From Actinoallomurus bryophytorum (GTDB taxonomy: Bacteria; Actinomycetota; Actinomycetes; Streptosporangiales; Streptosporangiaceae): a stretch of 64,000 nt of DNA. Below the pieces are notes generated by a model that was not told the DNA's origin, searched no databases, and saw only the letters and a program-made list of their open reading frames with translations. The stretch lies in NCBI RefSeq assembly GCF_006716425.1, contig NZ_VFOZ01000001.1, forward strand, positions 7,273,237 to 7,337,236, in the 5' to 3' direction. The position numbers and the translations under genes were made by a program. This document shows, piece after piece, positions 1-64,000 of this stretch; within the stretch, counting starts at the first letter, position 1, and each line of letters starts with the position of its first letter.

Positions 1-92
1 CGGGGGTCGGCCGGCGGTGCGAGTTCGACGTGGTGGCCGGCCAGGAATGAGAGCGACGTGTTCAGCGGTTCCCGGGTGAGTGTGTCGGACAT
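1..92 (-). CDS. 5' end of an unrecognised gene, cut by the window edge
   Basis: Reading leftwards from an ATG at 92, the first 30 codons are open and GC3-rich (begins MSDTLTREPLNTSL) and run off the window. A strong AGGAGG ribosome site lies at the right distance upstream of this ATG (plus-strand cctcct at about 101-106), which is the main support for the start. The start codon lies inside the last codons of the neighbouring gene at 62-430, so the two are probably translationally coupled. Too little of the protein is visible to name a family. Confidence 0.6.
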   Translation of the reverse strand, partial: MSDTLTREPLNTSLSFLAGHHVELAPPADP

Positions 93-430
93 GAGGGATC
101 CTCCTCGTTCCTCGCCGGCTGTTCCGGCGACGTCGACTGGGTGAGACCGAAGATTCCGGTCACCTCTCCGGAGAATGACCACACCAGGTTGGCCTCGTCG
201 TAGTGCCCGGCCGTGAAGGTGAGGTCCTGCTCGGGTTCGCCATCGGGTACCTGCTCGTACAGGTACGCCAGGGGGGAGTCGCGAGCCAGCCGCCGGCGTT
301 CGCGCAGATCGGCGGGGACCGCCCGGACGATGAGTGAGCCCTCGTGGAGCTCGGGCGGATCGAAGCGGAGGAAAGGCGGGGCGGCGGCGATGACGTTCGA
401 GCGGGCCTCGGCGCCCGGCGCTGCGATCAC
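62..430 (-). CDS. small hypothetical protein (122 aa)
   Basis: Open frame from a GTG at 430, with strongly GC-biased third positions over most of its length, so I take it as real coding rather than shadow. The middle (SLIVRAVPADLRERRRLARD, then SPLAYLYEQVPDGEPEQDL) looks like an ordinary soluble protein; there is no signal peptide or membrane segment. The last 10 residues overlap the start of the next gene. I do not recognise the family. It might be the C-terminal part of a longer protein whose start lies further upstream, but that stretch (431-522) shows no continuation. Confidence 0.5.
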   Translation of the reverse strand: MIAAPGAEARSNVIAAAPPFLRFDPPELHEGSLIVRAVPADLRERRRLARDSPLAYLYEQVPDGEPEQDLTFTAGHYDEANLVWSFSGEVTGIFGLTQSTSPEQPARNEEDPSCPTHSPGNR

Positions 431-522
431 GGCTGCATTGTCACCGACCCTCGCTCGCGGTTCGCTCTCAGTTCGCTCTCAACGGCTGCCGGGAACCGTG
501 GAGGGCTCGTTGTTCAGGGTGG

Positions 523-1173
523 TCAGTCCGGTCGAGAGGCGGGTCGGTTCCGCGGGGACGGCCGGTGTGTGGGCCAAGCCGTCAGGGCCAGCTCGGCGAC
601 CTGGATGAGTTCGGTCCTGCCGGCTCCGTCCCGGGCGCGTTGTGACATCCCTTGGATGACGGCGGCGAAGTATCCGGCCAGGGCATGGGGGTCGGTGTCG
701 CCGGGTAGTTCTCCTGCCTGTCGCGCGGCGGTGAGACGGTCCTGGAAGACCCTGAGGTTGGCGTTGCGCAGGTCGCGCAGGAACGCCTCGACGTCGGCGT
801 CCTGGACGGCGACGTTGGTGGCGGCGGAGATGGTCAGGCACCCGGCCGGGTGGGAGGGGTCGGGGTAGATCTCCGCGGCTTCGCGCAGGATGCGGGCGAA
901 CGCCGCGTAGGCGGTTGGTTCCTCCCCGAGGGCCGCACCCACGAAGGCGCCGGCGGGTGAGTGCCCGTAGGCGGCCACCACCTCCTTGAACAGCGACTGT
1001 TTGTCGCCGAAGGCGGCGTACAGGCTGGCCGGCCTGATGCCCATCGCCTGGGTGAGTTCACTGACCGAGGTGGCCTGGTAGCCGCGCTCCCAGAACAGCT
1101 GGGTGGCCGCCGCCAGCGCCGCGTCGCGGTCGAAGGTCCGGGGGCGTCCCCGTGTCCCGCCTGCTGTACTCAT
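523..1173 (-). CDS. TetR/AcrR-family transcriptional repressor
   Basis: 216-residue TetR-type regulator. Residues about 10-60 form the classical N-terminal helix-turn-helix (FDRDAALAAATQLFWERGYQ, then ATSVSELTQAMGI and SLYAAFGDKQSLF); the rest is the helical ligand-binding domain, with the HPAGCL motif common in the subfamily that sits beside SDR genes. It is divergent from the SDR gene at 1256, and the 82-bp gap carries a perfect palindrome plus an extra half-site, so it most likely represses both genes and responds to an SDR substrate or an electrophile. The effector is unknown. Confidence 0.93.
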   Translation of the reverse strand: MSTAGGTRGRPRTFDRDAALAAATQLFWERGYQATSVSELTQAMGIRPASLYAAFGDKQSLFKEVVAAYGHSPAGAFVGAALGEEPTAYAAFARILREAAEIYPDPSHPAGCLTISAATNVAVQDADVEAFLRDLRNANLRVFQDRLTAARQAGELPGDTDPHALAGYFAAVIQGMSQRARDGAGRTELIQVAELALTAWPTHRPSPRNRPASRPD

Positions 1174-1193
1174 CCCCCCATTGTAGAGCGCTC

Positions 1194-1241
1194 ACTCAAC
1201 AAAGCGTGTTAGCCTCTTTGTTGAGTCATCACTCAACAAAG
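1194..1241. promoter_or_regulatory. TetR operator: perfect palindrome plus extra half-site
   Basis: Perfect inverted repeat at 1216-1241: arms CTTTGTTGAGT and ACTCAACAAAG separated by CATC. A third copy of the right arm, ACTCAACAAAG, lies at 1194-1204, between the TetR start (1173) and the palindrome. The palindrome ends 14 bp before the SDR start codon, so a bound repressor would occlude SDR transcription initiation. Binding itself is inferred from position and symmetry. Confidence 0.8.
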
Positions 1242-1255
1242 AAAGAGGGCCACCC

Positions 1256-2029
1256 ATGGGTGCGCACGCGTTGGACGGCAGGGTCGCATTGGTCACCGGC
1301 GGCAGCAGGGGAATCGGCCGGGCCATCGCCCAGCGGCTGGGCCGTGACGGCGCCGTCGTGGCCGTCGCCTACGCCCGCGACCGGACAGCGGCCACCGAGG
1401 TCGTCGAGCGGATCGGCGAGAACGGCGGCCGGGCCTTCGCGATCCGGGCCGAACTGGGCGGCCACGGCGACGCGGCCGCGTTGTGGGCCGCCTTCGACGC
1501 CCTGGTCGGCACCCACGCCCCCGGCGACGGCGTCGACATCATCGTCAACAACGCCGGGATCGGCCGCAGCGCCGACCTGACCACGCTCACCGAGGAGGGG
1601 TTCGACGAGGTCTTCGCCGTGAACGTCCGTGCACCGTTCTTCATCGTCAAGGAAGGGCTGAAGCGGCTGCGCGACGGCGGACGGATCATCAACATCTCCA
1701 GCGGCGCGGCTCGCCTGGCCATGCCCGAGGCCATCGCCTACGGCGCCACCAAGGGTGCCCTGGACACCTTCACCCTCAACCTGGCCAAGCTCCTGGGGCC
1801 GCGCGGCATCACCGCCAACTCGGTGGCTCCCGGAATCGTCGACACCGACGTCAACGCCGGATGGCTGCGCGGAAACCCCGGCGCCCAGGCCCACGCCGCC
1901 TCCCTGGCCGCCCTCGGCCGCGTCGGACAACCCGCGGACATCGCCGACATCGTCGCCTTCCTCGCCTCCGACGATGCCCGGTGGGTCACCGGCAGAGTGA
2001 TCGACGCGACCGGCGGTGGCGGACTGTGA
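1256..2029 (+). CDS. SDR-family NAD(P)-dependent oxidoreductase
   Basis: 257-residue classical short-chain dehydrogenase. The Rossmann cofactor motif TGGSRGIG is at residues 14-21, NNAG is in the middle, and the catalytic Ser (NISSG) and YGATK pair follow, so the Ser-Tyr-Lys set is complete. The C-terminus has the usual late VTGRVIDATGG segment. The gene is controlled by the divergent TetR operator at 1216-1241. Substrate not predictable; such TetR/SDR pairs often handle small carbonyl compounds. Confidence 0.93.
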   Translation: MGAHALDGRVALVTGGSRGIGRAIAQRLGRDGAVVAVAYARDRTAATEVVERIGENGGRAFAIRAELGGHGDAAALWAAFDALVGTHAPGDGVDIIVNNAGIGRSADLTTLTEEGFDEVFAVNVRAPFFIVKEGLKRLRDGGRIINISSGAARLAMPEAIAYGATKGALDTFTLNLAKLLGPRGITANSVAPGIVDTDVNAGWLRGNPGAQAHAASLAALGRVGQPADIADIVAFLASDDARWVTGRVIDATGGGGL

Positions 2030-2076
2030 GCTCAGCGCCCCGGCGCGCGGTGGCGGCGTGCCGTCGGCGGTGATGT

Positions 2077-4503
2077 TCAGGAAGCCGCCCTGCGCGCCGC
2101 GGCGCGCCCTACCCGGCGCAGGTGCCGGACGTCGTCCTCCCGGCCCAGTCGCGCGTAACAGCCGGCTGCCGAGCGGGCCAGCGCGACCGTGAGGTCGTCG
2201 AACGCCGCCCCGAGAGCCCACGCCTGGTCGACGACGGCTCGTACGGCGTCCGCCTCGGCCTCGAACCAGGCCGGCCGCAGCGTCGCGTGGCCGGCCCCGT
2301 CCCGTACGGGCGGCGCGACGTCCTCCGGGTCCGCGGATCGCCTCACCCCGCACAGCCAGGCCCCGAAGGCCCGTCGCAACGCCGCTTCGCGGGCCGGGCT
2401 CGCGTCCTCGGCGTACGCGCGTTCCCGCGCGTGCAGCCGCGTGAGCACCGGCAGGCCGTAACGCGGCTGCCCGGCCACGTCCTCACCGAGCAGGTTCGCC
2501 ACCTTCGCGTCGACGAGCGCCTCCAGGAGCGTCGTCGCGGCGTCCGGCGAGACGCCCAGCAGGGAGCCGGCCGCCCAGGCCGCGAGGTCGGGGACGGCCA
2601 GCAGACCGAGTAACCGGACCGTTCGCCGCTCGCCGGGCGCGAGGTCCCGGTAGCCCGAGTCCAGGCTCGGCCGGACGGCGAGCCCGTGGAGGCCGAGGAC
2701 GTCCAGCCGGCGGTCCTCGTCACGCAGGCGGGTGGCGAGTCTGCCGGCGGTCAGCCGTGGCCTGGTCGCGAGGCACACCCCGGCGACACGCACGGCCAGC
2801 GGCAGGCCGCCGCACAGGCGCGTGATCTCCGGTGCCTCGGGGTCAACGGCCATGTCCTCACGGCCCGACACCGCGCCGAGCAACCGGACCGCGTCGTCCT
2901 GGGCGAGCGCGCCGAGCGCCAGCACGCGCGCTCCGGCCAGCCCGGGGAGATCGCGCCGGGTGGTGACCAGCACCGCGCAGCCGGTGGTCCCGGGCACCAG
3001 CGGCCGGACCTGGCTCTCGTCGCGGGCGTCGTCGAGCACGACGAGGATCCGGCGGCCCGCCGTACGCGACCGGTAGAGGGCCGCGCGGTCCTCGAACGAG
3101 GCCGGGATCGCCTGGTCGTGGACGCCGAGGGCACGCAGGAAACGGCCGAGGACGTCCGCCGGGTCGGCCGGCCGGCAACCGGGTCCGCGCAGGTTCGCGT
3201 GTAACTGCCCGTCGTCGAAGAGGGGAGCGACGCGGTGCGCGGTGTGCACGGCGAACGCGCTCTTGCCGATCCCCGCCGGTCCGTTGATCACGAAGACGCA
3301 GGGGCCGTACGGATTGCCGCCCGACAGGAGCGGGCCGCCGATCGCCGCGAACTCCTCCCTGCGGCCGGTGAAGTCCGGGATGTCCGACGGCAGCTGCCTC
3401 GGGACGGAGCAGAACCGGTCGTCGCCCCGCAGCGCCGCCACGTGGGCGTTCCTGACCTCGCCGGACGGGCCGATCCCGAGGTCGTCGGCGAGCCGTTGCC
3501 GTACCTGCTCGACATGGAGCAGGGCCTCGGCGTGCCGGCCGGACCTCGACAGCAGCCGTACGAGCCGTGCGTGCAGAGGCTCGTCGTACGGGGCGGCGGC
3601 GGCCACCGCGCCCACGGCCGGGACGAACTCGGCCGGGCGGCCCAGCTGTGACGCGAGCTCGGCCAGCGCCCCGGCGGCGTCGACTCGGGCCTGTTCCACC
3701 GCCCGCACGATGGGGTCGGCGGTCAGCCATTCGGGACGGCCGCCGAGCACCGGCCCGCGCCATTCGCCGAGAGCCGCGGACAGCAGGGCCAGCCGTCGCT
3801 CCGGGTCGCAGGTCGTGGCGCTCGCCTTCACGCGGTCGCGGAACCGGGCGATGTCGACGGCGTCGTCGGGCATCGCCAGCCGGTATCCCGACCCGGTGAA
3901 CTCCAGGCCGCATGCCGCGCCCGCGACGTCACGAAGCCACGTACGCAGCCGGTGCACCGTGCACTGCAGGGCACGGCGGCTGCCCTTGCCCTCGCCCCAG
4001 GCCAGCTCGAGCAGCCGCGTCTCGCCCACGACATCGCCCGGGGCGAGTGCGAGCGCGCCCAGCAGCGCGCGCATGCGCGCTCCTCCGGGAACGGACAGGT
4101 CCCGGCCGTCGACGCGGACCGCGAGCTCGCCCAGGATGAACAGTTCGACGTGGGGGACTCTGCCGCCTAGCGCCGGGGCGTCCGGGCTCGCGGTGGACGG
4201 CGGATCGTCGTCGACGACGATGCGGCCGCCCGCCTCGTACTGCCGGGAGAGGACCGTTGACGGGATCTGTACGGCGGAGGCGGTGTCCGGCCAGGTCATG
4301 CCCTGGTCCTCGTGACACGTGGCGACGGCCTGGCGGAGTGCCCACCCGGACAGCCGTTGCACCTGGGCGAGGTGCCGCGCCTGGCCGGCCGGATGACCCG
4401 CACCGCGCGCCTTGCCGAGCTCCTCGGTGAGCCGCTCCAGATAGCGCTCCAGGCCGCCGGAGCCGCGACCGTCGGCCGCGAGACCGCCGTCCTGGTCGCC
4501 CAC
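2077..4503 (-). CDS. AfsR/SARP-type regulator with NB-ARC domain and N-terminal extension
   Basis: 808-residue multidomain regulator starting at a GTG with a GGGAGG ribosome site upstream. Order: residues 1-115, an extension with a helical HTH-like stretch (MTWPDTASAVQIPSTVL); 118-210, OmpR-like winged helix of SARP regulators; 218-360, BTAD all-helical domain; from 373, an NB-ARC/STAND ATPase with Walker A GPAGIGKS (408-415), Walker B region RILVVLDDA and the GGLPLAV motif; the C-terminal part resembles the winged-helix/TPR region of AfsR-like proteins but is short. It is divergent from the jetABC operon across a 166-bp gap. It may control that operon or an unseen secondary-metabolism target; the sequence does not decide. 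Confidence 0.92.
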   Translation of the reverse strand: MGDQDGGLAADGRGSGGLERYLERLTEELGKARGAGHPAGQARHLAQVQRLSGWALRQAVATCHEDQGMTWPDTASAVQIPSTVLSRQYEAGGRIVVDDDPPSTASPDAPALGGRVPHVELFILGELAVRVDGRDLSVPGGARMRALLGALALAPGDVVGETRLLELAWGEGKGSRRALQCTVHRLRTWLRDVAGAACGLEFTGSGYRLAMPDDAVDIARFRDRVKASATTCDPERRLALLSAALGEWRGPVLGGRPEWLTADPIVRAVEQARVDAAGALAELASQLGRPAEFVPAVGAVAAAAPYDEPLHARLVRLLSRSGRHAEALLHVEQVRQRLADDLGIGPSGEVRNAHVAALRGDDRFCSVPRQLPSDIPDFTGRREEFAAIGGPLLSGGNPYGPCVFVINGPAGIGKSAFAVHTAHRVAPLFDDGQLHANLRGPGCRPADPADVLGRFLRALGVHDQAIPASFEDRAALYRSRTAGRRILVVLDDARDESQVRPLVPGTTGCAVLVTTRRDLPGLAGARVLALGALAQDDAVRLLGAVSGREDMAVDPEAPEITRLCGGLPLAVRVAGVCLATRPRLTAGRLATRLRDEDRRLDVLGLHGLAVRPSLDSGYRDLAPGERRTVRLLGLLAVPDLAAWAAGSLLGVSPDAATTLLEALVDAKVANLLGEDVAGQPRYGLPVLTRLHARERAYAEDASPAREAALRRAFGAWLCGVRRSADPEDVAPPVRDGAGHATLRPAWFEAEADAVRAVVDQAWALGAAFDDLTVALARSAAGCYARLGREDDVRHLRRVGRAAARRAAS

Positions 4504-4669
4504 CGGCTCGCCTCCCGCGTCGTAGATCTTGGATCAAACTAGGCTTGTTCAAACCACGAAACAACAGTTATCGGTGCAATACGGGTTTCGGGGAACGCCG
4601 ATTGAGGCGCGAGTTGTCGGTGGTGTTGCCTACGCTTCCCTGGTCGGGGTGGATTGACGGGGGAGATGT
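4504..4669. promoter_or_regulatory. divergent intergenic region between SARP regulator and jetABC
   Basis: 166 bp with locally raised AT content (about 4530-4590) between two oppositely transcribed operons; both start codons are GTG with good ribosome sites (GGGAGG for the regulator, GGGGGAG for jetA). It must hold both promoters, but I see no clear sigma-70 hexamer pair and no palindrome strong enough to call an operator. Confidence 0.4.
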
Positions 4670-6199
4670 GTGAACGGGCGCAGAGCGCTGGATCTGGACT
4701 CACTCGCGGTGAGCGACAGGTTCCGGCTCTTCAACTTCACGCGCCGTGACGACCACGTCGCGTACCTGTGGGTGCTGCGGGCCATGGACCGGCTACGTGC
4801 CGTGCACCACGTCCAGGTCGACAGCGACGAGGTCGCGGCGGCGCTCAGCGAGCTGTCCGAGCTGTACGAGGACGTGCCCACGCTCGACGGCAACCTCCGC
4901 AGCCGGCTCGACGCGCTCCACGAGGACCGCGTGGTGCACCGCTTCGACGACGCGTCGCGCGCCGGCAACCTGGTCCGCTACCGCAACCGCCAGTCGGTCT
5001 ACCAGTTCAGCGAGCTGGGCTACTGGGCCTACACGGCGGTCGAGGACCTTCTCGAGGCGCGCATCCAGGACGCCAACCTCTCGCGCCTGGTCTTCTCCGA
5101 CATCCTGGAGGACCTCAAGGCGCTCGCGGCGGCCAACCGGGCGGGTGAGACCGAGCAGGTCTACCGGCGTCTCTCCCGGCTGGATTCGGTGATGGAGGAC
5201 ATGGGGCGGCGCTCGGCCCAGTTCCATGTGACCCTCGGTGAGATCGTCCGCTCCACCGACACCTCCCCGGACCTGTTCCTCCGCTACAAAAACGCGCTGC
5301 TCACGCACATGACCGACTTCATGGCCGAGCTCGACCGATACCTCGGCCGGCTCGGCCGTGCGGTGCACGAGGTGGAGGACACCGGCCTGGGCACCCTTCT
5401 CGCCCGTGCCGCCGAGGCGGACGAGCGCCCGTTCATGACCTACGGGGAGCGTCTCGACGAATGGGAGCGGCGCTGGACCGCCCTGCGCGAGTGGTTCGCC
5501 GCCGACGGCGCCGGCGACTCGCGCGCCGGTGAGCTGCGCGCCGCGACGCGCACGGCGGTCTCGGGCGTGATCGCGCTGCTGCGCCAGATCACCGAGGCAC
5601 AGCGGGGCGGTGTCAACCGCGCCACGCAGCTGCGGCATCTGGCCGAATGGGTGTGGGGCGCCCCCGACAACGCCGCCGCGCACGCGCTGATGTCCGGGGC
5701 GTTCAACCTGCGGTCGGCCCGCCACCTCGGCGGCGCGCACGACGACGCCGAGCAGATCTCCGAGCGCGCGACCTGGTGGGACGCGCCGGGCGTGGAGCTG
5801 TCGATCAGCCTGTTCCGCACCGGCAAGGCGCCCACGACCGGCGTGCCGCAGCCGGTGCGCACCAACGCCGGCGCCCGGGTCGAGCTGCGCAGGCGGCAGG
5901 CCGCCGAGCGCGCGGCCGAGCGCGACGCGGCCGGGCGGCTGCTCGGCTCCGGAGCGTACGACCGCGTCCTGGACGAGGACGAGACGCGGGTCCTGCTCAA
6001 GCTCCTCACCCGCGCCCTCGAAGCCCGCACGGTCGTCGCCGGCCGGCTCGGTGCCGCGTCCGGAGCGAGCGACACCGTGATGATGCGGCTGTCGCCGTCG
6101 GAGGCGGGGAGCACGGTCGCCACCGCGCGCGGGCTGCTGCACCTGCCCGGCTTCACCCTCGAGCTCGTGCCCGCCCGCAGCGGCCGAGGGGTCTCCTGA
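4670..6199 (+). CDS. jetA: Wadjet type III JetA (TIGR02677 / DUF2397 family)
   Basis: 509 residues from a GTG preceded by GGGGGAG. The protein matches the TIGR02677/DUF2397 family as I remember it: N-terminal winged-helix region (RLFNFTRRDDHVAYLWVLRA, residues about 17-36), long helical middle, WW-containing stretch (ERATWWDAPG) and the arginine-rich RRRQAAERAAERDAAG near the end. In type III Wadjet, JetA is the kleisin-like MukF/MksF counterpart that bridges the SMC-like heads of JetC. The stop overlaps the jetB start by one base (TGATG). Family assignment rests on sequence feel plus the two neighbours, which are the expected partners. Confidence 0.88.
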   Translation: MNGRRALDLDSLAVSDRFRLFNFTRRDDHVAYLWVLRAMDRLRAVHHVQVDSDEVAAALSELSELYEDVPTLDGNLRSRLDALHEDRVVHRFDDASRAGNLVRYRNRQSVYQFSELGYWAYTAVEDLLEARIQDANLSRLVFSDILEDLKALAAANRAGETEQVYRRLSRLDSVMEDMGRRSAQFHVTLGEIVRSTDTSPDLFLRYKNALLTHMTDFMAELDRYLGRLGRAVHEVEDTGLGTLLARAAEADERPFMTYGERLDEWERRWTALREWFAADGAGDSRAGELRAATRTAVSGVIALLRQITEAQRGGVNRATQLRHLAEWVWGAPDNAAAHALMSGAFNLRSARHLGGAHDDAEQISERATWWDAPGVELSISLFRTGKAPTTGVPQPVRTNAGARVELRRRQAAERAAERDAAGRLLGSGAYDRVLDEDETRVLLKLLTRALEARTVVAGRLGAASGASDTVMMRLSPSEAGSTVATARGLLHLPGFTLELVPARSGRGVS

Positions 6200-7584
6200 T
6201 GCGGCGCCCCCGCGCCGCCGCCGGAGTCCAGGCCACCGACCTCGGCGCATACCAGCAGGCGGTACGCCGCGTCCTGACCTGCGACCTGATCACCGCCACC
6301 CGCCCCAGGCCCGGCGCGCTGGAGCAGGTGCTGCGGTGGGCCGACGAGATGGCCAGGGACTTCCGCGAGCTGCTCGGCTACACCCTGATCGCCGACACGC
6401 GCCAGGTGCGCCTGGTCCGCCGCATCGACCGCCTCGACCCGACGCAGGGCCTGATGTTCGCCCGCAAGGGACGGCCGTTCGACCAGCGGCGGATGGCCTA
6501 CCTCTGCCTCGTGCTCGCCTCCTTCCAGCGGTCCCGCGTGGAGATCAGCCTGGCCGACCTCGTACGCGTCTTCACCCCGTCCGCCAACGCCATCGACGGG
6601 CTCGGCTTCGACCCGACGGTGAGCGCGCACAAGGCGGCCGTCGTCGACGTGCTCGGCTGGCTGGTGGACCGCGGCGCCCTCCGGCTGTCCGACGGCTCGC
6701 TGGAGGCGTGGGCGCGCGACAGCGAGCACGGCGACGCGCTCTACGACATCGACCACGACATCTGCACCGTGCTCTTCAAGCCCGCACGGCCCGTACAGCA
6801 CCTCGCCAGCGCGGCCGGGCTCCTGGACGACCCGCTGTCGCGCGTGGACGGGGCGGTGCATCCGCAGGCCGTCGCCCAGCGCGCGCGGCGGCTCCTGACC
6901 GAGCGGCCCGTCGTCTACTACGCCGACGTCGCCCCCGCCATCGCCGACCTGCTCCGCAGGCCGGGCCTTGCCGAGGACCTGGCACGCTTCACCGGGCTCG
7001 TCGTCGAACGCCGCGCGGAGGGCATCATGCTCGCCGACGCGGGCGGGGCCTTCACCGACCGGCCCTTCCCCGGGCGCGGAGGCGCGATCAACCGTACGGC
7101 CGGGCTGCTGCTGGCCAAGATCGCCGACCTGCTGGAGGACCCCGGGCACACTCCGGCGTTGATCGAGACGCCGAGCGAGGCCGACGACCATGCCGAGCTG
7201 GTGGCACGGATCGACTCGGGCCTGCCGGAGTCCGGCGTCGTACGCGAGCTCGCCTGGACGCCGCCGGAGTCCGCCGACCCGGCGCCGCCGGGCGACGCGA
7301 CGACGGCCCCGCTGGTCGAGTGGAGCCGGCTCGACGCGATGATCGATGACCTGTTCGAGGAGTTCGGGGCCGCCTCCTTCACGAGCGCCTGGCAGCAGGA
7401 CCCCCGCGGGCTGCTGGCCGCCGCGGTGACCTTTCTCGGTGAGCTGAGCCTCGTGCGACCGGTCCCCGGCGGTGTCCTGGTCCTGCCCGCGGCGGTGCGC
7501 TACCGCAACATCACGCTGGCCCTGGCCGACACGGCCCAGCTGCCCCTCGACCTGTCCGGCCCTTCCGGAGGAGAGACGTCATGA
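6199..7584 (+). CDS. jetB: Wadjet type III JetB (TIGR02678 / DUF2398 family)
   Basis: 461 residues when started at the ATG at 6199 that overlaps the jetA stop; the frame is open further upstream to 5647 but that part lies inside jetA. TIGR02678/DUF2398-like protein: motifs include ARDFRELLGYTL, FDQRRMAYLCLVLASFQ and the tyrosine-rich VVYYADVAPAIADLL. It is the MukE/MksE-like winged-helix partner of the kleisin in the JetABC condensin-like complex that recognises circular plasmid DNA. It ends at an ATGA overlap with jetC, so the three genes are one translationally coupled operon. Confidence 0.88.
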   Translation: MRRPRAAAGVQATDLGAYQQAVRRVLTCDLITATRPRPGALEQVLRWADEMARDFRELLGYTLIADTRQVRLVRRIDRLDPTQGLMFARKGRPFDQRRMAYLCLVLASFQRSRVEISLADLVRVFTPSANAIDGLGFDPTVSAHKAAVVDVLGWLVDRGALRLSDGSLEAWARDSEHGDALYDIDHDICTVLFKPARPVQHLASAAGLLDDPLSRVDGAVHPQAVAQRARRLLTERPVVYYADVAPAIADLLRRPGLAEDLARFTGLVVERRAEGIMLADAGGAFTDRPFPGRGGAINRTAGLLLAKIADLLEDPGHTPALIETPSEADDHAELVARIDSGLPESGVVRELAWTPPESADPAPPGDATTAPLVEWSRLDAMIDDLFEEFGAASFTSAWQQDPRGLLAAAVTFLGELSLVRPVPGGVLVLPAAVRYRNITLALADTAQLPLDLSGPSGGETS

Positions 7585-10500
7585 CGGCACGGGACGACAG
7601 GTTCCAGCCCTCGCGCGCGGGCGTGATCAACGTCTGGGACTACGCGGACGAGGAGTTCGTCTTCGCCGACGGACGGCTGGTGCTGCGCGGTCACAACGGG
7701 TCGGGCAAGACCAAGGCGCTGGAGGTGCTGTTCCCGTTCGTGTTCGACGGGGTCGCCGACGCCCGGCGCCTCGACCCGTTCAGCGGCGACAACCGCACGA
7801 TGAAGTCCAACCTTCTCTACCGCGGCCAGGAGGCCGAGTACGGCTACGTCTGGATGGAGTTCGCACGAGCGAGCGCGAGCGAGCGAGCGGAGTGGGTGGT
7901 GAGGGACGAGCCGTCCGCGGAGCGAGTGAGGAGCGGGAGTGAGCAGCTAACACGAGCGAGCGTGAGGAGCGGGAGTGAGCAGCTAACACGAGCGAGCGTG
8001 AGGAGCGGGAGCGAGCAGCCGACACGAGCGGACGCGGGCGAGCGGCCGGCAGGAGCGCCCGCGGAGCGAGGAGGAGGCGAGCGCGCGCATCGAGCACCGA
8101 CGGAGACGGTGACCCTGGTCATCGGGCTGCGCGCGCACCGCAACCGCGACGGCGTACGCTCCTCGTTCTTCGTCACCGGCAGGCGGCTCGGCGTCGACTT
8201 CGGGCTGCTCGGCCCGGACTCACGACCGCTCACGGACCGGCAGCTGCGTGAGGTCCTCGAACCCGGCGCGGCGTACAAGACGGCCACCGAATACCGCGAC
8301 GCGGTCGACGCGCGGCTGTTCGGGCTGGGCCGCGAGCGCTACACCCAGCTCCTCGACCTGCTTCTGGCGCTCCGCCGGCCCCTGCTCGCCAAGGACCTGG
8401 ACCCGGGCAAGGTCTCCGACACCCTCACCGCGGGCCTGAGCCCCGTCGACGAGGAGCTCGTCGACCAGGCGGCGCGCGACTTCGAGAACCTCGCCGCCGT
8501 ACAGCGGCTGTTCGACGACCTGACCGCGGCCGACACCGCCGTCACCGCGTTCATGGCCGACTACACGACCTATCTCCAAGTACACGCGAAGGCCAAGCTC
8601 GACCGTGTCCAGGCCGGCTTCGAGAGCGCCACCGGGCATGCCCGCACGATCGCCGAGGCGCTGGCCGAGGTCGCGCGCGCGAGCCGCGCCCGCGACGCCG
8701 CGGCCGGGGCCCGCGACGCCGCCGAGGAACAACGCCGTTCGCTCGGCGCTCGCCTGGGCGCGCTCAAGAGCCACGACGCCTACCGCAAGCAGGGCGACCT
8801 GGACCGCATGCGGGCGCAGATCGCCACGACCGAGGCCGAGATCGACAAGGAGCGCGTCCGGCTCGGCCGCGCCGGCGACAACATCCGGCTGCTGACCCGC
8901 GAGGCCACCGAGTCCGAACACCGCCTGGAGTCCTCCCGGCTCGCCATCGGACGCTGGTCGGACGCCCTGGCCGACGCCGCCGAGCGCGCCGGGATCGCGA
9001 CCGACGGCGACGGCCCCGCCGACACGGGCGACGACCTGCTCGTCGCGGCGTCCGCGCGCGGCACCGCGCGACGCGACGACATCGCCCGCGTACGCGACCA
9101 TCTGACCCAGGTCGGCGCCGCCGAAGACGACCGCGGACGTGCCGAGGACGTCTCGGCCGAGGCCGGCGAGGTGCTGCGGCGGCGGGAGGCCGACTGCGCC
9201 GAGGCCGACGCACACCTCGCCGCCGTACGCCGCGAGGCCGCCGAGGTCCTCTCCCAGTGGGCCGGGCACTGGTCCGGCGGCGCGGAGCCGGTCGCCGAGC
9301 CCGCCGACGTCGCCGCGCTCACCGCCGCGCTCGACCAGATCGGTGAGGCCGGCGCCCCGAGCCTGCCGGAGGTCTTCGCCGGGCGGTCCGACGACCGGCG
9401 CATCGCGGTCGCCGAGCGCAGGCAGGCGCTGACCACACGCAGGGACACGCTCGCCGCCGACCTGGAGGGGCAGCGCGCCGCACGGGCCGCGGTCGCCGCC
9501 GAACACGACGACGCGCCGCCGGCGAACGACCTGCGTACCGCCGACCGTACGGACCGGGCCGGCGCCCCGCTGTGGCGGCTCGTGCGCTTCGCCGACGACG
9601 TGCCCGAGGAGCTGGCCGCCGGCATCGAGGGCGCCCTCTACGGCGCCGGCATGCTGACCGCCTGGGTCCACCCCGACCCGGCGATGACGGCGGCGGCGGT
9701 GGAGTCGGGCGAGTCCGACGCTTACCTGGTGCCGGGTGCGTCCGAGGCGCCGGGGCGCACGCTCGCGGACGTCCTCGTCCCCGAAGAACAGGACCTGGTC
9801 CCGGCGGAGGCCGTCGCCGCGGTCCTGCGCTCGGTCGCCCTCGCCGGCGACCGGCCCGGCGACGTGGGCTCGCCCTTCGTCACGGAGCGGGCGGCGTTCG
9901 GCCACGGCGTGCAGGTGGGCGCGCGGCCCAAGCGGGCCCCGGAGTTCATCGGCGCCACCAACCGGGAGCACCGTCGTCGCGCACGGCTCGCCGAGTACGA
10001 CGAGACGATCGCGCGGCTGGAGGCCTCGGACGCCGAGGCCGCGGCCGGGCTGGACCGGCTGGTGACGTTGCTCGCCGACTTCAAGCGCGCCCAGCGCGAG
10101 CTGCCGCCGGCCAAGCCGCTGGTCGGCGCGGTCAAGCGCGTCGCTGACCAGGCGATCCTGCTGACCGTCGCGCGCACCACCGACGGCGAGGCGCGCAAGG
10201 CGCTCGAAGGCGCGACGGCGGAGGTCGACGCGCGCCGCCGCCGGCTCCGCCAGGCGGCGTCCGAACGCGGCATGCCGGCCACGGCCGACGCCGTCGACGC
10301 GGTCGCGCAGGCCGTCGAGGACTTCACCTCGGCGGCCGGGCACCTGGACGCCGAGCGCAAGAACGCCGTGTTCCTGGACAACGACCTGGACGGCCGCCGC
10401 GCGAACCTCGAGCGGCTGAGCGTCCAGCACGCCGAGGACGCGGAGACCCTGACGGCGAAGGAAAAGGCACACGGCGCGGCCGTCGAGGAGTTCGCGGAGC

Positions 10501-12548
10501 GGGAAAAGGCACTGGACGCGCCGATCAAGCAGATCCTGGCCCAGATCGAGGAGATCGAGCAGCTGATCGACACGGCGGACCGGGAGTTCGAGCGGCAGCA
10601 GGCCGAGGCCGCACGCGAGGACCGCGTCCTCGTCAACGCCGAGGCCGACCTCCGCAACGGCCGCAAGTCGGTGTCGGAGGCGATGAACGGCCTGTTCGAG
10701 CAGGCGGCCTCGTTCGCCCCGTACGCCCACCGCGACCTGCGCGTCCTGCTGGGCGTCGAGGACGCCCGCCCCTGGCCCGCCGACGCCGCCTGGACCCCCG
10801 AACACGCCGGCCAGATCGTCGTCGACGCCCTGTCCGGCACCGGAGGCGCTCGCTCCAAGGGGACCGCCTTCGGGGAAGGAGCCCCCGTCGCCCCCGTAGG
10901 GGGCGGCGGTGCGGCGGGGGGTCCGCGTGACGGCGGTGCGGCGGGGGGTCCGCGTGACGGCGGTGCGGCGGGGGGTCCGCGTGACGGCGGTGCGGCGGGC
11001 GGTCCGCGTGGCGGCGATGCGGCGGCCACCGGTTCCGCGGGATCCGTGGACACGGGGACCATGCCCACCGCGGCCGGCGCCGTGGCGGTCGACTCCACGG
11101 GATCATCCTTTGGCGACACGACCGGCATCGTCCCCGCGGGGACCGCTTCCGCGGGGACCGCTCCCAGGGGAGCCGGCCCTGCCGGTCCGGCCTCACGGGG
11201 CGCATCCCCTGCCGGAGCCACCCCCGCAGCGGAAGGTGCGGACTTGGTCGATCCGGTGGGCTCCGGCCGCGGCGATTCCACCCCCACCGGGACGGTCCCC
11301 CCCGGACAGGGGGGAGCACTCCCCGAAGAGGCCACCTCCACCGTGACCGGTGCCGCGCCGGTCGATCCGGCTCAGGCGGTGCGCGGGGCGTTCCCGGCCG
11401 GGGTGATCGAGCTGCTGGAGGCGTTCCGCGCCGAGGTCGGCGGCGGGCGTCCGGTCGCCGAGAGCACCCTCAAGAGCGCCGCCGGCCGGATGTCGGACGC
11501 CCTGCGCACCTTCGGGGACGCGCTCGCGTCCTGTGAGGCCGACTACCGGCTCGACTACGACCCCACCGGCGTCGTGATGGTCTTCGTGATCGACGAGGAC
11601 GGCCGTAACCCGGTCGCGGTCTTCGCACGCCGCGTCGCCGAGCGTGCCAGGGAGCAGGGCGTCCTGCTGGAGGACCGCGAGCGTACGGTGCTGGAGGACG
11701 AGCTCCTCACCGGCCTGGCCCAGCAGATCCACGGCCGCGTCCTCACCGCACGCGACCTCGTACGGGGGATGAACGCCGACACCCGGTCGCGCCCGATGTC
11801 CTCGGGTACCGCCATCGGCATCCGGTGGGCCCACTCCGACAAGATCGACGACAGACAGCGCGCGACCTCACGGCTGCTCCAGCGCGACGCCCAGGGTCTC
11901 GGCGCCACGGGCCTGTCCGAGCTGCGCGGCAACCTGCGCGAGATGATCCGCGGCTACCGGACGAGCCACCCGCGGGCCACCTACAAGGAGGTCCTCGCCG
12001 AGGTGCTGGACTACCGCACCTGGCACACGTTCGAGCTGCTGCTCGTCGTACCGGGGGAGAGCGAGGTCCGGCTCACCCGCGCCCGGCACTCGGTGATGTC
12101 GGGCGGGGAGAAGTCCGCCGCGATCCACCTGCCCCTGTTCGCGGCCGCCAACGCGCTGTACTCCTCGGCCGGCCCGACCTGCCCCCGCATGATCGCGCTG
12201 GACGAGGCGTTCGCCGGCATCGACGACAAGTACAAGCCGGACCTGCTCGGCCTGACGGTGAAGTTCGACCTCGACCTGTTCATGACCGGCCACGACCTGT
12301 GGGTGCACTACGAGACGGTCCCGATGGCCGCCCACTACGACATGCACCACGACAAGACCGCGCACGCGGTCTCGGCCATGCTCGTCCTGTGGGACGGCGC
12401 CCAGCTGATCGACGCCGAGGCCGGCTTCGCCGGCAACGACGAGCTGGCACGTGAGCTCCTCGGCATCGCCCCCCGCCGCCACGCCCCGGTCGCCACCGAC
12501 GAGACACTCCTCGCCATCGAGGAGGAGGACGAGGAGCCCGACGCCTGA
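7581..12548 (+). CDS. jetC: Wadjet type III JetC, SMC-like ATPase (TIGR02680 family) with two repeat insertions
   Basis: 1655 residues, well above the roughly 1350-1450 I expect for TIGR02680 proteins. The SMC-like ATPase head is complete: Walker A GHNGSGKT (37-44), long coiled coils with a central globular hinge region, signature VMSGGEKSAAIHLPLF near residue 1510 and Walker B PRMIALDEAFAGID near 1540. Two stretches do not look like the family: residues about 95-175 (arginine/serine-rich, built on three 36-bp tandem repeats) and about 1090-1275 (Gly/Ala/Pro-rich, begun by four 27-bp repeats). Both keep the frame. The first sits between Walker A and the following beta-strand (TVTLVIGLRAHRNRDGVRS), close to the nucleotide site; whether the enzyme tolerates it is open. 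No jetD follows. Confidence 0.9.
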   Translation: MTARDDRFQPSRAGVINVWDYADEEFVFADGRLVLRGHNGSGKTKALEVLFPFVFDGVADARRLDPFSGDNRTMKSNLLYRGQEAEYGYVWMEFARASASERAEWVVRDEPSAERVRSGSEQLTRASVRSGSEQLTRASVRSGSEQPTRADAGERPAGAPAERGGGERAHRAPTETVTLVIGLRAHRNRDGVRSSFFVTGRRLGVDFGLLGPDSRPLTDRQLREVLEPGAAYKTATEYRDAVDARLFGLGRERYTQLLDLLLALRRPLLAKDLDPGKVSDTLTAGLSPVDEELVDQAARDFENLAAVQRLFDDLTAADTAVTAFMADYTTYLQVHAKAKLDRVQAGFESATGHARTIAEALAEVARASRARDAAAGARDAAEEQRRSLGARLGALKSHDAYRKQGDLDRMRAQIATTEAEIDKERVRLGRAGDNIRLLTREATESEHRLESSRLAIGRWSDALADAAERAGIATDGDGPADTGDDLLVAASARGTARRDDIARVRDHLTQVGAAEDDRGRAEDVSAEAGEVLRRREADCAEADAHLAAVRREAAEVLSQWAGHWSGGAEPVAEPADVAALTAALDQIGEAGAPSLPEVFAGRSDDRRIAVAERRQALTTRRDTLAADLEGQRAARAAVAAEHDDAPPANDLRTADRTDRAGAPLWRLVRFADDVPEELAAGIEGALYGAGMLTAWVHPDPAMTAAAVESGESDAYLVPGASEAPGRTLADVLVPEEQDLVPAEAVAAVLRSVALAGDRPGDVGSPFVTERAAFGHGVQVGARPKRAPEFIGATNREHRRRARLAEYDETIARLEASDAEAAAGLDRLVTLLADFKRAQRELPPAKPLVGAVKRVADQAILLTVARTTDGEARKALEGATAEVDARRRRLRQAASERGMPATADAVDAVAQAVEDFTSAAGHLDAERKNAVFLDNDLDGRRANLERLSVQHAEDAETLTAKEKAHGAAVEEFAEREKALDAPIKQILAQIEEIEQLIDTADREFERQQAEAAREDRVLVNAEADLRNGRKSVSEAMNGLFEQAASFAPYAHRDLRVLLGVEDARPWPADAAWTPEHAGQIVVDALSGTGGARSKGTAFGEGAPVAPVGGGGAAGGPRDGGAAGGPRDGGAAGGPRDGGAAGGPRGGDAAATGSAGSVDTGTMPTAAGAVAVDSTGSSFGDTTGIVPAGTASAGTAPRGAGPAGPASRGASPAGATPAAEGADLVDPVGSGRGDSTPTGTVPPGQGGALPEEATSTVTGAAPVDPAQAVRGAFPAGVIELLEAFRAEVGGGRPVAESTLKSAAGRMSDALRTFGDALASCEADYRLDYDPTGVVMVFVIDEDGRNPVAVFARRVAERAREQGVLLEDRERTVLEDELLTGLAQQIHGRVLTARDLVRGMNADTRSRPMSSGTAIGIRWAHSDKIDDRQRATSRLLQRDAQGLGATGLSELRGNLREMIRGYRTSHPRATYKEVLAEVLDYRTWHTFELLLVVPGESEVRLTRARHSVMSGGEKSAAIHLPLFAAANALYSSAGPTCPRMIALDEAFAGIDDKYKPDLLGLTVKFDLDLFMTGHDLWVHYETVPMAAHYDMHHDKTAHAVSAMLVLWDGAQLIDAEAGFAGNDELARELLGIAPRRHAPVATDETLLAIEEEDEEPDA
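7860..8105 (+). repeat. GAGCGAGC-rich insertion with three tandem 36-bp repeats inside jetC
   Basis: Purine-skewed low-complexity block on the coding strand. Tandem 36-bp units occur at 7926-7961, 7962-7997 (identical) and 7998-8033 (degenerate), each beginning GTGAGGAGCGGGAG and encoding VRSGSEQLTRAS-like 12-mers. Flanks are also GAGCGAGC-like. Because 36 is a multiple of three, copy-number change would not break the reading frame. Confidence 0.9.
10905..11012 (+). repeat. four tandem 27-bp repeats inside jetC
   Basis: Units at 10905-10931, 10932-10958 and 10959-10985 are identical, and 10986-11012 is a variant. Each encodes the nonapeptide GGAAGGPRD. They open a Gly/Ala/Pro/Thr-rich segment running to about 11390 that has no resemblance to coiled coil and probably forms a disordered loop in the C-terminal half of JetC. 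Confidence 0.92.
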
Positions 12549-12562
12549 CCGCCGACCGGCCC

Positions 12563-12711
12563 TCATCTGAGCAGTGGCGGCCCGAAGATGGTGACGCCCG
12601 CGGCGAGCCAGGCGACATGGTCGCCGGCGTGGCCGGGGTGCAGGCGGTGGAGGAGCGCAGCCCGGGGGAGGCGCCTGCGGGGGCCGGAAACGGCGGCTGC
12701 TCACCTGACCG
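12563..12711 (-). pseudogene. second extra copy of the mrpD 3' end
   Basis: 149-bp segment resembling the last ~40 codons of mrpD and its stop region, most diverged of the three tandem copies. On the minus strand it can be read as a C-terminal fragment (AWLAAGVTIFG then stop) without a start. It begins only 15 bp after the jetC stop codon. Confidence 0.75.
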
Positions 12712-12723
12712 TCAGGTGAGCAG
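12697..12723. terminator. terminator-like palindrome between mrpD-end copies
   Basis: Perfect 12-bp inverted repeat, arms CTGCTCACCTGA (12697-12708) and TCAGGTGAGCAG (12712-12723), loop of 3. The next junction (about 12845-12880) has the same arms with a longer loop. It could terminate both the rightward jetABC and leftward mrp transcripts. There is no U-tract, as is usual in this GC range. Confidence 0.55.
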
Positions 12724-12870
12724 TGGCGGCCCGAAGATGGTGACGCCCGCGGCGAGCCAGGCGACATGGTCGCCGATGTGTCCGGGGTGCAGGCGGTGGA
12801 GGGGCGCGGCGGGGGAGGTGCCCGCGGGGGCCGGAAACGGCGGCTGCTCACCTGAGCACCGACCCGGCCG
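12712..12870 (-). pseudogene. first extra copy of the mrpD 3' end
   Basis: 159-bp copy directly adjoining the genuine mrpD stop. On the minus strand, in frame, it reads LHRLHPGHIGDHVAWLAAG then VTIFGPPLLT and stop, against LHRLHSGHVGDYVAWLAAG then VTIFGLLLLT in the intact gene, so many differences are conservative or silent. No start codon or upstream gene body is attached. It is a gene-end duplication, not a second gene. Confidence 0.8.
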
Positions 12871-14553
12871 TCAGGTGAGTAGTAGCAGCCCGAAGATGGT
12901 GACGCCCGCGGCGAGCCAGGCGACATAGTCGCCGACGTGGCCGGAGTGCAGCCGGTGCAGGAGCGCGGCACGGGGGACGTGCCCGCGGAGGCCGAAGACG
13001 GCCACCGCGAAGGCGAGCACCACGGCGAGCGCGCCCGAGGCGACGCCCGTGACCGTCCACGGCGCCGGAGCCGGGCCCGGCAGATGGGTGAAGGGCTCGA
13101 CGGCGCGGCCGATGACGCCGCCCGGCACCAGGCCGAGCAGCAGGCCCGCGAGGACCAGGAGTACTCCCGGGGCGAGCATCGTCCACGGCAGCCGCGACAG
13201 CTTGAACTCCGTCTCCGCGTCCTTGTGCCGCGTGGCGTCCGGCTGGGACGGCTCCGCCTCACCCGGGCGCGGCGGCCCCGCTCCGCGGAACACCCGTAGC
13301 CACACGCGGAGTACCGCGCCGGCGGTCAGGGCGGAGGCCGTCACGCCCAGTGCGAGCACCCAGTGGCCGCCGGACTCCTCGATGAGGGCCTTGCCCGCCC
13401 AGGTGCCCGACGGCGGCAGGCCGGCCAGGCCCATACCGCCCAGCAGGAAGATCGTGCCGGCCACGTGCATCGACCGGCCACGCCCGTGCAGATCGTGTTC
13501 GTCGACCGTCTCGAAACGGTTCAGCAGGGCGCCCGCGCCCACGAACAGGCCCGCCTTCACTCCCGCGTGGCCGGCCAGGTACCACGCCGCGCCCGCGAGC
13601 GCGTCCTCGTGGAGGAGGCCGACGCCCACGAGCAACAGGCCGACATGGCTGATCGTGGAGTACGCGAGGAGCCGTTTGATGTGCCGCTGCAGCACGCACA
13701 TCACGCCCCCGAGCAACGCCGCCGCCGAGCCGAAGGTGATGAGCGAGACGCGGACGGCGCCGGCCGGGACGGCGCCCGCGAAGCTCGTCAGGTACGTGCG
13801 CGCCACCGCGTACACGCCGAGCTCGACCATCACGCCGGAGAACAGCATGCACACCGGGGTCGGCGCCACGGCGTGCGCGTCGGCGAGCCAGAAGTGGAAA
13901 GGCACCGCGGCCGCCTTGACGAGGAAACCCGTGCAGATGAGGGCGAAGGCGACCGTCACCATGGTGCTGTGGTCGCCGTGCAGCTGCCGTCCGATCGCCA
14001 CGAACCCGAGCTGGCCCGTACGCGCGTAGACGAGCCCGATGCCCATGAGGGTGAAGTACGCGCCGAGGGAGTTGACGATGCCGAAGTTCAGCGCGCCGTG
14101 CACGGTGTCCGGTTCCTCGGACTGGTAGCCCGTCAGCGCGTACGCGACCACGCTCATCAGCTCGAAGAAGACGAACGAGTCGAACAGGTCGCCGGTCAGG
14201 ACGAACGCGCACATCGCGCCCGTGAACAGCAGCACCAGCGTGTGGAAGATGGCCTGGACCTCGGCGAAGTAACGCCAGGAGACGACGAGGGCGGCCAGTG
14301 CCACGACCGTGACCGTCAGCGCGAGCCCGGTCGAGACCTCGTCGGCGACCAGCGGGATGCCGACGCCCTCGCCCCAGCCGCCCAGCCACACGGTCGTGTC
14401 GCCGCCCGCCAGGACCACGCCGAGGAGCACGGCCAGGGCGCTGACCGTGAGGGTGGCGAGCGCGTCGACGGCGACGCGCGGCAGCCACCGTCCGGTCGCC
14501 GCGAGCAGGGTGGCCACCGTGAACGGCAGGCCGATCGCGATCTGAAGGATCAT
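12871..14553 (-). CDS. mrpD: monovalent cation/H+ antiporter subunit D (MrpD/MnhD, MbhH-like)
   Basis: 560-residue polytopic membrane protein of the NuoL/M/N antiporter superfamily, about 14 transmembrane helices. Visible functional residues: the TM5 glutamate in FVFFELMSVVAYALTGYQ and the TM7-type lysine in GFLVKAAAVPFHFWLADAHA, both part of the proton path. It is the only large antiporter-type subunit in this operon; a full-length MrpA (NuoL-like) is absent. It overlaps mrpC by an ATGA. Its 3' terminal 130 bp or so is duplicated twice downstream (12563-12870). Confidence 0.95.
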   Translation of the reverse strand: MILQIAIGLPFTVATLLAATGRWLPRVAVDALATLTVSALAVLLGVVLAGGDTTVWLGGWGEGVGIPLVADEVSTGLALTVTVVALAALVVSWRYFAEVQAIFHTLVLLFTGAMCAFVLTGDLFDSFVFFELMSVVAYALTGYQSEEPDTVHGALNFGIVNSLGAYFTLMGIGLVYARTGQLGFVAIGRQLHGDHSTMVTVAFALICTGFLVKAAAVPFHFWLADAHAVAPTPVCMLFSGVMVELGVYAVARTYLTSFAGAVPAGAVRVSLITFGSAAALLGGVMCVLQRHIKRLLAYSTISHVGLLLVGVGLLHEDALAGAAWYLAGHAGVKAGLFVGAGALLNRFETVDEHDLHGRGRSMHVAGTIFLLGGMGLAGLPPSGTWAGKALIEESGGHWVLALGVTASALTAGAVLRVWLRVFRGAGPPRPGEAEPSQPDATRHKDAETEFKLSRLPWTMLAPGVLLVLAGLLLGLVPGGVIGRAVEPFTHLPGPAPAPWTVTGVASGALAVVLAFAVAVFGLRGHVPRAALLHRLHSGHVGDYVAWLAAGVTIFGLLLLT

Positions 14554-14894
14554 GGTTCGAGGGAGCGGAGCTCGTCCGGGTCGACGGTGCCGCGCCGCTT
14601 GGCCACCTGGACCGTGAGGGCGAGCAGCAGCGCGGTGACCGTCGCGCCCACCACGATGTCGGTGAGCGTCATCGCCTGGACGAGCGGGTCGACGACGTTG
14701 CGGGTCGGCTTGATGTCGGAGAAGACCGGCGCCGTCGCCTTCCGCTGGTACCCCACCGATAGCAGGAGCACGTACGTGGCGGACTGCGCCACGGACAGGC
14801 AGACCACGGCGTGGACGAGGTTGCGGCTGGTCACGATTCCGTAGATGCCGACCAGCAGGATCCAGCCCGGCACCAGGTAGGGAAGTTGGCTCAT
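14550..14894 (-). CDS. mrpC: antiporter subunit C (MrpC/MnhC, NuoK-like)
   Basis: 114 residues, three transmembrane helices, NuoK/MrpC family (GIYGIVTSRNLVHAVVCLSV, then QAMTLTDIVVGATVTALLLAL with the typical LTDIVVG motif). Normal length for the family. Overlaps both neighbours by four bases, so translation is coupled within the operon. Confidence 0.93.
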   Translation of the reverse strand: MSQLPYLVPGWILLVGIYGIVTSRNLVHAVVCLSVAQSATYVLLLSVGYQRKATAPVFSDIKPTRNVVDPLVQAMTLTDIVVGATVTALLLALTVQVAKRRGTVDPDELRSLEP

Positions 14895-15571
14895 GTCTGC
14901 TTCCTCACGAGGAGGGCCTGTTCGAAGAACTTGGCCAGCGTCAGTACGACCGCACAGCCGACCTCCAGGCCGACGACCGCGTTCATCGCCGTGACCTGCC
15001 CGGCGAAGCCCAGCGCCAGGATGACGAACGCGCCCGCCGCCAGCGCCTCCCCGGCCTCGAACACCGGGATCGGGCGGATCCGGGCCAGCGCGGGATAGTC
15101 GCCGGACAGGTAGATCAGGTGGATGGCGCTGCCAAGGATGACGCCGCCCTGGAAACCGCCGCCGGGGGAGAGGTAGCCGTGCGCGACGATGTAGACCCCG
15201 GTCATGAGCGTGACCGGCAGCAGGAGATACCCGGTGAGCCGCAGGGCGTCATAGACCTGGGCCGGACCGTACGAGTGCTCGCCCGCGGCGTCCTCCTGCT
15301 CGGCGCGTACGGTGCGCAGGATCACGACGGCGGCCAGGGCGGACGCCATGAGGATCAGCTCCTCGCCGAGCGTGTCGAACGCCCGCTGGTCGAAGTTGAT
15401 CGAGGAGATGACGTTCGGGGTGTGCCGGGCGACCGCGTTCGGCAGGGTCCGCTGCCCGTACGGGTGGGAGGTCCCGCCGAAGCCGGGCAGCCCGAGCGCG
15501 GCCAGGATGAACAGCACCGCGAGCCCGGTCCCGCCGAACGCCAGGACGATCAGCCGGCCACGGGGGCTCAT
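14891..15571 (-). CDS. mrpB: antiporter subunit: MbhE-like domain fused to MrpB/MnhB
   Basis: 226 residues. The N-terminal ~95 residues (HTPNVISSINFDQRAFDTLG, then EELILM) correspond to the extreme C-terminal domain of MrpA/MbhE; residues about 110-225 are the MnhB domain (YIVAHGYLSPGGGFQGGVIL). So two subunits that are separate in Mbh systems are one chain here. Four to six membrane helices. Position between the MbhD-like gene and mrpC fits the MbhD-E-F-G order. Confidence 0.9.
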   Translation of the reverse strand: MSPRGRLIVLAFGGTGLAVLFILAALGLPGFGGTSHPYGQRTLPNAVARHTPNVISSINFDQRAFDTLGEELILMASALAAVVILRTVRAEQEDAAGEHSYGPAQVYDALRLTGYLLLPVTLMTGVYIVAHGYLSPGGGFQGGVILGSAIHLIYLSGDYPALARIRPIPVFEAGEALAAGAFVILALGFAGQVTAMNAVVGLEVGCAVVLTLAKFFEQALLVRKQT

Positions 15572-15837
15572 CGCTCGCCCCCGTCGTCCGGCTCGCGGCC
15601 GTGGTGCCGCCGGATCGCGTGGACCGCCAGCATCACGATCAGCGGGACGACCACCGTGCCGATCGCGGTCTGTGACATCGCGACGTCGGGCGCCTGCATC
15701 ACGACGAACAGGACGGCCAGCACGAGACCGTACGCCGACAGCACGATCGCCTGACGTGCGGGATCGCGGGTGAGCACCACGGTGGTCGCCATGAACGCCG
15801 TCAGCAGCAGGGCGGCGATGGTCAGCGCGTCAGCCAC
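15568..15837 (-). CDS. MbhD-like antiporter subunit (DUF4040, MrpA C-terminal domain)
   Basis: 89 residues from a GTG start, three membrane helices, with the MbhD/DUF4040 signature AVLFVVMQAPDVAMSQTAIG. In bacterial Mrp complexes this domain is the C-terminal part of the very large MrpA; here it stands alone, as MbhD does in membrane-bound hydrogenases. Overlaps both neighbours. Confidence 0.9.
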   Translation of the reverse strand: MADALTIAALLLTAFMATTVVLTRDPARQAIVLSAYGLVLAVLFVVMQAPDVAMSQTAIGTVVVPLIVMLAVHAIRRHHGREPDDGGER

Positions 15838-16102
15838 GGGAACTCCGCCGCGACGCGCGCGCCGTCGCGATCACGGTGGCCGGCCCGGTCACGAGGAGGA
15901 GCAGGCCGGTGAGCACGACCTTCGCGACGTCGTGCCAGGACGACCACGGGGCCAGCGCGAGCCCGGCGGTCACCAGCGGAGCGGCCACGGCCGACCCGGC
16001 CGAGACGAAGTGCAGGCGCAGGAAACGGTCACGGGTGAGCAGCAGCCGTACGGTCGCGAACGCGGCCACCAGGGTGCCCGCCCAGATGAGCGCGGTGCTC
16101 AA
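15830..16102 (-). CDS. mrpG: antiporter subunit G (MrpG/MnhG, MbhC-like)
   Basis: 90 residues, three membrane helices, MnhG/PhaG family (RDRFLRLHFVSAGSAVAAPL). The likely start is a TTG overlapping the mrpF stop (TTGA), a coupling arrangement matching the rest of the operon. Confidence 0.88.
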   Translation of the reverse strand: MSTALIWAGTLVAAFATVRLLLTRDRFLRLHFVSAGSAVAAPLVTAGLALAPWSSWHDVAKVVLTGLLLLVTGPATVIATARASRRSSRG

Positions 16103-16362
16103 AGGATCCCCCCGAGGAAGCGCGCGAAGACGAGCGACCCGGCGAACGACAGCAGGGCCATGATGAACGCCGCGTCGAGGTAGGCGGGCCGCCCGTACCC
16201 CGCGGCCAGCAGCATCAGCGTGAGCGTCGCCGCCGGGCCGGCCAGGATGAGCCCGGCCAGGCGGTCCACCGGCTCCCCTCGCAGCGTGCCGAGCAGGCTG
16301 GGAAACAGGGCCGCGACCAGCAGCGCGAACGCGGCGGGCAGACCGACCGCGAGCGGGGTCAT
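16099..16362 (-). CDS. mrpF: antiporter subunit F (MrpF/MnhF, MbhB-like)
   Basis: 87 residues, three transmembrane helices, MnhF/PhaF family (GEPVDRLAGLILAGPAATLT contains the D-R motif usual for MrpF; AAFIMALLSFAGSLVFARFL at the end). Overlaps mrpE and mrpG by four bases. Confidence 0.9.
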   Translation of the reverse strand: MTPLAVGLPAAFALLVAALFPSLLGTLRGEPVDRLAGLILAGPAATLTLMLLAAGYGRPAYLDAAFIMALLSFAGSLVFARFLGGIL

Positions 16363-16814
16363 CGCGTCACCTCGCGTTCCAGCGCGGACGGCCGCTCGCC
16401 GATCCGGTGGACGACGAGCACGTTCCGCTCCGGATCGACGTCGGCCACATAGGTGTCCGGCGCGACCGAGAGGACGAGCGCGGCATACCCCCGTCGTGCG
16501 GCGGCGGGCTCGTCCTCGGGCAGCCGGATCTCGGCGAACTCACCGCGTGGCCGCAGCAGGCGTACGAACCCGACGGCGATCTGGTCCGGCAGACGCAGCA
16601 GCCATCGCGCCCACCCGCCACGCGGCCGGTAGCGCTCGTCGTTGTCGGCGGCGAGAAGCCGCCTGCGGGTGAGGATCGCCCCGCCGGCTCCCGCCCCGGC
16701 GGTGACGGCCCCGACGATGATCTCGGTGAGCGAGATCGTGGAGATGATCGCCAGGTACGCCGCGAACAGCACGGTCCACCAGACCGCGGCCTCGATGAAC
16801 TCCCGTCGTCTCAT
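16359..16814 (-). CDS. mrpE: antiporter subunit E (MrpE/MnhE, MbhA-like)
   Basis: 151 residues when started at the ATG at 16814 (MRRREFIEAAVWW); the frame is open 16 codons further but that extension lacks a ribosome site and family support. N-terminal hydrophobic helices followed by the conserved cytosolic part (SVAPDTYVADVDPERNVLVV). First gene of the leftward antiporter operon E-F-G-MbhD-MbhE/F-C-D, so its promoter should lie in the short gap 16815-16891. Confidence 0.9.
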   Translation of the reverse strand: MRRREFIEAAVWWTVLFAAYLAIISTISLTEIIVGAVTAGAGAGGAILTRRRLLAADNDERYRPRGGWARWLLRLPDQIAVGFVRLLRPRGEFAEIRLPEDEPAAARRGYAALVLSVAPDTYVADVDPERNVLVVHRIGERPSALEREVTR

Positions 16815-16891
16815 GCGGCCGATCTTTCCCAGGTACGCGACTTGAATGTGCGAGAGCCACATCTCGTTGAAAGCCGTTCACGGGCGTACGG

Positions 16892-18688
16892 TCACCAGCT
16901 CCCGCCACCTCCGCCGCCGTCGCCACCGCCGACCGCGCCGCCACCGGAGCCGGAGAAACCGCCGCCTGCTCCTTCCAGGCCGGCCGCCTGGCCGTACCCG
17001 ATCTCGACTCCGGCCGGACCGCCGGTGCCGAACAGCCACGAGTTGCGGCGCCGGACGCGTGCCGCCGGCCTCGGGTCGGCGACCAGTCCCGCGAGCGCCC
17101 TGATCCGGCGTCCGGTCTCGCGGCTCGTCTCCGCGGCGGCGTACCAGGACGGCACGCCGCCCGTCCGCACGATCGCCGTCGCCCAGAGCCCGGCGAACCC
17201 GTTCGTCCGCTCGAGTGCCACCGCGTACGGGAAGACGTGGCTGAGCGTGTCGAGGTCGGCGTCCTCTCTTCGGCCCGGCCACCGGGCGAGCGCGTCGGCG
17301 TACGCGCCGACCTCGGCGGTCTTGCGCCGCCCGGCCGCGGTCAACGCGGGGCGGCCGCCCAGGAAGGCGACGGCCACGGAGGCGAGAAGGAACGCGAGCC
17401 CGCCCCAGCCGAGCCCGGCCGTCGGCACGCCGGCGATGGCGCCGAAGAGACCGGCGACGACCAGCAGAGCCGCCCCGGCGGCTGCGGTGCCGCCGATCAG
17501 CCAGATGACGGCGAGTCGCTGGGTCCTGAGCCGCCAGCGGTACCAGCCCCGCTCGGTCGCCTCGTCCCGGAGCAGCTCGGCGACGTGCGCCCAGGATCGC
17601 CGGCCGCCACTGCGCATACCGGTGGCGGTGATCGGCCGGCCGTCACGGCCGACGACCGCCTGGACGGCCGCCGACTCGTACGGCGCGAGTTCGTCGCCCG
17701 TTCCGTCACCACCCACGATGCGGATCTCGTGCCGGCCGGCTTCCTCGAACCGCAGATGACCGCGTACGGCCAGGTCGAGGAGGACGGCGTTGAGCTGAGC
17801 GGCGGAGAGGGTTCCGCCGGCCCCGAGCAGGCCGGCGAGTCCGGGAGCGATGCCTTCCGGAGGGGATGCCGGGTCGGCCGGTCGCTCTCTCATCGGCCGG
17901 GGAGCGAAGAGCCAGGCCATGCCACCGGCCAGCGCCGCCGCGAGAAGCACGGCGATCCCGGCCGCCGCGGTCGGCCCGAACGGGTCGGGCCTGCGGACGA
18001 GCTCCGGCGATATGACGCCGGCCCGATGCGGGATCCGGAGCCGTACCGTGATGCCGTCCCTCGCACGGAGGGGTCCGCCGGTGGCCGTCATCGTGGTGCC
18101 GTGACGCTGTAAGGGACAGGGGGTGGTGGAGTCCTCGTGGCCGCGGTAACAGGTCGCGGCGGCGATGGGAACGGGAGCGGAGACGGTGAGCGTCGCCCGG
18201 CTGATGGGGACATTCCAGCCGGTGCCGATGGCGTTCCAGTAAAGCTCGTCCTGGCGGGTGCCCGGGAGGAGCACGCGGGGGACGTCGTAGTCGATGACGT
18301 AGGTCTTGGCGCCCGTGACCGTGGCGTCCTGATCGCCGATCTTCAGGACCTCCTCGTCGCCGTCCTTGCCGACGGCCAGCCCGTCCCCGCCCGGCGGGTC
18401 GGTACGAGCCCGCACACCGCGAATCGAGATGACCCGGTCGTACGCGCCGCTCACCTGCCGGCGCGTACTGATCCTGCGGACGATGCCGTGACGCCCGGAC
18501 GCGGACCCGAAGTCGTACTTGATCGTCTCCGTGACGTGCATGTCTCCGTCCGGGCGGACCCGCAACGCCACGTCGTACGCCTCGATGTGCTCGGGCGGAG
18601 CCGGCGCCTCGGCGTGTGCGGCCGGCGCCGTGACGAAGAGAACGGTGATCAACCCGGCGAGCACCCCGGTCATGTCGCGTCTGCGCAT
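16892..18688 (-). CDS. DUF2207-type membrane protein
   Basis: 598 residues from the ATG at 18688, chosen because AGGAGG stands five bases upstream and a signal peptide follows directly (MTGVLAGLITVLFVTAPAAHA). The open frame continues upstream to 19954 but that is shadow of two plus-strand genes. Residues about 28-240 form the extracellular DUF2207 domain (EAYDVALRVRPDGDMHVTET, KYDFGSASGRHGIVR); then a membrane helix (AAAGIAVLLAAALAGGMAW), a cytosolic winged-helix-like part (LNAVLLDLAVRGHLRFEEAG), two further helices and a glycine-rich C-terminal tail. Function of the family is unknown. Confidence 0.92.
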   Translation of the reverse strand: MRRRDMTGVLAGLITVLFVTAPAAHAEAPAPPEHIEAYDVALRVRPDGDMHVTETIKYDFGSASGRHGIVRRISTRRQVSGAYDRVISIRGVRARTDPPGGDGLAVGKDGDEEVLKIGDQDATVTGAKTYVIDYDVPRVLLPGTRQDELYWNAIGTGWNVPISRATLTVSAPVPIAAATCYRGHEDSTTPCPLQRHGTTMTATGGPLRARDGITVRLRIPHRAGVISPELVRRPDPFGPTAAAGIAVLLAAALAGGMAWLFAPRPMRERPADPASPPEGIAPGLAGLLGAGGTLSAAQLNAVLLDLAVRGHLRFEEAGRHEIRIVGGDGTGDELAPYESAAVQAVVGRDGRPITATGMRSGGRRSWAHVAELLRDEATERGWYRWRLRTQRLAVIWLIGGTAAAGAALLVVAGLFGAIAGVPTAGLGWGGLAFLLASVAVAFLGGRPALTAAGRRKTAEVGAYADALARWPGRREDADLDTLSHVFPYAVALERTNGFAGLWATAIVRTGGVPSWYAAAETSRETGRRIRALAGLVADPRPAARVRRRNSWLFGTGGPAGVEIGYGQAAGLEGAGGGFSGSGGGAVGGGDGGGGGGSW

Positions 18689-18807
18689 CGCCACCTCCTG
18701 AGCCCCTGAGGATTGGAGCCCTGACCGGGCCCGGCGGTTCCGCTCCCTGGGGAGCACGTGCCATCCAGCCCTGGGCGCCACGATCGGCCGACGCCTTCGC
18801 GGGCCCC

Positions 18808-18847
18808 TTACTTGACAGCTCAGTCCAGTAATCCTTAGATTGTGGCT
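18808..18847 (+). promoter_or_regulatory. sigma-70-like promoter overlapped by a TetR palindrome
   Basis: TTGACA at 18812-18817 and TTAGAT at 18835-18840 are separated by 17 bp, close to the sigma-70 consensus. Transcription would begin at about 18846-18848, at or next to the ATG of the TetR gene, implying a leaderless mRNA. The -35 box lies inside the palindrome 18808-18831 (left half TTACTTGAC, right half GTCCAGTAA), the probable operator of the downstream regulator, so the gene is likely autorepressed. Confidence 0.75.
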
Positions 18848-19432
18848 ATGCCCAGGACGAAGGAGTTCGACCGCGACCAGGCGCTGCGGCGTGCGGCGGA
18901 GGTGTTCTGGGACCGGGGGTACGAGGCCGCCTCGACGGATGAGCTCCTGACCGCGATGGGCATCGGCCGCCAGAGCATGTACAACGCCTTCGGCGACAAG
19001 CGCCGGTTGTACCTCGAGGCCCTGCAGCACTACCAGGCGGAGACGGGTGCGGAGATGTTCGAGCGCCTGCGCACGGCCGCGTCCCCGCTGGGGGCGTTGT
19101 CCGGCGTTCTCCTGGCGATCGCCCGGCAGAGCGCCGACGAGCGCCGTCGCGGCTGCATGGCCGTGAACGCCGCGACGGAGTTCGGCCAGGCCGACCAGGA
19201 GATCGGCGCGATCGTGAACGCCGGCGTGAACCTCTGCCACGTCGCGTACGAGCGGGTGCTGGCCGAGGCCAAGCGCAAGGGTGAGGTGCGCCCGGACCTG
19301 GACGAACGGGCCGCGGCGCGCTTCCTGCACTCCACGCTCGTGGGACTGCGCGTGAGCGCGCGGTCCGGCGCGGCTCCGGAGATGCTGCACGACATCGCCA
19401 CCGTCGCGATCGACGGGCTCAGGGCGCGATAA
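18848..19432 (+). CDS. TetR/AcrR-family transcriptional repressor
   Basis: 194-residue TetR regulator: HTH at residues about 5-55 (FDRDQALRRAAEVFWDRGYE, then DELLTAMGIGRQSMYNAFGD), ligand domain with the RRGCMAVNAA motif. I prefer the ATG at 18848 to a GTG at 18842 because the -10 box ends at 18840. A related copy of its presumed operator lies 72 bp upstream of the following SDR gene, so the pair forms an autoregulated module. Confidence 0.92.
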   Translation: MPRTKEFDRDQALRRAAEVFWDRGYEAASTDELLTAMGIGRQSMYNAFGDKRRLYLEALQHYQAETGAEMFERLRTAASPLGALSGVLLAIARQSADERRRGCMAVNAATEFGQADQEIGAIVNAGVNLCHVAYERVLAEAKRKGEVRPDLDERAAARFLHSTLVGLRVSARSGAAPEMLHDIATVAIDGLRAR

Positions 19433-19470
19433 CCGCGAAGCGGAAGCCATGGGGGTTTTCGCATGGCCCG

Positions 19471-19493
19471 TTTTGGACTGAACAGTCAAGTAA
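19471..19493. promoter_or_regulatory. second copy of the TetR operator, upstream of the SDR
   Basis: The reverse complement begins CCTTACTTGAC and ends TCAGTCC with GT between, matching the motif at 18808-18831 except in its centre and ends. It lies 12 bp before the SDR ATG (19505), suiting repression of that gene by the TetR protein encoded at 18848-19432. Confidence 0.7.
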
Positions 19494-19504
19494 GGATGGT
19501 AGAG

Positions 19505-20263
19505 ATGAGCGGAAGACTGGACGCCAGGACCGCGCTGGTGACGGGATCCACGAGCGGGCTCGGGCGGGCCATCGCGGACGCCTTCGCCGCGGAGGGCGCG
19601 CACACCGTCCTCACCGGCCGCAACAAGACGGCCGGTGAGGACGCCGTGGCCGCACTCCGGGCCGCCGGCCGGCGGGCCGACTTCGTCCCGGCCGACCTGG
19701 CCGAGGGCGTACCCGCCGCACGGCACGTCGCCGAGGAGGCCGAGCGCCTGCTGGGCGGGCGGGTCGACATTCTGGTGAACAACGCCGGCATCGTCCCGGT
19801 CGGCCCCACCGACGAGTTCGACGAGGAGACCTACGACCGGGCCTGGACGGTCAACGTCAAGTCCGCGTTCTTCCTGACCGCCAGGCTCGCCCCGGCGATG
19901 GGCGCACGGGGTGGCGGCGTAGTGATCAACACCGGTTCGATCGTCGTGTCGCACGGCCTCGCCGGCTCGGCGCTCTACAGCGCGACGAAGGCCGCCATCG
20001 AGTCACTGACCATGTCCTGGGCGGCGGAGTACGGCCCGCGGGGAGTCCGCGTCAACACCATCTCCCCGGGCCTGGTGGTCACCGAGGGCACCGTCGGCGG
20101 CCTCGAACGCGTCGAGGCGATGGCCGCCGGCTCACCCGCCGGCCGCGTCGGCCGGGCCGAGGAGATCGGCCCGCTCGCGGTCTACCTGGCGAGCGACGAC
20201 GCCGCGTACGTGCACGGATCGTCGTTCACCCTGGACGGCGGCTGGAGCACCGCACGCCGCTGA
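19505..20263 (+). CDS. SDR-family oxidoreductase
   Basis: 252 residues from the ATG at 19505 (the frame is open from 19463, but the operator lies in that stretch). Classical SDR: TGSTSGLG cofactor motif (12-19), NNAG, Ser (NTGSIVVSHG) and YSATK catalytic pair, C-terminal FTLDGGW typical of 3-oxoacyl-ACP-reductase-like enzymes. Forms a TetR/SDR module with the upstream regulator. Substrate unknown. Confidence 0.92.
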   Translation: MSGRLDARTALVTGSTSGLGRAIADAFAAEGAHTVLTGRNKTAGEDAVAALRAAGRRADFVPADLAEGVPAARHVAEEAERLLGGRVDILVNNAGIVPVGPTDEFDEETYDRAWTVNVKSAFFLTARLAPAMGARGGGVVINTGSIVVSHGLAGSALYSATKAAIESLTMSWAAEYGPRGVRVNTISPGLVVTEGTVGGLERVEAMAAGSPAGRVGRAEEIGPLAVYLASDDAAYVHGSSFTLDGGWSTARR

Positions 20264-20640
20264 CCGCCCGCCTTAAAGGTGCCTACTTCGCCGGCGGAAA
20301 GGTTCGGCGAATGTATCCGGTCAACTCCACGTAGGCGGTGCCCAGCGAGTAGGCCGAGGCCTCCAGTTTCGCGAGGGTCCTCGCGGGACGAGCCGTCCCC
20401 GGCCGTGTCTTTGGCGGACTCGCGGCTCACTCGACGCAGGTCGTCCAGGACAACGGAAATGTGGTCCCGCCGCTGGTTCACCGTCGCGGAGAACAGGTCC
20501 ACGAGCTCCGGGGCGTAGATCTCCAGCAGGTGCCGGAGATCGTCGCGCTTCCGGGCTGACGCGATCTTGAGGTTAGGGTGGTCAGCAGGGGTGAACGCGC
20601 CGGTAATGGTCTCGCCCGAACCGCACGATCGGAGATCACG
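20263..20640 (-). pseudogene. probable frameshifted remnant of an unrecognised gene
   Basis: No intact gene fits this 380-bp gap, but two GC3-biased minus-strand segments in different frames look like consecutive parts of one protein. The upstream part is rich in charged helix (RKRDDLRHLLEIYAPELVDL, NQRRDHISVVLDDLRRVS; about 20600-20400). The downstream part, shifted by one frame, reads LAKLEASAYSLGTAYVELTG then YIRRTFPPAK and a stop near 20283. A frameshift near 20390 would join them. I cannot name the family; sequencing error is also possible. Confidence 0.35.
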
Positions 20641-20642
20641 CG

Positions 20643-21023
20643 ATGGGGGATCAGGAGATCCGAGCCGCACTGGACCGTCACTGGGCGGCGTCCGCCGCCG
20701 GAGACCAGGACGCCGAGCACGAGATCTACCACGACGACGTCGTGGTCGACTACCCGCAGTCCGGCGAACGCATCCGTGGCCGCCGTAATCTGCAGGCGCT
20801 CCGCTCGAACCATCCGGCCAGACTGGAATTCACCATTCGCCGGATTCTGGGCGGCGGGGATCTGTGGATCACCGAATACGTGATCGACTACGACGGGACA
20901 CCGGCTTTCACCGTCAGTATCATGGAATTCCGCGACGGTAAGGCCGTCTACGAGACCCAGTACTTCGCGGACCCGTTCGACGCGCCAGCCTGGCGCTCCC
21001 AATGGGTCGAGCAGATGCCCTGA
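20643..21023 (+). CDS. SnoaL-like / NTF2-fold protein
   Basis: 126 residues, typical size for the SnoaL-like NTF2 fold: ALDRHWAASAAGDQDAEHEI, YHDDVVVDYPQSGERIRG, then ISIMEFRDGKAVYETQYFAD-type beta-strands at the end. Ribosome site GGAGAT upstream of ATG. Such proteins act as small cyclases, hydrolases or just binding folds; no specific role can be read here. It stands alone, in the same direction as the SDR before it. Confidence 0.85.
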   Translation: MGDQEIRAALDRHWAASAAGDQDAEHEIYHDDVVVDYPQSGERIRGRRNLQALRSNHPARLEFTIRRILGGGDLWITEYVIDYDGTPAFTVSIMEFRDGKAVYETQYFADPFDAPAWRSQWVEQMP

Positions 21024-21401
21024 CGGGCCTCGGCGGACGTCGACCCCGGCGGGGGCACACGGGACCGCCCCGGCGCCCTGCTTATCCCCTTGGTTAGCTC
21101 CCGCAAGAGACGGGCGCCGACTCGCGAACTTCGAGGCTCGATAAAATCTGCCCGAAGTCACAAAGCTCGCAGCTTTCGAGCGCGAGAAGGGCTCCGGGGC
21201 GACGGCAGCGCGGCAGGCGGCGGCGTACGGGCGTCGGAACGTTCCAGCCAATGGTGTTTGACGGAATGCTGACTGCCGACGACTTTCGTGATCAACAACG
21301 GGAAACGCCCCAGGTGCACCATGATTCAGGCGACAAATGGTGCCTTAACGGGCACTTGGACATCTTCGGCGAGGCTGGGAAAGGCCTCGAGAGGAGCCTT
21401 A
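21024..21401. other. intergenic, no gene seen
   Basis: 378 bp between the SnoaL-like gene and the secreted protein. Mixed base composition with several AT-rich patches (for example 21138-21160 and 21258-21360), compatible with a promoter for the downstream gene. I found no convincing open frame, hairpin or repeat. Confidence 0.4.
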
Positions 21402-22241
21402 GTGAGATCCACGATAGTTAGCGCTGTGGCCGCGGGCGTCGCTGCGCTCGCCATCACGGCGACCCCCGCGTCGGCGTCGACCGACAGCACGCTGCGCGTC
21501 AGTCAGGACGCCGCGGGGCAGGTGACGGTCCAGCAGGGCACGACGCTCCATGCGGGGCTCACCAGTGTCGGCATCACGAGCGCGTACACGGCCGCCGACC
21601 CGGAGACCTTCCAGCTCCGGAACGGTGCGACGCTCGCGCAGATGGACGTCAAGATCGCGCAGGCCGGCAACTGGCAGGCCGACGCGGCCACGGCCGCCCA
21701 GGCGATGCAGTGGTTCGTGGACAACACGACGTTCTACGGCGGTCTCAGCGCCGTCGGCCAGGTGTCGTACAAGACGGTCCTGCCGGGCGGCTCCTACTAC
21801 GCGGCGCAGGTCAACAACCCGTCGGCGACGGCTCAGACCTTCCAGGTGACCGGCAGCACGCACGCCGCCCTGCCCGCGACCAACCAGTCCGTCTCGATGA
21901 CGGAGCCGGACCGGTTCGTGGTGAGCGGCCCCGGCGGAAAGCTGCACCGCGGTCCGCTGCGGATCTCCAATAACTCGGGTGAGCTGCACTTCGCGCAGTT
22001 CGTACAGGTCCAGCCCGGCACGACGGACGCCGACCTCACCGCCTGGTTCGCCGGCGGCGCCAACCCGTCGGTGAGCGGCGGCGCGGTGCTGAACTTCGGC
22101 ACCCAGACGCCCGGCCGCGCGGCCGTGGTCGACGTCCCTCTGCCGAGCGGCACGTACGCGGTGCTCGACTACATCCCGGACACCACGTCGGGAACGCCGC
22201 ACGCCTTCGGCGGCATGCACGCCGTCGTGACCATCGCCTGA
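21402..22241 (+). CDS. secreted protein of unknown function
   Basis: 279 residues from a GTG at 21402 with GAGGAG five bases upstream; the frame is open from 21288 but only this start puts a clean Sec signal peptide first (VRSTIVSAVAAGVAALAITA, then TPASAS with an AxA-type cleavage). The mature part is neutral, rich in Thr/Ala/Gly and beta-prone, with no cysteine pattern or membrane anchor, ending YIPDTTSGTPHAFGGMHAVV. I do not recognise a family. Convergent with the alpha-galactosidase across a shared hairpin terminator. Confidence 0.8.
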   Translation: MRSTIVSAVAAGVAALAITATPASASTDSTLRVSQDAAGQVTVQQGTTLHAGLTSVGITSAYTAADPETFQLRNGATLAQMDVKIAQAGNWQADAATAAQAMQWFVDNTTFYGGLSAVGQVSYKTVLPGGSYYAAQVNNPSATAQTFQVTGSTHAALPATNQSVSMTEPDRFVVSGPGGKLHRGPLRISNNSGELHFAQFVQVQPGTTDADLTAWFAGGANPSVSGGAVLNFGTQTPGRAAVVDVPLPSGTYAVLDYIPDTTSGTPHAFGGMHAVVTIA

Positions 22242-22275
22242 CCGAGCCGATCGGGCTCGCCCCGTAAGGCACGAC

Positions 22276-22305
22276 GCGGCCCTGGCGGTGTCCCACCAGG
22301 GCCGC
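22276..22305. terminator. bidirectional hairpin terminator
   Basis: Arms GCGGCCCTGG (22276-22285) and CCAGGGCCGC (22296-22305) with a 10-base loop, lying between two convergent genes (stops at 22241 and 22318), so it can serve both. Confidence 0.7.
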
Positions 22306-22317
22306 AAGGCCGAGCCG

Positions 22318-24354
22318 CTACGAATCCGCGCAGGTGAGCTGGGGCTGGGCGATGTCGGCGTTGTCGTAGCTGATGCCGTTGCCGGCGTCGCCGACGTCGA
22401 TCCGCAGCACCTGCGCGCCGGTCAGCGGCACGTCGACGTGCGCGGTCGGCGTGCTGTTGGTCACGACGCCGCTGTCATAGATCGACTGGCCGTCGGCGCT
22501 GATGCGGTACGTGACGGAGCCCTGTCCCTTGACCGAGTCGTCCAGGCCGAGGTCCGCCGTGAGCCGCGAGCACCGCCCGCCGAGGTAGTAGTCGACCGAG
22601 GCGACCGCGTTGGTCCAGAGCCCGTGCTGGTACGCGGTCCCGTGGATGGTCAGCGGCCCGCCGTAGTAGGTCTTGTCGACGATCACGGGCCCGTAGCCGT
22701 TCGTCGCCGACAGCCACGAGAGGTCACTCAGGTAGGGCGACCCGGCAGGCCCCACGAGGACCCGTACGGTGGTCTCGCTCCTCACCTTCGCCGCGTGCGC
22801 GCCATGACCCCAACGGTAGGCCGCCGTCCCCGTCAGGGTGTACGAGCCGGGGTCCGCGTCCGCGGGCACCGTCACCTGCCAGGTGCCGGACAGTCGCCCG
22901 CCCGGCGGTACGGCGTGCGCACGGACGGGCCTGCCATCGATCTTCCAGCCGGACGGACCCGTCAGGTTCAGCTTCGCGTTCGTGACCGGCGTCCTCCCGT
23001 CGTCGCCGAAGTCCGCCACCGTGGTGATCTTCTCCCCGGCCTTGGCGGCGTGCAGGTCGGAGCCGGGGTAGGCCGGCGGCACCTGCGGGTCGACGGAGAC
23101 CTCGGTGGCCGGCGGATAGCGGCCGGCCCCGCCCCTCAGCGGCGAGACCCGGTAGAGCGCGGCGCTGTGGGCGGGTACGGAAGCGGCGATCACCCCGGCC
23201 GACTCGGCGGTCCGGTGTGCCCACAGGTCGCGTACGGCGTAGGCGCCGCCGGAGGGCAGGCCGGCATCATGGGCGGTGGTGGAGATCCTCGCCGTGGTGT
23301 CGCCCCGGTTGAGCAGCATGACGGCGCGGTCGCCGTTCGCGAGAGTGCGGGTCCAGACGTCGGCGGCGCCGGTGTGCGACAGGCGCGTCGCCTGGGCACC
23401 CAGCGGGTCCTGGTCGATGGCGATCACCTCGCGGTTGGTGAGGATCGCCTTGGTGGCGGCGGACATGTTCCGCAGGTCGTTGCCGGCGAGCAGCGGAGCG
23501 GCGAGCATCGCCCAGGCGCCGAAGTGCGCCCGGCTCTCGGCGTCACTCGCCATCTTGCCGACCATGAGGATGTCCGGGTCGTTCCAGTGGCCGGGCCCGG
23601 CGTACTGGGCCAGCGGCGCCTCCTGGTCGAGGTTGGCGAGGGTCTGGCTCCACTGGGAGCCGTAGTCGTTGTTCGTACGCCACATGTTGCTGATGGCCGG
23701 CGCCCAGGTCCACGGCTGCAGCTTGGGGTCCCACTCGCAGATGCTGAAGAACATCGGCCGGCCGGTCGCCTTCAGCGCCTCGCTGTAGGCGGTGTAGAGC
23801 TGTACCGCGACCTGCTGCTGTGACAGGCCGGGGAAGTCACCGAACGGCACGTTGCACCAGTCGACCTTGACGAAGTCGATCTCCCACGACGCGAAGGTGT
23901 CGGCGTCGTCCTGGACGTGGCCGTAGCTCCCGGGGTAGCCCGCGCAGGTCTTCGTGCCGACGTCCTCGTAGATGCCGAGCTTCAGGCCACGGGCGTGGAC
24001 GTAGTCGGCCACGGCCTTCATGCCGTGCGGGAACTTCGTGGGGTCGGCCTGCAGATGCCCGTTCGCGTCACGCGTGGAGGCCGCCCAGCAGTCGTCGAGG
24101 TTGACGTAGTCGTAGCCGGCGTCGCGCATCCCCGAGCCGGCCATCGCGTCGGCGGTCTGCTCGACGAGTTGTTCGTTGATATTGCAGGAGAACGTGTACC
24201 AGTCGTTCCAGCCCATCGGGGGTGTGGCGGCCACGGGGCCGGCCTGGGGCGCCCGGCCGAGCGGGCGGGCGGGCGCGGGACTCGCGAGCGCCAGTGTGGC
24301 CACCAGCGCGGCGCCGACGGCGATGAGAGAGGTGAGGCGGGTCGGGCGGATCAC
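22318..24354 (-). CDS. secreted alpha-galactosidase (GH27) with NEW3 and NPCBM domains
   Basis: 678 residues from the GTG at 24354, chosen for the GAGAGGAG ribosome site and the immediate signal peptide (LIAVGAALVATLALASPAPA). GH27 catalytic barrel from about 44 (ATPPMGWNDWYTFSCNIN): nucleophile Asp165 in FVKVDWCN, acid/base Asp230 in MWRTNND, plus CEWDP and GHWNDPDILMVG. Around 440-530 is a NEW3 immunoglobulin-like domain, and 530-678 an NPCBM/F5-8-like domain (GLWTNAVASVDYYLGGRCSR). It should release terminal alpha-galactose from plant galactomannan or raffinose-type sugars outside the cell. Not linked to the galactofuranan locus at 50-58 kb, which concerns a different linkage. Confidence 0.95.
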   Translation of the reverse strand: MIRPTRLTSLIAVGAALVATLALASPAPARPLGRAPQAGPVAATPPMGWNDWYTFSCNINEQLVEQTADAMAGSGMRDAGYDYVNLDDCWAASTRDANGHLQADPTKFPHGMKAVADYVHARGLKLGIYEDVGTKTCAGYPGSYGHVQDDADTFASWEIDFVKVDWCNVPFGDFPGLSQQQVAVQLYTAYSEALKATGRPMFFSICEWDPKLQPWTWAPAISNMWRTNNDYGSQWSQTLANLDQEAPLAQYAGPGHWNDPDILMVGKMASDAESRAHFGAWAMLAAPLLAGNDLRNMSAATKAILTNREVIAIDQDPLGAQATRLSHTGAADVWTRTLANGDRAVMLLNRGDTTARISTTAHDAGLPSGGAYAVRDLWAHRTAESAGVIAASVPAHSAALYRVSPLRGGAGRYPPATEVSVDPQVPPAYPGSDLHAAKAGEKITTVADFGDDGRTPVTNAKLNLTGPSGWKIDGRPVRAHAVPPGGRLSGTWQVTVPADADPGSYTLTGTAAYRWGHGAHAAKVRSETTVRVLVGPAGSPYLSDLSWLSATNGYGPVIVDKTYYGGPLTIHGTAYQHGLWTNAVASVDYYLGGRCSRLTADLGLDDSVKGQGSVTYRISADGQSIYDSGVVTNSTPTAHVDVPLTGAQVLRIDVGDAGNGISYDNADIAQPQLTCADS

Positions 24355-24624
24355 CTTGGCTCCTCTCGGAGCTGCCAGAATGTTGGTCGCCGCGGAGGCA
24401 CGGCCGGACCGTTTTCCTCTCGTCTCGTCAATGGCGTTGACAAGATCGATGTGATCCAGATCATAAGGACCGTTTCGCCGGGCCGACATGTCCGAAGGAA
24501 CGGCTCTCCTGGACGAAACGACGATCGCGCCGCGGCGTGCGGGGCGCCAATGGAGAATCCCGCACTTCTGCCGGGCCTCGCCGTCACCGGTGTCCGCTCA
24601 GGCCCCAAGGCGCTGCGAATTCAG

Positions 24625-24660
24625 GCGCTTGCCGGTCTCCTTCGTGGAGACCGGCAGCGC
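24625..24660 (-). terminator. hairpin terminator
   Basis: Bulged stem: GCGC-T-TGCCGGTCTCC (24625-24640), loop TTCGT, GGAGACCGGCA-GCGC (24646-24660). It lies just downstream, in the leftward direction, of the broken reading frame at 24661-25074 and upstream of the alpha-galactosidase start. Confidence 0.65.
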
Positions 24661-25074
24661 TCGTGGCCGAGACATCTCGGGGCAGACTCGGACGCGGTCT
24701 CCGAGACCTTGGTGACATCCGAGTCCGTCGCTCGTCGCCGACATTCGGCGATGTGAACGTCCACGGGCCGAGCCCATTGACCGTGACACGAATGAGGTCG
24801 GGTAGCGCGCGCACGCCCTCGAACGAATAGAAACCGTCGAAGATGTTGGCGATGTATTGGCCGCCCCCGTCTTCAGGGTTGACCACCTGGATGCTGGTGA
24901 TGTCATTGAGCGGCGGCTCTCCGGGCTCGCGCTGAAATCCGCGGTGGTTCCCGGATGTGCCGTGAACGTCTCCACGCCGAGGCTGACGGGAAACGCCGTG
25001 GTGTGCGCGCCGAGATCGGCGCCGGCCTCGCACGTCACGACCTGCCCGGCCGAGGTACAGGGCCGAATACGGCC
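24661..25074 (-). pseudogene. probable frameshifted small gene between two hairpins
   Basis: Two minus-strand segments with coding character sit in different frames. First: VTCEAGADLGAHTTAFPVSL, GVETFTAHPGTTADFSA (about 25045-24925). Then, shifted: NDITSIQVVNPEDGGGQYIA, NIFDGFYSFEGVRALPDLIR, VTVNGLGPWTFTSPN (about 24910-24745). Together they would give a protein of about 110 residues, apparently beta-rich. Hairpins at 24625-24660 and 25075-25105 bracket it like a former transcription unit. Family unknown; a sequencing indel near 24915 is an alternative. Confidence 0.4.
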
Positions 25075-25105
25075 ATCTCCCGATCCGGAACCCGGATCGG
25101 GAGAT
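25075..25105 (-). terminator. strong hairpin terminator of the LLM oxidoreductase gene
   Basis: Perfect 14-bp arms ATCTCCCGATCCGG (25075-25088) and CCGGATCGGGAGAT (25092-25105), three-base loop, 48 bp downstream of the stop at 25153. Confidence 0.75.
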
Positions 25106-25152
25106 CGTCATGTGACCTCGGAGCCACGGAGGTCAGATGTGGCAGAGCGCGC

Positions 25153-26010
25153 TCATCGGATGAGCACTGCCAGTTCGCGCCACTCGCGGCGCGGAAAGCC
25201 GCCTGCGGTGGCCAGAACGTGGAGGCAGATGTGGTCGGCGCCGGCGTCGTGCTGTGCCTGCAGGCGCTTGGCGATCGTCTCGACCTCGCCCCAGGCGACG
25301 ACGCCGTCGATGAGCCGGTCACTGCCGCCGTCCGCGAGGTCCGCGTCGGTGAACCCCTGCCGCCGCAGGCTCTTGGCGTAGTGGTCCATGGTGAGGAAGA
25401 CGCCGAGGAAGTCGCGGGCGGCGGTGCGCGCCTTGTCCGGGTCCTTCTCCAGCACGACCGCCTGATGGGGGGCGAGCTTCGGGCCGGCGCCGAGCAGTTC
25501 CCGGCTGGAGGCCGTGGACTCGGGGGTGACCATGAACGGGTGCACGCCGGCGGTGCGCCGTCCGGACAGCTGAACCAGTTTCGGGCTCAGCGCGGCCAGT
25601 ATCCGCTCGTCCCTGGGCAGAGGTGGCTCGGCGCGGTCGAGGCGGTCGAGGTAGTCGTTCATCTCCGCGAGTGGCCGGAAGGGGCGGCCGGCGTCGTGCG
25701 CGGCGGCGGGGTCGCTCACCCCCAGGCCGAGCAGCATGCGGCGGCCGTACGCCTGCTGGAGGCGGGCATGGCCGGCGGCCATCTTTTCCGCGTCGTGCCG
25801 CCAGATACTGATGATCCCGGTTGCGACCTTGGTCGTACGGGTGGCCTTCAGCAGGCGCTCGGAGTCGGCGAGGATGTCCCCGCCGCCCAGGCCGGGTATC
25901 CACAGGGTGCCCCAGCCGAGTTCGTCGAGCTCGGCCGCGGAGTCGCGGATCTCGCCGGCGTCGCCGAGGCGCAGCTCGACGCTCCAGATTCCAAGTCGTC
26001 CCAGGTCCAT
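25153..26010 (-). CDS. LLM-class (F420-dependent type) oxidoreductase
   Basis: 285 residues from the ATG at 26010 with GGAGG upstream. Bacterial luciferase-like monooxygenase/F420 reductase fold: begins with the strand GIWSVEL, then LGWGTLWIPGLGGGD, VATGIISIWRHDAEKMA, LLGLGVS and the late ATAGGFPRREWRELA motif. Actinomycete members mostly use F420 rather than FMN. Immediately downstream of the SDR gene at 26096 in the same direction, so the two are probably one operon under the TetR protein at 26977. Confidence 0.88.
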   Translation of the reverse strand: MDLGRLGIWSVELRLGDAGEIRDSAAELDELGWGTLWIPGLGGGDILADSERLLKATRTTKVATGIISIWRHDAEKMAAGHARLQQAYGRRMLLGLGVSDPAAAHDAGRPFRPLAEMNDYLDRLDRAEPPLPRDERILAALSPKLVQLSGRRTAGVHPFMVTPESTASSRELLGAGPKLAPHQAVVLEKDPDKARTAARDFLGVFLTMDHYAKSLRRQGFTDADLADGGSDRLIDGVVAWGEVETIAKRLQAQHDAGADHICLHVLATAGGFPRREWRELAVLIR

Positions 26011-26095
26011 CTGTTCCTCCTGATCGCGCGGGTCGGCAGGGGCCCGGCGCGCCCGCCCTCGAAGAACCGGCGCGGGCGCGTCGAACCAGGGCTGC

Positions 26096-26845
26096 TCAGA
26101 TCTGGTTGAGGCCGCCGTCGACGTACAGCTCGGCACCGGTGATGAAAGTGCTCTGGTTCGAGGCCAGGAACGCGATGGCGTCGGCGATCTCCTCGGGCCG
26201 GCCCATGCGTCCCATGGGGATCTGGCCGGCGAGGAAGCCCTTCAGCTGTTCGGCCTGTGCCTCGTCGGGGGCCAGGCCGGTGATGCCGGGTGTGTCGGTC
26301 GTACCGGGGGTGATCGCGTTGACGCGGATGGAGCGCCCCTTGAGCTCGTTGGCCCAGGTACGCGCGAAGGAGCGGACGGCGGCCTTCGAGGCGGCGTAGA
26401 CGCCGAACGTCTCGGCGCCGCTGGTGGCGGCGGTCGAGGAGGTCAGGATGACCGAGGCGCCGTCGTTGAGCAGCGGCAGCACCTTCTGGACGGTGAACAC
26501 CAGGCCCCTGACGTTGATGCCGAAGGTCTGGTCGAAATGCTCCTCGGTGACCTGCTCCAGCGATGCGAAGGAACCACCGCCGGCGTTGGCGAACAGCACG
26601 TCCACCCGGCGGCCCTGCTGCCTCACCGCGTCGTACAGGCGGTCGAGGTCCGCCAGGTCCGACACGTCGCCCTGTACGCCGGTGGCGTTGGCGCCGATCT
26701 TCTTCACCGCCGCGTCCAGCTCGGCCTTGCGCCGGCCGGTGACGAACACGTGCGCACCCTCCGCCGCCAGCCGCGCCGCGGCGGCCAGCCCGATGCCCGT
26801 GGTACCGCCGGTCACGATCGCGGTCTTGCCCTCAAGCGAACCCAT
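26096..26845 (-). CDS. SDR-family oxidoreductase
   Basis: 249 residues from the ATG at 26845 (ribosome site GAGAGGAAG). Cofactor motif TGGTTGIG (12-19), NAGGG variant of NNAG, Ser (ILTSSTAATSG) and YAASK catalytic pair, C-terminal FITGAELYVDGGL. Divergent from a TetR gene with two ACCGATCGGT boxes in between. It and the LLM oxidoreductase downstream look like a small redox detoxification operon. Confidence 0.93.
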   Translation of the reverse strand: MGSLEGKTAIVTGGTTGIGLAAAARLAAEGAHVFVTGRRKAELDAAVKKIGANATGVQGDVSDLADLDRLYDAVRQQGRRVDVLFANAGGGSFASLEQVTEEHFDQTFGINVRGLVFTVQKVLPLLNDGASVILTSSTAATSGAETFGVYAASKAAVRSFARTWANELKGRSIRVNAITPGTTDTPGITGLAPDEAQAEQLKGFLAGQIPMGRMGRPEEIADAIAFLASNQSTFITGAELYVDGGLNQI

Positions 26846-26892
26846 TGGTCTTCCTCTCCTCTGTGCCAGGACCTTCACCTGGCACAACTTAG

Positions 26893-26955
26893 GTACCGAT
26901 CGGTACGAAAGTGGAAGCTAGCACAGGTCGGCGTACTTGTGTACCGATCGGTTTC
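26893..26955. promoter_or_regulatory. two TetR operators (ACCGATCGGT boxes)
   Basis: GTACCGATCGGTAC, a perfect 14-bp palindrome at 26893-26906, lies 48 bp upstream of the SDR start. GTACCGATCGGTTTC at 26941-26955 lies 22 bp upstream of the TetR ATG. One box per divergent gene implies that the TetR protein represses both itself and the SDR/LLM operon. Confidence 0.82.
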
Positions 26956-26976
26956 GGGGCGGCTATCATCAGACGC

Positions 26977-27591
26977 ATGAGCACGACTCAGCGGTCCGTG
27001 ATCGGCCGGCCGCGCGCGTTCGACGCCGACCAGGCGCTCGACCGCGCGATCGAGGTGTTCTGGCGCCAGGGCTATGAGGGCGCGTCGCTCAGTGACCTCA
27101 CCGAGGCCATGGGGATCAACAAGACCAGCATGTACAAGGCCTTCGGCAACAAGCGGGACCTGTTCGACAAGGCGCTGACCCGGTACGCCGAGATCGACAT
27201 GGCCTACGCGCGTCAGGCGCTGGCCGCGCCGACGGCACGGCAGGTCGCCGAGACCTTCCTGCGGGAGAACATCAAGGCCGTGACCACGCCCGGCCGGCCG
27301 CCGGGTTGCTTCTCCATCCAGAGCGGCCTGTCCTGCGGTCCGGCCAACGCCGACGTGTCCACGACACTGGCCCGCGCCCGCAGAGGCGGAGAGGACGCGA
27401 TGCGCGACCGGTTCCGCCGCGCGATCGAAGAAGGCGACCTGGACTCCGGCAACGACCCGGACGGCCTCGCCCGCTACATCATGACCGTGTCCGAAGGGCT
27501 GGCCGTCCACGCCGCCGCCGGCGCCACCCGCGAAGACCTGGCCCGCGTCGTCGACCTGGCACTGCTCGCCGTCCCCGGCGGCGCCACCTGA
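26977..27591 (+). CDS. TetR/AcrR-family transcriptional repressor
   Basis: 204 residues from the ATG at 26977; an open frame from 26911 would run through the operators. HTH at about 12-58 (FDADQALDRAIEVFWRQGYE, then SLSDLTEAMGINKTSMYKAF), ligand domain with RPPGCFSIQSGLSCG. Clearly the same subfamily as the TetR proteins at 523-1173 and 18848-19432, all paired with SDR genes. Confidence 0.93.
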   Translation: MSTTQRSVIGRPRAFDADQALDRAIEVFWRQGYEGASLSDLTEAMGINKTSMYKAFGNKRDLFDKALTRYAEIDMAYARQALAAPTARQVAETFLRENIKAVTTPGRPPGCFSIQSGLSCGPANADVSTTLARARRGGEDAMRDRFRRAIEEGDLDSGNDPDGLARYIMTVSEGLAVHAAAGATREDLARVVDLALLAVPGGAT

Positions 27592-27648
27592 TTCTCAAAG
27601 GTGGTCCGGCTCAGACGATCGGCGGCGGGGACCGCCCGGCTCGTACGG

Positions 27649-27795
27649 TCAGGACTTGGTTCGTTCGTCGAGTTCCTGTGTGAGCGCCTGCACCGCGTGG
27701 GTGAGCAGGGCCACTTTCGTCTCGAGCTGCAGGATGCGTTCCTCAAGAAGCGCGGCCGACGGGGGGCGGAACCCGATGTCGATCTGCCGTGTCAT
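27649..27795 (-). CDS. small coiled-coil protein (48 aa)
   Basis: Short gene with an excellent ribosome site (GAGAGGAGGGGAG directly upstream of ATG at 27795) and G/C third positions. The protein starts MTRQIDIGFRPPSAALLEER and continues ILQLETKVALLTHAVQALTQ, a leucine-heptad amphipathic helix that could dimerise, ending ELDERTKS. It precedes nothing obvious and follows the CBS gene by 46 bp in the same direction, so it may be the last gene of that operon. Function unknown. Confidence 0.65.
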   Translation of the reverse strand: MTRQIDIGFRPPSAALLEERILQLETKVALLTHAVQALTQELDERTKS

Positions 27796-27841
27796 CTCCC
27801 CTCCTCTCGTGTGTGCGCATCGGATTTCGACAGGCCGGCGG

Positions 27842-28318
27842 CTATCCGTTCGGCAGTACCGGCTCGATCCGGTACAGGGCGGGGTGCTTCACCTGGGTCG
27901 CCGTCGCGTGGTGCCTTCGTCCGGCCACCGCGGCGACCAGGTCGTGGGCGGTGACCAGGCCGACCAGCCGCTGCTTGCCGTCGATCACCGCGACGCAGTC
28001 CTGCTCGGCGGCCAGCATCGCCCGTGCGGTGGCGGCGACCGAGTGTGAGACGGTCACGTGCGGGACCGGGCGGCAGTCCACGACCGTGCTCACCGGCATG
28101 CGCATCCGGTCGGGGCCTCCGCCGTCCCACACCGCGGCCATCGTCTCGGCGTCGAGGACACCGATGCAGTGTCCGTCGCCGCTGACCACCGGCACGTGGT
28201 GGTAGCCGCCCTGGCGCATCAGCTCCCACGCCATGAGGGTGGTCTCCTCGGCCGAGACCGTGAGTACCTCGGTGGACATCACGTCGGCGACGAGACTCTC
28301 CTCAAAGCTCGAGGTCAT
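27842..28318 (-). CDS. CBS-domain protein (Hrp1-like)
   Basis: 158 residues, two CBS motifs forming one Bateman module: first about 10-66 (VADVMSTEVLTVSAEETTLM, HHVPVVSGDGHCIGVLDAET), second about 76-135 (VSHSVAATARAMLAAEQDCV, AVIDGKQRLVGLVTAHDLVA). It resembles the hypoxic response protein class (Rv2626c/Hrp1) in size and layout. Its ATG overlaps the stop of the PNPOx-like gene upstream, so the two are co-translated. Ligand (nucleotide?) not predictable. Confidence 0.9.
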   Translation of the reverse strand: MTSSFEESLVADVMSTEVLTVSAEETTLMAWELMRQGGYHHVPVVSGDGHCIGVLDAETMAAVWDGGGPDRMRMPVSTVVDCRPVPHVTVSHSVAATARAMLAAEQDCVAVIDGKQRLVGLVTAHDLVAAVAGRRHHATATQVKHPALYRIEPVLPNG

Positions 28319-28743
28319 CGTGTTGCCTCCAGGTAGGTCGGGTGGATCCGCCGGCCGCTGACGTACTCACCGCGGATTCGGATGAAGTAGCTGAGCCCTC
28401 CCGGCGCCCAGGACCGCAGCGGGAGCCGGGAAAGGCGTTCGATCTCCGTGGCGACGCGTACGACTCGTGCCTCTCCGATCACGGTCACCGACCAGCCCGT
28501 ACGGCTGCCCGGCTCGAAGGCGTCGGCCTCGAAGGCGACGACCGCGCCTCGTGTACCCGATGCGAGCTTCGAGTCGAGAGGCATCGAGATGATCACGTCG
28601 TCTCCGTCGAAGACGAAGTGGACCGGCTGGATCGCGGGTAGCGCGCGATCGGTGAAGACCACTCTTCCGAGCGTCACGGACCGCATGAGCGCCAGACAGT
28701 CATCGCGATCGAGGACCTCGAGCCCGTTCGCGTCGAGTCTCAT
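28315..28743 (-). CDS. pyridoxamine 5'-phosphate oxidase-fold protein
   Basis: 142 residues with the split-barrel flavin-binding fold: LMRSVTLGRVVFTDRALPAI, QPVHFVFDGDDVIISMPLDS, GTRGAVVAFEADAFE, GWSVTVIGEARVV. Proteins of this type bind FMN, F420 or heme. It is first in a leftward operon with the CBS protein, and DosR-box-like sequences lie just upstream, which points to hypoxia/redox regulation. Confidence 0.88.
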   Translation of the reverse strand: MRLDANGLEVLDRDDCLALMRSVTLGRVVFTDRALPAIQPVHFVFDGDDVIISMPLDSKLASGTRGAVVAFEADAFEPGSRTGWSVTVIGEARVVRVATEIERLSRLPLRSWAPGGLSYFIRIRGEYVSGRRIHPTYLEATR

Positions 28744-28778
28744 GTCTCGATGCTGTCTCCGCCCCGGTCGGGCGGGCA

Positions 28779-28836
28779 GGGGCGAAAGTCCCGGCCAGGA
28801 CGGCATTTCTCCGCGTTGGGCCCCGGCCAAAGACCC
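28779..28836. promoter_or_regulatory. two DevR/DosR-box-like sequences
   Basis: GGGGCGAAAGTCCC at 28779-28792 resembles the DosR consensus (GGGxCxxxxGTCCC); the reverse complement of 28823-28836 reads GGGTCTTTGGCCGG, resembling the actinomycete GGGACCxTTGGCCC variant. They lie 36 and 80 bp upstream of the leftward PNPOx/CBS operon and also upstream of the rightward kinase gene. Matches are imperfect. Confidence 0.5.
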
Positions 28837-28971
28837 ACGGGCCGGCGTCGCCACCCGAAGACCCGCGGTGCCGGACGGAGCGGGATACGGGCGATCGGGT
28901 ACGACATGAGAGTGAGTGGGCGATTCCGAGGTCCTGGCTGAGATGCCCTGTGACCTGTTGTTTCATACTGA

Positions 28972-30732
<1,761 letters not shown>

Positions 30733-30768
30733 CCCGGCACGCCGTGGGAGGCGAGCGGCCCCGTACCT

Positions 30769-30784
30769 GGGGACCTTCGGCCCC
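30769..30784. promoter_or_regulatory. DevR/OsdR-box-like palindrome upstream of the stress protein
   Basis: GGGGACCTTCGGCCCC, a near-perfect match to the GGGACCxxxGGCCC type of box known for DevR/OsdR regulators of streptomycetes, 96 bp upstream of the universal stress gene at 30880. The same motif class is present at 28779-28836. Confidence 0.6.
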
Positions 30785-30879
30785 TTCTTGGAGGCCTGCC
30801 GTCGCCGCGACGCTGGGGGGAGCAGGCTCGCGGCGGTCGGGGGTCACCGCCACCTGCGCAGACCACTGAGGAGTGCACC

Positions 30880-31713
30880 ATGATCCAACCGATCGTCGTC
30901 GGAACCGATGGCTCGGCCCGAGCCGACGTCGCGGTGGAGTGGGCCGCCGACGAGGCCACGCTGAGGCGGTGCCCGCTGCACATCGTGTACGCGGCGGAGC
31001 GCTGGGACTACGACGTGCCCTTTCACGCGGCACCCGGGATGTGTGAGTCCCTCACCGAAACGGGGGAGCGCGTCCTGGCCGAGGCCGTCGAACGCGCCGC
31101 CAAGGCCCGCCCCGGCCTGCCCGTCACCACCGAACTGGCCTTCGACTCACCGGCGCGTGCGCTCCGGTCGCAGGGCCGCAGGGCCGACGAGATCATCGTC
31201 GGTCACCGCGGGCTCGGCGGCTTCACCGGGATGCTGCTCGGTTCTACGAGCCTTCGCGTCGCGGGCCACGTCCCCGTACCCGTGATCGTCGTACGCGGCG
31301 AGGTGTGCGAACGCCGGGGCGAGGTCCTCGCCGGTGTCGACCTGTCCGAGGACGGCACCCATGTGCTGAGGTACGCCTTCGAGGCGGCCGCGCTGCGCGG
31401 TGCGTGGGTCCGGGTGGTGCACGCCTGGCGGCTACCCGTGACGCCGCTCGCCGTACGCGAGACGGCCGCCCTGAGCCAGGAACGCCTCACCGACGCGATC
31501 GCGCCCTGGCGGGCGGAGTTCCCTGACGTGGGAGTGGTCGAGCAGACGCCGTGCGGTCACCCGGTCGGCGAGCTCGCGGACCGCTCCTCCCGCGCCGCCC
31601 TGCTCGTGGTCGGCTCACCGGAACGCGACCACGCCCCCTGCCTCGGCTCCGTCGCCCACGGAATGATCCACCACGCCGACTGCCCGGTCGCCGTCGTACC
31701 GCCGCCGGGGTGA
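30880..31713 (+). CDS. tandem universal stress protein (UspA family)
   Basis: 277 residues, two Usp domains: 1-140 (PIVVGTDGSARADVAVEWAA, with GHRGLGGFTGMLLGSTSLRV as ATP-binding signature) and 145-277 (GEVLAGVDLSEDGTHVLRYA, with a degenerate second motif VVGSPERDHAPCLGSVAHGM). Ribosome site GAGGAG. It resembles the two-domain stress proteins of the mycobacterial dormancy regulon (for example Rv2623). Lies 147 bp after the kinase with its own DevR-like box. Confidence 0.92.
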   Translation: MIQPIVVGTDGSARADVAVEWAADEATLRRCPLHIVYAAERWDYDVPFHAAPGMCESLTETGERVLAEAVERAAKARPGLPVTTELAFDSPARALRSQGRRADEIIVGHRGLGGFTGMLLGSTSLRVAGHVPVPVIVVRGEVCERRGEVLAGVDLSEDGTHVLRYAFEAAALRGAWVRVVHAWRLPVTPLAVRETAALSQERLTDAIAPWRAEFPDVGVVEQTPCGHPVGELADRSSRAALLVVGSPERDHAPCLGSVAHGMIHHADCPVAVVPPPG

Positions 31714-31837
31714 CGGTGCCCGGCCCGCCGGCGTACGGGTGACGCGGCGTCACTCCGGTCACTGCGGTGCGCGTGATGAATTCCTCGATGACCCGTCCTG
31801 GTGGGGGAGCCGTGGAGGCGATGGCGCGGCGCCCCGG

Positions 31838-32196
31838 TCACGGTGGGCGGGCCGGCGGTGCCCCGGTTCGGCTTCTCAGGGTGACGTGCCGGCCGAGGAC
31901 GCCGCGCGTCAGGTCGTAGCCGTAGCCGAGACGCTCGGCGACCCGCCTGATGCTCCAGCCCTGTTCGTAGGGGCGCGCGGTGTCTTCGGCGATCGGTCGC
32001 GTGGTGGCGTCGGCACCAGCGCGTTCTGGACGTCCGTACGGGTGTAGCGGCGGTGACCGCCGGGAGTCCGCAACGGCGTGAGCCTTCCCTCGCGCGCCCA
32101 CTGGGCGATGGTCGAGGTACGCACGCCGAAGATGTCCGCCACCTCCCGTGGCCTGAGCAGTTCCTCGCCGGCGGCGTCGCGGCCTATCGCGCTCAC
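31838..32196 (-). pseudogene. BldC-like HTH gene, frameshifted
   Basis: A GTG at 32196 overlaps the stop of the upstream 80-aa gene. First part in frame: EELLRPREVADIFGVRTSTI, AQWAREGRLTPLRTPGGHRR, YTRTDVQNAL, a clear BldC/MerR-type winged helix. After about 32005 this frame degenerates and a frame one base off continues with YEQGWSIRRVAERLGYGYDL, TRGVLGRHVTLRSR, a second HTH module known to follow this type of protein. A single indel near 32000-32012 would restore about 118 residues. Either a recent frameshift, a sequencing error, or a programmed shift; the first two are likelier. Confidence 0.7.
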
Positions 32197-32435
32197 AGGG
32201 ACGGGCTGCTGAGGGGATGGCCGACGGCGGCGAGGCGCTGTTCGATCTGCGCGATCCGGGTGTCGCCGATGCCGTTGATCTCGCCCAGGCGGCCCGCACG
32301 GGCGATCCGGAGAACGTCCGCCGACGTCTCGGGCCGCGGGAACGACCGCAGCCCGCGAGCGAGACCGAGCGGGACGTACACGCTGGGCGGCAGTCCGATC
32401 TTCGTGAGCCTGGTGTCGAGCGGCATGACGCGCAT
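32193..32435 (-). CDS. small helix-hairpin-helix protein (80 aa)
   Basis: Start at the ATG at 32435 with AAGGAG upstream. The C-terminal half (TSADVLRIARAGRLGEINGI, GDTRIAQIEQRLAAVG) has the form of the RNA polymerase alpha C-terminal domain / HhH fold (I-x-G-I-G turn), which binds DNA minor groove. Four-base overlap with the BldC-like gene downstream, so the two were co-translated and probably acted together. No closer assignment possible. Confidence 0.75.
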   Translation of the reverse strand: MRVMPLDTRLTKIGLPPSVYVPLGLARGLRSFPRPETSADVLRIARAGRLGEINGIGDTRIAQIEQRLAAVGHPLSSPSL

Positions 32436-32476
32436 GGCGCACTCCTTCGCCGGGGCGTGGGGGATTGGTCTTCGGC

Positions 32477-32509
32477 CCGCATCCCCGGGGGACCTCCCCG
32501 GGGATGCGG
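32477..32509 (-). terminator. strong hairpin terminator
   Basis: Perfect 14-bp arms CCGCATCCCCGGGG (32477-32490) and CCCCGGGGATGCGG (32496-32509), five-base loop, between the leftward genes at 32650 and 32435. Confidence 0.78.
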
Positions 32510-32582
32510 AGTCCGTCATCCTTGGAGCCGTCACCTGATCCAGCTGACGCCCGTGTACCGCGCGTCCGGCGAAAACGCGGCC

Positions 32583-32657
32583 GTCGTCACCAGGACAGTC
32601 GTCATCGGAACAGCCGTCACCAGAACAGCCGTCATCGGAACCACCGTCATCAGAACA
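32583..32657. repeat. five imperfect 15-bp tandem repeats
   Basis: Units of the type GTCATCGGAACAGCC at 32583, 32598, 32613, 32628 and 32643, with one to three differences. The last unit overlaps the stop codon of the leftward gene at 32650, so the array forms its 3' untranslated region. Confidence 0.8.
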
Positions 32658-32919
32658 GCCGGACCGTGACGACCCGGGAGATCAGCTCGATGGCACGATC
32701 GATCTGCTCGGCGGGGCAGATCGGCCGTTCCCAGGACCACCACCACATCAGCACCCCGTCCGCGTCCGGCCTGAGGGTGACCGTCTCGGCCATGCGCTCA
32801 TTTCCATCGGATGCGTTGATCTTGATTTTCCCTGCAGGTTCCAGAACGTCGAAGGCCAGGCCGGCTTTCTCACATGTCGCGGCCATTCGTTGAATGATCT
32901 TTTCGGTATCTTGATTCAT
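32650..32919 (-). CDS. small hypothetical protein (89 aa)
   Basis: 89 residues, starts MNQDTEKIIQRMAATCEKAG, continues LAFDVLEPAGKIKINASDGN and RMAETVTLRPDADGVLMWWW, ends ELISRVVTVRLF. Looks like a compact alpha/beta protein with a tryptophan cluster; no signal peptide. Its codon use is less GC-biased than its neighbours, as in the adjacent XRE gene, with which it is divergent. Not a family I can name, although small proteins of this kind often accompany XRE/DUF397 loci. Confidence 0.65.
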   Translation of the reverse strand: MNQDTEKIIQRMAATCEKAGLAFDVLEPAGKIKINASDGNERMAETVTLRPDADGVLMWWWSWERPICPAEQIDRAIELISRVVTVRLF

Positions 32920-33022
32920 GCTCTACAGATTGGCGCCGGCCCAGTACGCTGGGAATGAATAACGCGCGCAGCACGCAGGCACAAGAGCCGATTCGAGTCG
33001 TGTACGGAGGGTGTACAGGTCC

Positions 33023-33835
33023 ATGGCAGGCGAACACATGACGGCACGCCAGTTCGTCGGTAAGGAGATCCGCCTCGCGCGCGAGGCGAAAGGCCTGAGC
33101 CGCGTCGAACTGGCCAAGAAGTTCCCCGTCTCGGAGTCACTCGTCCGCTGGTGGGAGTCCGGCCGCACCGCGCCGGGGGAGCAGTGTGTAGGAAAACTCA
33201 TCACCATCCTGGACCTGCCCGAGATGCTCCAACACGTGCTCGACGACCTGGCCTGCAACGAGGTAGCCCCCGAATGGCTCGGAAAGTGGCTCGCCGTGGA
33301 GGAGAAGGCAACGACGCTACTGACATTTGAGCCGCTGGTAGTGCCCGGTTTGCTGCAGACTGAGGATTATGCGCGCGCGGTTCTACGTCTCGGCAAGGAA
33401 TCTCCACTCGATTTGGAAGGGAAGGTTAATGACCGGCTAGGGCGACAACGCGTACTGGCCCGCGAAGAGCCTCCGCTCTATCACGCGATCCTCGATGAGG
33501 CGGCGATAACTCGGCCGGTAGGTAGCCCACAAATCATGTGCGATCAGCTGATGCATGTGGCGGATCAGGCCGAGCAGAGGGAGATGATCATCGTTCAGGT
33601 CATCCCCTTCCGCGTGGGCGCGCATGCCGGATTTGCAGGTGGGGCGATCGTCTTAGCGAGTTTTGACGGCGCGGAGGTCGCCTACGTGGACAACGCCCTA
33701 CGTGGTGACGTAATCGAAAAGTCGGAAGACGTCATGGTCATCCGTAGGCTGTGGCAGAAGCTGAGTGCCAAGGCGCTCTCGGAAGACGAATCAGCCCTAC
33801 TCATCAGGGAAGCAGCAAGGAAATGGGCAACTTGA
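33023..33835 (+). CDS. XRE-family regulator with DUF5753 domain
   Basis: 270 residues from the ATG at 33023 (alternatives GTG 33011 and ATG 33038). HTH_XRE at about 10-60 (GKEIRLAREAKGLSRVELAK, SESLVRWWESGRTAPG), then DUF5753 (EEKATTLLTFEPLVVPGLLQ, TEDYARAVL, to the FAGGAIVLASFDGAEVAYVD core). These proteins partner with DUF397 proteins in actinomycete WhiJ/AbaA-type systems that influence development. The second half has noticeably lower GC3 than neighbours, suggesting transfer. The next gene starts inside its 3' end. Confidence 0.93.
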   Translation: MAGEHMTARQFVGKEIRLAREAKGLSRVELAKKFPVSESLVRWWESGRTAPGEQCVGKLITILDLPEMLQHVLDDLACNEVAPEWLGKWLAVEEKATTLLTFEPLVVPGLLQTEDYARAVLRLGKESPLDLEGKVNDRLGRQRVLAREEPPLYHAILDEAAITRPVGSPQIMCDQLMHVADQAEQREMIIVQVIPFRVGAHAGFAGGAIVLASFDGAEVAYVDNALRGDVIEKSEDVMVIRRLWQKLSAKALSEDESALLIREAARKWAT

Positions 33836-33915
33836 ACTGGCGGAAGTCCAGCCGCAGCACGAACAACGGCGGCAACTGTGTCGAGGTGGCCGTCGCTGAA
33901 GAAGACGATGGGTGA
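33823..33915 (+). CDS. miniature DUF397 protein, copy 1 (30 aa)
   Basis: ATG at 33823 overlaps the XRE gene by 13 bp. Reads MGNLNWRKSSRSTNNGGNCV then EVAVAEEDDG and stop. This is the conserved first half of DUF397 (WxKSSxSxxxNCVEVA), but the usual second half (ALRDSKDPxGPxLxF-like) is missing, so it is about half normal length. Confidence 0.75.
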   Translation: MGNLNWRKSSRSTNNGGNCVEVAVAEEDDG

Positions 33916-34003
33916 GCTGGGCTGGCGGAAGTCCAGCGGCAGCTCGCCCAACGGCGGTAACTGTGTCGAGGTGGCCGTCGTCGATGAGGACGACCTCACC
34001 TAA
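33908..34003 (+). CDS. miniature DUF397 protein, copy 2 (31 aa)
   Basis: ATG at 33908 overlaps the end of copy 1 by eight bases. Reads MGELGWRKSSGSSPNGGNCV then EVAVVDEDDLT and stop. Nearly identical to copy 1 over about 85 bp at DNA level, and again without the second half of the domain. It ends one base before the stop of the convergent phosphatase gene. Confidence 0.75.
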   Translation: MGELGWRKSSGSSPNGGNCVEVAVVDEDDLT

Positions 34004-34004
34004 C

Positions 34005-34787
34005 TCAGTCGACCATGTCCACCAGTTCGGCGATCGAGGCGGCGATGCGTGAGGGCTTGAAGGGGAACCGGTCGACGTCGTTCGGCTGAGTCACGCCGGT
34101 CAGGACCAGGATCGTGTAGAGCCCCGCCTCCATGCCCGACACGACGTCGGTGTCCATCCGGTCGCCGATCATCGCGGTCGTCTCGCTGTGGCCGCCGACG
34201 GTGTTGAGTGCGCTGCGCATCATCAGCGGGTTCGGCTTGCCGACGAAGTACGGCGTCACGTTGGTGGCCTTGGTGATCAGTGCGGCGACCGCTCCGGTGG
34301 CCGGCAGCGATCCCTCGGCCGACGGGCCCACCGGGTCCGGGTTGGTCGCGATGAACCGGGCTCCGCCGTCGATCAGGCGGATCGCGCGGGTGATCGACGT
34401 GAAGCTGTACGTACGGGTCTCGCCCAGTACGACGTAGTCCGGGTCGATGTCGGTCAGCACGTACCCCACCTCGTGCAGCGCCGTCGTCAGGCCGGACTCG
34501 CCCAGGACGAACGCCGAGCCGCGCGGGCGCTGGTCGTTGAGGAACTGCGCGGTGGCCAGGGCGGAGGTGTAGATCGCCTCGGCGGGCACGTCCAGACCGG
34601 CCGCCCGCAGGCGTACGTGCAGGTCTCCCGGCGTGTAGATCGAATTGTTCGTGAGTACCAGGAACCGGCGGCCGGCCTCGGTCAGCCGGGACAGGAACTC
34701 CCTGGCTCCGGGCACCGGCCGGCCCTCATGGACGAGGACCCCGTCCATGTCGGTCAACCAGCACTCGATCTGCTTACGCTCGCTCAT
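34005..34787 (-). CDS. HAD-IIA family phosphatase (NagD-like)
   Basis: 260 residues from the ATG at 34787. HAD motif [14 protein letters not shown] (nucleophile and general acid Asp pair), motif II VLTNNS, lysine in [11 protein letters not shown], motif [19 protein letters not shown]: a complete HAD-IIA (C2b cap) set. Typical substrates are small phosphate esters such as nucleotides or 4-nitrophenyl phosphate analogues. Upstream gene is in the same direction, with a 58-bp gap. Confidence 0.93.
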
Positions 34788-34845
34788 GACATCAGCATCC
34801 CGCAATGACGTGAACAGCGCGTACTCCGGGGCCAAAGCACGAGGG

Positions 34846-36519
34846 CTAGAGCGCGAGCTCGAACCAGACGGCCTTGCCGGAGGCGGTGTGGCTGGCGCCC
34901 CAGCGGTGGGAGAGCCGGCTGACCAGGTAGATGCCGCGCCCGCCCTCGTCGTTGTCGCCGGGTTCGCGCAGGACGGGCAGGTTGTGGTCGTCGTCGGTGA
35001 CCTCGCACAGCAGAGTCTCCGTGCGCAGCAGCCGCATCGTGATCGGCCGCGTGGTGTAGCGGATGGCGTTGGTGACCAGCTCCGTCGCCAGCAGCGACGC
35101 GGTGTCGATCTCCTCGTCCAGGCCCCAGCCGGCGAGTGTCGTGGCGATCAGCCCGCGTACGTGGCGTGCCGCCTCCGCGTGCGGGCGCATGGTCCAGTGG
35201 GCCACGCTGGCGTTCGGGATGCCGTCGAAGCGCGCGATGAGGAGGGCGACGTCGTCCTCGCGCTCGTCGGTGTGGAGGGCGCGCAGGACGTTCTCGCACA
35301 GGTCGTCCGGGGTGGCGGCGGCCGTGGTCAGGCTGTCGCACAGGGCGTCGAGCCCTTCGGTGATGTCGTGGTCGCGCGACTCGACCAGGCCGTCGGTGCA
35401 CAGCGCGATCAGTCCGCCGTCCGGCGTCGGGACCTGGATCGTCTGGAACGACACATTGCCGACGCCGAGCGGGACCCCGGCCGGGACCGGGATGAGCTCC
35501 GCGCGGCCGTCAGGGTGGACGAGCACGGGCGGAACATGCCCGGCGTTCGCGATGGAGCAGCGCCGGGCGACCGGGTCGTACACGCAGTACACGCAGGTCG
35601 CGAGGTACTGCTCGCTGTACTGCCCGACCGTGTCCTCGAAGAGCCGGTCCAGGTGGCGCAGGACCTGGTCCGGAGGCGGGTCGAGGGCGGCGAGGGTACG
35701 CACCGCCGTACGCAGCTGGCCCATCGTCGCGGCGGACTGCACGCCGTGCCCCATCACGTCGCCCACCACGAGCGCGACGCGGCTGCCGGGCAGCGGGATC
35801 GCGTCGAACCAGTCACCCCCGACCTGGGCGGCACGGTTGCCCGGCAGGTAGCGGTACGCGATCTCGACGCCGGCCAGCTGTGGCGGATGCTTGGGCAGCA
35901 TGCTGCGCTGGAGCGCGTCGGCGACGCGCGCCTCCCGCTGGTAGAGCAGCGCCTTGTGGGCGCCGAGCGCCGCCTGGTCGGTCATGAGCGTGGCGGTCAG
36001 CACGTCGATCTCGTCGAAGCCGGATCGCTGGGCGCCGCGCAGCAGGACCGCGAACCCGAGCATGTGCTGACCCGCCCGCAGCGGCGCCACCAGGAGCGAG
36101 CCGGGCGGATCGGCGGGCAGCAGGCAGTCGAGATCGTGGCGCTCGTGGTCCGGGCCCGGCCACATGACCAGCTGCCCGGTGGCCATCGTCATGGCGAACG
36201 GCCCGGTCAGATCGCACACGGCGACCTTGCCGGTGAGCGGGTGGCCGGTCGGCCGGACGTCCTCGGCGATCGCTACCTGGCGGAGGACGCCGTCGCGCGG
36301 GGCGCCGGGCAGCTGAGGAGGTTCGCCGTCCGTGAGCACCTTTTCGTACAGGTACGCCGCGGCGAGGTCGGCGATCCGTGGCACGACCGTGTCACACAGC
36401 GCGCTGACCACCTGGGTGAGCTCGAGATCGCCGCCGATGCGCACCGTCGCGGCGTGCAGGAAGGCGAGGTGCTCGTGTACCTCGGCGGATTCGGCCCGCT
36501 CCTGACCGCGCCACCTCAC
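34846..36519 (-). CDS. GAF - SpoIIE-type PP2C phosphatase - anti-sigma-like HATPase
   Basis: 557 residues. N-terminal GAF sensor (about 15-200), PP2C/SpoIIE phosphatase (about 205-415: [43 protein letters not shown] with metal-binding Asp, DGLVESRD), and an RsbW-like kinase domain at the end ([40 protein letters not shown]). Such proteins control sigma factors by acting on anti-sigma-factor antagonists. No anti-sigma partner is in the window. Overlaps the methyltransferase upstream by four bases. Confidence 0.92.
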
Positions 36520-37184
36520 CGACGACCGTCACGGCGGCAGAACAGGAACAGCTGCACCTCGGGGGCGAGATCGGTGCTGGCCGGCGCGTACGACAGGGAT
36601 CGTAGCTCGATGATCTCGAAGCCCGCCTCGGTCACGAGCGCCCGCAGCTCATCGCGTACGTAGCCGGTGACGCGTACGGGGCTGCCGAGGAAGTCGAGGG
36701 GAGTGTCGTCGAGATCGGCCTCCACCATGCTGAGCAGAAAGTACCCATCCGGCTCGAGCAGATCGTGGATTTTGGACAGAACGGGAGGGATGTCCGCCCG
36801 GGGCAGCATCAGCAACGAGAAGAATGCGACGATTGCCGCAAAAACCCCTAAAGACGGATCGAGGTCGGCGATGTCATCGTGGTGGAATTCCGCCTCCGGG
36901 ACCTCGCGGCGGGCCAGCCGGAGCATCTCCTCGGAGATGTCGACTCCGGTCACCTTGTGCCCGGCGTCGACGAACTGGCGCGCCGTCGGCATGCCCGTGC
37001 CGCACCCGGCGTCGAGTACTCGCGAGCCCGCCGCCAACCGCTCGATCAGCCACGAACCGGCCGCGACCTGGCCCTCCTTGTGCGGGAACGCCTGGTCGTA
37101 GTGCTCGCCGATCCGATCGAAGGCCCAGGCCTGCATGGCCCGCCGATCGGCACGGGCGCGTACGACATCGTGATCCTCGGCCAT
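36516..37184 (-). CDS. class I SAM-dependent methyltransferase
   Basis: 222 residues from the ATG at 37184 (a GTG one codon earlier is possible). Rossmann-like methyltransferase: motif I RVLDAGCGTGMPTARQFVDA, acidic VTGVDISEEML, motif II HHDDIADLD, motif III LEPDGYFLLSMVEADLDDTP. Substrate unknown. Coupled by overlap to the SpoIIE-type phosphatase, which is unusual and gives no hint of pathway. Confidence 0.9.
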   Translation of the reverse strand: MAEDHDVVRARADRRAMQAWAFDRIGEHYDQAFPHKEGQVAAGSWLIERLAAGSRVLDAGCGTGMPTARQFVDAGHKVTGVDISEEMLRLARREVPEAEFHHDDIADLDPSLGVFAAIVAFFSLLMLPRADIPPVLSKIHDLLEPDGYFLLSMVEADLDDTPLDFLGSPVRVTGYVRDELRALVTEAGFEIIELRSLSYAPASTDLAPEVQLFLFCRRDGRR

Positions 37185-37395
37185 CACACCGTCCTTCCCC
37201 CGCTCATCGGGTACGCGAGCGCGGAGCTATTCAACACGGATTGCGGCTCAACCTCCGCAGAACTCCGGTTACAAGCATTGGTTGAATTCGTATCCATTGG
37301 CGGGCGGCGAGGAGGATGACCCTACGGGCCGCGAACGACGCCTACGGAGAAGGTAGGGGCTTTCGCGTCATTTGCCCACCCCGATACGCCGGTGG

Positions 37396-39000
37396 TCACT
37401 TGCGGTTGATGATCCTGAGGACGCGCTGGATACCTCTCGGCGGCGGAGGGCCGAACGGCGTGGCCAGGCGGGTACGCGCGGGGCGGCCGCGGAGAGTCAC
37501 CGTGTTGCCGAGGCGCCAGTGCGCGGCCTCGGCCGGCTGCGCGGCGGCGACGACCGTGGCGGAGGCCAGGAGGCGTTCGTTGGTCGACTTGGCGATGTCG
37601 CTCAGCCGTGCCGCCTCGTTGACCGGGTCGCCGATGACGGTGTACTCCAGCCGCTCCTCCGCGCCGATGTGGCCGGCGACCACCTGGCCCGACGAGACCC
37701 CGATCCCGGCCAGGAGCTGGGGCAGCTCGGCCTGCAGCCGCCGGGAGAGCTTGCGCGCGGCGGCGAGGGCCTGCCCGGCTGGGTCCTCCAGCGGCTGCGG
37801 CGCACCGAAGATCGCCAAAGCCGCGTCGCCCTGGAACTTGTTGATCAGACCGCCGTGCGCCGACACGACGTCGACCACGATGCCGAAGTACGCGTTGAGG
37901 AGGGCGACGACCTCACCGGGCGGCCGGGTCGCGGCCAGCCGGGTCGAACCCTGGAGATCGGCGAAGATCACGGCGGCGTCGCAGACCTCGCCGCCACCGA
38001 GCGCGACGCCGTGCTCCAGCGCGTGCCGGGCGACGTCCTCACCGACGTGCCGGCCGAACAGGTCACGTACGCGCTCGTTCTCGCGCAGGCCGTCCACCAT
38101 GTGGTTGAACCCGGCCTGGAGCCCGCCCAGCTCGCTCGCGTCGTAGACGGGTATCGCCGCGCCGAGGTCACCGCGTTCGATCCGGGCGAGCCCCTCGCGT
38201 ACCGACCGCACGGGATCGGCGACCGCCCGCGCGGCGATGTAGGTGATCTGGAACCCCACCAGCAGGGCGACCCCGCCGAGCACCAGAATCGTGACCGCGA
38301 GCTGGGTGAGCGACATGCCGGTGACCACGAGCGCGGCGATCGCGGTGATGACCAGGCCGAGCAGCGGCACGGCGGTACCCAGCGCCCAGGCGAGCATGGT
38401 CCGCGGCGTGATGCCGAACCACCCGTCGTGCGTGGCCGCCCGCGCCGCCATCACCACCGCCGCGATCGGCCGCAGCAGCCGCTCGGTGAGCAGATAGACG
38501 ACCGCGCAGGTGGTGATCGCACCGAGCAGCGTGATCATGCTCACCTTGAGCGCGAGCAAGGGTGAGAAGGCGAGATCGATGGCGGCCCAGACGACGGCGC
38601 CGAAACCCCAGAGTGTCGCCTGCATGGCCATGAGCCGCAACGGCCCGCGCAGAACCGCCCGGCGCTCGGCCTCGCTGGGGTCGTGTTCGTGCCCGGCGAA
38701 GCTCCGCACCGGCCGGAACAGCCGCATCCCCCAGGCGACCCCGATCGGCGCCCCGAAGACGACGTAGGCGGAGAAGACCACGAGGTTGATCAGCCGGATC
38801 TTGTCCGGGTTGGACAGTCCGGGCGGGTCGGGCATCACGAAGGTGGAGAACAGCAGGACGAACAGGGCACCACTGAGATTGGCGCCACCCACCGCGAAGA
38901 TGAGCAACCACCGCGTACGGCGCTCGAGCACGGCAAGGGGGGCGCCGTCCGGACCATCGAGCCAGGCCCGGAGCCCCCCGGTTCGCGTCCTCCCGGCCAC
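37396..39000 (-). CDS. membrane-bound class III adenylate/guanylate cyclase
   Basis: 534 residues from the GTG at 39000 (GGGGAGGG seven bases upstream); the frame extends to 39075 but without support. Six membrane helices (for example LLIFAVGGANLSGALFVLLF, TCAVVYLLTERLLRPIAAVV), HAMP region (AARAVADPVRSVREGLARIE), then the cyclase catalytic domain with metal-binding aspartates in AVIFADLQGSTRLAA and KFQGDAALAIFGAPQ, and IGVSSGQVVAGHIGAEERLE, VIGDPVNEAARLSD. Same architecture as actinobacterial Rv1318c-like cyclases. Produces cAMP most likely. Confidence 0.92.
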   Translation of the reverse strand: MAGRTRTGGLRAWLDGPDGAPLAVLERRTRWLLIFAVGGANLSGALFVLLFSTFVMPDPPGLSNPDKIRLINLVVFSAYVVFGAPIGVAWGMRLFRPVRSFAGHEHDPSEAERRAVLRGPLRLMAMQATLWGFGAVVWAAIDLAFSPLLALKVSMITLLGAITTCAVVYLLTERLLRPIAAVVMAARAATHDGWFGITPRTMLAWALGTAVPLLGLVITAIAALVVTGMSLTQLAVTILVLGGVALLVGFQITYIAARAVADPVRSVREGLARIERGDLGAAIPVYDASELGGLQAGFNHMVDGLRENERVRDLFGRHVGEDVARHALEHGVALGGGEVCDAAVIFADLQGSTRLAATRPPGEVVALLNAYFGIVVDVVSAHGGLINKFQGDAALAIFGAPQPLEDPAGQALAAARKLSRRLQAELPQLLAGIGVSSGQVVAGHIGAEERLEYTVIGDPVNEAARLSDIAKSTNERLLASATVVAAAQPAEAAHWRLGNTVTLRGRPARTRLATPFGPPPPRGIQRVLRIINRK

Positions 39001-39222
39001 TGACAACCCTCCCCGTCCCGGTACATCAGGGACACCAGTGTTACCGAAACCGGGCAGCCGGGTAACGCCACCCACCCGATTGGCCCAGGAAGCCCCACCC
39101 GGACGCGGCGATGACCCTTCGGGCTTGGGGGTCGCGGTGCCCTCTATGTCTTGGTCGCCTGGTATTCCCGTCCGATTTCCGGCGGGCGCTACTGCAATCC
39201 CTCAGCGGCGAGGACGCTCGCC
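39001..39222. other. intergenic, no gene seen
   Basis: 222 bp from the cyclase start to the octamer array. It should contain the cyclase promoter. I see no open frame with coding bias. Confidence 0.35.
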
Positions 39223-39358
39223 GACGCCAGGACGCCAGGACGCCAGGACGCCAGGACGCCAGGACGCCAGGACGCCAGGACGCCAGGACGCCAGGACGCC
39301 AGGACGCCAGGACGCCAGGACGCCGGGACGCCGGGACGCCGGGACGCCAGGACGCCAG
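39223..39358. repeat. 17 tandem copies of an 8-bp repeat (GACGCCAG)
   Basis: Uninterrupted array of GACGCCAG octamers; three or four units near the right end read GACGCCGG. Because 24 bp is three units, all six frames stay open and give false protein repeats such as RTPGRQDA. Nothing around it suggests translation. Confidence 0.95.
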
Positions 39359-39488
39359 ATCTGCGTGCCATCACCGTCCACGGCGAGTTCAGCGCCGGTG
39401 GTACAGGTGGCGTCGAACGCGAGGAACACCGTCGCCTTGGCGATTCCCATGCGCAGCATGGGAACGTTCGCAGATGTAGGGTCCCTGG

Positions 39489-39590
39489 CCGGGTGCCGGG
39501 TGCCGGGTGCCGGGTGCCGGGTGCCAGATGCCGGGCGGCGGGCGGCGGGCGGCGGGTGCCAGGTGCTGGGCGGCGGGCGGCGGGCGCTGG
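39489..39590. repeat. 7-bp tandem repeats (GTGCCGG / GCGGCGG)
   Basis: A run of GTGCCGG heptamers changing into GCGGCGG heptamers with a few variants. It is separated from the octamer array by 130 bp without recognisable coding content. Confidence 0.9.
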
Positions 39591-40260
39591 AGTGCCCGCA
39601 CAAGTCCGGATGACGGACACGGGCGTCGGCGGGTGCATTGAGCAGCTCGGTTGCATTGAGCAGCTCGGGGACCCTCCTAGGGCGGTGATCGCCGGTTGGC
39701 CGCCGTGCGGCGCCGTCGGCCGCCCCACCCCCTGGGGGAGGACGAACGCGACCGCCCCCGGCCCGGCCGTCCGGCGCCGAACGCGCCCTCACCCGCCGCC
39801 GGGGGAGATCCTCGACCGCCACGCTTCGAACCCGCACGCGAGCCGCGGCCCTGCTGCGCCTGCGCAACGGTCCGTTCCACCCCCTCGCAGCCAAGGCCCC
39901 CGACCTCGTCTGCGCCATCAACCCGCCTTCCCTGCCGGCCTGCTGACCGGCCTGGCCGCCGATCAAGGGGCGAACTTACAACGTAAAGGCGGGCGCCTGG
40001 ATGTTGCGCCTGCCACATCCCGGTCTCGTACGCCCGTGACCCGGCTCTGCGCCCGCCACCGACCGCGTCGTGGCCGGACCGGACGGACCGAGCGAGAGCC
40101 GGCTGGTGCGGTGGACCGGCGGCAGCCGCTCGATCTCCAGAGTGAAATCAGGCGTAGGCCCCAGAGAAGTACCGGAGGGCAACCCTCTCGCCGCCGGCAG
40201 GCTCATCGGCGAGACAGGGGCGGATCCGGCGCGCAGTGGCAGGCGGCGAAGACCGGTGAC
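39591..40260 (+). pseudogene. decayed region with a probable ArsR-type HTH regulator remnant
   Basis: No intact gene in 670 bp. At 39852-39972 the plus strand reads LRLRNGPFHPLAAKAPDLVC then AINPPSLPA, after which a one-base shift gives GLLTGLAADQG; this strongly recalls the conserved C-terminal stretch of ArsR-like regulators (LRNCPFHxLAxxxxxLVCxMN, then LLxGL). Later, 40076-40255 in another frame reads VRWTGGSRSISRVKSGVGPR with coding bias but no recognisable family. A short direct repeat (GCATTGAGCAGCTCGG) occurs at 39634 and 39652. I interpret the segment as gene debris. Confidence 0.35.
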
Positions 40261-40486
40261 CGTGCACCCGGGCCATGTGTGGGGGCGGGGGCTGTGCACC
40301 CGGGCCATGTGGGGGCGGGGGCTGTGCACCCGGGCCATGTGGGGGCGGGGGCTGTGCACCCGGGCCATGTGGGGGCGGGGGCTGTGCACCCGGGCCATGT
40401 GGGGGCGGGGGCTGTGCACCCGGGCCATGTGGGGGCGGGGGCTGTGCACCCGGGCCATGTGGGGGCGGGGGCTGTGCACCCGGGCC
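40261..40486. repeat. 30-bp tandem repeat array
   Basis: Six identical units start at 40291, 40321, 40351, 40381, 40411 and 40441; a variant precedes (40261-40290) and a partial unit follows (40471-40486). Each unit contains GTGCAC, CCCGGG and GGGGGCGGGGG. No spacers, so it is not a CRISPR. The plus strand offers three G-runs per unit and could fold into G-quadruplexes. All frames stay open through it. Confidence 0.95.
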
Positions 40487-40716
40487 GCATGGCACTCAGG
40501 TGCCCGTCGTGTCGCAGGCCCGCATGTCGCGTTTGCCCCGGCGGCGTGGCACTGGCCGGATGCGCCGCGCTGAAGGAGTCGTCCCGTACGAAGCGTCGAC
40601 CTGCACCGAGCGTCTGGAGCCTCGGCGCGTTCGCCTGCTTTGGCGCCTTCGTCCCCCACGCCTCCTCCTCCGGGCCGGGCGGCGGTGGCGGGCGGAGGGC
40701 GTGGGAGCGTTGGGGG

Positions 40717-41655
40717 ATGACGGTCATGCGGCGGATGGGGCTGGGGCTGGCGGCGCTCGGGCGGCCCGCGTACATCAACCTGGGGCGGAACGGTGAGTTG
40801 CCGGCCGAGCGGACGGTCGAGGCGATGCGGGCGGCGACCTGGCGCGTGCTGGACGCCGCGTACGCCGCCGGGGTTCGGTGGGTGGACGCGGCGCGTTCGT
40901 ACGGGCGGTCGGAGGAGTTCCTCGCCGGATGGCTGGAAAAGCGCCGTCCCTCCGGCATCACCGTCTCCAGCAAGTGGGGGTACGCCTACGTCGGTGGCTG
41001 GCGGGTCGACGCCGACGTGCACGAGGTCAAGGAGCACTCACTCGCGCGGTTCACGGCGCAGCTCGCCGAGACCCGCGGGCTGCTCGGCGCGCACCTCGAC
41101 GTCTACCAGGTGCACTCGCTCACTCCCGACAGCCCGTTGTTCGGCGACGCGGCGCTGCAGGACGCCATCGCGGCGCTGGCCGATGACGGTGTACGGGTCG
41201 GGTTCTCCACCTCCGGGCCCGCCCAGGCCGACACCGTACGGCGGGCGCTGGAGCTGGAGGCCGGCGGGCGGCGGCTGTTCACGACCGTCCAGTCGACCTG
41301 GAACCTCCTGGAACCCTCCGTCGCCACCGCCCTCGCCGAGGCCCACGATGACGGTGTGCATGTTCTCGTCAAGGAGGCGCTCGCGAACGGGCGGCTGGCG
41401 GCCGACCCGCCGGAGCCGTTGCGGCGGGCGGCGGAGCGGTACGGCGCCGGAGCGGACACGGTCGCGCTCGCCGCGGCGCTCGCCCAGCCCTGGGCGGACA
41501 CCGTTCTGTCAGGGGCGGTCAGCGTCGCGCAACTGGACAGCAACCTCCAGGCGGGGACACTCACCCTAGACGGGCACGAACGGGACGAACTAGTGCGTTT
41601 GGCGGCCTCCCCGGACGATTACTGGAGGGACCGCGCCGCTCTGACCTGGAACTGA
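40717..41655 (+). CDS. aldo/keto reductase family protein
   Basis: 312 residues from the ATG at 40717 (or 40726); the frame continues far upstream only because the repeat array is open. TIM-barrel AKR: GLAALGRPAYINLG, VRWVDAARSYGRSEEFLAGW (Asp and Tyr of the catalytic set), SSKWGYAYVGGW (Lys), DVYQVHSLTPDSPLF (His), STSGPAQAD, VSVAQLDSNLQA near the end. Substrate unknown; several plant and bacterial homologues reduce galactose- or pyridoxal-type aldehydes, but nothing here points to one. Confidence 0.9.
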   Translation: MTVMRRMGLGLAALGRPAYINLGRNGELPAERTVEAMRAATWRVLDAAYAAGVRWVDAARSYGRSEEFLAGWLEKRRPSGITVSSKWGYAYVGGWRVDADVHEVKEHSLARFTAQLAETRGLLGAHLDVYQVHSLTPDSPLFGDAALQDAIAALADDGVRVGFSTSGPAQADTVRRALELEAGGRRLFTTVQSTWNLLEPSVATALAEAHDDGVHVLVKEALANGRLAADPPEPLRRAAERYGAGADTVALAAALAQPWADTVLSGAVSVAQLDSNLQAGTLTLDGHERDELVRLAASPDDYWRDRAALTWN

Positions 41656-41934
41656 ATCAGATTCGGTCGCGTCTGGCACGATCTGGGCGGAAATCATTCG
41701 CCGGATGTGGCGACCCCTCCACGGAGGAGTAAGCGCAGGACAGGCGCTATACCGAGCGGTATCCCAGGTTGCCGGGTGTCAAGATCGCCTCGACTCGTCC
41801 GCCGAATGGCGGGACATGGTCGTTTGTATACGCGAATATGACTATCTGCACCCGACCGAATCCGCAACGGCCGGGGCCATTTGGAGACGAGGGACACCCG
41901 TTGTCGAAGCGACGCCGCACGGAAGGCTCGGTGC
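41656..41934. other. intergenic with AT-rich probable promoter
   Basis: 279 bp without a supported gene. It has a small palindrome ATACCGAGCGGTAT at 41748-41761 and an AT-richer patch at 41818-41850, the likely promoter area for the transporter at 41935. Confidence 0.4.
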
Positions 41935-42879
41935 ATGGGCACGTCTGATGTCAGGGGAGCCATCCTGGCAGCGATGGCGACCATCATCTACTACTTGGGC
42001 TTCATCGTCTTCCGGGTTTCGGCGACCCGGATGCCCGTACTCCGCGGCACTCGCCCGCTCCAGCTCGTCAGATACACCTACACCAACTGGCTGTGGCTCA
42101 CCGGTGTGGTCATCGTGCTGTCCGGCGTGGTCATCCAGGCCGAGGCGTTGACGATGCTGCCGCTCAGCCTCGCCATACCGATCTTCGTCGCCAGCCTCGC
42201 GTTCATCCTCTTCTACGCGGGCGTCTTCTTCCGGGAACGGCTCACCGCCAGAGAGTGGCTCAGCACCGGCCTTTTCGGGCTGGCGACCACGTTCATCGGG
42301 ATCTCCAACGGCGACCGCCAGGTGATGACCGACTATGTCGCCGGCCCCGTCATGCTGGCCGCGGTCGTGATCCCCGGTGTGGTGATCACCGTGGTCGTCC
42401 TGGTCGGTGGGGACGTCCGCGCGTTCGGACGTCACGCTCGGCCGCTGGCCGGGGTCGCGTACGGGTTCGGTACGGGTGTCAGCCTTGGTATCTCCGAGCT
42501 CTCCATCAAGGGCGTCGCGACCATCTACAGCAACGACGGCTTCGCCGCCGCCGCGCACAGTCCCTACCCCTATGTGGCGATCGGGATAGCGGTGTTCGGC
42601 CTGGCCCAGCTGCAGATCGGACTGCAGCGCTGCCGAATCTCGATCGTGGCGACGGTCCTGACGGTGGCGGCAAAGACCGAGCTCGCGGTGTTCGGACCGC
42701 TGCTCTTCAAGGAGCCCTGGCCCACCGACCGCCTGATGCTCGTCCTGCGGCTCGGCGGGTTCGGCCTGGCCCTCTTGGCCCTCGTCATGTTCCCCAGACA
42801 CGAGACCGCACAGGAGACGTCCGGCGCCCCGCTGCTGCACCTCCAGCCCGGCCTGACCCCCCGCCGCGAACGCGCCTGA
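41935..42879 (+). CDS. DMT-type integral membrane transporter
   Basis: 314 residues from the ATG at 41935 (GGAAGG upstream). About nine hydrophobic helices in the two-half layout of the drug/metabolite transporter superfamily (AAMATIIYYLGFIVFRVSAT, LTMLPLSLAIPIFVASLAFI, FYAGVFFRERLTAREWL with the conserved xRERL helix, AYGFGTGVSLGISELSIKGV). Substrate unknown. The last ten residues or so are encoded by the first unit of the 28-bp repeat array that follows. Confidence 0.85.
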   Translation: MGTSDVRGAILAAMATIIYYLGFIVFRVSATRMPVLRGTRPLQLVRYTYTNWLWLTGVVIVLSGVVIQAEALTMLPLSLAIPIFVASLAFILFYAGVFFRERLTAREWLSTGLFGLATTFIGISNGDRQVMTDYVAGPVMLAAVVIPGVVITVVVLVGGDVRAFGRHARPLAGVAYGFGTGVSLGISELSIKGVATIYSNDGFAAAAHSPYPYVAIGIAVFGLAQLQIGLQRCRISIVATVLTVAAKTELAVFGPLLFKEPWPTDRLMLVLRLGGFGLALLALVMFPRHETAQETSGAPLLHLQPGLTPRRERA

Positions 42880-43330
42880 CCCCACGGCGGGGCGCGAAGG
42901 GCCTGACCGCACGGCGGGACGCGAAGGCGCCTGACTGCACGGGGGGTGCGAAGGCGCCTGGCCGCACGGTGGGGTGCGGAGGTGCTTGACCCTACGGTGG
43001 GGCGCGAAGGCACCTGGCCGCATGGCGGTCGCGAACGCGCCTGACCCCACGGTGAGGCACGAAGAGGTCTTATCGCATGGCGGGGCGCGGAGGCGCTTGA
43101 CTGCACGGGAGGCTGCGAAGGCGCCTGGCCGCACGGTGGGGAGCGGAGGTGCTTGACCGCCCGGCGGAGCGCGAAGGACCCTGACTGCACGGGAGGATGC
43201 GAAGGCGCCTGGCCGCACGGGGGCGCGAACGCTCCTGACCCTACGGCTAGCCACGAAGGCGCTCGACCGCACGGCGGGGGCCAAGGTGCCTGGCCTCACG
43301 GCGGGGCGTCAAGGTGCCTGGCCGCGCAGA
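42852..43330. repeat. 16-17 imperfect 28-bp tandem repeats
   Basis: Degenerate units of the type CCTGACCGCACGG + CGGGGCGCGAAGGCG (27-28 bp), about 16 from 42875 plus a unit overlapping the transporter's last codons at 42852. Neighbouring units differ at 20-30 percent of positions. Many units keep short complementary ends (CCGCAC with GTGCGG), so small hairpins are possible. The period does not keep frame. No gene is present between 42880 and 43348. Confidence 0.9.
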
Positions 43331-43348
43331 AGCGGGGGAACGGCGGGT

Positions 43349-44989
43349 TCAGTGTCCGCGGAACGCCTCCTCCAGCCACCATGACGGGCGCCCGGTCGTC
43401 ACCTTGGCGTGTACGACCAGGGGCCGGTCGCGCGGGCCGGTCAGCCAGTCCGAGACCGGGGCCAGATCCTCCCGGCGGCGTACGGTGATCGCCGAGCATC
43501 CGAACCCCCGGCCGATCTCCGCGATGTCGGCCGGCGGGAACCGGACGGTGTCGAGCGGATGCCCGTCCGGGCCGAAGTGGTGGACCTCCGCGCCGTACGC
43601 CTCGTCGTCGTAGACCACGATGAGCAGGCCCAGCCGCAGGCGCACGGCGGTCTCCAGCTCGGCGATGCCCATCAGTGCGCCGCCGTCGCCCAGCGCGGCC
43701 ACCGTCAGCCGGTCGGGGCGGGCGACCGCTGCCCCGATGGCGGTGGCCAGGCCCAGTCCGATCGACTGGTATGCCTGCGTGAACACCAGGCCGCCTTCGG
43801 GCACCTCGAGGTACATCGCCGGATAGCCCATGAAGTTGCCGGAGTCGACGGCGACCGTGCGCGGCGCCGGCAGCAGGTCGTCCAGGGCGATCGACAGCGT
43901 CCGCGGATCGATCGTCGCATCGTCCGAGTCGTCCTCGAACGGAACGTCGCGCCAGCGCACCTCGCGGGCGAGTCGCGCCGCCAGTTCGGGGGAGCGGGCG
44001 CCAGGGGACGAGTGGCCGCGACGGGCCAGCTCCGCCTCGACGGCCAGCGCGGTCCCCGCGACGTCGCCCACCAGGCCGAGGTCGATCCGGCGGTTGGCGC
44101 CCAGCGCGCCGGTGTCCAGGTCGATCTGGACGACCGTCGTGCCCTCGCCGACCAGCGAGCCGTGGCGGAGCGTCCACATGTTGAGCGAGCAGCCCCACCC
44201 GACGAGCAGGTCGGCGCCGCGGACCAGCTCGGCCGTCACCGGTGAGGCGAAGCCGCCGCTGACGTCCAGGTCGAACGCCTCACCGCGGAACAGCCCACGT
44301 GCCACCGCCGACGTCGCGAGCAGTGCACCGGTGCGTTCGGCCAGCGCCCGCAGGGGAACGCCGGCCGCCCGCGCGCCGCGGCCGGCCAGGAACACCGGCC
44401 GCCGGGCGCCGGCCAGCACGTCGGCGAGCCGGGCGAGGGCCTCCGGCGGCGGCACCGGCGCGGGTGGCTCCGGTGGCGGTGCCACCTCGGAGGGCCCGGT
44501 GTGCTCGGCGGCCTGGACGTCGAGCGGCAGGCCGAGCACGACGGTGCGGCGCTCGATGACCGCCGTGCGCCACGCGCGTGCCAGGTCGGCCATCGCGGAC
44601 GCGGGGGAGTGGAGCCGCTCCGGCACCGCACCGACGGCGGTGGCCAGCGCCGCCTGGTCGACGCGGAAGTTGGACCGCACCGCCGCCCCGGCGGTCTCGG
44701 CGGCCAGCACGAGCAGCGGCGTGCGGCTCTTGGCCGCCTCGGTGATCCCGGTGAGCGCGTTGGTCAGGCCAGGCCCCTGGTGCACGGACAGCACGCCCAC
44801 GCCGCCGCCCGACCGGGCGAACGCGTCGGCCATCGTCGCGGCACCGGCCTCGTGCCGGGCCGCGACGAACCGGGCGCCGCCCGCGACCAGCGCGTTGGTG
44901 ACGTGGAAGTTGCCGCTGCCCACGACGCCGAAGACGGTGCGGACGCCGAGCCGCGCGAGCGCCTGGCCCACGGCCTCCGCGACGATCAA
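43349..44989 (-). CDS. thiamine diphosphate-dependent enzyme (acetolactate synthase / benzoylformate decarboxylase type)
   Basis: 546 residues; the likely start is a TTG at 44989 overlapping the cyclase stop. Standard three-domain ThDP fold: N-terminal PYR domain with the catalytic Glu in VAARHEAGAATMADAFAR, central domain (GRGARAAGVPLRALAERTGA), C-terminal PP domain with the GDG motif (ALGDGGALMGIAELETAVRL). The Asn that usually closes the GDG...N motif is Asp here (VYDDEAYG). It forms an operon with a cyclase-family hydrolase and lies next to a formaldehyde dehydrogenase, so a decarboxylase or lyase acting on an alpha-keto acid is likely. Confidence 0.88.
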   Translation of the reverse strand: MIVAEAVGQALARLGVRTVFGVVGSGNFHVTNALVAGGARFVAARHEAGAATMADAFARSGGGVGVLSVHQGPGLTNALTGITEAAKSRTPLLVLAAETAGAAVRSNFRVDQAALATAVGAVPERLHSPASAMADLARAWRTAVIERRTVVLGLPLDVQAAEHTGPSEVAPPPEPPAPVPPPEALARLADVLAGARRPVFLAGRGARAAGVPLRALAERTGALLATSAVARGLFRGEAFDLDVSGGFASPVTAELVRGADLLVGWGCSLNMWTLRHGSLVGEGTTVVQIDLDTGALGANRRIDLGLVGDVAGTALAVEAELARRGHSSPGARSPELAARLAREVRWRDVPFEDDSDDATIDPRTLSIALDDLLPAPRTVAVDSGNFMGYPAMYLEVPEGGLVFTQAYQSIGLGLATAIGAAVARPDRLTVAALGDGGALMGIAELETAVRLRLGLLIVVYDDEAYGAEVHHFGPDGHPLDTVRFPPADIAEIGRGFGCSAITVRRREDLAPVSDWLTGPRDRPLVVHAKVTTGRPSWWLEEAFRGH

Positions 44990-45759
44990 TGCTCGACCAG
45001 GGCGAGGACGCGTGCCGGGCTGCCCGAGCCGCCGACGATCGGCAGCGGCGAGGCGATCACCGCGGCACCGCGTACGGGCAGCCGGTCGAGGTTGCGCAAC
45101 TGCGTCAGCCCGTACTTGCCCGCGCCGAGCAGGAAGGAGTGGCACGGGAACGGCGGGTCCAGCCCCGGGGCGCCGCCCGCGTCCGTACCGACGGTTTCCA
45201 CGCCGAGGCCGATGATCGGTGTCTCCTCGGCCAGCCAGCGCGCGCACTCGGCGGAGATGCCCGGCGTGTGCGAACCGGTCTCGTCGGCGTTGAGGAACTC
45301 CTCCTGGTCACTCGAGCGCGTGTCCCAGCCGGTCCGGTAGAGCAGCCAGCCACCGTCGGGAAGCGGGCCGTTGGTCTCGGCCCACGCGCGTACGTCGTCG
45401 ATCTGGAGCAGGAAGTCGGGGTCGCCCGCGACCCGGTCCGCCACGTCGAGCACCACCGCGGGGGCGACGAGCCGCCGGGGCGCGACCTGGGAGACGTCCT
45501 CGCCGTCGCGGCCGGTGATCCAGTGCACGGGGGCGTCGAAATGGGTGCCGGTGTGCTCACCGGTCACGATGTCGTTCCAGTACCAGGCCGGTCCCCGGTC
45601 GTCGTAACGGCTGATCTCCCGCAACGAGAAGTTGACCGTGTTGCCGAACGGCTCGGGCAGCTTCAGGATCGGCGTCGTCTCCGAGAGCGGAGCGGTCAGG
45701 TCGACGACCTCGATCGAGCCGTCGCCGATCGCGGCGGTCAGTTGAGCGAGCAGGGACAT
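44986..45759 (-). CDS. cyclase / kynurenine formamidase-like hydrolase
   Basis: 257 residues from the ATG at 45759 (GGGAGG upstream). Metal-binding family motif GEHTGTHFDAPVHWITGRDG is intact, with a second histidine region near PPFPCHSFLLG. Members open or close amide, lactone and similar rings (arylformamidase, isatin hydrolase, manganese-dependent cyclases). Overlaps the ThDP enzyme; together they look like a short catabolic operon. Confidence 0.9.
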   Translation of the reverse strand: MSLLAQLTAAIGDGSIEVVDLTAPLSETTPILKLPEPFGNTVNFSLREISRYDDRGPAWYWNDIVTGEHTGTHFDAPVHWITGRDGEDVSQVAPRRLVAPAVVLDVADRVAGDPDFLLQIDDVRAWAETNGPLPDGGWLLYRTGWDTRSSDQEEFLNADETGSHTPGISAECARWLAEETPIIGLGVETVGTDAGGAPGLDPPFPCHSFLLGAGKYGLTQLRNLDRLPVRGAAVIASPLPIVGGSGSPARVLALVEH

Positions 45760-45867
45760 AGGTCCTCCCACCGGCCCGTACGCGGGGGGCGTCCCCGCGG
45801 GCAGTGGCCCGAACGTACCGGGCGCGGGGCGGCGACGGCCACCACCCCGCGCTCGCTGTGGAAAACC

Positions 45868-47070
45868 TCAGGCGTTCACCAGCCCGTGCGGGTCCAGCAC
45901 GTACTTGCGCGCCGCGCCCTGGTCGAACTCCCGGTACCCGGCCGGAGCGTCGTCCAGCGGGATGACCGTGGCGTTGACGTTGCGGGCGATCTGTACGCGG
46001 TCGTGCAGGATCGCCATCATCAGCTGCCGGTTGTAACGCATGACGGGGCACTGGCCGGTGGTGAAGACGTGCGACTTGGCCCAGCCGAGCCCGATCCGTA
46101 TCCCGAGCTGCCCGACCTGGGCGTTCTCGTCGACACCGCCAGGGTCGCCGGTGACGTAGAGACCGGGGATGCCGATGCCGCCGGCCGCCCTGGTGATCTC
46201 CATGACTGAGTTGAGCACGGTGGCCGGCTGCTCGCCGGCGTCCTTGCCGTGGCCGCGGGCCTCGAAGCCGACGCAGTCGACGGCGGCGTCCACCTCGGGT
46301 ACGCCGAGGACCTGCTCGATCTGCTCGGGGAGGTCGCCGTGCGCGGACAGGTCGATGGTCTCGCAGCCGAAGCTCCTCGCCTGCTCGAGCCGCGAGTCGA
46401 CCATGTCGCCGACGATGACGACGGCCGCGCCGAGCAGCAGGCACGCCGTGGCGCACGCCAGGCCGACCGGCCCGGCGCCCGCGACGTACACGGTCGAGCC
46501 GGTGGTGACCCCGGCGGTGTACGCGCCGTGGTACCCGGTCGGGAAGATGTCGGACAGCATCGCCAGGTCGGTCAGCTTGGCCATCACCGTGTCGCGATCG
46601 GCCGGGATCTTGAGAAGGTTGAAGTCGGCGTACGGGACCGTGACGTAACGGGCCTGACCGCCACGCCAGCCGCCCATGTCGACGTAGCCGTACGCCGCGC
46701 CGGCGCGTGCCGGGTTGACGTTCTCGCACACGCCCGTGTTGCGTTCCTTGCAGTTGCGGCAACGACCGCACGCGATATTGAAGGGGACGCTGACCAGGTC
46801 GCCCTTCTTGATGAACTCCACGTCCGAGCCGAGCTCGATCACCTCGCCGGTGATCTCGTGGCCGAGTGTCTGGCCCACGGGGGCGGTCGTACGGCCGCGC
46901 ACCATGTGCTGGTCGGAGCCGCAGATGTTGGTGGCGAGGACTTTCAGGATCGCTCCGTGCTGGAGTCTGCGTCCGTTCTGTTCGTGCAGCGTCAGTTCCG
47001 GATAGTCCAGATCCTCGACAGTGACAGTGCCGGATCCCTGGTACACGACGCCTCGGTTGGTGTCCGCCAC
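45868..47070 (-). CDS. fdhA: glutathione-independent formaldehyde dehydrogenase
   Basis: 400 residues, zinc-dependent medium-chain dehydrogenase that aligns very well from memory with Pseudomonas putida FdhA: NRGVVYQGSGTVTVEDLDYP, ATNICGSDQHMVRGRTTAPV (catalytic Zn Cys), GHEITGEVIELGSDVE, the structural-zinc loop NIACGRCRNCKERNTGVCEN, PTGYHGAYTAGVTTGSTVYV, GAGPVGLA cofactor motif, VDCVGFEARGHGKDAG. Oxidises formaldehyde to formate with tightly held NAD. 108 bp upstream of the cyclase/ThDP operon, same direction; formaldehyde might come from that pathway. Confidence 0.93.
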   Translation of the reverse strand: MADTNRGVVYQGSGTVTVEDLDYPELTLHEQNGRRLQHGAILKVLATNICGSDQHMVRGRTTAPVGQTLGHEITGEVIELGSDVEFIKKGDLVSVPFNIACGRCRNCKERNTGVCENVNPARAGAAYGYVDMGGWRGGQARYVTVPYADFNLLKIPADRDTVMAKLTDLAMLSDIFPTGYHGAYTAGVTTGSTVYVAGAGPVGLACATACLLLGAAVVIVGDMVDSRLEQARSFGCETIDLSAHGDLPEQIEQVLGVPEVDAAVDCVGFEARGHGKDAGEQPATVLNSVMEITRAAGGIGIPGLYVTGDPGGVDENAQVGQLGIRIGLGWAKSHVFTTGQCPVMRYNRQLMMAILHDRVQIARNVNATVIPLDDAPAGYREFDQGAARKYVLDPHGLVNA

Positions 47071-47298
47071 GACTGGTCCCTCCAGTTTTGGGGGTCTTCG
47101 TCGGAGCCCGGGGCGGTGGCAGGCCCCCGCCCGCGGGTGCCTTGGCCTGTTAAATTCTACGCTTCGCTAACTAGGCCGTTAATGTCTGCGGGCAGGGCGA
47201 TCCAGGGCTTATGGACAACGAGTCGCGATTGTCCGGCGTCCTAGGGGAGAGCGAAACTTTTCGTACGGCCACGGCCTGCGAGCGAGCGATGAGGTGTG
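47071..47298. promoter_or_regulatory. divergent promoter region
   Basis: 228 bp between fdhA and the LCP gene with an AT-rich patch at 47148-47184. Both promoters must be here. No palindrome worth calling an operator. Confidence 0.35.
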
Positions 47299-49326
<2,028 letters not shown>

Positions 49327-49353
49327 GGGGGCTGTCTCAAAGTCATGCTGTTG

Positions 49354-49385
49354 CCGTGGGGCGCCGCCTGGGCGGCGCCCCACGG
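49354..49385 (+). terminator. strong hairpin terminator of the LCP gene
   Basis: Perfect 14-bp arms CCGTGGGGCGCCGC (49354-49367) and GCGGCGCCCCACGG (49372-49385), four-base loop, 28 bp after the stop codon. Confidence 0.8.
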
Positions 49386-49464
49386 TGTTATCCACAGAAC
49401 CCCGCTCTACTTCCGCCCGCGGCTGTTCTGGCTGGACAATGAGAGTGGGATGGCACCCCCGGGC

Positions 49465-49710
49465 GGGTGGGCTCCAGGTGGGTGGGCTCCAGGTGGGTGG
49501 GCTCCAGGTGGGTGGGCTCCAGGTGGGTGGGCTCCAGGTGGGTGGGCTCCAGGTGGGTGGGCTCCAGACGGGTGGGCTCCAGACGGGTGGGCTCCAGACG
49601 GGTGGGCTCCAGACGGGTGGGCTCCAGACGGGTGGGCTCCAGACGGGGCGGGGCCCAGACGGGGCGGGGCCCAGACGGGGCGGGGCCCAGACGGGGCGGG
49701 GCCCAGACCG
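49465..49710. repeat. adjacent 15-bp and 16-bp tandem repeat arrays
   Basis: From 49471 there are about 12 copies of GCTCCAGGTGGGTGG, whose CAGGTG changes to CAGACG half-way (from 49561). From about 49641 the motif becomes a 16-bp unit (GGCCCAGACGGGGCGG, four copies). One array has evidently grown out of the other by stepwise change. No gene is supported in 49327-49790. Confidence 0.93.
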
Positions 49711-49790
49711 AGGGCTTCGAGGCAGGCCGTAGCCGATGCCAACGCCCGCCGAGGCTCACGAGGAGACCTCGGCGGGAACCCGGCACAAGC

Positions 49791-50660
49791 TCACCCGCCA
49801 GGCGACGGCCGGCCGGCGAGTACCGCCTCGTTGGGCCGGGGTCCGGCGCGCACTCCCGCCCACAGCCCACGGAAAAGCTCTCGCAAGAGGCGCGCCCGGT
49901 CGGAGGAGCCCGCGAGGCTCCGGGCCCAGCGCCGCAGCGTCGACCCCGCGTACAGCAGCCGCTCGCCCGGAGCCAGGCAGCGGCTGCGGGTGAACAGCCA
50001 GGTCTTGTTCCGCACCTCGTAGAAGAACCGCGCGCCGGGGTCGAACACCGGCGACGCGGTCCGGTGCACGACGACGCTCGAAGGGCACAGCAGTCCGAGG
50101 CGCCCGCGCAGCAACCGCAGTGTGTACTCGAAGTCGTCGTTCCACAGGAAGTAGTCGGCGATCGGCAGCCCGCACTCCCGTACGGCGCCCGCGTCCAGCA
50201 GCACGGACACGAAGGACGCGGACCGGATCCGGCCGGGGGCCCCGGAGCGGAGGGCCCGCGGAGTGTTCATCGGATGGTCGCCGCCGTCGGTCCAGACGAC
50301 CCGGCTGGCGGCGAGCGCGGGACGGTGACGGCCGAAGGTGGCCAGCAGCTCCGCCAGAGCGGACGGCGAGGGGAGCGTGTCGTCGTCCATCAGCCAGAGC
50401 GCCGTCGCGCCGAGGTCCAGGGCACGGGCGATCCCGGTCGCGAAGCCGCCGGCGCCACCGGTGTTGTGCGGCAGTGCGAGGAGTTCGATCTCGGGAAAGC
50501 GCGACCGAACGAGCCGAGCCGTGCCGTCCGACGAGGCGTTGTCCACGACGACCGTCGCGTCCGGCGTACGGGCCTGAGTGCGGAGGGCTGTCAGTGCCTC
50601 GGTCAGAAGATCTCGCCGGTCGTGGGTGACAACCACAGCCACGACATAAGCGTCTTCCAA
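49791..50660 (-). CDS. family 2 glycosyltransferase, GlfT1-like
   Basis: 289 residues from a TTG at 50660, chosen for AGGAG seven bases upstream (an ATG at 50687 gives nine more residues without a ribosome site). GT2 fold: YVVAVVVTHDRRDLLTEALT, VVVDNASSDGTARLV, PHNTGGAGGFATGIARALDL, metal-binding LWLMDDDTLP, catalytic region FLWNDDFEYTLRLL. The NTGGAGGF and WNDDFEY motifs are those of GlfT1 (Rv3782) and rhamnosyltransferase-like enzymes that start galactan on the lipid linker. Divergent from the galactan operon. Confidence 0.87.
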   Translation of the reverse strand: MEDAYVVAVVVTHDRRDLLTEALTALRTQARTPDATVVVDNASSDGTARLVRSRFPEIELLALPHNTGGAGGFATGIARALDLGATALWLMDDDTLPSPSALAELLATFGRHRPALAASRVVWTDGGDHPMNTPRALRSGAPGRIRSASFVSVLLDAGAVRECGLPIADYFLWNDDFEYTLRLLRGRLGLLCPSSVVVHRTASPVFDPGARFFYEVRNKTWLFTRSRCLAPGERLLYAGSTLRRWARSLAGSSDRARLLRELFRGLWAGVRAGPRPNEAVLAGRPSPGG

Positions 50661-50794
50661 CTGACATCTCCTGACATCCCACACCATTGCTGGTTAATGG
50701 GTTGAAACCGCTCGAAAGCGAAGGCGCAAAACTAGCATAAGATGCAATCCGCCCAGCTGGCCCCATCAGTCTTTCGCCCCACCGAGATGGACGC

Positions 50795-54693
<3,899 letters not shown>

Positions 54694-54697
<4 letters not shown>

Positions 54698-55605
54698 CCG
54701 GAGGGCCTGCCACGGTCCAGCCGCTGCTCGCGCCGGGCCGGGGCGGCGGGCTGCACGACGTCGCCCGGCGGAGGTACCTGCTGCGGCTGCTCGTACGCCG
54801 GGAGCTGCGCAGCCGCTATCAGGGATCGCTGCTCGGCCTCGGCTGGTCCTACGTGCGCCCCGCGGTCAACTTCGCGGTCTACTTCTTCGTGGTCGGCATC
54901 TTCCTCAAGATGAGCAAGGCGATCCCGAACTTCCCGGTGTTCCTGTTCTCCGGCATGGTGCTGATCAGCTTCTTCACCGAGACGCTGATCACCACGGCCT
55001 GGTCGATCGTCGGCAACGCCCCGCTCGTGAAGAAGGTCTACCTGCCGCGCGAGCTGTTCCCCGTCTCCTCGATGCTGGTCTCCGGCGTGCACATGCTGCC
55101 GGCGCTCGCCGTGCTCATGGGCGGCGCGGTGTGGGCCGGGTGGGCGCCGTCGTGGATCGCGGTCGGCTCGATCCTGCTGGCGTTCGGCATCGTGGCGGCA
55201 CTGGCGATGGCGTTCGGCCTGCTGTTCGGCGCGGTCAACGTGTTCTTCCGCGACTTCGGGCAGGTCGTGGACATCATCAACATCGTCGTCCCGTGGTCGG
55301 TCCCGATGATCTATCCGTGGACCACGGTGCAGGAGGCCACGCACGGCGGCTGGCTCCTCCAGGCGTACCTCGCCAACCCGCTGACCAGCGCGGTGCTGCT
55401 GTTCGAGCGGGCCTTCTGGTGGCCGACCAACGACCAGGCGCTCACGCTGCCGAACGGCGCGCCCGCCCTGCCCGGCGGGCGGCTCGCCTTCCCGTACCAC
55501 CTCACCACGCGCGGCCTGACCGGCCTGCTCGCCGCGCTGGTGCTGCTGGCCGTGGCCCAGCTGGTCTTCGCCCGGCTGCAGCGACGCTTCGCCCAGGAGC
55601 TTTGA
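54694..55605 (+). CDS. wzm: ABC-2 type polysaccharide export permease (Wzm)
   Basis: 303 residues, six membrane helices, with the Wzm/TagG-family start RRRYLLRLLVRRELRSRYQG, SLLGLGWSYVRPAVNFAVYF, and NAPLVKKVYLPRELFPVSSM. In mycobacteria the homologue Rv3783 with ATPase Rv3781 exports the lipid-linked galactan. Its stop codon overlaps the start of the ATPase fusion gene (TGATG). Confidence 0.94.
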
Positions 55606-58214
55606 TGGAGTCCATTGTCGTCGACGGGGCCTCCAAGCACTTCACCCTGCGGCATGCGCACTCCATCAAGGAGATGACCGTACGCGCGGCGCGGCGGCAG
55701 AGCCTGTCCGAGCGCTTCACCGCGCTGGACGAGGTCTCGCTCGCCGTCGAGCAGGGGGAGTCGCTGGCCCTCATGGGTCTCAACGGCTCGGGCAAGAGCA
55801 CCCTGCTGAAGCTCATCTCCGGCGTCATGCAGCCCGACCGGGGCTCGGTGGGCGTACGCGGCCGTGTGGCCGGGCTGATCGAGGTCGGCGCGGGCCTGCA
55901 CCCCGACCTGACCGGCCACGAGAACATCTTCCTCAACGCCGCGATCCTCGGCATGAGCAAGGCCGAGACCGAGGCCAGGTACGACGAGATCGTCGCCTTC
56001 TCCGAGATCGAGTCCTTCCTCGACACCCAGGTGAAGTTCTACTCCTCCGGCATGTTCATGCGGCTCGGCTTCGCGGTGGCCGTGCACACCGACCCCGAGG
56101 TCTTCCTCGTGGACGAGGTGCTCGCCGTCGGCGACCCGCCGTTCCAGAAGAAGTGCCTCGAACGCATCCAGGAGTTCCACGCCGAGGGGCGCACGCTCGT
56201 CATCGTCTCCCACGACATGGGCACGCTGGAGCAGGTCTGCGGCCGCGGCGTCGTGCTGGAACAGGGGCGCCTCGCGTACGAGGGCGGCATCCAGGGCGCG
56301 GTCGACTTCCTCACCCCGCCGGACACGCCGCTGGAGGCGGAACGGCGCAAGCGGGCCCGCTCGGAGGCCGACCCGGAGAACACCGCGCGTGCCGAGGCCG
56401 AGCTGCTGGCCCGCGAGGTCATGCCGGACGCGACGCGGTTGCCCGACCCGCTCGCCACGCTGGAGCACGGCCTGTCGCTCGCCGCCGGGCAGGACGGCAT
56501 GGCGCTGGAGTTCGGCGTGCACACCGGCGGCACGCTGAAGGTCATCGCCGCGGCGCGTGAGGGCAAGAACGTCTTCGGCTTCGACTCGTTCGAGGGACTG
56601 CCGGAGGACTGGCGCGAGGGGTTCCCCGCCGGGCACTTCGCGGTGGACGAGCCGCCGGAGGTGCCCGGCGCGGAGCTGGTCGTCGGGCGCTTCGAGGACA
56701 CGCTCGCGGACTTCCTGGAGGAGCATCCGGATCCGGTGGCGTTCGTGCACGTCGACGCCGACCTCTACTCCTCGGCACGTACCGTGCTCGGCCTCGTCGG
56801 TCCCCGGCTGGCCGTCGGCACGGTCATCGTTTTCGACGAGTACTTCGGCTATCCGGGCTGGCGGGAGCATGAGTACCGGGCCTGGCAGGAGTACGTGGCC
56901 GAGTCCGGCGTGCGCTTCGACTACAAGGGCTACACGACCGGCAACGAGCAGGTCGTCGTGCGGATCACCGGCGTGACGAACGGTGACCGCCGGACCGTGC
57001 CGATCGCCGCCATGCCGTTCGCCGTGACGACCCTCGCGGGACGCGCACCGGTGGCGGACGCAGCGCCGGCGGAGCCCGCGGAGCCCGTCACCGGAGACCC
57101 CGAGCCGGTGGCGAAGGGTTCGGTCCGCAAGGCCGGCGGGCGGCTGCGGGAGCTGGACGTCCTGCGCTTCGTCGCCGCCGCGGTCGTGATGCTGCACCAC
57201 TACACCGGCGTCCCGGCGCCGGAGTGGCCGGGCGGCAGCGCCCGCCGGGTCTTCCCCGCGCTCGGCTCGGTCACGCGCTACGGCTTCCTCGGCGTCGAGC
57301 TGTTCTTCCTGATCAGCGGGTTCGTCATCCTGCTGAGCGCGTGGGGCCGCAAGCCGGGCGACTTCGTCGTCTCGCGCATCGTGCGGCTGTTCCCCGCGTA
57401 CTGGGTCGGTGTGCTGCTCTCGCTCGGCGCGTACCTGGCGTTCAACTCCTGGGTGCCCTTCGGCCCGAACACCGACGGCCCGCTCGAACGGTTCCTGCCG
57501 AACCTGACGATGCTCCAGGAGGGTGTCGGCTCACAGCGCATGGAGGTCATCTACTGGACCCTCTATGTCGAGCTGCACTTCTACGTGCTCATCGCATTGT
57601 TCGCGTGGACGCGCATCACCTACGCCCGATGCGTCGCGTTCATGGGCGCGTGGCTGTTCTTCAGCGTCTTCGCCCTCGAATCGAACTCCGCCTTTCTCAA
57701 GGTCGTGCTGCTCTGGCGGTACGCGCCGTTCTTCGTCGCCGGTATGGGCTTCTACCTCATCTACAAGTACGGCTCGAACCTTCTCGTCTGGCTGCTCATC
57801 GGGGCGGGCTGGGCGCTCGGCTGCTACTACGACGTCAAGTACAACTTCCCGGACTTCACGGCCGCGCCGCACTCCCTCTACATCATCCCGGCCGTGGTCA
57901 CGGTGATCTTCGGGATCATGGCGCTGGTCGCGACCCATCGGCTGGCATGGCTCCGCTGGCGCGGCTTCACCGTGCTGGGCATGCTGACGTACCCGCTGTA
58001 CCTGGTGCACCAGACGATCTCCCGCACGTTCGTGCCGCGGCTGGTCCCCCACATGGGCCGCTGGGCCGTGCTCGGCGTCCTCATCGCGAGCGCGCTGCTC
58101 GCCGCCTCCCTCATCCACCTGCTGGTCGAACGCCCGGCCCAGCGCCACCTGCGGCCCAAGCTCAAGGCGGCGCTGGACCGGATCCGCGCCGGGGGTCCCG
58201 CGACCGGCTCCTAA
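55605..58214 (+). CDS. three-domain fusion: ABC export ATPase (Wzt) - TylF-like methyltransferase - acyltransferase 3
   Basis: 869 residues in one uninterrupted frame from the ATG at 55605. Domain 1 (1-240): Wzt-type ATPase, Walker A GLNGSGKS (58-65), signature FYSSGM (145-150), Walker B VFLVDEVLAVGD (166-177), H-loop His203. Domain 2 (about 270-460): TylF/macrocin-O-methyltransferase-like, LEFGVHTGGT, FDSFEGLPEDW, VHVDADLYSS, DEYFGYPGW. Alanine/proline linker (about 470-505). Domain 3 (about 514-860): acyltransferase 3 (OafA/YrhL) with ten or so helices, LRFVAAAVVMLHHYTG catalytic His, GVELFFLISGFVILLS, RIVRLFPAYW. Domains 1 and 2 face the cytosol. The fusion implies that methylation and acylation of the galactan are tied to its export. 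I know Wzt proteins with C-terminal sugar-binding domains, but not with these two enzymes. Confidence 0.93.
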   Translation: MESIVVDGASKHFTLRHAHSIKEMTVRAARRQSLSERFTALDEVSLAVEQGESLALMGLNGSGKSTLLKLISGVMQPDRGSVGVRGRVAGLIEVGAGLHPDLTGHENIFLNAAILGMSKAETEARYDEIVAFSEIESFLDTQVKFYSSGMFMRLGFAVAVHTDPEVFLVDEVLAVGDPPFQKKCLERIQEFHAEGRTLVIVSHDMGTLEQVCGRGVVLEQGRLAYEGGIQGAVDFLTPPDTPLEAERRKRARSEADPENTARAEAELLAREVMPDATRLPDPLATLEHGLSLAAGQDGMALEFGVHTGGTLKVIAAAREGKNVFGFDSFEGLPEDWREGFPAGHFAVDEPPEVPGAELVVGRFEDTLADFLEEHPDPVAFVHVDADLYSSARTVLGLVGPRLAVGTVIVFDEYFGYPGWREHEYRAWQEYVAESGVRFDYKGYTTGNEQVVVRITGVTNGDRRTVPIAAMPFAVTTLAGRAPVADAAPAEPAEPVTGDPEPVAKGSVRKAGGRLRELDVLRFVAAAVVMLHHYTGVPAPEWPGGSARRVFPALGSVTRYGFLGVELFFLISGFVILLSAWGRKPGDFVVSRIVRLFPAYWVGVLLSLGAYLAFNSWVPFGPNTDGPLERFLPNLTMLQEGVGSQRMEVIYWTLYVELHFYVLIALFAWTRITYARCVAFMGAWLFFSVFALESNSAFLKVVLLWRYAPFFVAGMGFYLIYKYGSNLLVWLLIGAGWALGCYYDVKYNFPDFTAAPHSLYIIPAVVTVIFGIMALVATHRLAWLRWRGFTVLGMLTYPLYLVHQTISRTFVPRLVPHMGRWAVLGVLIASALLAASLIHLLVERPAQRHLRPKLKAALDRIRAGGPATGS

Positions 58215-59332
58215 CGTGCCGGCGCCAGGCCGATCGTGTCGATCTCCGCGCTGCACGTGGCGTGGGTCAGCCGTACGGTGTCGCGTCCGGCGTTCAGGTC
58301 GACGTCGGCCGCCGTGATCGTCCAGCGGTCCCATCCGTACGCGGGGTAGCGCAGCTCTCCGCCCGGCCGCCCGTTGACGGTGAGCCGTTGCTCGCACGTG
58401 CCGTCCGAGCCGTTGCCGGCCCGTACGTACAGGCGGTAACGCCCGGCGCGCGGCAGCTGCAGCGCGAACTCCAGGAAGCTGCCGGCGGCGGACAGGTAGC
58501 CGACCTTCCCGTTCCCCGAGGCGTTCGGGGTCGTCAGGCGTTCGCCGTTGTTGACCGTCGCGTACGTCGGCGACTCCGCCTCCCAGCGCGTCATCGGCCG
58601 GCCGGTCAGCGCGGAGTACCACGTCGTGGCCATCTTGGCGTAGCCGCCGCTGGTGGGATGGATGCCGTCGCCGGACAGGTCGTCCTTGGAGAGCGCGGAA
58701 TGCATGTCGACCAGGTGGACGTGGCGGCCGGCGGCCGCCTTGGCGGCGACGAGCCCCGTGATGGCCGCGTTGTAGGCGCGTGCCCGTGCGTCGCGGGCCT
58801 TGCCCGCCAGCGGGGTGATCGTCGCGACGTACACCTGCGCGGCCGGCACGGTCGCCGTGATGGAGTCGAGCAGCGCGTTCAGCCGTGCCGGGGCCGTCGG
58901 CAGGCCCCACCGCTGGACCACGTCGTTCGTGCCGATCTGCAGCAGGACGATGCCGGGCCGGTACTCCAGCAGCCAGTCGCGGGCGTGCTGGGACAGCTGC
59001 CGGATGCGCCAGCCCGGATGACCCTCCTCGTCGCGGTCGTCCAGCTGCGACGGTCCGCCCGACCGTGAGCCGACGAAGTCGGGTTTCATCCCGTCGGCCC
59101 TCATGTACTGCCACAGGTCGCTGCGGTAACCGCCCGATGACTGCAGGCCGTCGGTGATCGAGTCACCGAGCGGCATGACGCGTACCGGCGCCGACACGGG
59201 CGCGTCCCTGTGCGGCGCCATCACCAGTGCGCGGTGCGGGGCGCCGCCGGCCTGCAGGCGCATGCCGGCACAGGCCGCGAGGCTGACGAACAGCACCACC
59301 GCGGCGATGATGATCCGGTCCAGGCGCGTCAC
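58211..59332 (-). CDS. secreted SGNH/GDSL hydrolase with C-terminal carbohydrate-binding-like domain
   Basis: 373 residues. N-terminal signal or anchor helix (IIIAAVVLFVSLAACAG). SGNH motifs: block I VMPLGDSITDGLQSSGGYR (Ser), block III LLQIGTNDVVQRWG, block V SGDGIHPTSGGYAKMA (Asp and His). From about 255, a beta-sandwich CBM6/35-like domain (WEAESPTYATVNNGERLTTP, RLYVRAGNGSDGTCEQRLTV). Probably an extracellular esterase. Its stop overlaps the end of the acyltransferase fusion gene head to head, so it may remove acyl groups from the same polymer. Confidence 0.9.
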   Translation of the reverse strand: MTRLDRIIIAAVVLFVSLAACAGMRLQAGGAPHRALVMAPHRDAPVSAPVRVMPLGDSITDGLQSSGGYRSDLWQYMRADGMKPDFVGSRSGGPSQLDDRDEEGHPGWRIRQLSQHARDWLLEYRPGIVLLQIGTNDVVQRWGLPTAPARLNALLDSITATVPAAQVYVATITPLAGKARDARARAYNAAITGLVAAKAAAGRHVHLVDMHSALSKDDLSGDGIHPTSGGYAKMATTWYSALTGRPMTRWEAESPTYATVNNGERLTTPNASGNGKVGYLSAAGSFLEFALQLPRAGRYRLYVRAGNGSDGTCEQRLTVNGRPGGELRYPAYGWDRWTITAADVDLNAGRDTVRLTHATCSAEIDTIGLAPAR

Positions 59333-59363
59333 TGGCGGGGGTCCCAGGGTCTCGGCCGGTCTA

Positions 59364-59394
59364 AGAACCCGCGCGCCCTACCCGCGCGGGTTCT
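59364..59394 (-). terminator. hairpin terminator of the Asp-box protein gene
   Basis: Perfect 12-bp arms AGAACCCGCGCG (59364-59375) and CGCGCGGGTTCT (59383-59394), seven-base loop, 29 bp downstream of the stop at 59424 and just upstream of the SGNH hydrolase gene, which it insulates. Confidence 0.78.
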
Positions 59395-59423
59395 ACGGAC
59401 GACATGACTCACAGCACTATGAC

Positions 59424-62315
59424 TCACGGCAATGGCCGCCGCCACAAGGTCGGCTGTTCGCCGTGGTGGTCCGCGGTGATCCCGACGGCCAGCAGATCGG
59501 AGCCGAGCACGGTCAGCCCCGTGAGCCACTGGTCACCCCGGCCGGAAAGGCCCGTGCCCTGAGGCGACTGCGCGGCCCAGGAGTGCCCGTCCGCCGACGT
59601 CCACAGCACCACGTCCTCGCGGCCCGGCCGTCCCGCGGCGCCCGCGATGACAAAACCCTTTGGGGTGGCGGTCACGGCGGTGACGAAGGAGTTGTGGTCA
59701 CTGGAGTCCGCGCCGTCCTGGCCCGCCCTGGGCAGCCTGACCTCCTGCCACGACGTGCCCCCGTCCGATGAGGCGAACGCGAACGCGGCGCGCCCGGAGG
59801 AGGTCGTCGCCGTGCCGGTCGCGACGAGCAGGCCGCCCTTGATCGCCACCTTGTCGAACCATCCCTCGAGCGAGCCGGCCGGTTGCGGCAGCTGCTTCAG
59901 CGTCCACTTGTGCCCGTCGGCGGAGGTCCAGACGGCGGGCCTGCCCTGGGGGGCGTCCTTGACCGCCGGGTCGCTGAGGCCGCCGACGGCGACGAAGCCG
60001 GACGGCCCGGCCACGACGCTGCGCATCCAGCGGTTGGCCGTCGCCTTGCCCGCGAGGTCGCCGCCGTTGCCGGCCTTCCACGACTTCAGGTCGGAGGAGA
60101 ACCAGGTGCCCGCGGAGTAACCGGACTCGCCCACGATCACGTAGCCCCCCGCGCCGGCCGTCGCGGCGTACGTGGCCACGTGACCCTCTGGGCCCGCGTC
60201 GAACCCGTCGGCCGCATGCCAGCTCGTGCCGTCCGACGAGGTCACGACGAGAGGCCGCGCGGCGTCGTATCCCACGGCGAGCCAGCCCGCGGCGCCCGGG
60301 GTCACGCCGATGAGCCGCTGCTTGCCGGGCCGTGCCAGTGCCTCGCCCGTGCCGCTCGCGCGGGCCCAGCGGGTGCCGTCGGATGAGGTCCAGACGGCGC
60401 CGTCGCCGTTGGTACCGCCCACCGCGACCCGCAGGTTCGGCCCGGTGGCCACGGACGTCACGGTCTGGTCGGGCTGCGCGGCGCCCGGGATGGCGGACAC
60501 GTCGACCGGGATCTCCTGGCCGAGCGTGTCGCGTACCGCGAGCACGCCGTCGGTGTCCTGGCCGTCGTCCTCGCGCCCGGCGACGATGGTCGCGCCGGCC
60601 GTCACCGCGACGCCTTCGACCGTACGGCCGGACGAGGTCGCCACCTCGCCGCCGTTCTGCCAGGCACGGCCGTCCTCGCTGCGGGCGAGCAGGACCTTCT
60701 TGTCGCCGCCGATCACGGCGACGAGGCCGCGGTCGGATCCGGTGAGGCGCTGCAGGCCTCCGTAGCCGGGCAGGTGGATCTCTCCGGCGGGCTGCCACCG
60801 GCTGCCGTCCGCCGACGCCATCACCACGCCGTAGTGCTCGGACTTGCTGCTCGCGTTGCGGCCGGCGACGAACCCGCCGGCCGTCGCGCCGATGGCGATG
60901 CCCGGCCCGGCGGTGCCCTTGGGGTGCGGGATGTCGACCGCGGCCCAGGACCGCCCGCCGTCGGCCGAACGCCACACCCCGTCCCTGATGATCTGGCCCT
61001 TGGCGTCGGTGGCCCAGCCGTAGGTGATGACGGTGTTCCCGCGCGTGGCGACGTCGATCAGCGACAGCGGTCCGCCGGACAGCGACATCTTGAGCTGGTC
61101 GTTGCCCAGGCGTTGCCACTGCCTGCCGTCGGATGACAACCATACCACCGGTACGGCGTCGCTGTAGTCGCCCTTCTGCGAAGTGCTCCCGACGGCGACG
61201 AAGCCGCCGCTCGTACGGGCCACCCGGGTGATCTTGTCGCGGCCGAAGACCGCACCCGTCGAGTCGGGCTGCCGGGTCCAGGTCCTGCCGTCGCGGCTCG
61301 TCCAGACCGCGGTGCCGGTACGCGAACCGCCGAGGGCGACCCAGGCGCCGTCCGAGCCGCCCACCACACGAGGCGTGTCGCCGTATCCGGGCTCGGCGCC
61401 ATCGGGCGTGCGCACGTCGGCGAGGCGGAAGGAACGCCCGCCGTCGGTGGAGACCAGGAACTCCCCGCGGTAGTCGGCGGTGTCGGCCTCTCCGCCGACC
61501 GCGACCACGATCGAGCCGGAGGACGCCACGCCGAGAAGCTCCTGGTCGCGGCCGTCGGACTTGGCCGCCGGGTCCGCTGTGAACGTGGCCGCCGCGAGCT
61601 TCGCGGCGGGCCCGGTGGAGGTGTGCGGGGTGCCGCGTCCGGACAGCACCACGACGGCGGCGGCGGCGATCACGGCGGCGACGGCCAGGCCCGCCACCGT
61701 GATCAGGATCGGCCGCAGGCGCCGCCGGCCGCCGGCGCGCTGGGCCGTCTCCCGGCGCCACGGCTCGTCATAGACCCCCGGCGGTCCGCCGTAGGGGAGC
61801 TGCCCGGGCATCGGCGGGCGGGATTCGGGTGCGCGGGGTTCGGGCGGGCGCGGCGTGGAGCGCGGGCTGGTGGCCGAGGGCGGCAGGTCGAAGGTGGTGG
61901 CGTGCGGGTCGACCGTGGTGGCGTTCGGGTCGCCGCCCGCCGGGGGTCCCGGGTTCGGCTCGCTCCGCGGGACGGGCAGGTGGTACGCCGGCCAGCCGGA
62001 GGGTAGTGGTGCGTCCGTCACGGTGGGTTCGGACGGCGGCGCCTCGTTCGCCGGGTCCCAGAGCGGCTGGGGCGGGATCCGCCAGGGATCGGAGGCCGGC
62101 GGGGTCTCGAACCGCGGCTTGCCGCCGGGGTCGACCGTGGGCCCCTCGTCGTCGTACGGGCGCTCCCCGTACGGGGGAGGCGGGGCCCACGGCGGGACGG
62201 CGGCCGGTGGTGTGCCCGGGTGCCGGCCGCCGGGAGGCGGGGGAGGTATCGCCCAGGGGTCTTCGGGAGGCGGATCCGCGTCAGGTTCGTCGTCAGGCAT
62301 GTCGTGCCGAGTCAC
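59424..62315 (-). CDS. single-pass membrane protein with about 12 Asp-box (BNR) repeats
   Basis: 963 residues from the GTG at 62315 (GGAGG six bases upstream). Residues 1-195 are cytosolic, proline- and acid-rich; then a basic stop (RRRLRP) and one membrane helix (ILITVAGLAVAAVIAAAAVV). The extracellular 700 residues hold a dozen Asp-box turns of the form SxDGxxW (for example STDGGRSF, SRDGRTW, SADGHKW), spaced about 50 residues apart, as in sialidase-like beta-propellers. I see no sialidase Arg triad or FRIP motif, so it is probably a binding or scaffold propeller rather than an enzyme. Possible link: surface polysaccharide recognition. Confidence 0.85.
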   Translation of the reverse strand: MTRHDMPDDEPDADPPPEDPWAIPPPPPGGRHPGTPPAAVPPWAPPPPYGERPYDDEGPTVDPGGKPRFETPPASDPWRIPPQPLWDPANEAPPSEPTVTDAPLPSGWPAYHLPVPRSEPNPGPPAGGDPNATTVDPHATTFDLPPSATSPRSTPRPPEPRAPESRPPMPGQLPYGGPPGVYDEPWRRETAQRAGGRRRLRPILITVAGLAVAAVIAAAAVVVLSGRGTPHTSTGPAAKLAAATFTADPAAKSDGRDQELLGVASSGSIVVAVGGEADTADYRGEFLVSTDGGRSFRLADVRTPDGAEPGYGDTPRVVGGSDGAWVALGGSRTGTAVWTSRDGRTWTRQPDSTGAVFGRDKITRVARTSGGFVAVGSTSQKGDYSDAVPVVWLSSDGRQWQRLGNDQLKMSLSGGPLSLIDVATRGNTVITYGWATDAKGQIIRDGVWRSADGGRSWAAVDIPHPKGTAGPGIAIGATAGGFVAGRNASSKSEHYGVVMASADGSRWQPAGEIHLPGYGGLQRLTGSDRGLVAVIGGDKKVLLARSEDGRAWQNGGEVATSSGRTVEGVAVTAGATIVAGREDDGQDTDGVLAVRDTLGQEIPVDVSAIPGAAQPDQTVTSVATGPNLRVAVGGTNGDGAVWTSSDGTRWARASGTGEALARPGKQRLIGVTPGAAGWLAVGYDAARPLVVTSSDGTSWHAADGFDAGPEGHVATYAATAGAGGYVIVGESGYSAGTWFSSDLKSWKAGNGGDLAGKATANRWMRSVVAGPSGFVAVGGLSDPAVKDAPQGRPAVWTSADGHKWTLKQLPQPAGSLEGWFDKVAIKGGLLVATGTATTSSGRAAFAFASSDGGTSWQEVRLPRAGQDGADSSDHNSFVTAVTATPKGFVIAGAAGRPGREDVVLWTSADGHSWAAQSPQGTGLSGRGDQWLTGLTVLGSDLLAVGITADHHGEQPTLWRRPLP

Positions 62316-62504
62316 GCTCACCCTCCCCGTCTATCGCCGTGAATGGCGACCCCCCGCGACGCGACCTTCCACAATACGATCGTGGCGGCATCTTATCCGG
62401 ACAAAGCGGGCAAGCGCCTCGTTCACCGTGTGGTGTGACCTATCCGCAAACTTTTCTCCGCCCGAAAAGTGTTCTGTGGCATTCGCCGGGCCGCATTACG
62501 GTCG

Positions 62505-63374
62505 CTATGGCCCGACGAATGCGGCGAGAATCGGCCGGTAGTGCAAGCCGAGGCCCTGATAGAGGCGGACCGCGGCCTGGTTCGTCTCATCGACCATGAG
62601 GGCGGCGCTTCCATGCCGGGCCAGCGCGGCGGCGAGGATGAAGCCGCAGACGGCCCGGCCGAGGCCGCGTCCGCGTGCGTCCGCGCGCACCGCCACGCCC
62701 GCCATGAAGCCGACCGCGGGAGCGGACCAGGCGAGCGCCGCGACGGCCGTGAGCCGCCCCGCGTCGTCGCGTATCCCGGCCCACCGCTCGACGCCGGGGA
62801 CGCCGGGCATCGCGTCCGAACCGGGGGAGACGGCCTCCAGGAGTGCCGTCGCCTCGGGCAGTTCGCCGCCGCCGAGCCAGCGGGCGGCCCGCTCGCACGG
62901 GGCGTCGTTCTCCGTCCGCCCGCACGCGGTGGCCTCGGCCTCCATCCACCCGAACGACTTGCCGGTCACCAGTTCGGGCAGAGTGTCGGCGAGCGCTCTG
63001 ATCGACCCGGGGTGTCCGAGCGGGCGGTACGTGGGACCGACCTCACCGAGGACCTCGCGTACCAGGGGCACCGAGGCACCGGCGGGGCCGTGGACGGCGA
63101 TCCGGTCGCGCCGCGAGATGCCGGACCCGGCGACGGCGACGGCACGGCCGTCCTCACTCGCCCAGGCGCGGCCGCGTCCGCCCAGGCCCTGGGCCGCCCA
63201 CAGGCACAGGGTGTCGCCACCGCACAGTGCCGCCAGTTCGTCGTGGTCGTCGATCGCCCGCATCGGCCGGCATTCTGCCATTCCCCGGCGAACCGCCCGG
63301 TCGGCAGGGGTACGGCCCGCCTCGGTGCCGTACGGCGTGGGATCCCCGTACGGCACCGTCGGGAGTGCGGTCAT
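62505..63374 (-). CDS. GNAT-family N-acetyltransferase
   Basis: 289 residues. The C-terminal third is a canonical GNAT domain: VGFMAGVAVRADARGRGLGR (acetyl-CoA pyrophosphate-binding R/Q-x-x-G-x-G/A form), AVCGFILAAALARHGSAALM, NQAAVRLYQGLGLHYR. The first part looks like a degenerate GNAT or partner domain. Substrate unknown. Overlaps the Clp-N gene by four bases, so part of one leftward operon with it and the HTH gene. Confidence 0.88.
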   Translation of the reverse strand: MTALPTVPYGDPTPYGTEAGRTPADRAVRRGMAECRPMRAIDDHDELAALCGGDTLCLWAAQGLGGRGRAWASEDGRAVAVAGSGISRRDRIAVHGPAGASVPLVREVLGEVGPTYRPLGHPGSIRALADTLPELVTGKSFGWMEAEATACGRTENDAPCERAARWLGGGELPEATALLEAVSPGSDAMPGVPGVERWAGIRDDAGRLTAVAALAWSAPAVGFMAGVAVRADARGRGLGRAVCGFILAAALARHGSAALMVDETNQAAVRLYQGLGLHYRPILAAFVGP

Positions 63375-63922
63375 GCGGCCTTGGGGGGAATCAGCCGTGT
63401 CACGTCGTCCCGCAGATCGTCGAGATCGACGCCCGTGGTCGCGAGCACCTGCGCCGCCAGTCCTTCGCCCTCGCGGAGGATGCCCAGCAGGATGTGGCCG
63501 GTGCCGATGTACTTGTGCCCCAGCCGCAGGGCCTCGCGCAGGGAGAGTTCGAGGGCCTTCTTCGCCCGCTTGCTGAAGGGGATGTGTCCCGACGGGACCT
63601 TGCCGCCCCGCACGTCCAGCGCGCCCGGGCCGAAGCTCGCCTCGGTCACGCGCCGTACCTCCTCCAGGTCGATGCCGAGGGTGGCGAGCGCCTCGGGATC
63701 CAGGGCGTCACCCTCCGAGGTGACGATGCCGACGATCCGCCGGCGCAGGTCGTCCGGGTCGAGGTTCCGGCCCCGCAGGGCCTGTGCCGCCGGGCCGCCG
63801 TCTCCGCCCAGCAGTGCGAGCAGGAGGTGCTCGGTGCCGATGTAGGGATGGCGCAGCCGGCGGGCCTCCTCCTGCGCCCGCTGCACGACCTGGCGCGCCT
63901 CGTCTGTGAACCGTTCGAACAT
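63371..63922 (-). CDS. Clp N-terminal domain protein (two Clp_N repeats)
   Basis: 183 residues, two copies of the ClpA/ClpC N-terminal repeat: FTDEARQVVQRAQEEARRLR, HPYIGTEHLLLALLGGDGGP, then FSKRAKKALELSLREALRLG, HKYIGTGHILLGILREGEGL. There are no AAA+ domains, so it is an adaptor-like stand-alone Clp-N protein of the kind common in actinomycetes, which might bind Clp substrates or regulators. Ribosome site AAGGAG lies in the end of the upstream gene. Confidence 0.93.
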   Translation of the reverse strand: MFERFTDEARQVVQRAQEEARRLRHPYIGTEHLLLALLGGDGGPAAQALRGRNLDPDDLRRRIVGIVTSEGDALDPEALATLGIDLEEVRRVTEASFGPGALDVRGGKVPSGHIPFSKRAKKALELSLREALRLGHKYIGTGHILLGILREGEGLAAQVLATTGVDLDDLRDDVTRLIPPKAA

Positions 63923-63924
63923 CC

Positions 63925-64000
63925 CTACCGCTCCTTACCGAGGATCCGCCGGCCGCCGCCGTGTTTCTTGTGCACGGCCTGCCGGCTGACGCCGAGACAG
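63925..64000 (-). CDS. 3' end of an HTH protein gene, cut by the window edge
   Basis: The last 24 codons read CLGVSRQAVHKKHGGGRRIL then GKER and TAG at 63925-63927. SRQAVHKKHG is the recognition helix of the small HTH proteins that normally precede stand-alone Clp-N genes. Two bases separate its stop from the Clp-N ATG, so the two are co-translated. Confidence 0.75.
   Translation of the reverse strand, partial: CLGVSRQAVHKKHGGGRRILGKER

Follow-up and report, generated by a model that had tools for sequence, protein, structure and literature searches.

A Wzt-type exporter ATPase fused to a methyltransferase and an acyltransferase 3 domain at the end of a galactofuranan operon in Actinoallomurus

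Can the ATPase of a glycan exporter carry on its own polypeptide two enzymes that modify the exported glycan, and is such a joint of consequence for export? A gene of the soil actinomycete Actinoallomurus bryophytorum raises this question. It lies in a stretch of 64,000 nucleotides (the window), and the initial annotation inferred that capping methylation, acylation and export of a galactofuranan are performed by its single product. The features of the locus are listed below, with the evidence in brackets.

47296..49326 (+), LytR-CpsA-Psr (LCP) glycopolymer ligase, with a repetitive N-terminus and an uncertain true start (Pfam, locus comparison)
49791..50687 (-), second GT2 glycosyltransferase, on the opposite strand (codon phase, locus comparison)
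50795..51655 (+), GT2 glycosyltransferase (Pfam, locus comparison)
51645..52796 (+), UDP-galactopyranose mutase Glf (Pfam; TIGR00031 above cut-off)
52793..54697 (+), GlfT2-like polymerising galactofuranosyltransferase (Pfam GlfT2_domain3 and Glft2_N)
54694..55605 (+), Wzm, the ABC-2 permease partner, whose stop codon shares bases with the fusion gene's ATG (Pfam, locus comparison)
55605..58214 (+), three-domain protein of 869 aa: Wzt ATPase, TylF-like O-methyltransferase (MTase), acyltransferase 3 (AT3) (translation, Pfam, alignments of relatives)
55605..56324 (+), Wzt-type nucleotide-binding domain, aa 1-240 (Pfam, motifs, structure-chain search)
56370..56990 (+), TylF-like SAM-dependent sugar O-methyltransferase domain, aa 256-462 (Pfam, alignment, profile matches to CalS11, SpnH, MycF and NovP)
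56991..57128 (+), linker, aa 463-508, the region of MTase stop and AT3 start in relatives (nucleotide alignment)
57012..57014 (+), in-frame ATG, M470 (MPF...), near the apparent AT3 start (MPS...) in A. purpureus and A. soli
57138..58178 (+), AT3 membrane domain, aa 512-858 (Pfam, alignment motifs)
58211..59332 (-), SGNH/GDSL hydrolase, a convergent neighbour (Pfam, locus comparison)

The 869 residues, amounting to about 95 kDa, are encoded in one frame with a single terminal stop. Length alone is weak proof of a gene here, because high G+C gives long random runs: in 40 random 64-kb sequences with the gene's own composition, the longest open run averages 541 codons and reaches a maximum of 792. 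Third-position G+C is 0.83-1.00 in all 29 thirty-codon blocks of the gene, and the third position is the phase of highest G+C in each of the eight 300-base steps between 55800 and 57900. Block 481-510, in the linker, is the sole block where first-position G+C equals the third-position value (0.87). Coding constraint is evident in all three domains, as substitutions peak at third positions in comparison with each of five relatives (33 of 48, 28 of 53 and 62 of 103 across the domains in comparison with locus L048).

L048 belongs to a second assembly, that of 'Actinomadura sp. DC4' (G006), and has the same three-domain frame, with 879 codons and 88% identity. The three-part gene is found in these two genomes only, which might point to an assembly or frameshift artefact. 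However, the two assemblies agree, and the linkers differ in length yet both are open, with two internal length differences of 21 and 6 nt, each a multiple of three. The codon-phase G+C also runs on through the linker. An artefact is therefore so improbable as to be negligible, and a stop or frameshift between domains, the concern raised at the outset, is absent from the second assembly. Since close relatives encode AT3 as a separate protein, the fusion appears to be both real and recent.

The ATG start codon overlaps the wzm stop (TGATG) and is preceded by AGGAG. Homologues align with the fusion protein from the same Met, encoded by GTG in G003, and the start is credible. The ABC_tran family matches residues 41-172 with 72.2 bits, above the curated cut-off. 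GLNGSGKST (58-66), FYSSGM (145-150), VFLVDE (166-171) and H203 are the Walker A, signature, Walker B and H-loop motifs. The closest solved chain is 6amx, entitled 'ABC transporter' (E 3.7e-59), presumably the Wzt of A. aeolicus.

The central part matches Methyltransf_24 (aa 301-413, 40.3 bits against a cut-off of 26.3) and TylF (aa 358-434, 31.4 bits against 23), and all six MTase members of the genus match both families. E302, G304, D327, D384, D386 and E412, which are presumably SAM and acidic metal-site residues, are unchanged in 12 of 12 aligned homologues. A profile search against solved structures finds CalS11 (1.9e-15), SpnH (5i10, 5.2e-13; 4cdz, 5.7e-13), MycF (6.8e-9) and NovP (1.8e-8). 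By its sequence, this domain is a member of the TylF-like sugar O-methyltransferase family. Two AlphaFold models have mean pLDDT values of 45.4 and 47.7. In the first, the MTase part (261-460) reaches a pLDDT of at least 57 in 16 of its 20 ten-residue blocks, whereas the ATPase and AT3 parts are too poor to be used. The top Foldseek matches of the whole first model are O-methyltransferases, and CalS11, SpnH, MycF and NovP lead this search as well. These fold matches give weak support, since the rmsd is 4.7 to 14 Å in the first 15 rows.

Acyl_transf_3 (PF01757) matches residues 516-836 with 72.0 bits against a cut-off of 31. R521-X10-H532 and R591xxR594 are unchanged in 20 of 20 aligned homologues, and correspond to the R-X10-H and RXXR motifs defined for AT3 proteins (PMC9833829, in part). 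Hydropathy analysis reveals segments that do not resolve into ten transmembrane helices, and comparison of the AT3 part with solved structures by sequence gives no match at E<=1. Among the Pfam matches of the fusion protein there is neither Wzt_C (PF14524) nor a kinase family. The single frame with three domains in the proposed order is thus upheld by Pfam, motifs, codon phase and the second assembly.

The galactofuranan setting that had been proposed is also borne out by the nearby Glf, GlfT2-like, Wzm and LCP ligase genes. The fusion gene is the end of a Glf-GlfT2-Wzm-Wzt galactofuranan operon in Actinoallomurus. A Wzm match is found in all 56 loci compared (here ABC2_membrane, 27.3 bits against a cut-off of 26.9), and in 54 of them the genes run Glf, GlfT2, Wzm, Wzt. 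It should be pointed out that the ATPase has 160.8 bits against a cut-off of 400 for the galactan-export RfbE equivalog NF050108, and is therefore described as Wzt-type in a GlfT2 operon; Wzm has 19.4 bits against 380 for the galactan permease equivalog. Consensus scanning detects no sigma-70-like promoter at 50600-58400 and, in the linker, nothing resembling a terminator; Rfam has no match in the window. The SGNH protein has a hydrophobic, lipobox-like N-terminus and a CBM35-like domain below the model cut-off. An open reading frame at 49467-50705 (+) was discarded, since it merely shadows the GT2 gene on the minus strand.

How widespread is the fusion? Among eight Actinoallomurus genomes, two have the full three-part gene and four, A. 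iriomotensis included, have a two-domain Wzt-MTase gene with a separate AT3 gene; one (G007) has Wzt alone and one has no match. Wzt and MTase are thus in one gene in six of eight genomes, i.e. in all six that have the MTase. G007 keeps the export operon without the MTase, AT3 or SGNH neighbour, and for this reason neither modification appears to be needed for export in general. Of 297 genomes of the family, six have a strong MTase match, and all six belong to this genus. Searches of samples from the family, the class and the phylum found no Wzt-MTase fusion outside it, and none is described in the portions of the literature covered. Of six MTase loci examined outside the genus, two (L047 and L080) are beside a GlfT2-like gene, and the other four have no such neighbour in the stretch examined. 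A narrow pattern scan of genome contigs matched 131 stretches and confirmed five relatives; it is weak on absence. A 64-row alignment was set aside, as lone MTases were misaligned (20-23% identity).

Long Wzt frames also occur elsewhere. Twenty places with open frames of at least 680 codons were chosen by eye from the phylum listing, leaving out at least three others that long (in G374, G436 and G450). A motif search finds a Wzt-like frame in 18 of the 20; for L155 and L169, the frames holding the ABC match were listed instead. In 17 of the 18, the extra length precedes the ATPase, as 326-353 residues follow Walker A; in L173, 679 residues follow it. Pfam scanning of eight of the 20 detects Wzt_C in five and a methyltransferase in none. 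Of the two joints, the one between Wzt and MTase is the more lasting novelty; the MTase stands at the place which, in some Wzts, is taken by a domain for reading capped chain ends.

Of the 56 loci, 14 have AT3 downstream of Wzt or Wzt-MTase. An SGNH neighbour is present at nine of these 14, versus none of the 42 loci without AT3 (coverage at least 45%); at five of the 14, AT3 is a tandem pair and the SGNH protein is absent from the examined stretch. Gene order and the tree (support 0.996 for the fused pair, 0.992 for the MTase-bearing clade) suggest that the ancestral arrangement was a Wzt gene with AT3 behind it, that the MTase was then joined to the Wzt C-terminus within the genus, and that the stop preceding AT3 was lost last. 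Instead of a gain within the genus, the MTase may have been lost in G007.

In all 12 other AT3 loci, those with tandem AT3 included, a stop precedes AT3, so that a single polypeptide is unnecessary for the chemistry. Small open reading frames are present in two spacers. In G001 and G005 the AT3 start even overlaps the MTase stop. This raises the question of whether each of the three domains works on the wall glycan by itself, the joint being a neutral by-product of stop-codon loss between neighbouring operon genes, and the presence of the three-way joint in only two of eight genus genomes might be read in the same way. Yet the joint was kept through divergence to 88% identity with in-frame linker changes, and that between Wzt and MTase is found wherever the genus has the MTase. 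A fusion without coupling is a reasonable but doubtful explanation. The proposal of one polypeptide for methylation, acylation and export is partly supported: the three-part fusion is real, but it is not the unit that the genus conserves.

Alternatively, separate proteins might arise, either at translation or by later cleavage of the polypeptide. Initiation at M470, close to where two relatives appear to start AT3, could free this domain, as could proteolysis of the linker, which is Pro/Ala-rich in both fused genomes. There is no clear Shine-Dalgarno sequence before M470, and the stop is lost in both fused genomes, which argue against separate products; they are highly improbable.

The interpretation that we favour, by a narrow balance, is that of a Wzm/Wzt galactofuranan exporter whose ATPase acquired the MTase and AT3 stepwise, with the chain methylated and then acylated. 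Glf would produce UDP-Galf, and chain extension by GlfT2 would take place in the cytoplasm. Positioned where the transporter opens to the cytosol, the MTase would methylate a galactose hydroxyl of the chain before or during export, most likely at or near the growing end, where the methyl group may be a cap and might serve in chain-length control. Wzm and a Wzt dimer would export the lipid-linked galactofuranan. If Wzm and the fusion protein form a 2:2 complex, two copies of each enzyme would flank the channel. The AT3 domain would take an acyl group from acyl-CoA and pass it through the membrane; outside, this group would be placed on the galactan, whether or not the secreted SGNH protein encoded next door takes part, and the LCP ligase would link the chain to peptidoglycan. 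Loss of a stop codon in one lineage would have led to the three-part protein, perhaps with tethering as the benefit. Such a topology can work, because AT3 proteins are reported to have cytoplasmic N-termini (PMC9833829, in part). The suggested modification during membrane passage is thereby divided: methylation is predicted in the cytosol, before or at export, and acylation on the opposite side. The open-access literature matches listed contain no chemical data on Actinoallomurus wall glycan.

Perhaps the coupling is closer. In a cap-and-export machine, the exporter ATPase would itself hold the terminating MTase, so that end methylation, the stop of GlfT2 and the start of export become one event without an end-reading domain; the fused lineage would also supply the acyl group across the membrane. 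This stronger version is tentative. On the other hand, the MTase might act on many residues inside the chain or on branches, or on a different acceptor, for instance a lipid-linked primer, and have no part in chain length or export. Sugar methylation by TylF-type enzymes takes place in several settings, a cap is unreadable from sequence, and the operon lacks the MTase in 50 of 56 loci. Mycobacterial galactan is exported by Wzm-Wzt, with size control through GlfT2-exporter contacts proposed and still under study (PMC10951656, in part). However, the MTase has the place on the exporter that Wzt_C has in other Wzts (five of eight scanned), which suits a chain-end role, and a non-capping MTase is rather unlikely.

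Madurose, which is 3-O-methyl-galactose and widespread in the order, is an attractive product, because the nearest enzymes include 3-O-methyltransferases. As the general source of madurose, the MTase was rejected, given that its strong matches are confined to the one genus; as a product in Actinoallomurus, madurose is a possibility. Thermomonospora curvata is without madurose (PMC3072092, in part). The open-access literature matches listed contain nothing on Actinoallomurus sugars.

If correct, the favoured interpretation gives a hint of the way in which galactan is capped and exported. A sugar MTase built into an exporter ATPase is a direct genetic handle on the coupling of chain length and export, because domain deletions should alter cap, length and export separately. 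The natural series of Wzt, Wzt with AT3, Wzt-MTase with AT3, and three-way fusion is a ready control set.

The initial annotation knew of no described protein with this domain order, and none was met in the portions of the open-access literature covered. The mycobacterial galactan pathway shares UDP-Galf, a GlfT2-type polymerase and a Wzm/Wzt exporter; the portion of PMC10951656 covered makes no mention of an MTase or AT3 on Wzt. RfbE structures are among the closest solved chains to the ATPase of the fusion. Mycobacterial galactan is arabinosylated, whereas a search of the A. bryophytorum genome for the Emb-type arabinosyltransferase family PF04602 finds nothing (a C. glutamicum control was positive). 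The Wzt of K. pneumoniae O4 likewise has an extra C-terminal module on the ATPase, Wzt_C, which reads the chain end (PMC11231755, in part); here an MTase is in this position. WbdD, WsaE and K. pneumoniae O7 ORF6 are MTases joined to kinase and/or glycosyltransferase parts (PMC11231755, PMC2943079, both in part). There, methyl or methyl-phosphate ends are tied to the stop of elongation, and the capped chains are predicted or shown to be exported (the same two papers and the WbdD abstract). In those systems the MTase is on other pathway enzymes, whereas here it is on the exporter ATPase. CalS11, SpnH, MycF and NovP, the best solved relatives of the MTase by profile and fold, act by their entry names on nucleotide-sugar or natural-product sugars, unlike the exported wall glycan proposed here. 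The acyltransferases OafB, OatA and Oac, of the AT3-only and AT3-SGNH types, share the two AT3 motifs. The bacterial AT3 fusions named in the AT3 literature covered have an SGNH or an alanine-racemase domain after AT3, with unspecified others in Eukarya, and that literature makes no mention of an ABC exporter that carries a membrane acyltransferase (PMC9833829, in part). In Actinoallomurus, in contrast, AT3 is itself C-terminal to an ATPase-MTase, and the SGNH protein is a separate neighbour.

The fusion gene (window 55605–58214, plus strand) consists of a single frame of 869 codons and a stop, and a Pfam scan finds three domains in its product, all above cut-offs:

aa 41–172, ABC ATPase domain
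aa 301–434, Methyltransf_24/TylF methyltransferase (MTase) domain
aa 516–836, Acyl_transf_3 (AT3) domain

The initial annotation had claimed an uninterrupted frame carrying ATPase, MTase and AT3 in this order, and both points are borne out. The length of 869 codons by itself is weak coding evidence at such G+C; among 40 random 64-kb sequences composed like the gene, the longest open run had a mean of 541 codons and a maximum of 792. Third-position G+C is at least 0.83 in all 29 thirty-codon blocks and is equalled by another position solely in the linker block 481–510. Substitutions relative to each of five relatives affect third positions most in all three domains, and the frame is therefore coding along its whole length. 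The frame opens with an ATG overlapping (TGATG) the stop of the ABC permease gene wzm, with AGGAG upstream, and the alignment with relatives begins at the same residue.

The genome is 9.47 Mb in three contigs. The relatives named here are Actinoallomurus species and 'Actinomadura sp. DC4', which is classed within the same genus. The operon order is GT2, Glf (UDP-galactopyranose mutase), a GlfT2-like galactofuranosyltransferase, Wzm and the fusion gene. Upstream lie an LCP ligase gene and, on the opposite strand, a GT2 gene, and downstream lies a convergent gene:

58211–59332, minus strand, SGNH protein with a CBM35-like domain, homologues at loci L048–L056 except L053 (G007)

The Emb arabinosyltransferase family PF04602 has no match in this genome at E<=0.01, with a positive Corynebacterium glutamicum control; thus, from gene content, the wall galactan is expected to lack arabinan of the mycobacterial type. 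Several other features of the region can be mentioned. A lipobox-like LAAC is present in the SGNH protein of the window and in three relatives. The product of the minus-strand gene at 59424–62321 (965 aa) matches a BNR propeller weakly and, judged by its sequence, probably has a single membrane anchor; such proteins are encoded close to the galactan cluster at many of 56 loci, in variable orientation. A 15-bp tandem array (49464–49695, 15.3 copies, 96% matches) separates the LCP and minus-strand GT2 genes. The N-terminal part of the LCP frame (47404–47966) is repetitive, with several nested repeat periods, and its start is uncertain.

The solved chains nearest to the ATPase are 6amx, 6m96 and 8dku, which we take to be A. 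aeolicus Wzt, followed by TarH/TagH and RfbE. Against the galactan-RfbE equivalog it scores 160.8 bits and does not reach the cut-off of 400; it is therefore filed as a Wzt-type ATPase in a GlfT2 operon. By its profile the MTase resembles sugar O-methyltransferases (CalS11 1.9e-15, SpnH 5.2e-13, MycF 6.8e-9, NovP 1.8e-8), and Foldseek ranks CalS11, MycF and SpnH at the top for a low-confidence model. Acidic and glycine residues that are presumably typical of the fold do not vary among the 12 homologues aligned. The AT3 motifs R-X10-H and RXXR are kept in 20 of 20 homologues, and the parts of PMC9833829 consulted describe them as essential in AT3 proteins. The same parts place the termini of Oac in the cytoplasm, and a cytosolic ATPase-MTase ahead of AT3 would thus be topologically sound.

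Within the genus, eight genomes (own included) were compared. The three-way fusion is found in two, the present genome and 'Actinomadura sp. DC4'. Four (G001, A. purpureus, A. soli and G005) encode a two-domain Wzt-MTase of 462–464 codons with AT3 as a gene of its own behind it, and the Wzt-MTase joint is thus present in all six genus genomes having the MTase. One genome (G007) has Wzt alone, with neither MTase nor AT3 matched genome-wide at the cut-offs used and no SGNH neighbour, and another (G004) has no match to the query. In G001 and G005 the MTase stop is overlapped by the AT3 start. In A. purpureus and A. soli a spacer separates the MTase from the apparent start of AT3 and contains a small ORF (40 and 20 codons, respectively), and AT3 shares the MTase reading frame in A. 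purpureus.

Gene order was compared, at 45% coverage or more, in stretches of 10.7 to 20.6 kb from 56 loci, i.e. all 48 matching family genomes and eight of 42 other class genomes. The order Glf, GlfT2, Wzm, Wzt is present in 54; L148 and L154 have no GlfT2 match. The MTase is found in six loci, and in 14 an AT3 gene lies behind Wzt or Wzt-MTase. Five of these 14, all family genomes (L118, L119, L133, L137, L146), have a tandem AT3 pair directly downstream of Wzt, cut off from it by a stop, and lack an SGNH neighbour within the stretch fetched. An SGNH neighbour is present in nine loci, all AT3-bearing (9/14). It is absent from all 42 loci lacking AT3, two of which, L059 and L064, weakly match just its carbohydrate-binding part. 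All eight non-genus AT3 loci have a stop that closes the Wzt frame before AT3, 251–280 codons from the match start; the first AT3 shares the Wzt frame in L054, L055 and L118.

Beyond the genus, the searches cover samples of one phylum as well as plasmids. The 456-aa Wzt-MTase part finds 48 of 297 genomes of the family at E<=1e-85, and both domains are spanned by six genus members only. In the class 44 of 296 match at 1e-70, and only the present genome spans both. In the phylum 167 of 246 match at 1e-50; among the matches listed, those to the ATPase end by query residue 306, the present genome excepted. At 1e-25 the MTase profile matches nine of the 297 family genomes, of which six are genus members at 2.4e-120 or below; at 1e-40 it matches 6 of 396 phylum genomes, including the present one. 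None of the 5000 best plasmid records reaches 80% coverage of the fusion protein, and coverage is at most 41% among the 20 places listed. Two of six non-genus MTase loci (L047, L079–L083) adjoin a GlfT2-like gene; the other four have none adjacent within the fetched stretch. In these two, L047 (a Rhodococcus plasmid) and L080 (a genome of the same class), a lone MTase is 58% identical, and L080 also has a Wzt-like ATPase (38%) nearby. One further locus, L173, contains a 1082-aa frame (35–3283) with a Wzt-like ATPase, 679 residues from Walker A on, where Pfam matched ATPase families only.

In a tree of Glf, GlfT2, Wzm and ATPase from 14 loci the two fused genomes cluster (support 0.996) within an MTase-bearing clade (0.992), and G007 branches outside that clade; the deeper branching is less secure, with one node at 0.442. 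The most economical reading starts with Wzt followed by AT3 as a separate gene. Within the genus the C-terminus of Wzt would then have acquired the MTase, after G007 split off, or earlier with loss in G007, and the stop before AT3 would finally have been lost in one lineage. The linkers of both fused genomes have an ATG and MPF near the apparent AT3 start (MPS) of A. purpureus and A. soli. Linker gaps between the two are 21 and 6 nt by nucleotide alignment and 7, 5 and 3 residues by protein alignment, always whole codons, as expected of a translated linker. Addition of AT3 appears to be recent and lineage-specific, the joining of two operon neighbours.

Within the reach of these searches, the fusion is a real and new domain architecture, carried by an exporter of a known type; no such protein is described in the portions consulted of the open-access papers PMC11231755, PMC2943079, PMC9558356, PMC9833829, PMC3769361 and PMC10951656. 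Methylation should take place in the cytosol, since SAM is found there and the MTase has no signal sequence ahead of it. Acylation would occur outside the cytoplasm, where AT3 proteins, in the literature portions consulted, present acyl groups, and the protein would therefore serve both membrane sides around a single export step. The MTase is dispensable for export in general, because 50 of the 56 loci have none at this place. The Wzt-MTase joint is the part most worthwhile to follow. In other systems, according to portions of PMC11231755 and PMC2943079, a cap halts elongation and is recognised by a Wzt domain, a recognition that PMC2943079 gives as a prediction only. That domain, Wzt_C (PF14524), has no match in the fusion protein and is present in five of eight other Wzts scanned. 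It lies at the C-terminus of such Wzts, whereas here the MTase holds that place, which makes a chain-capping role for the MTase attractive by analogy.
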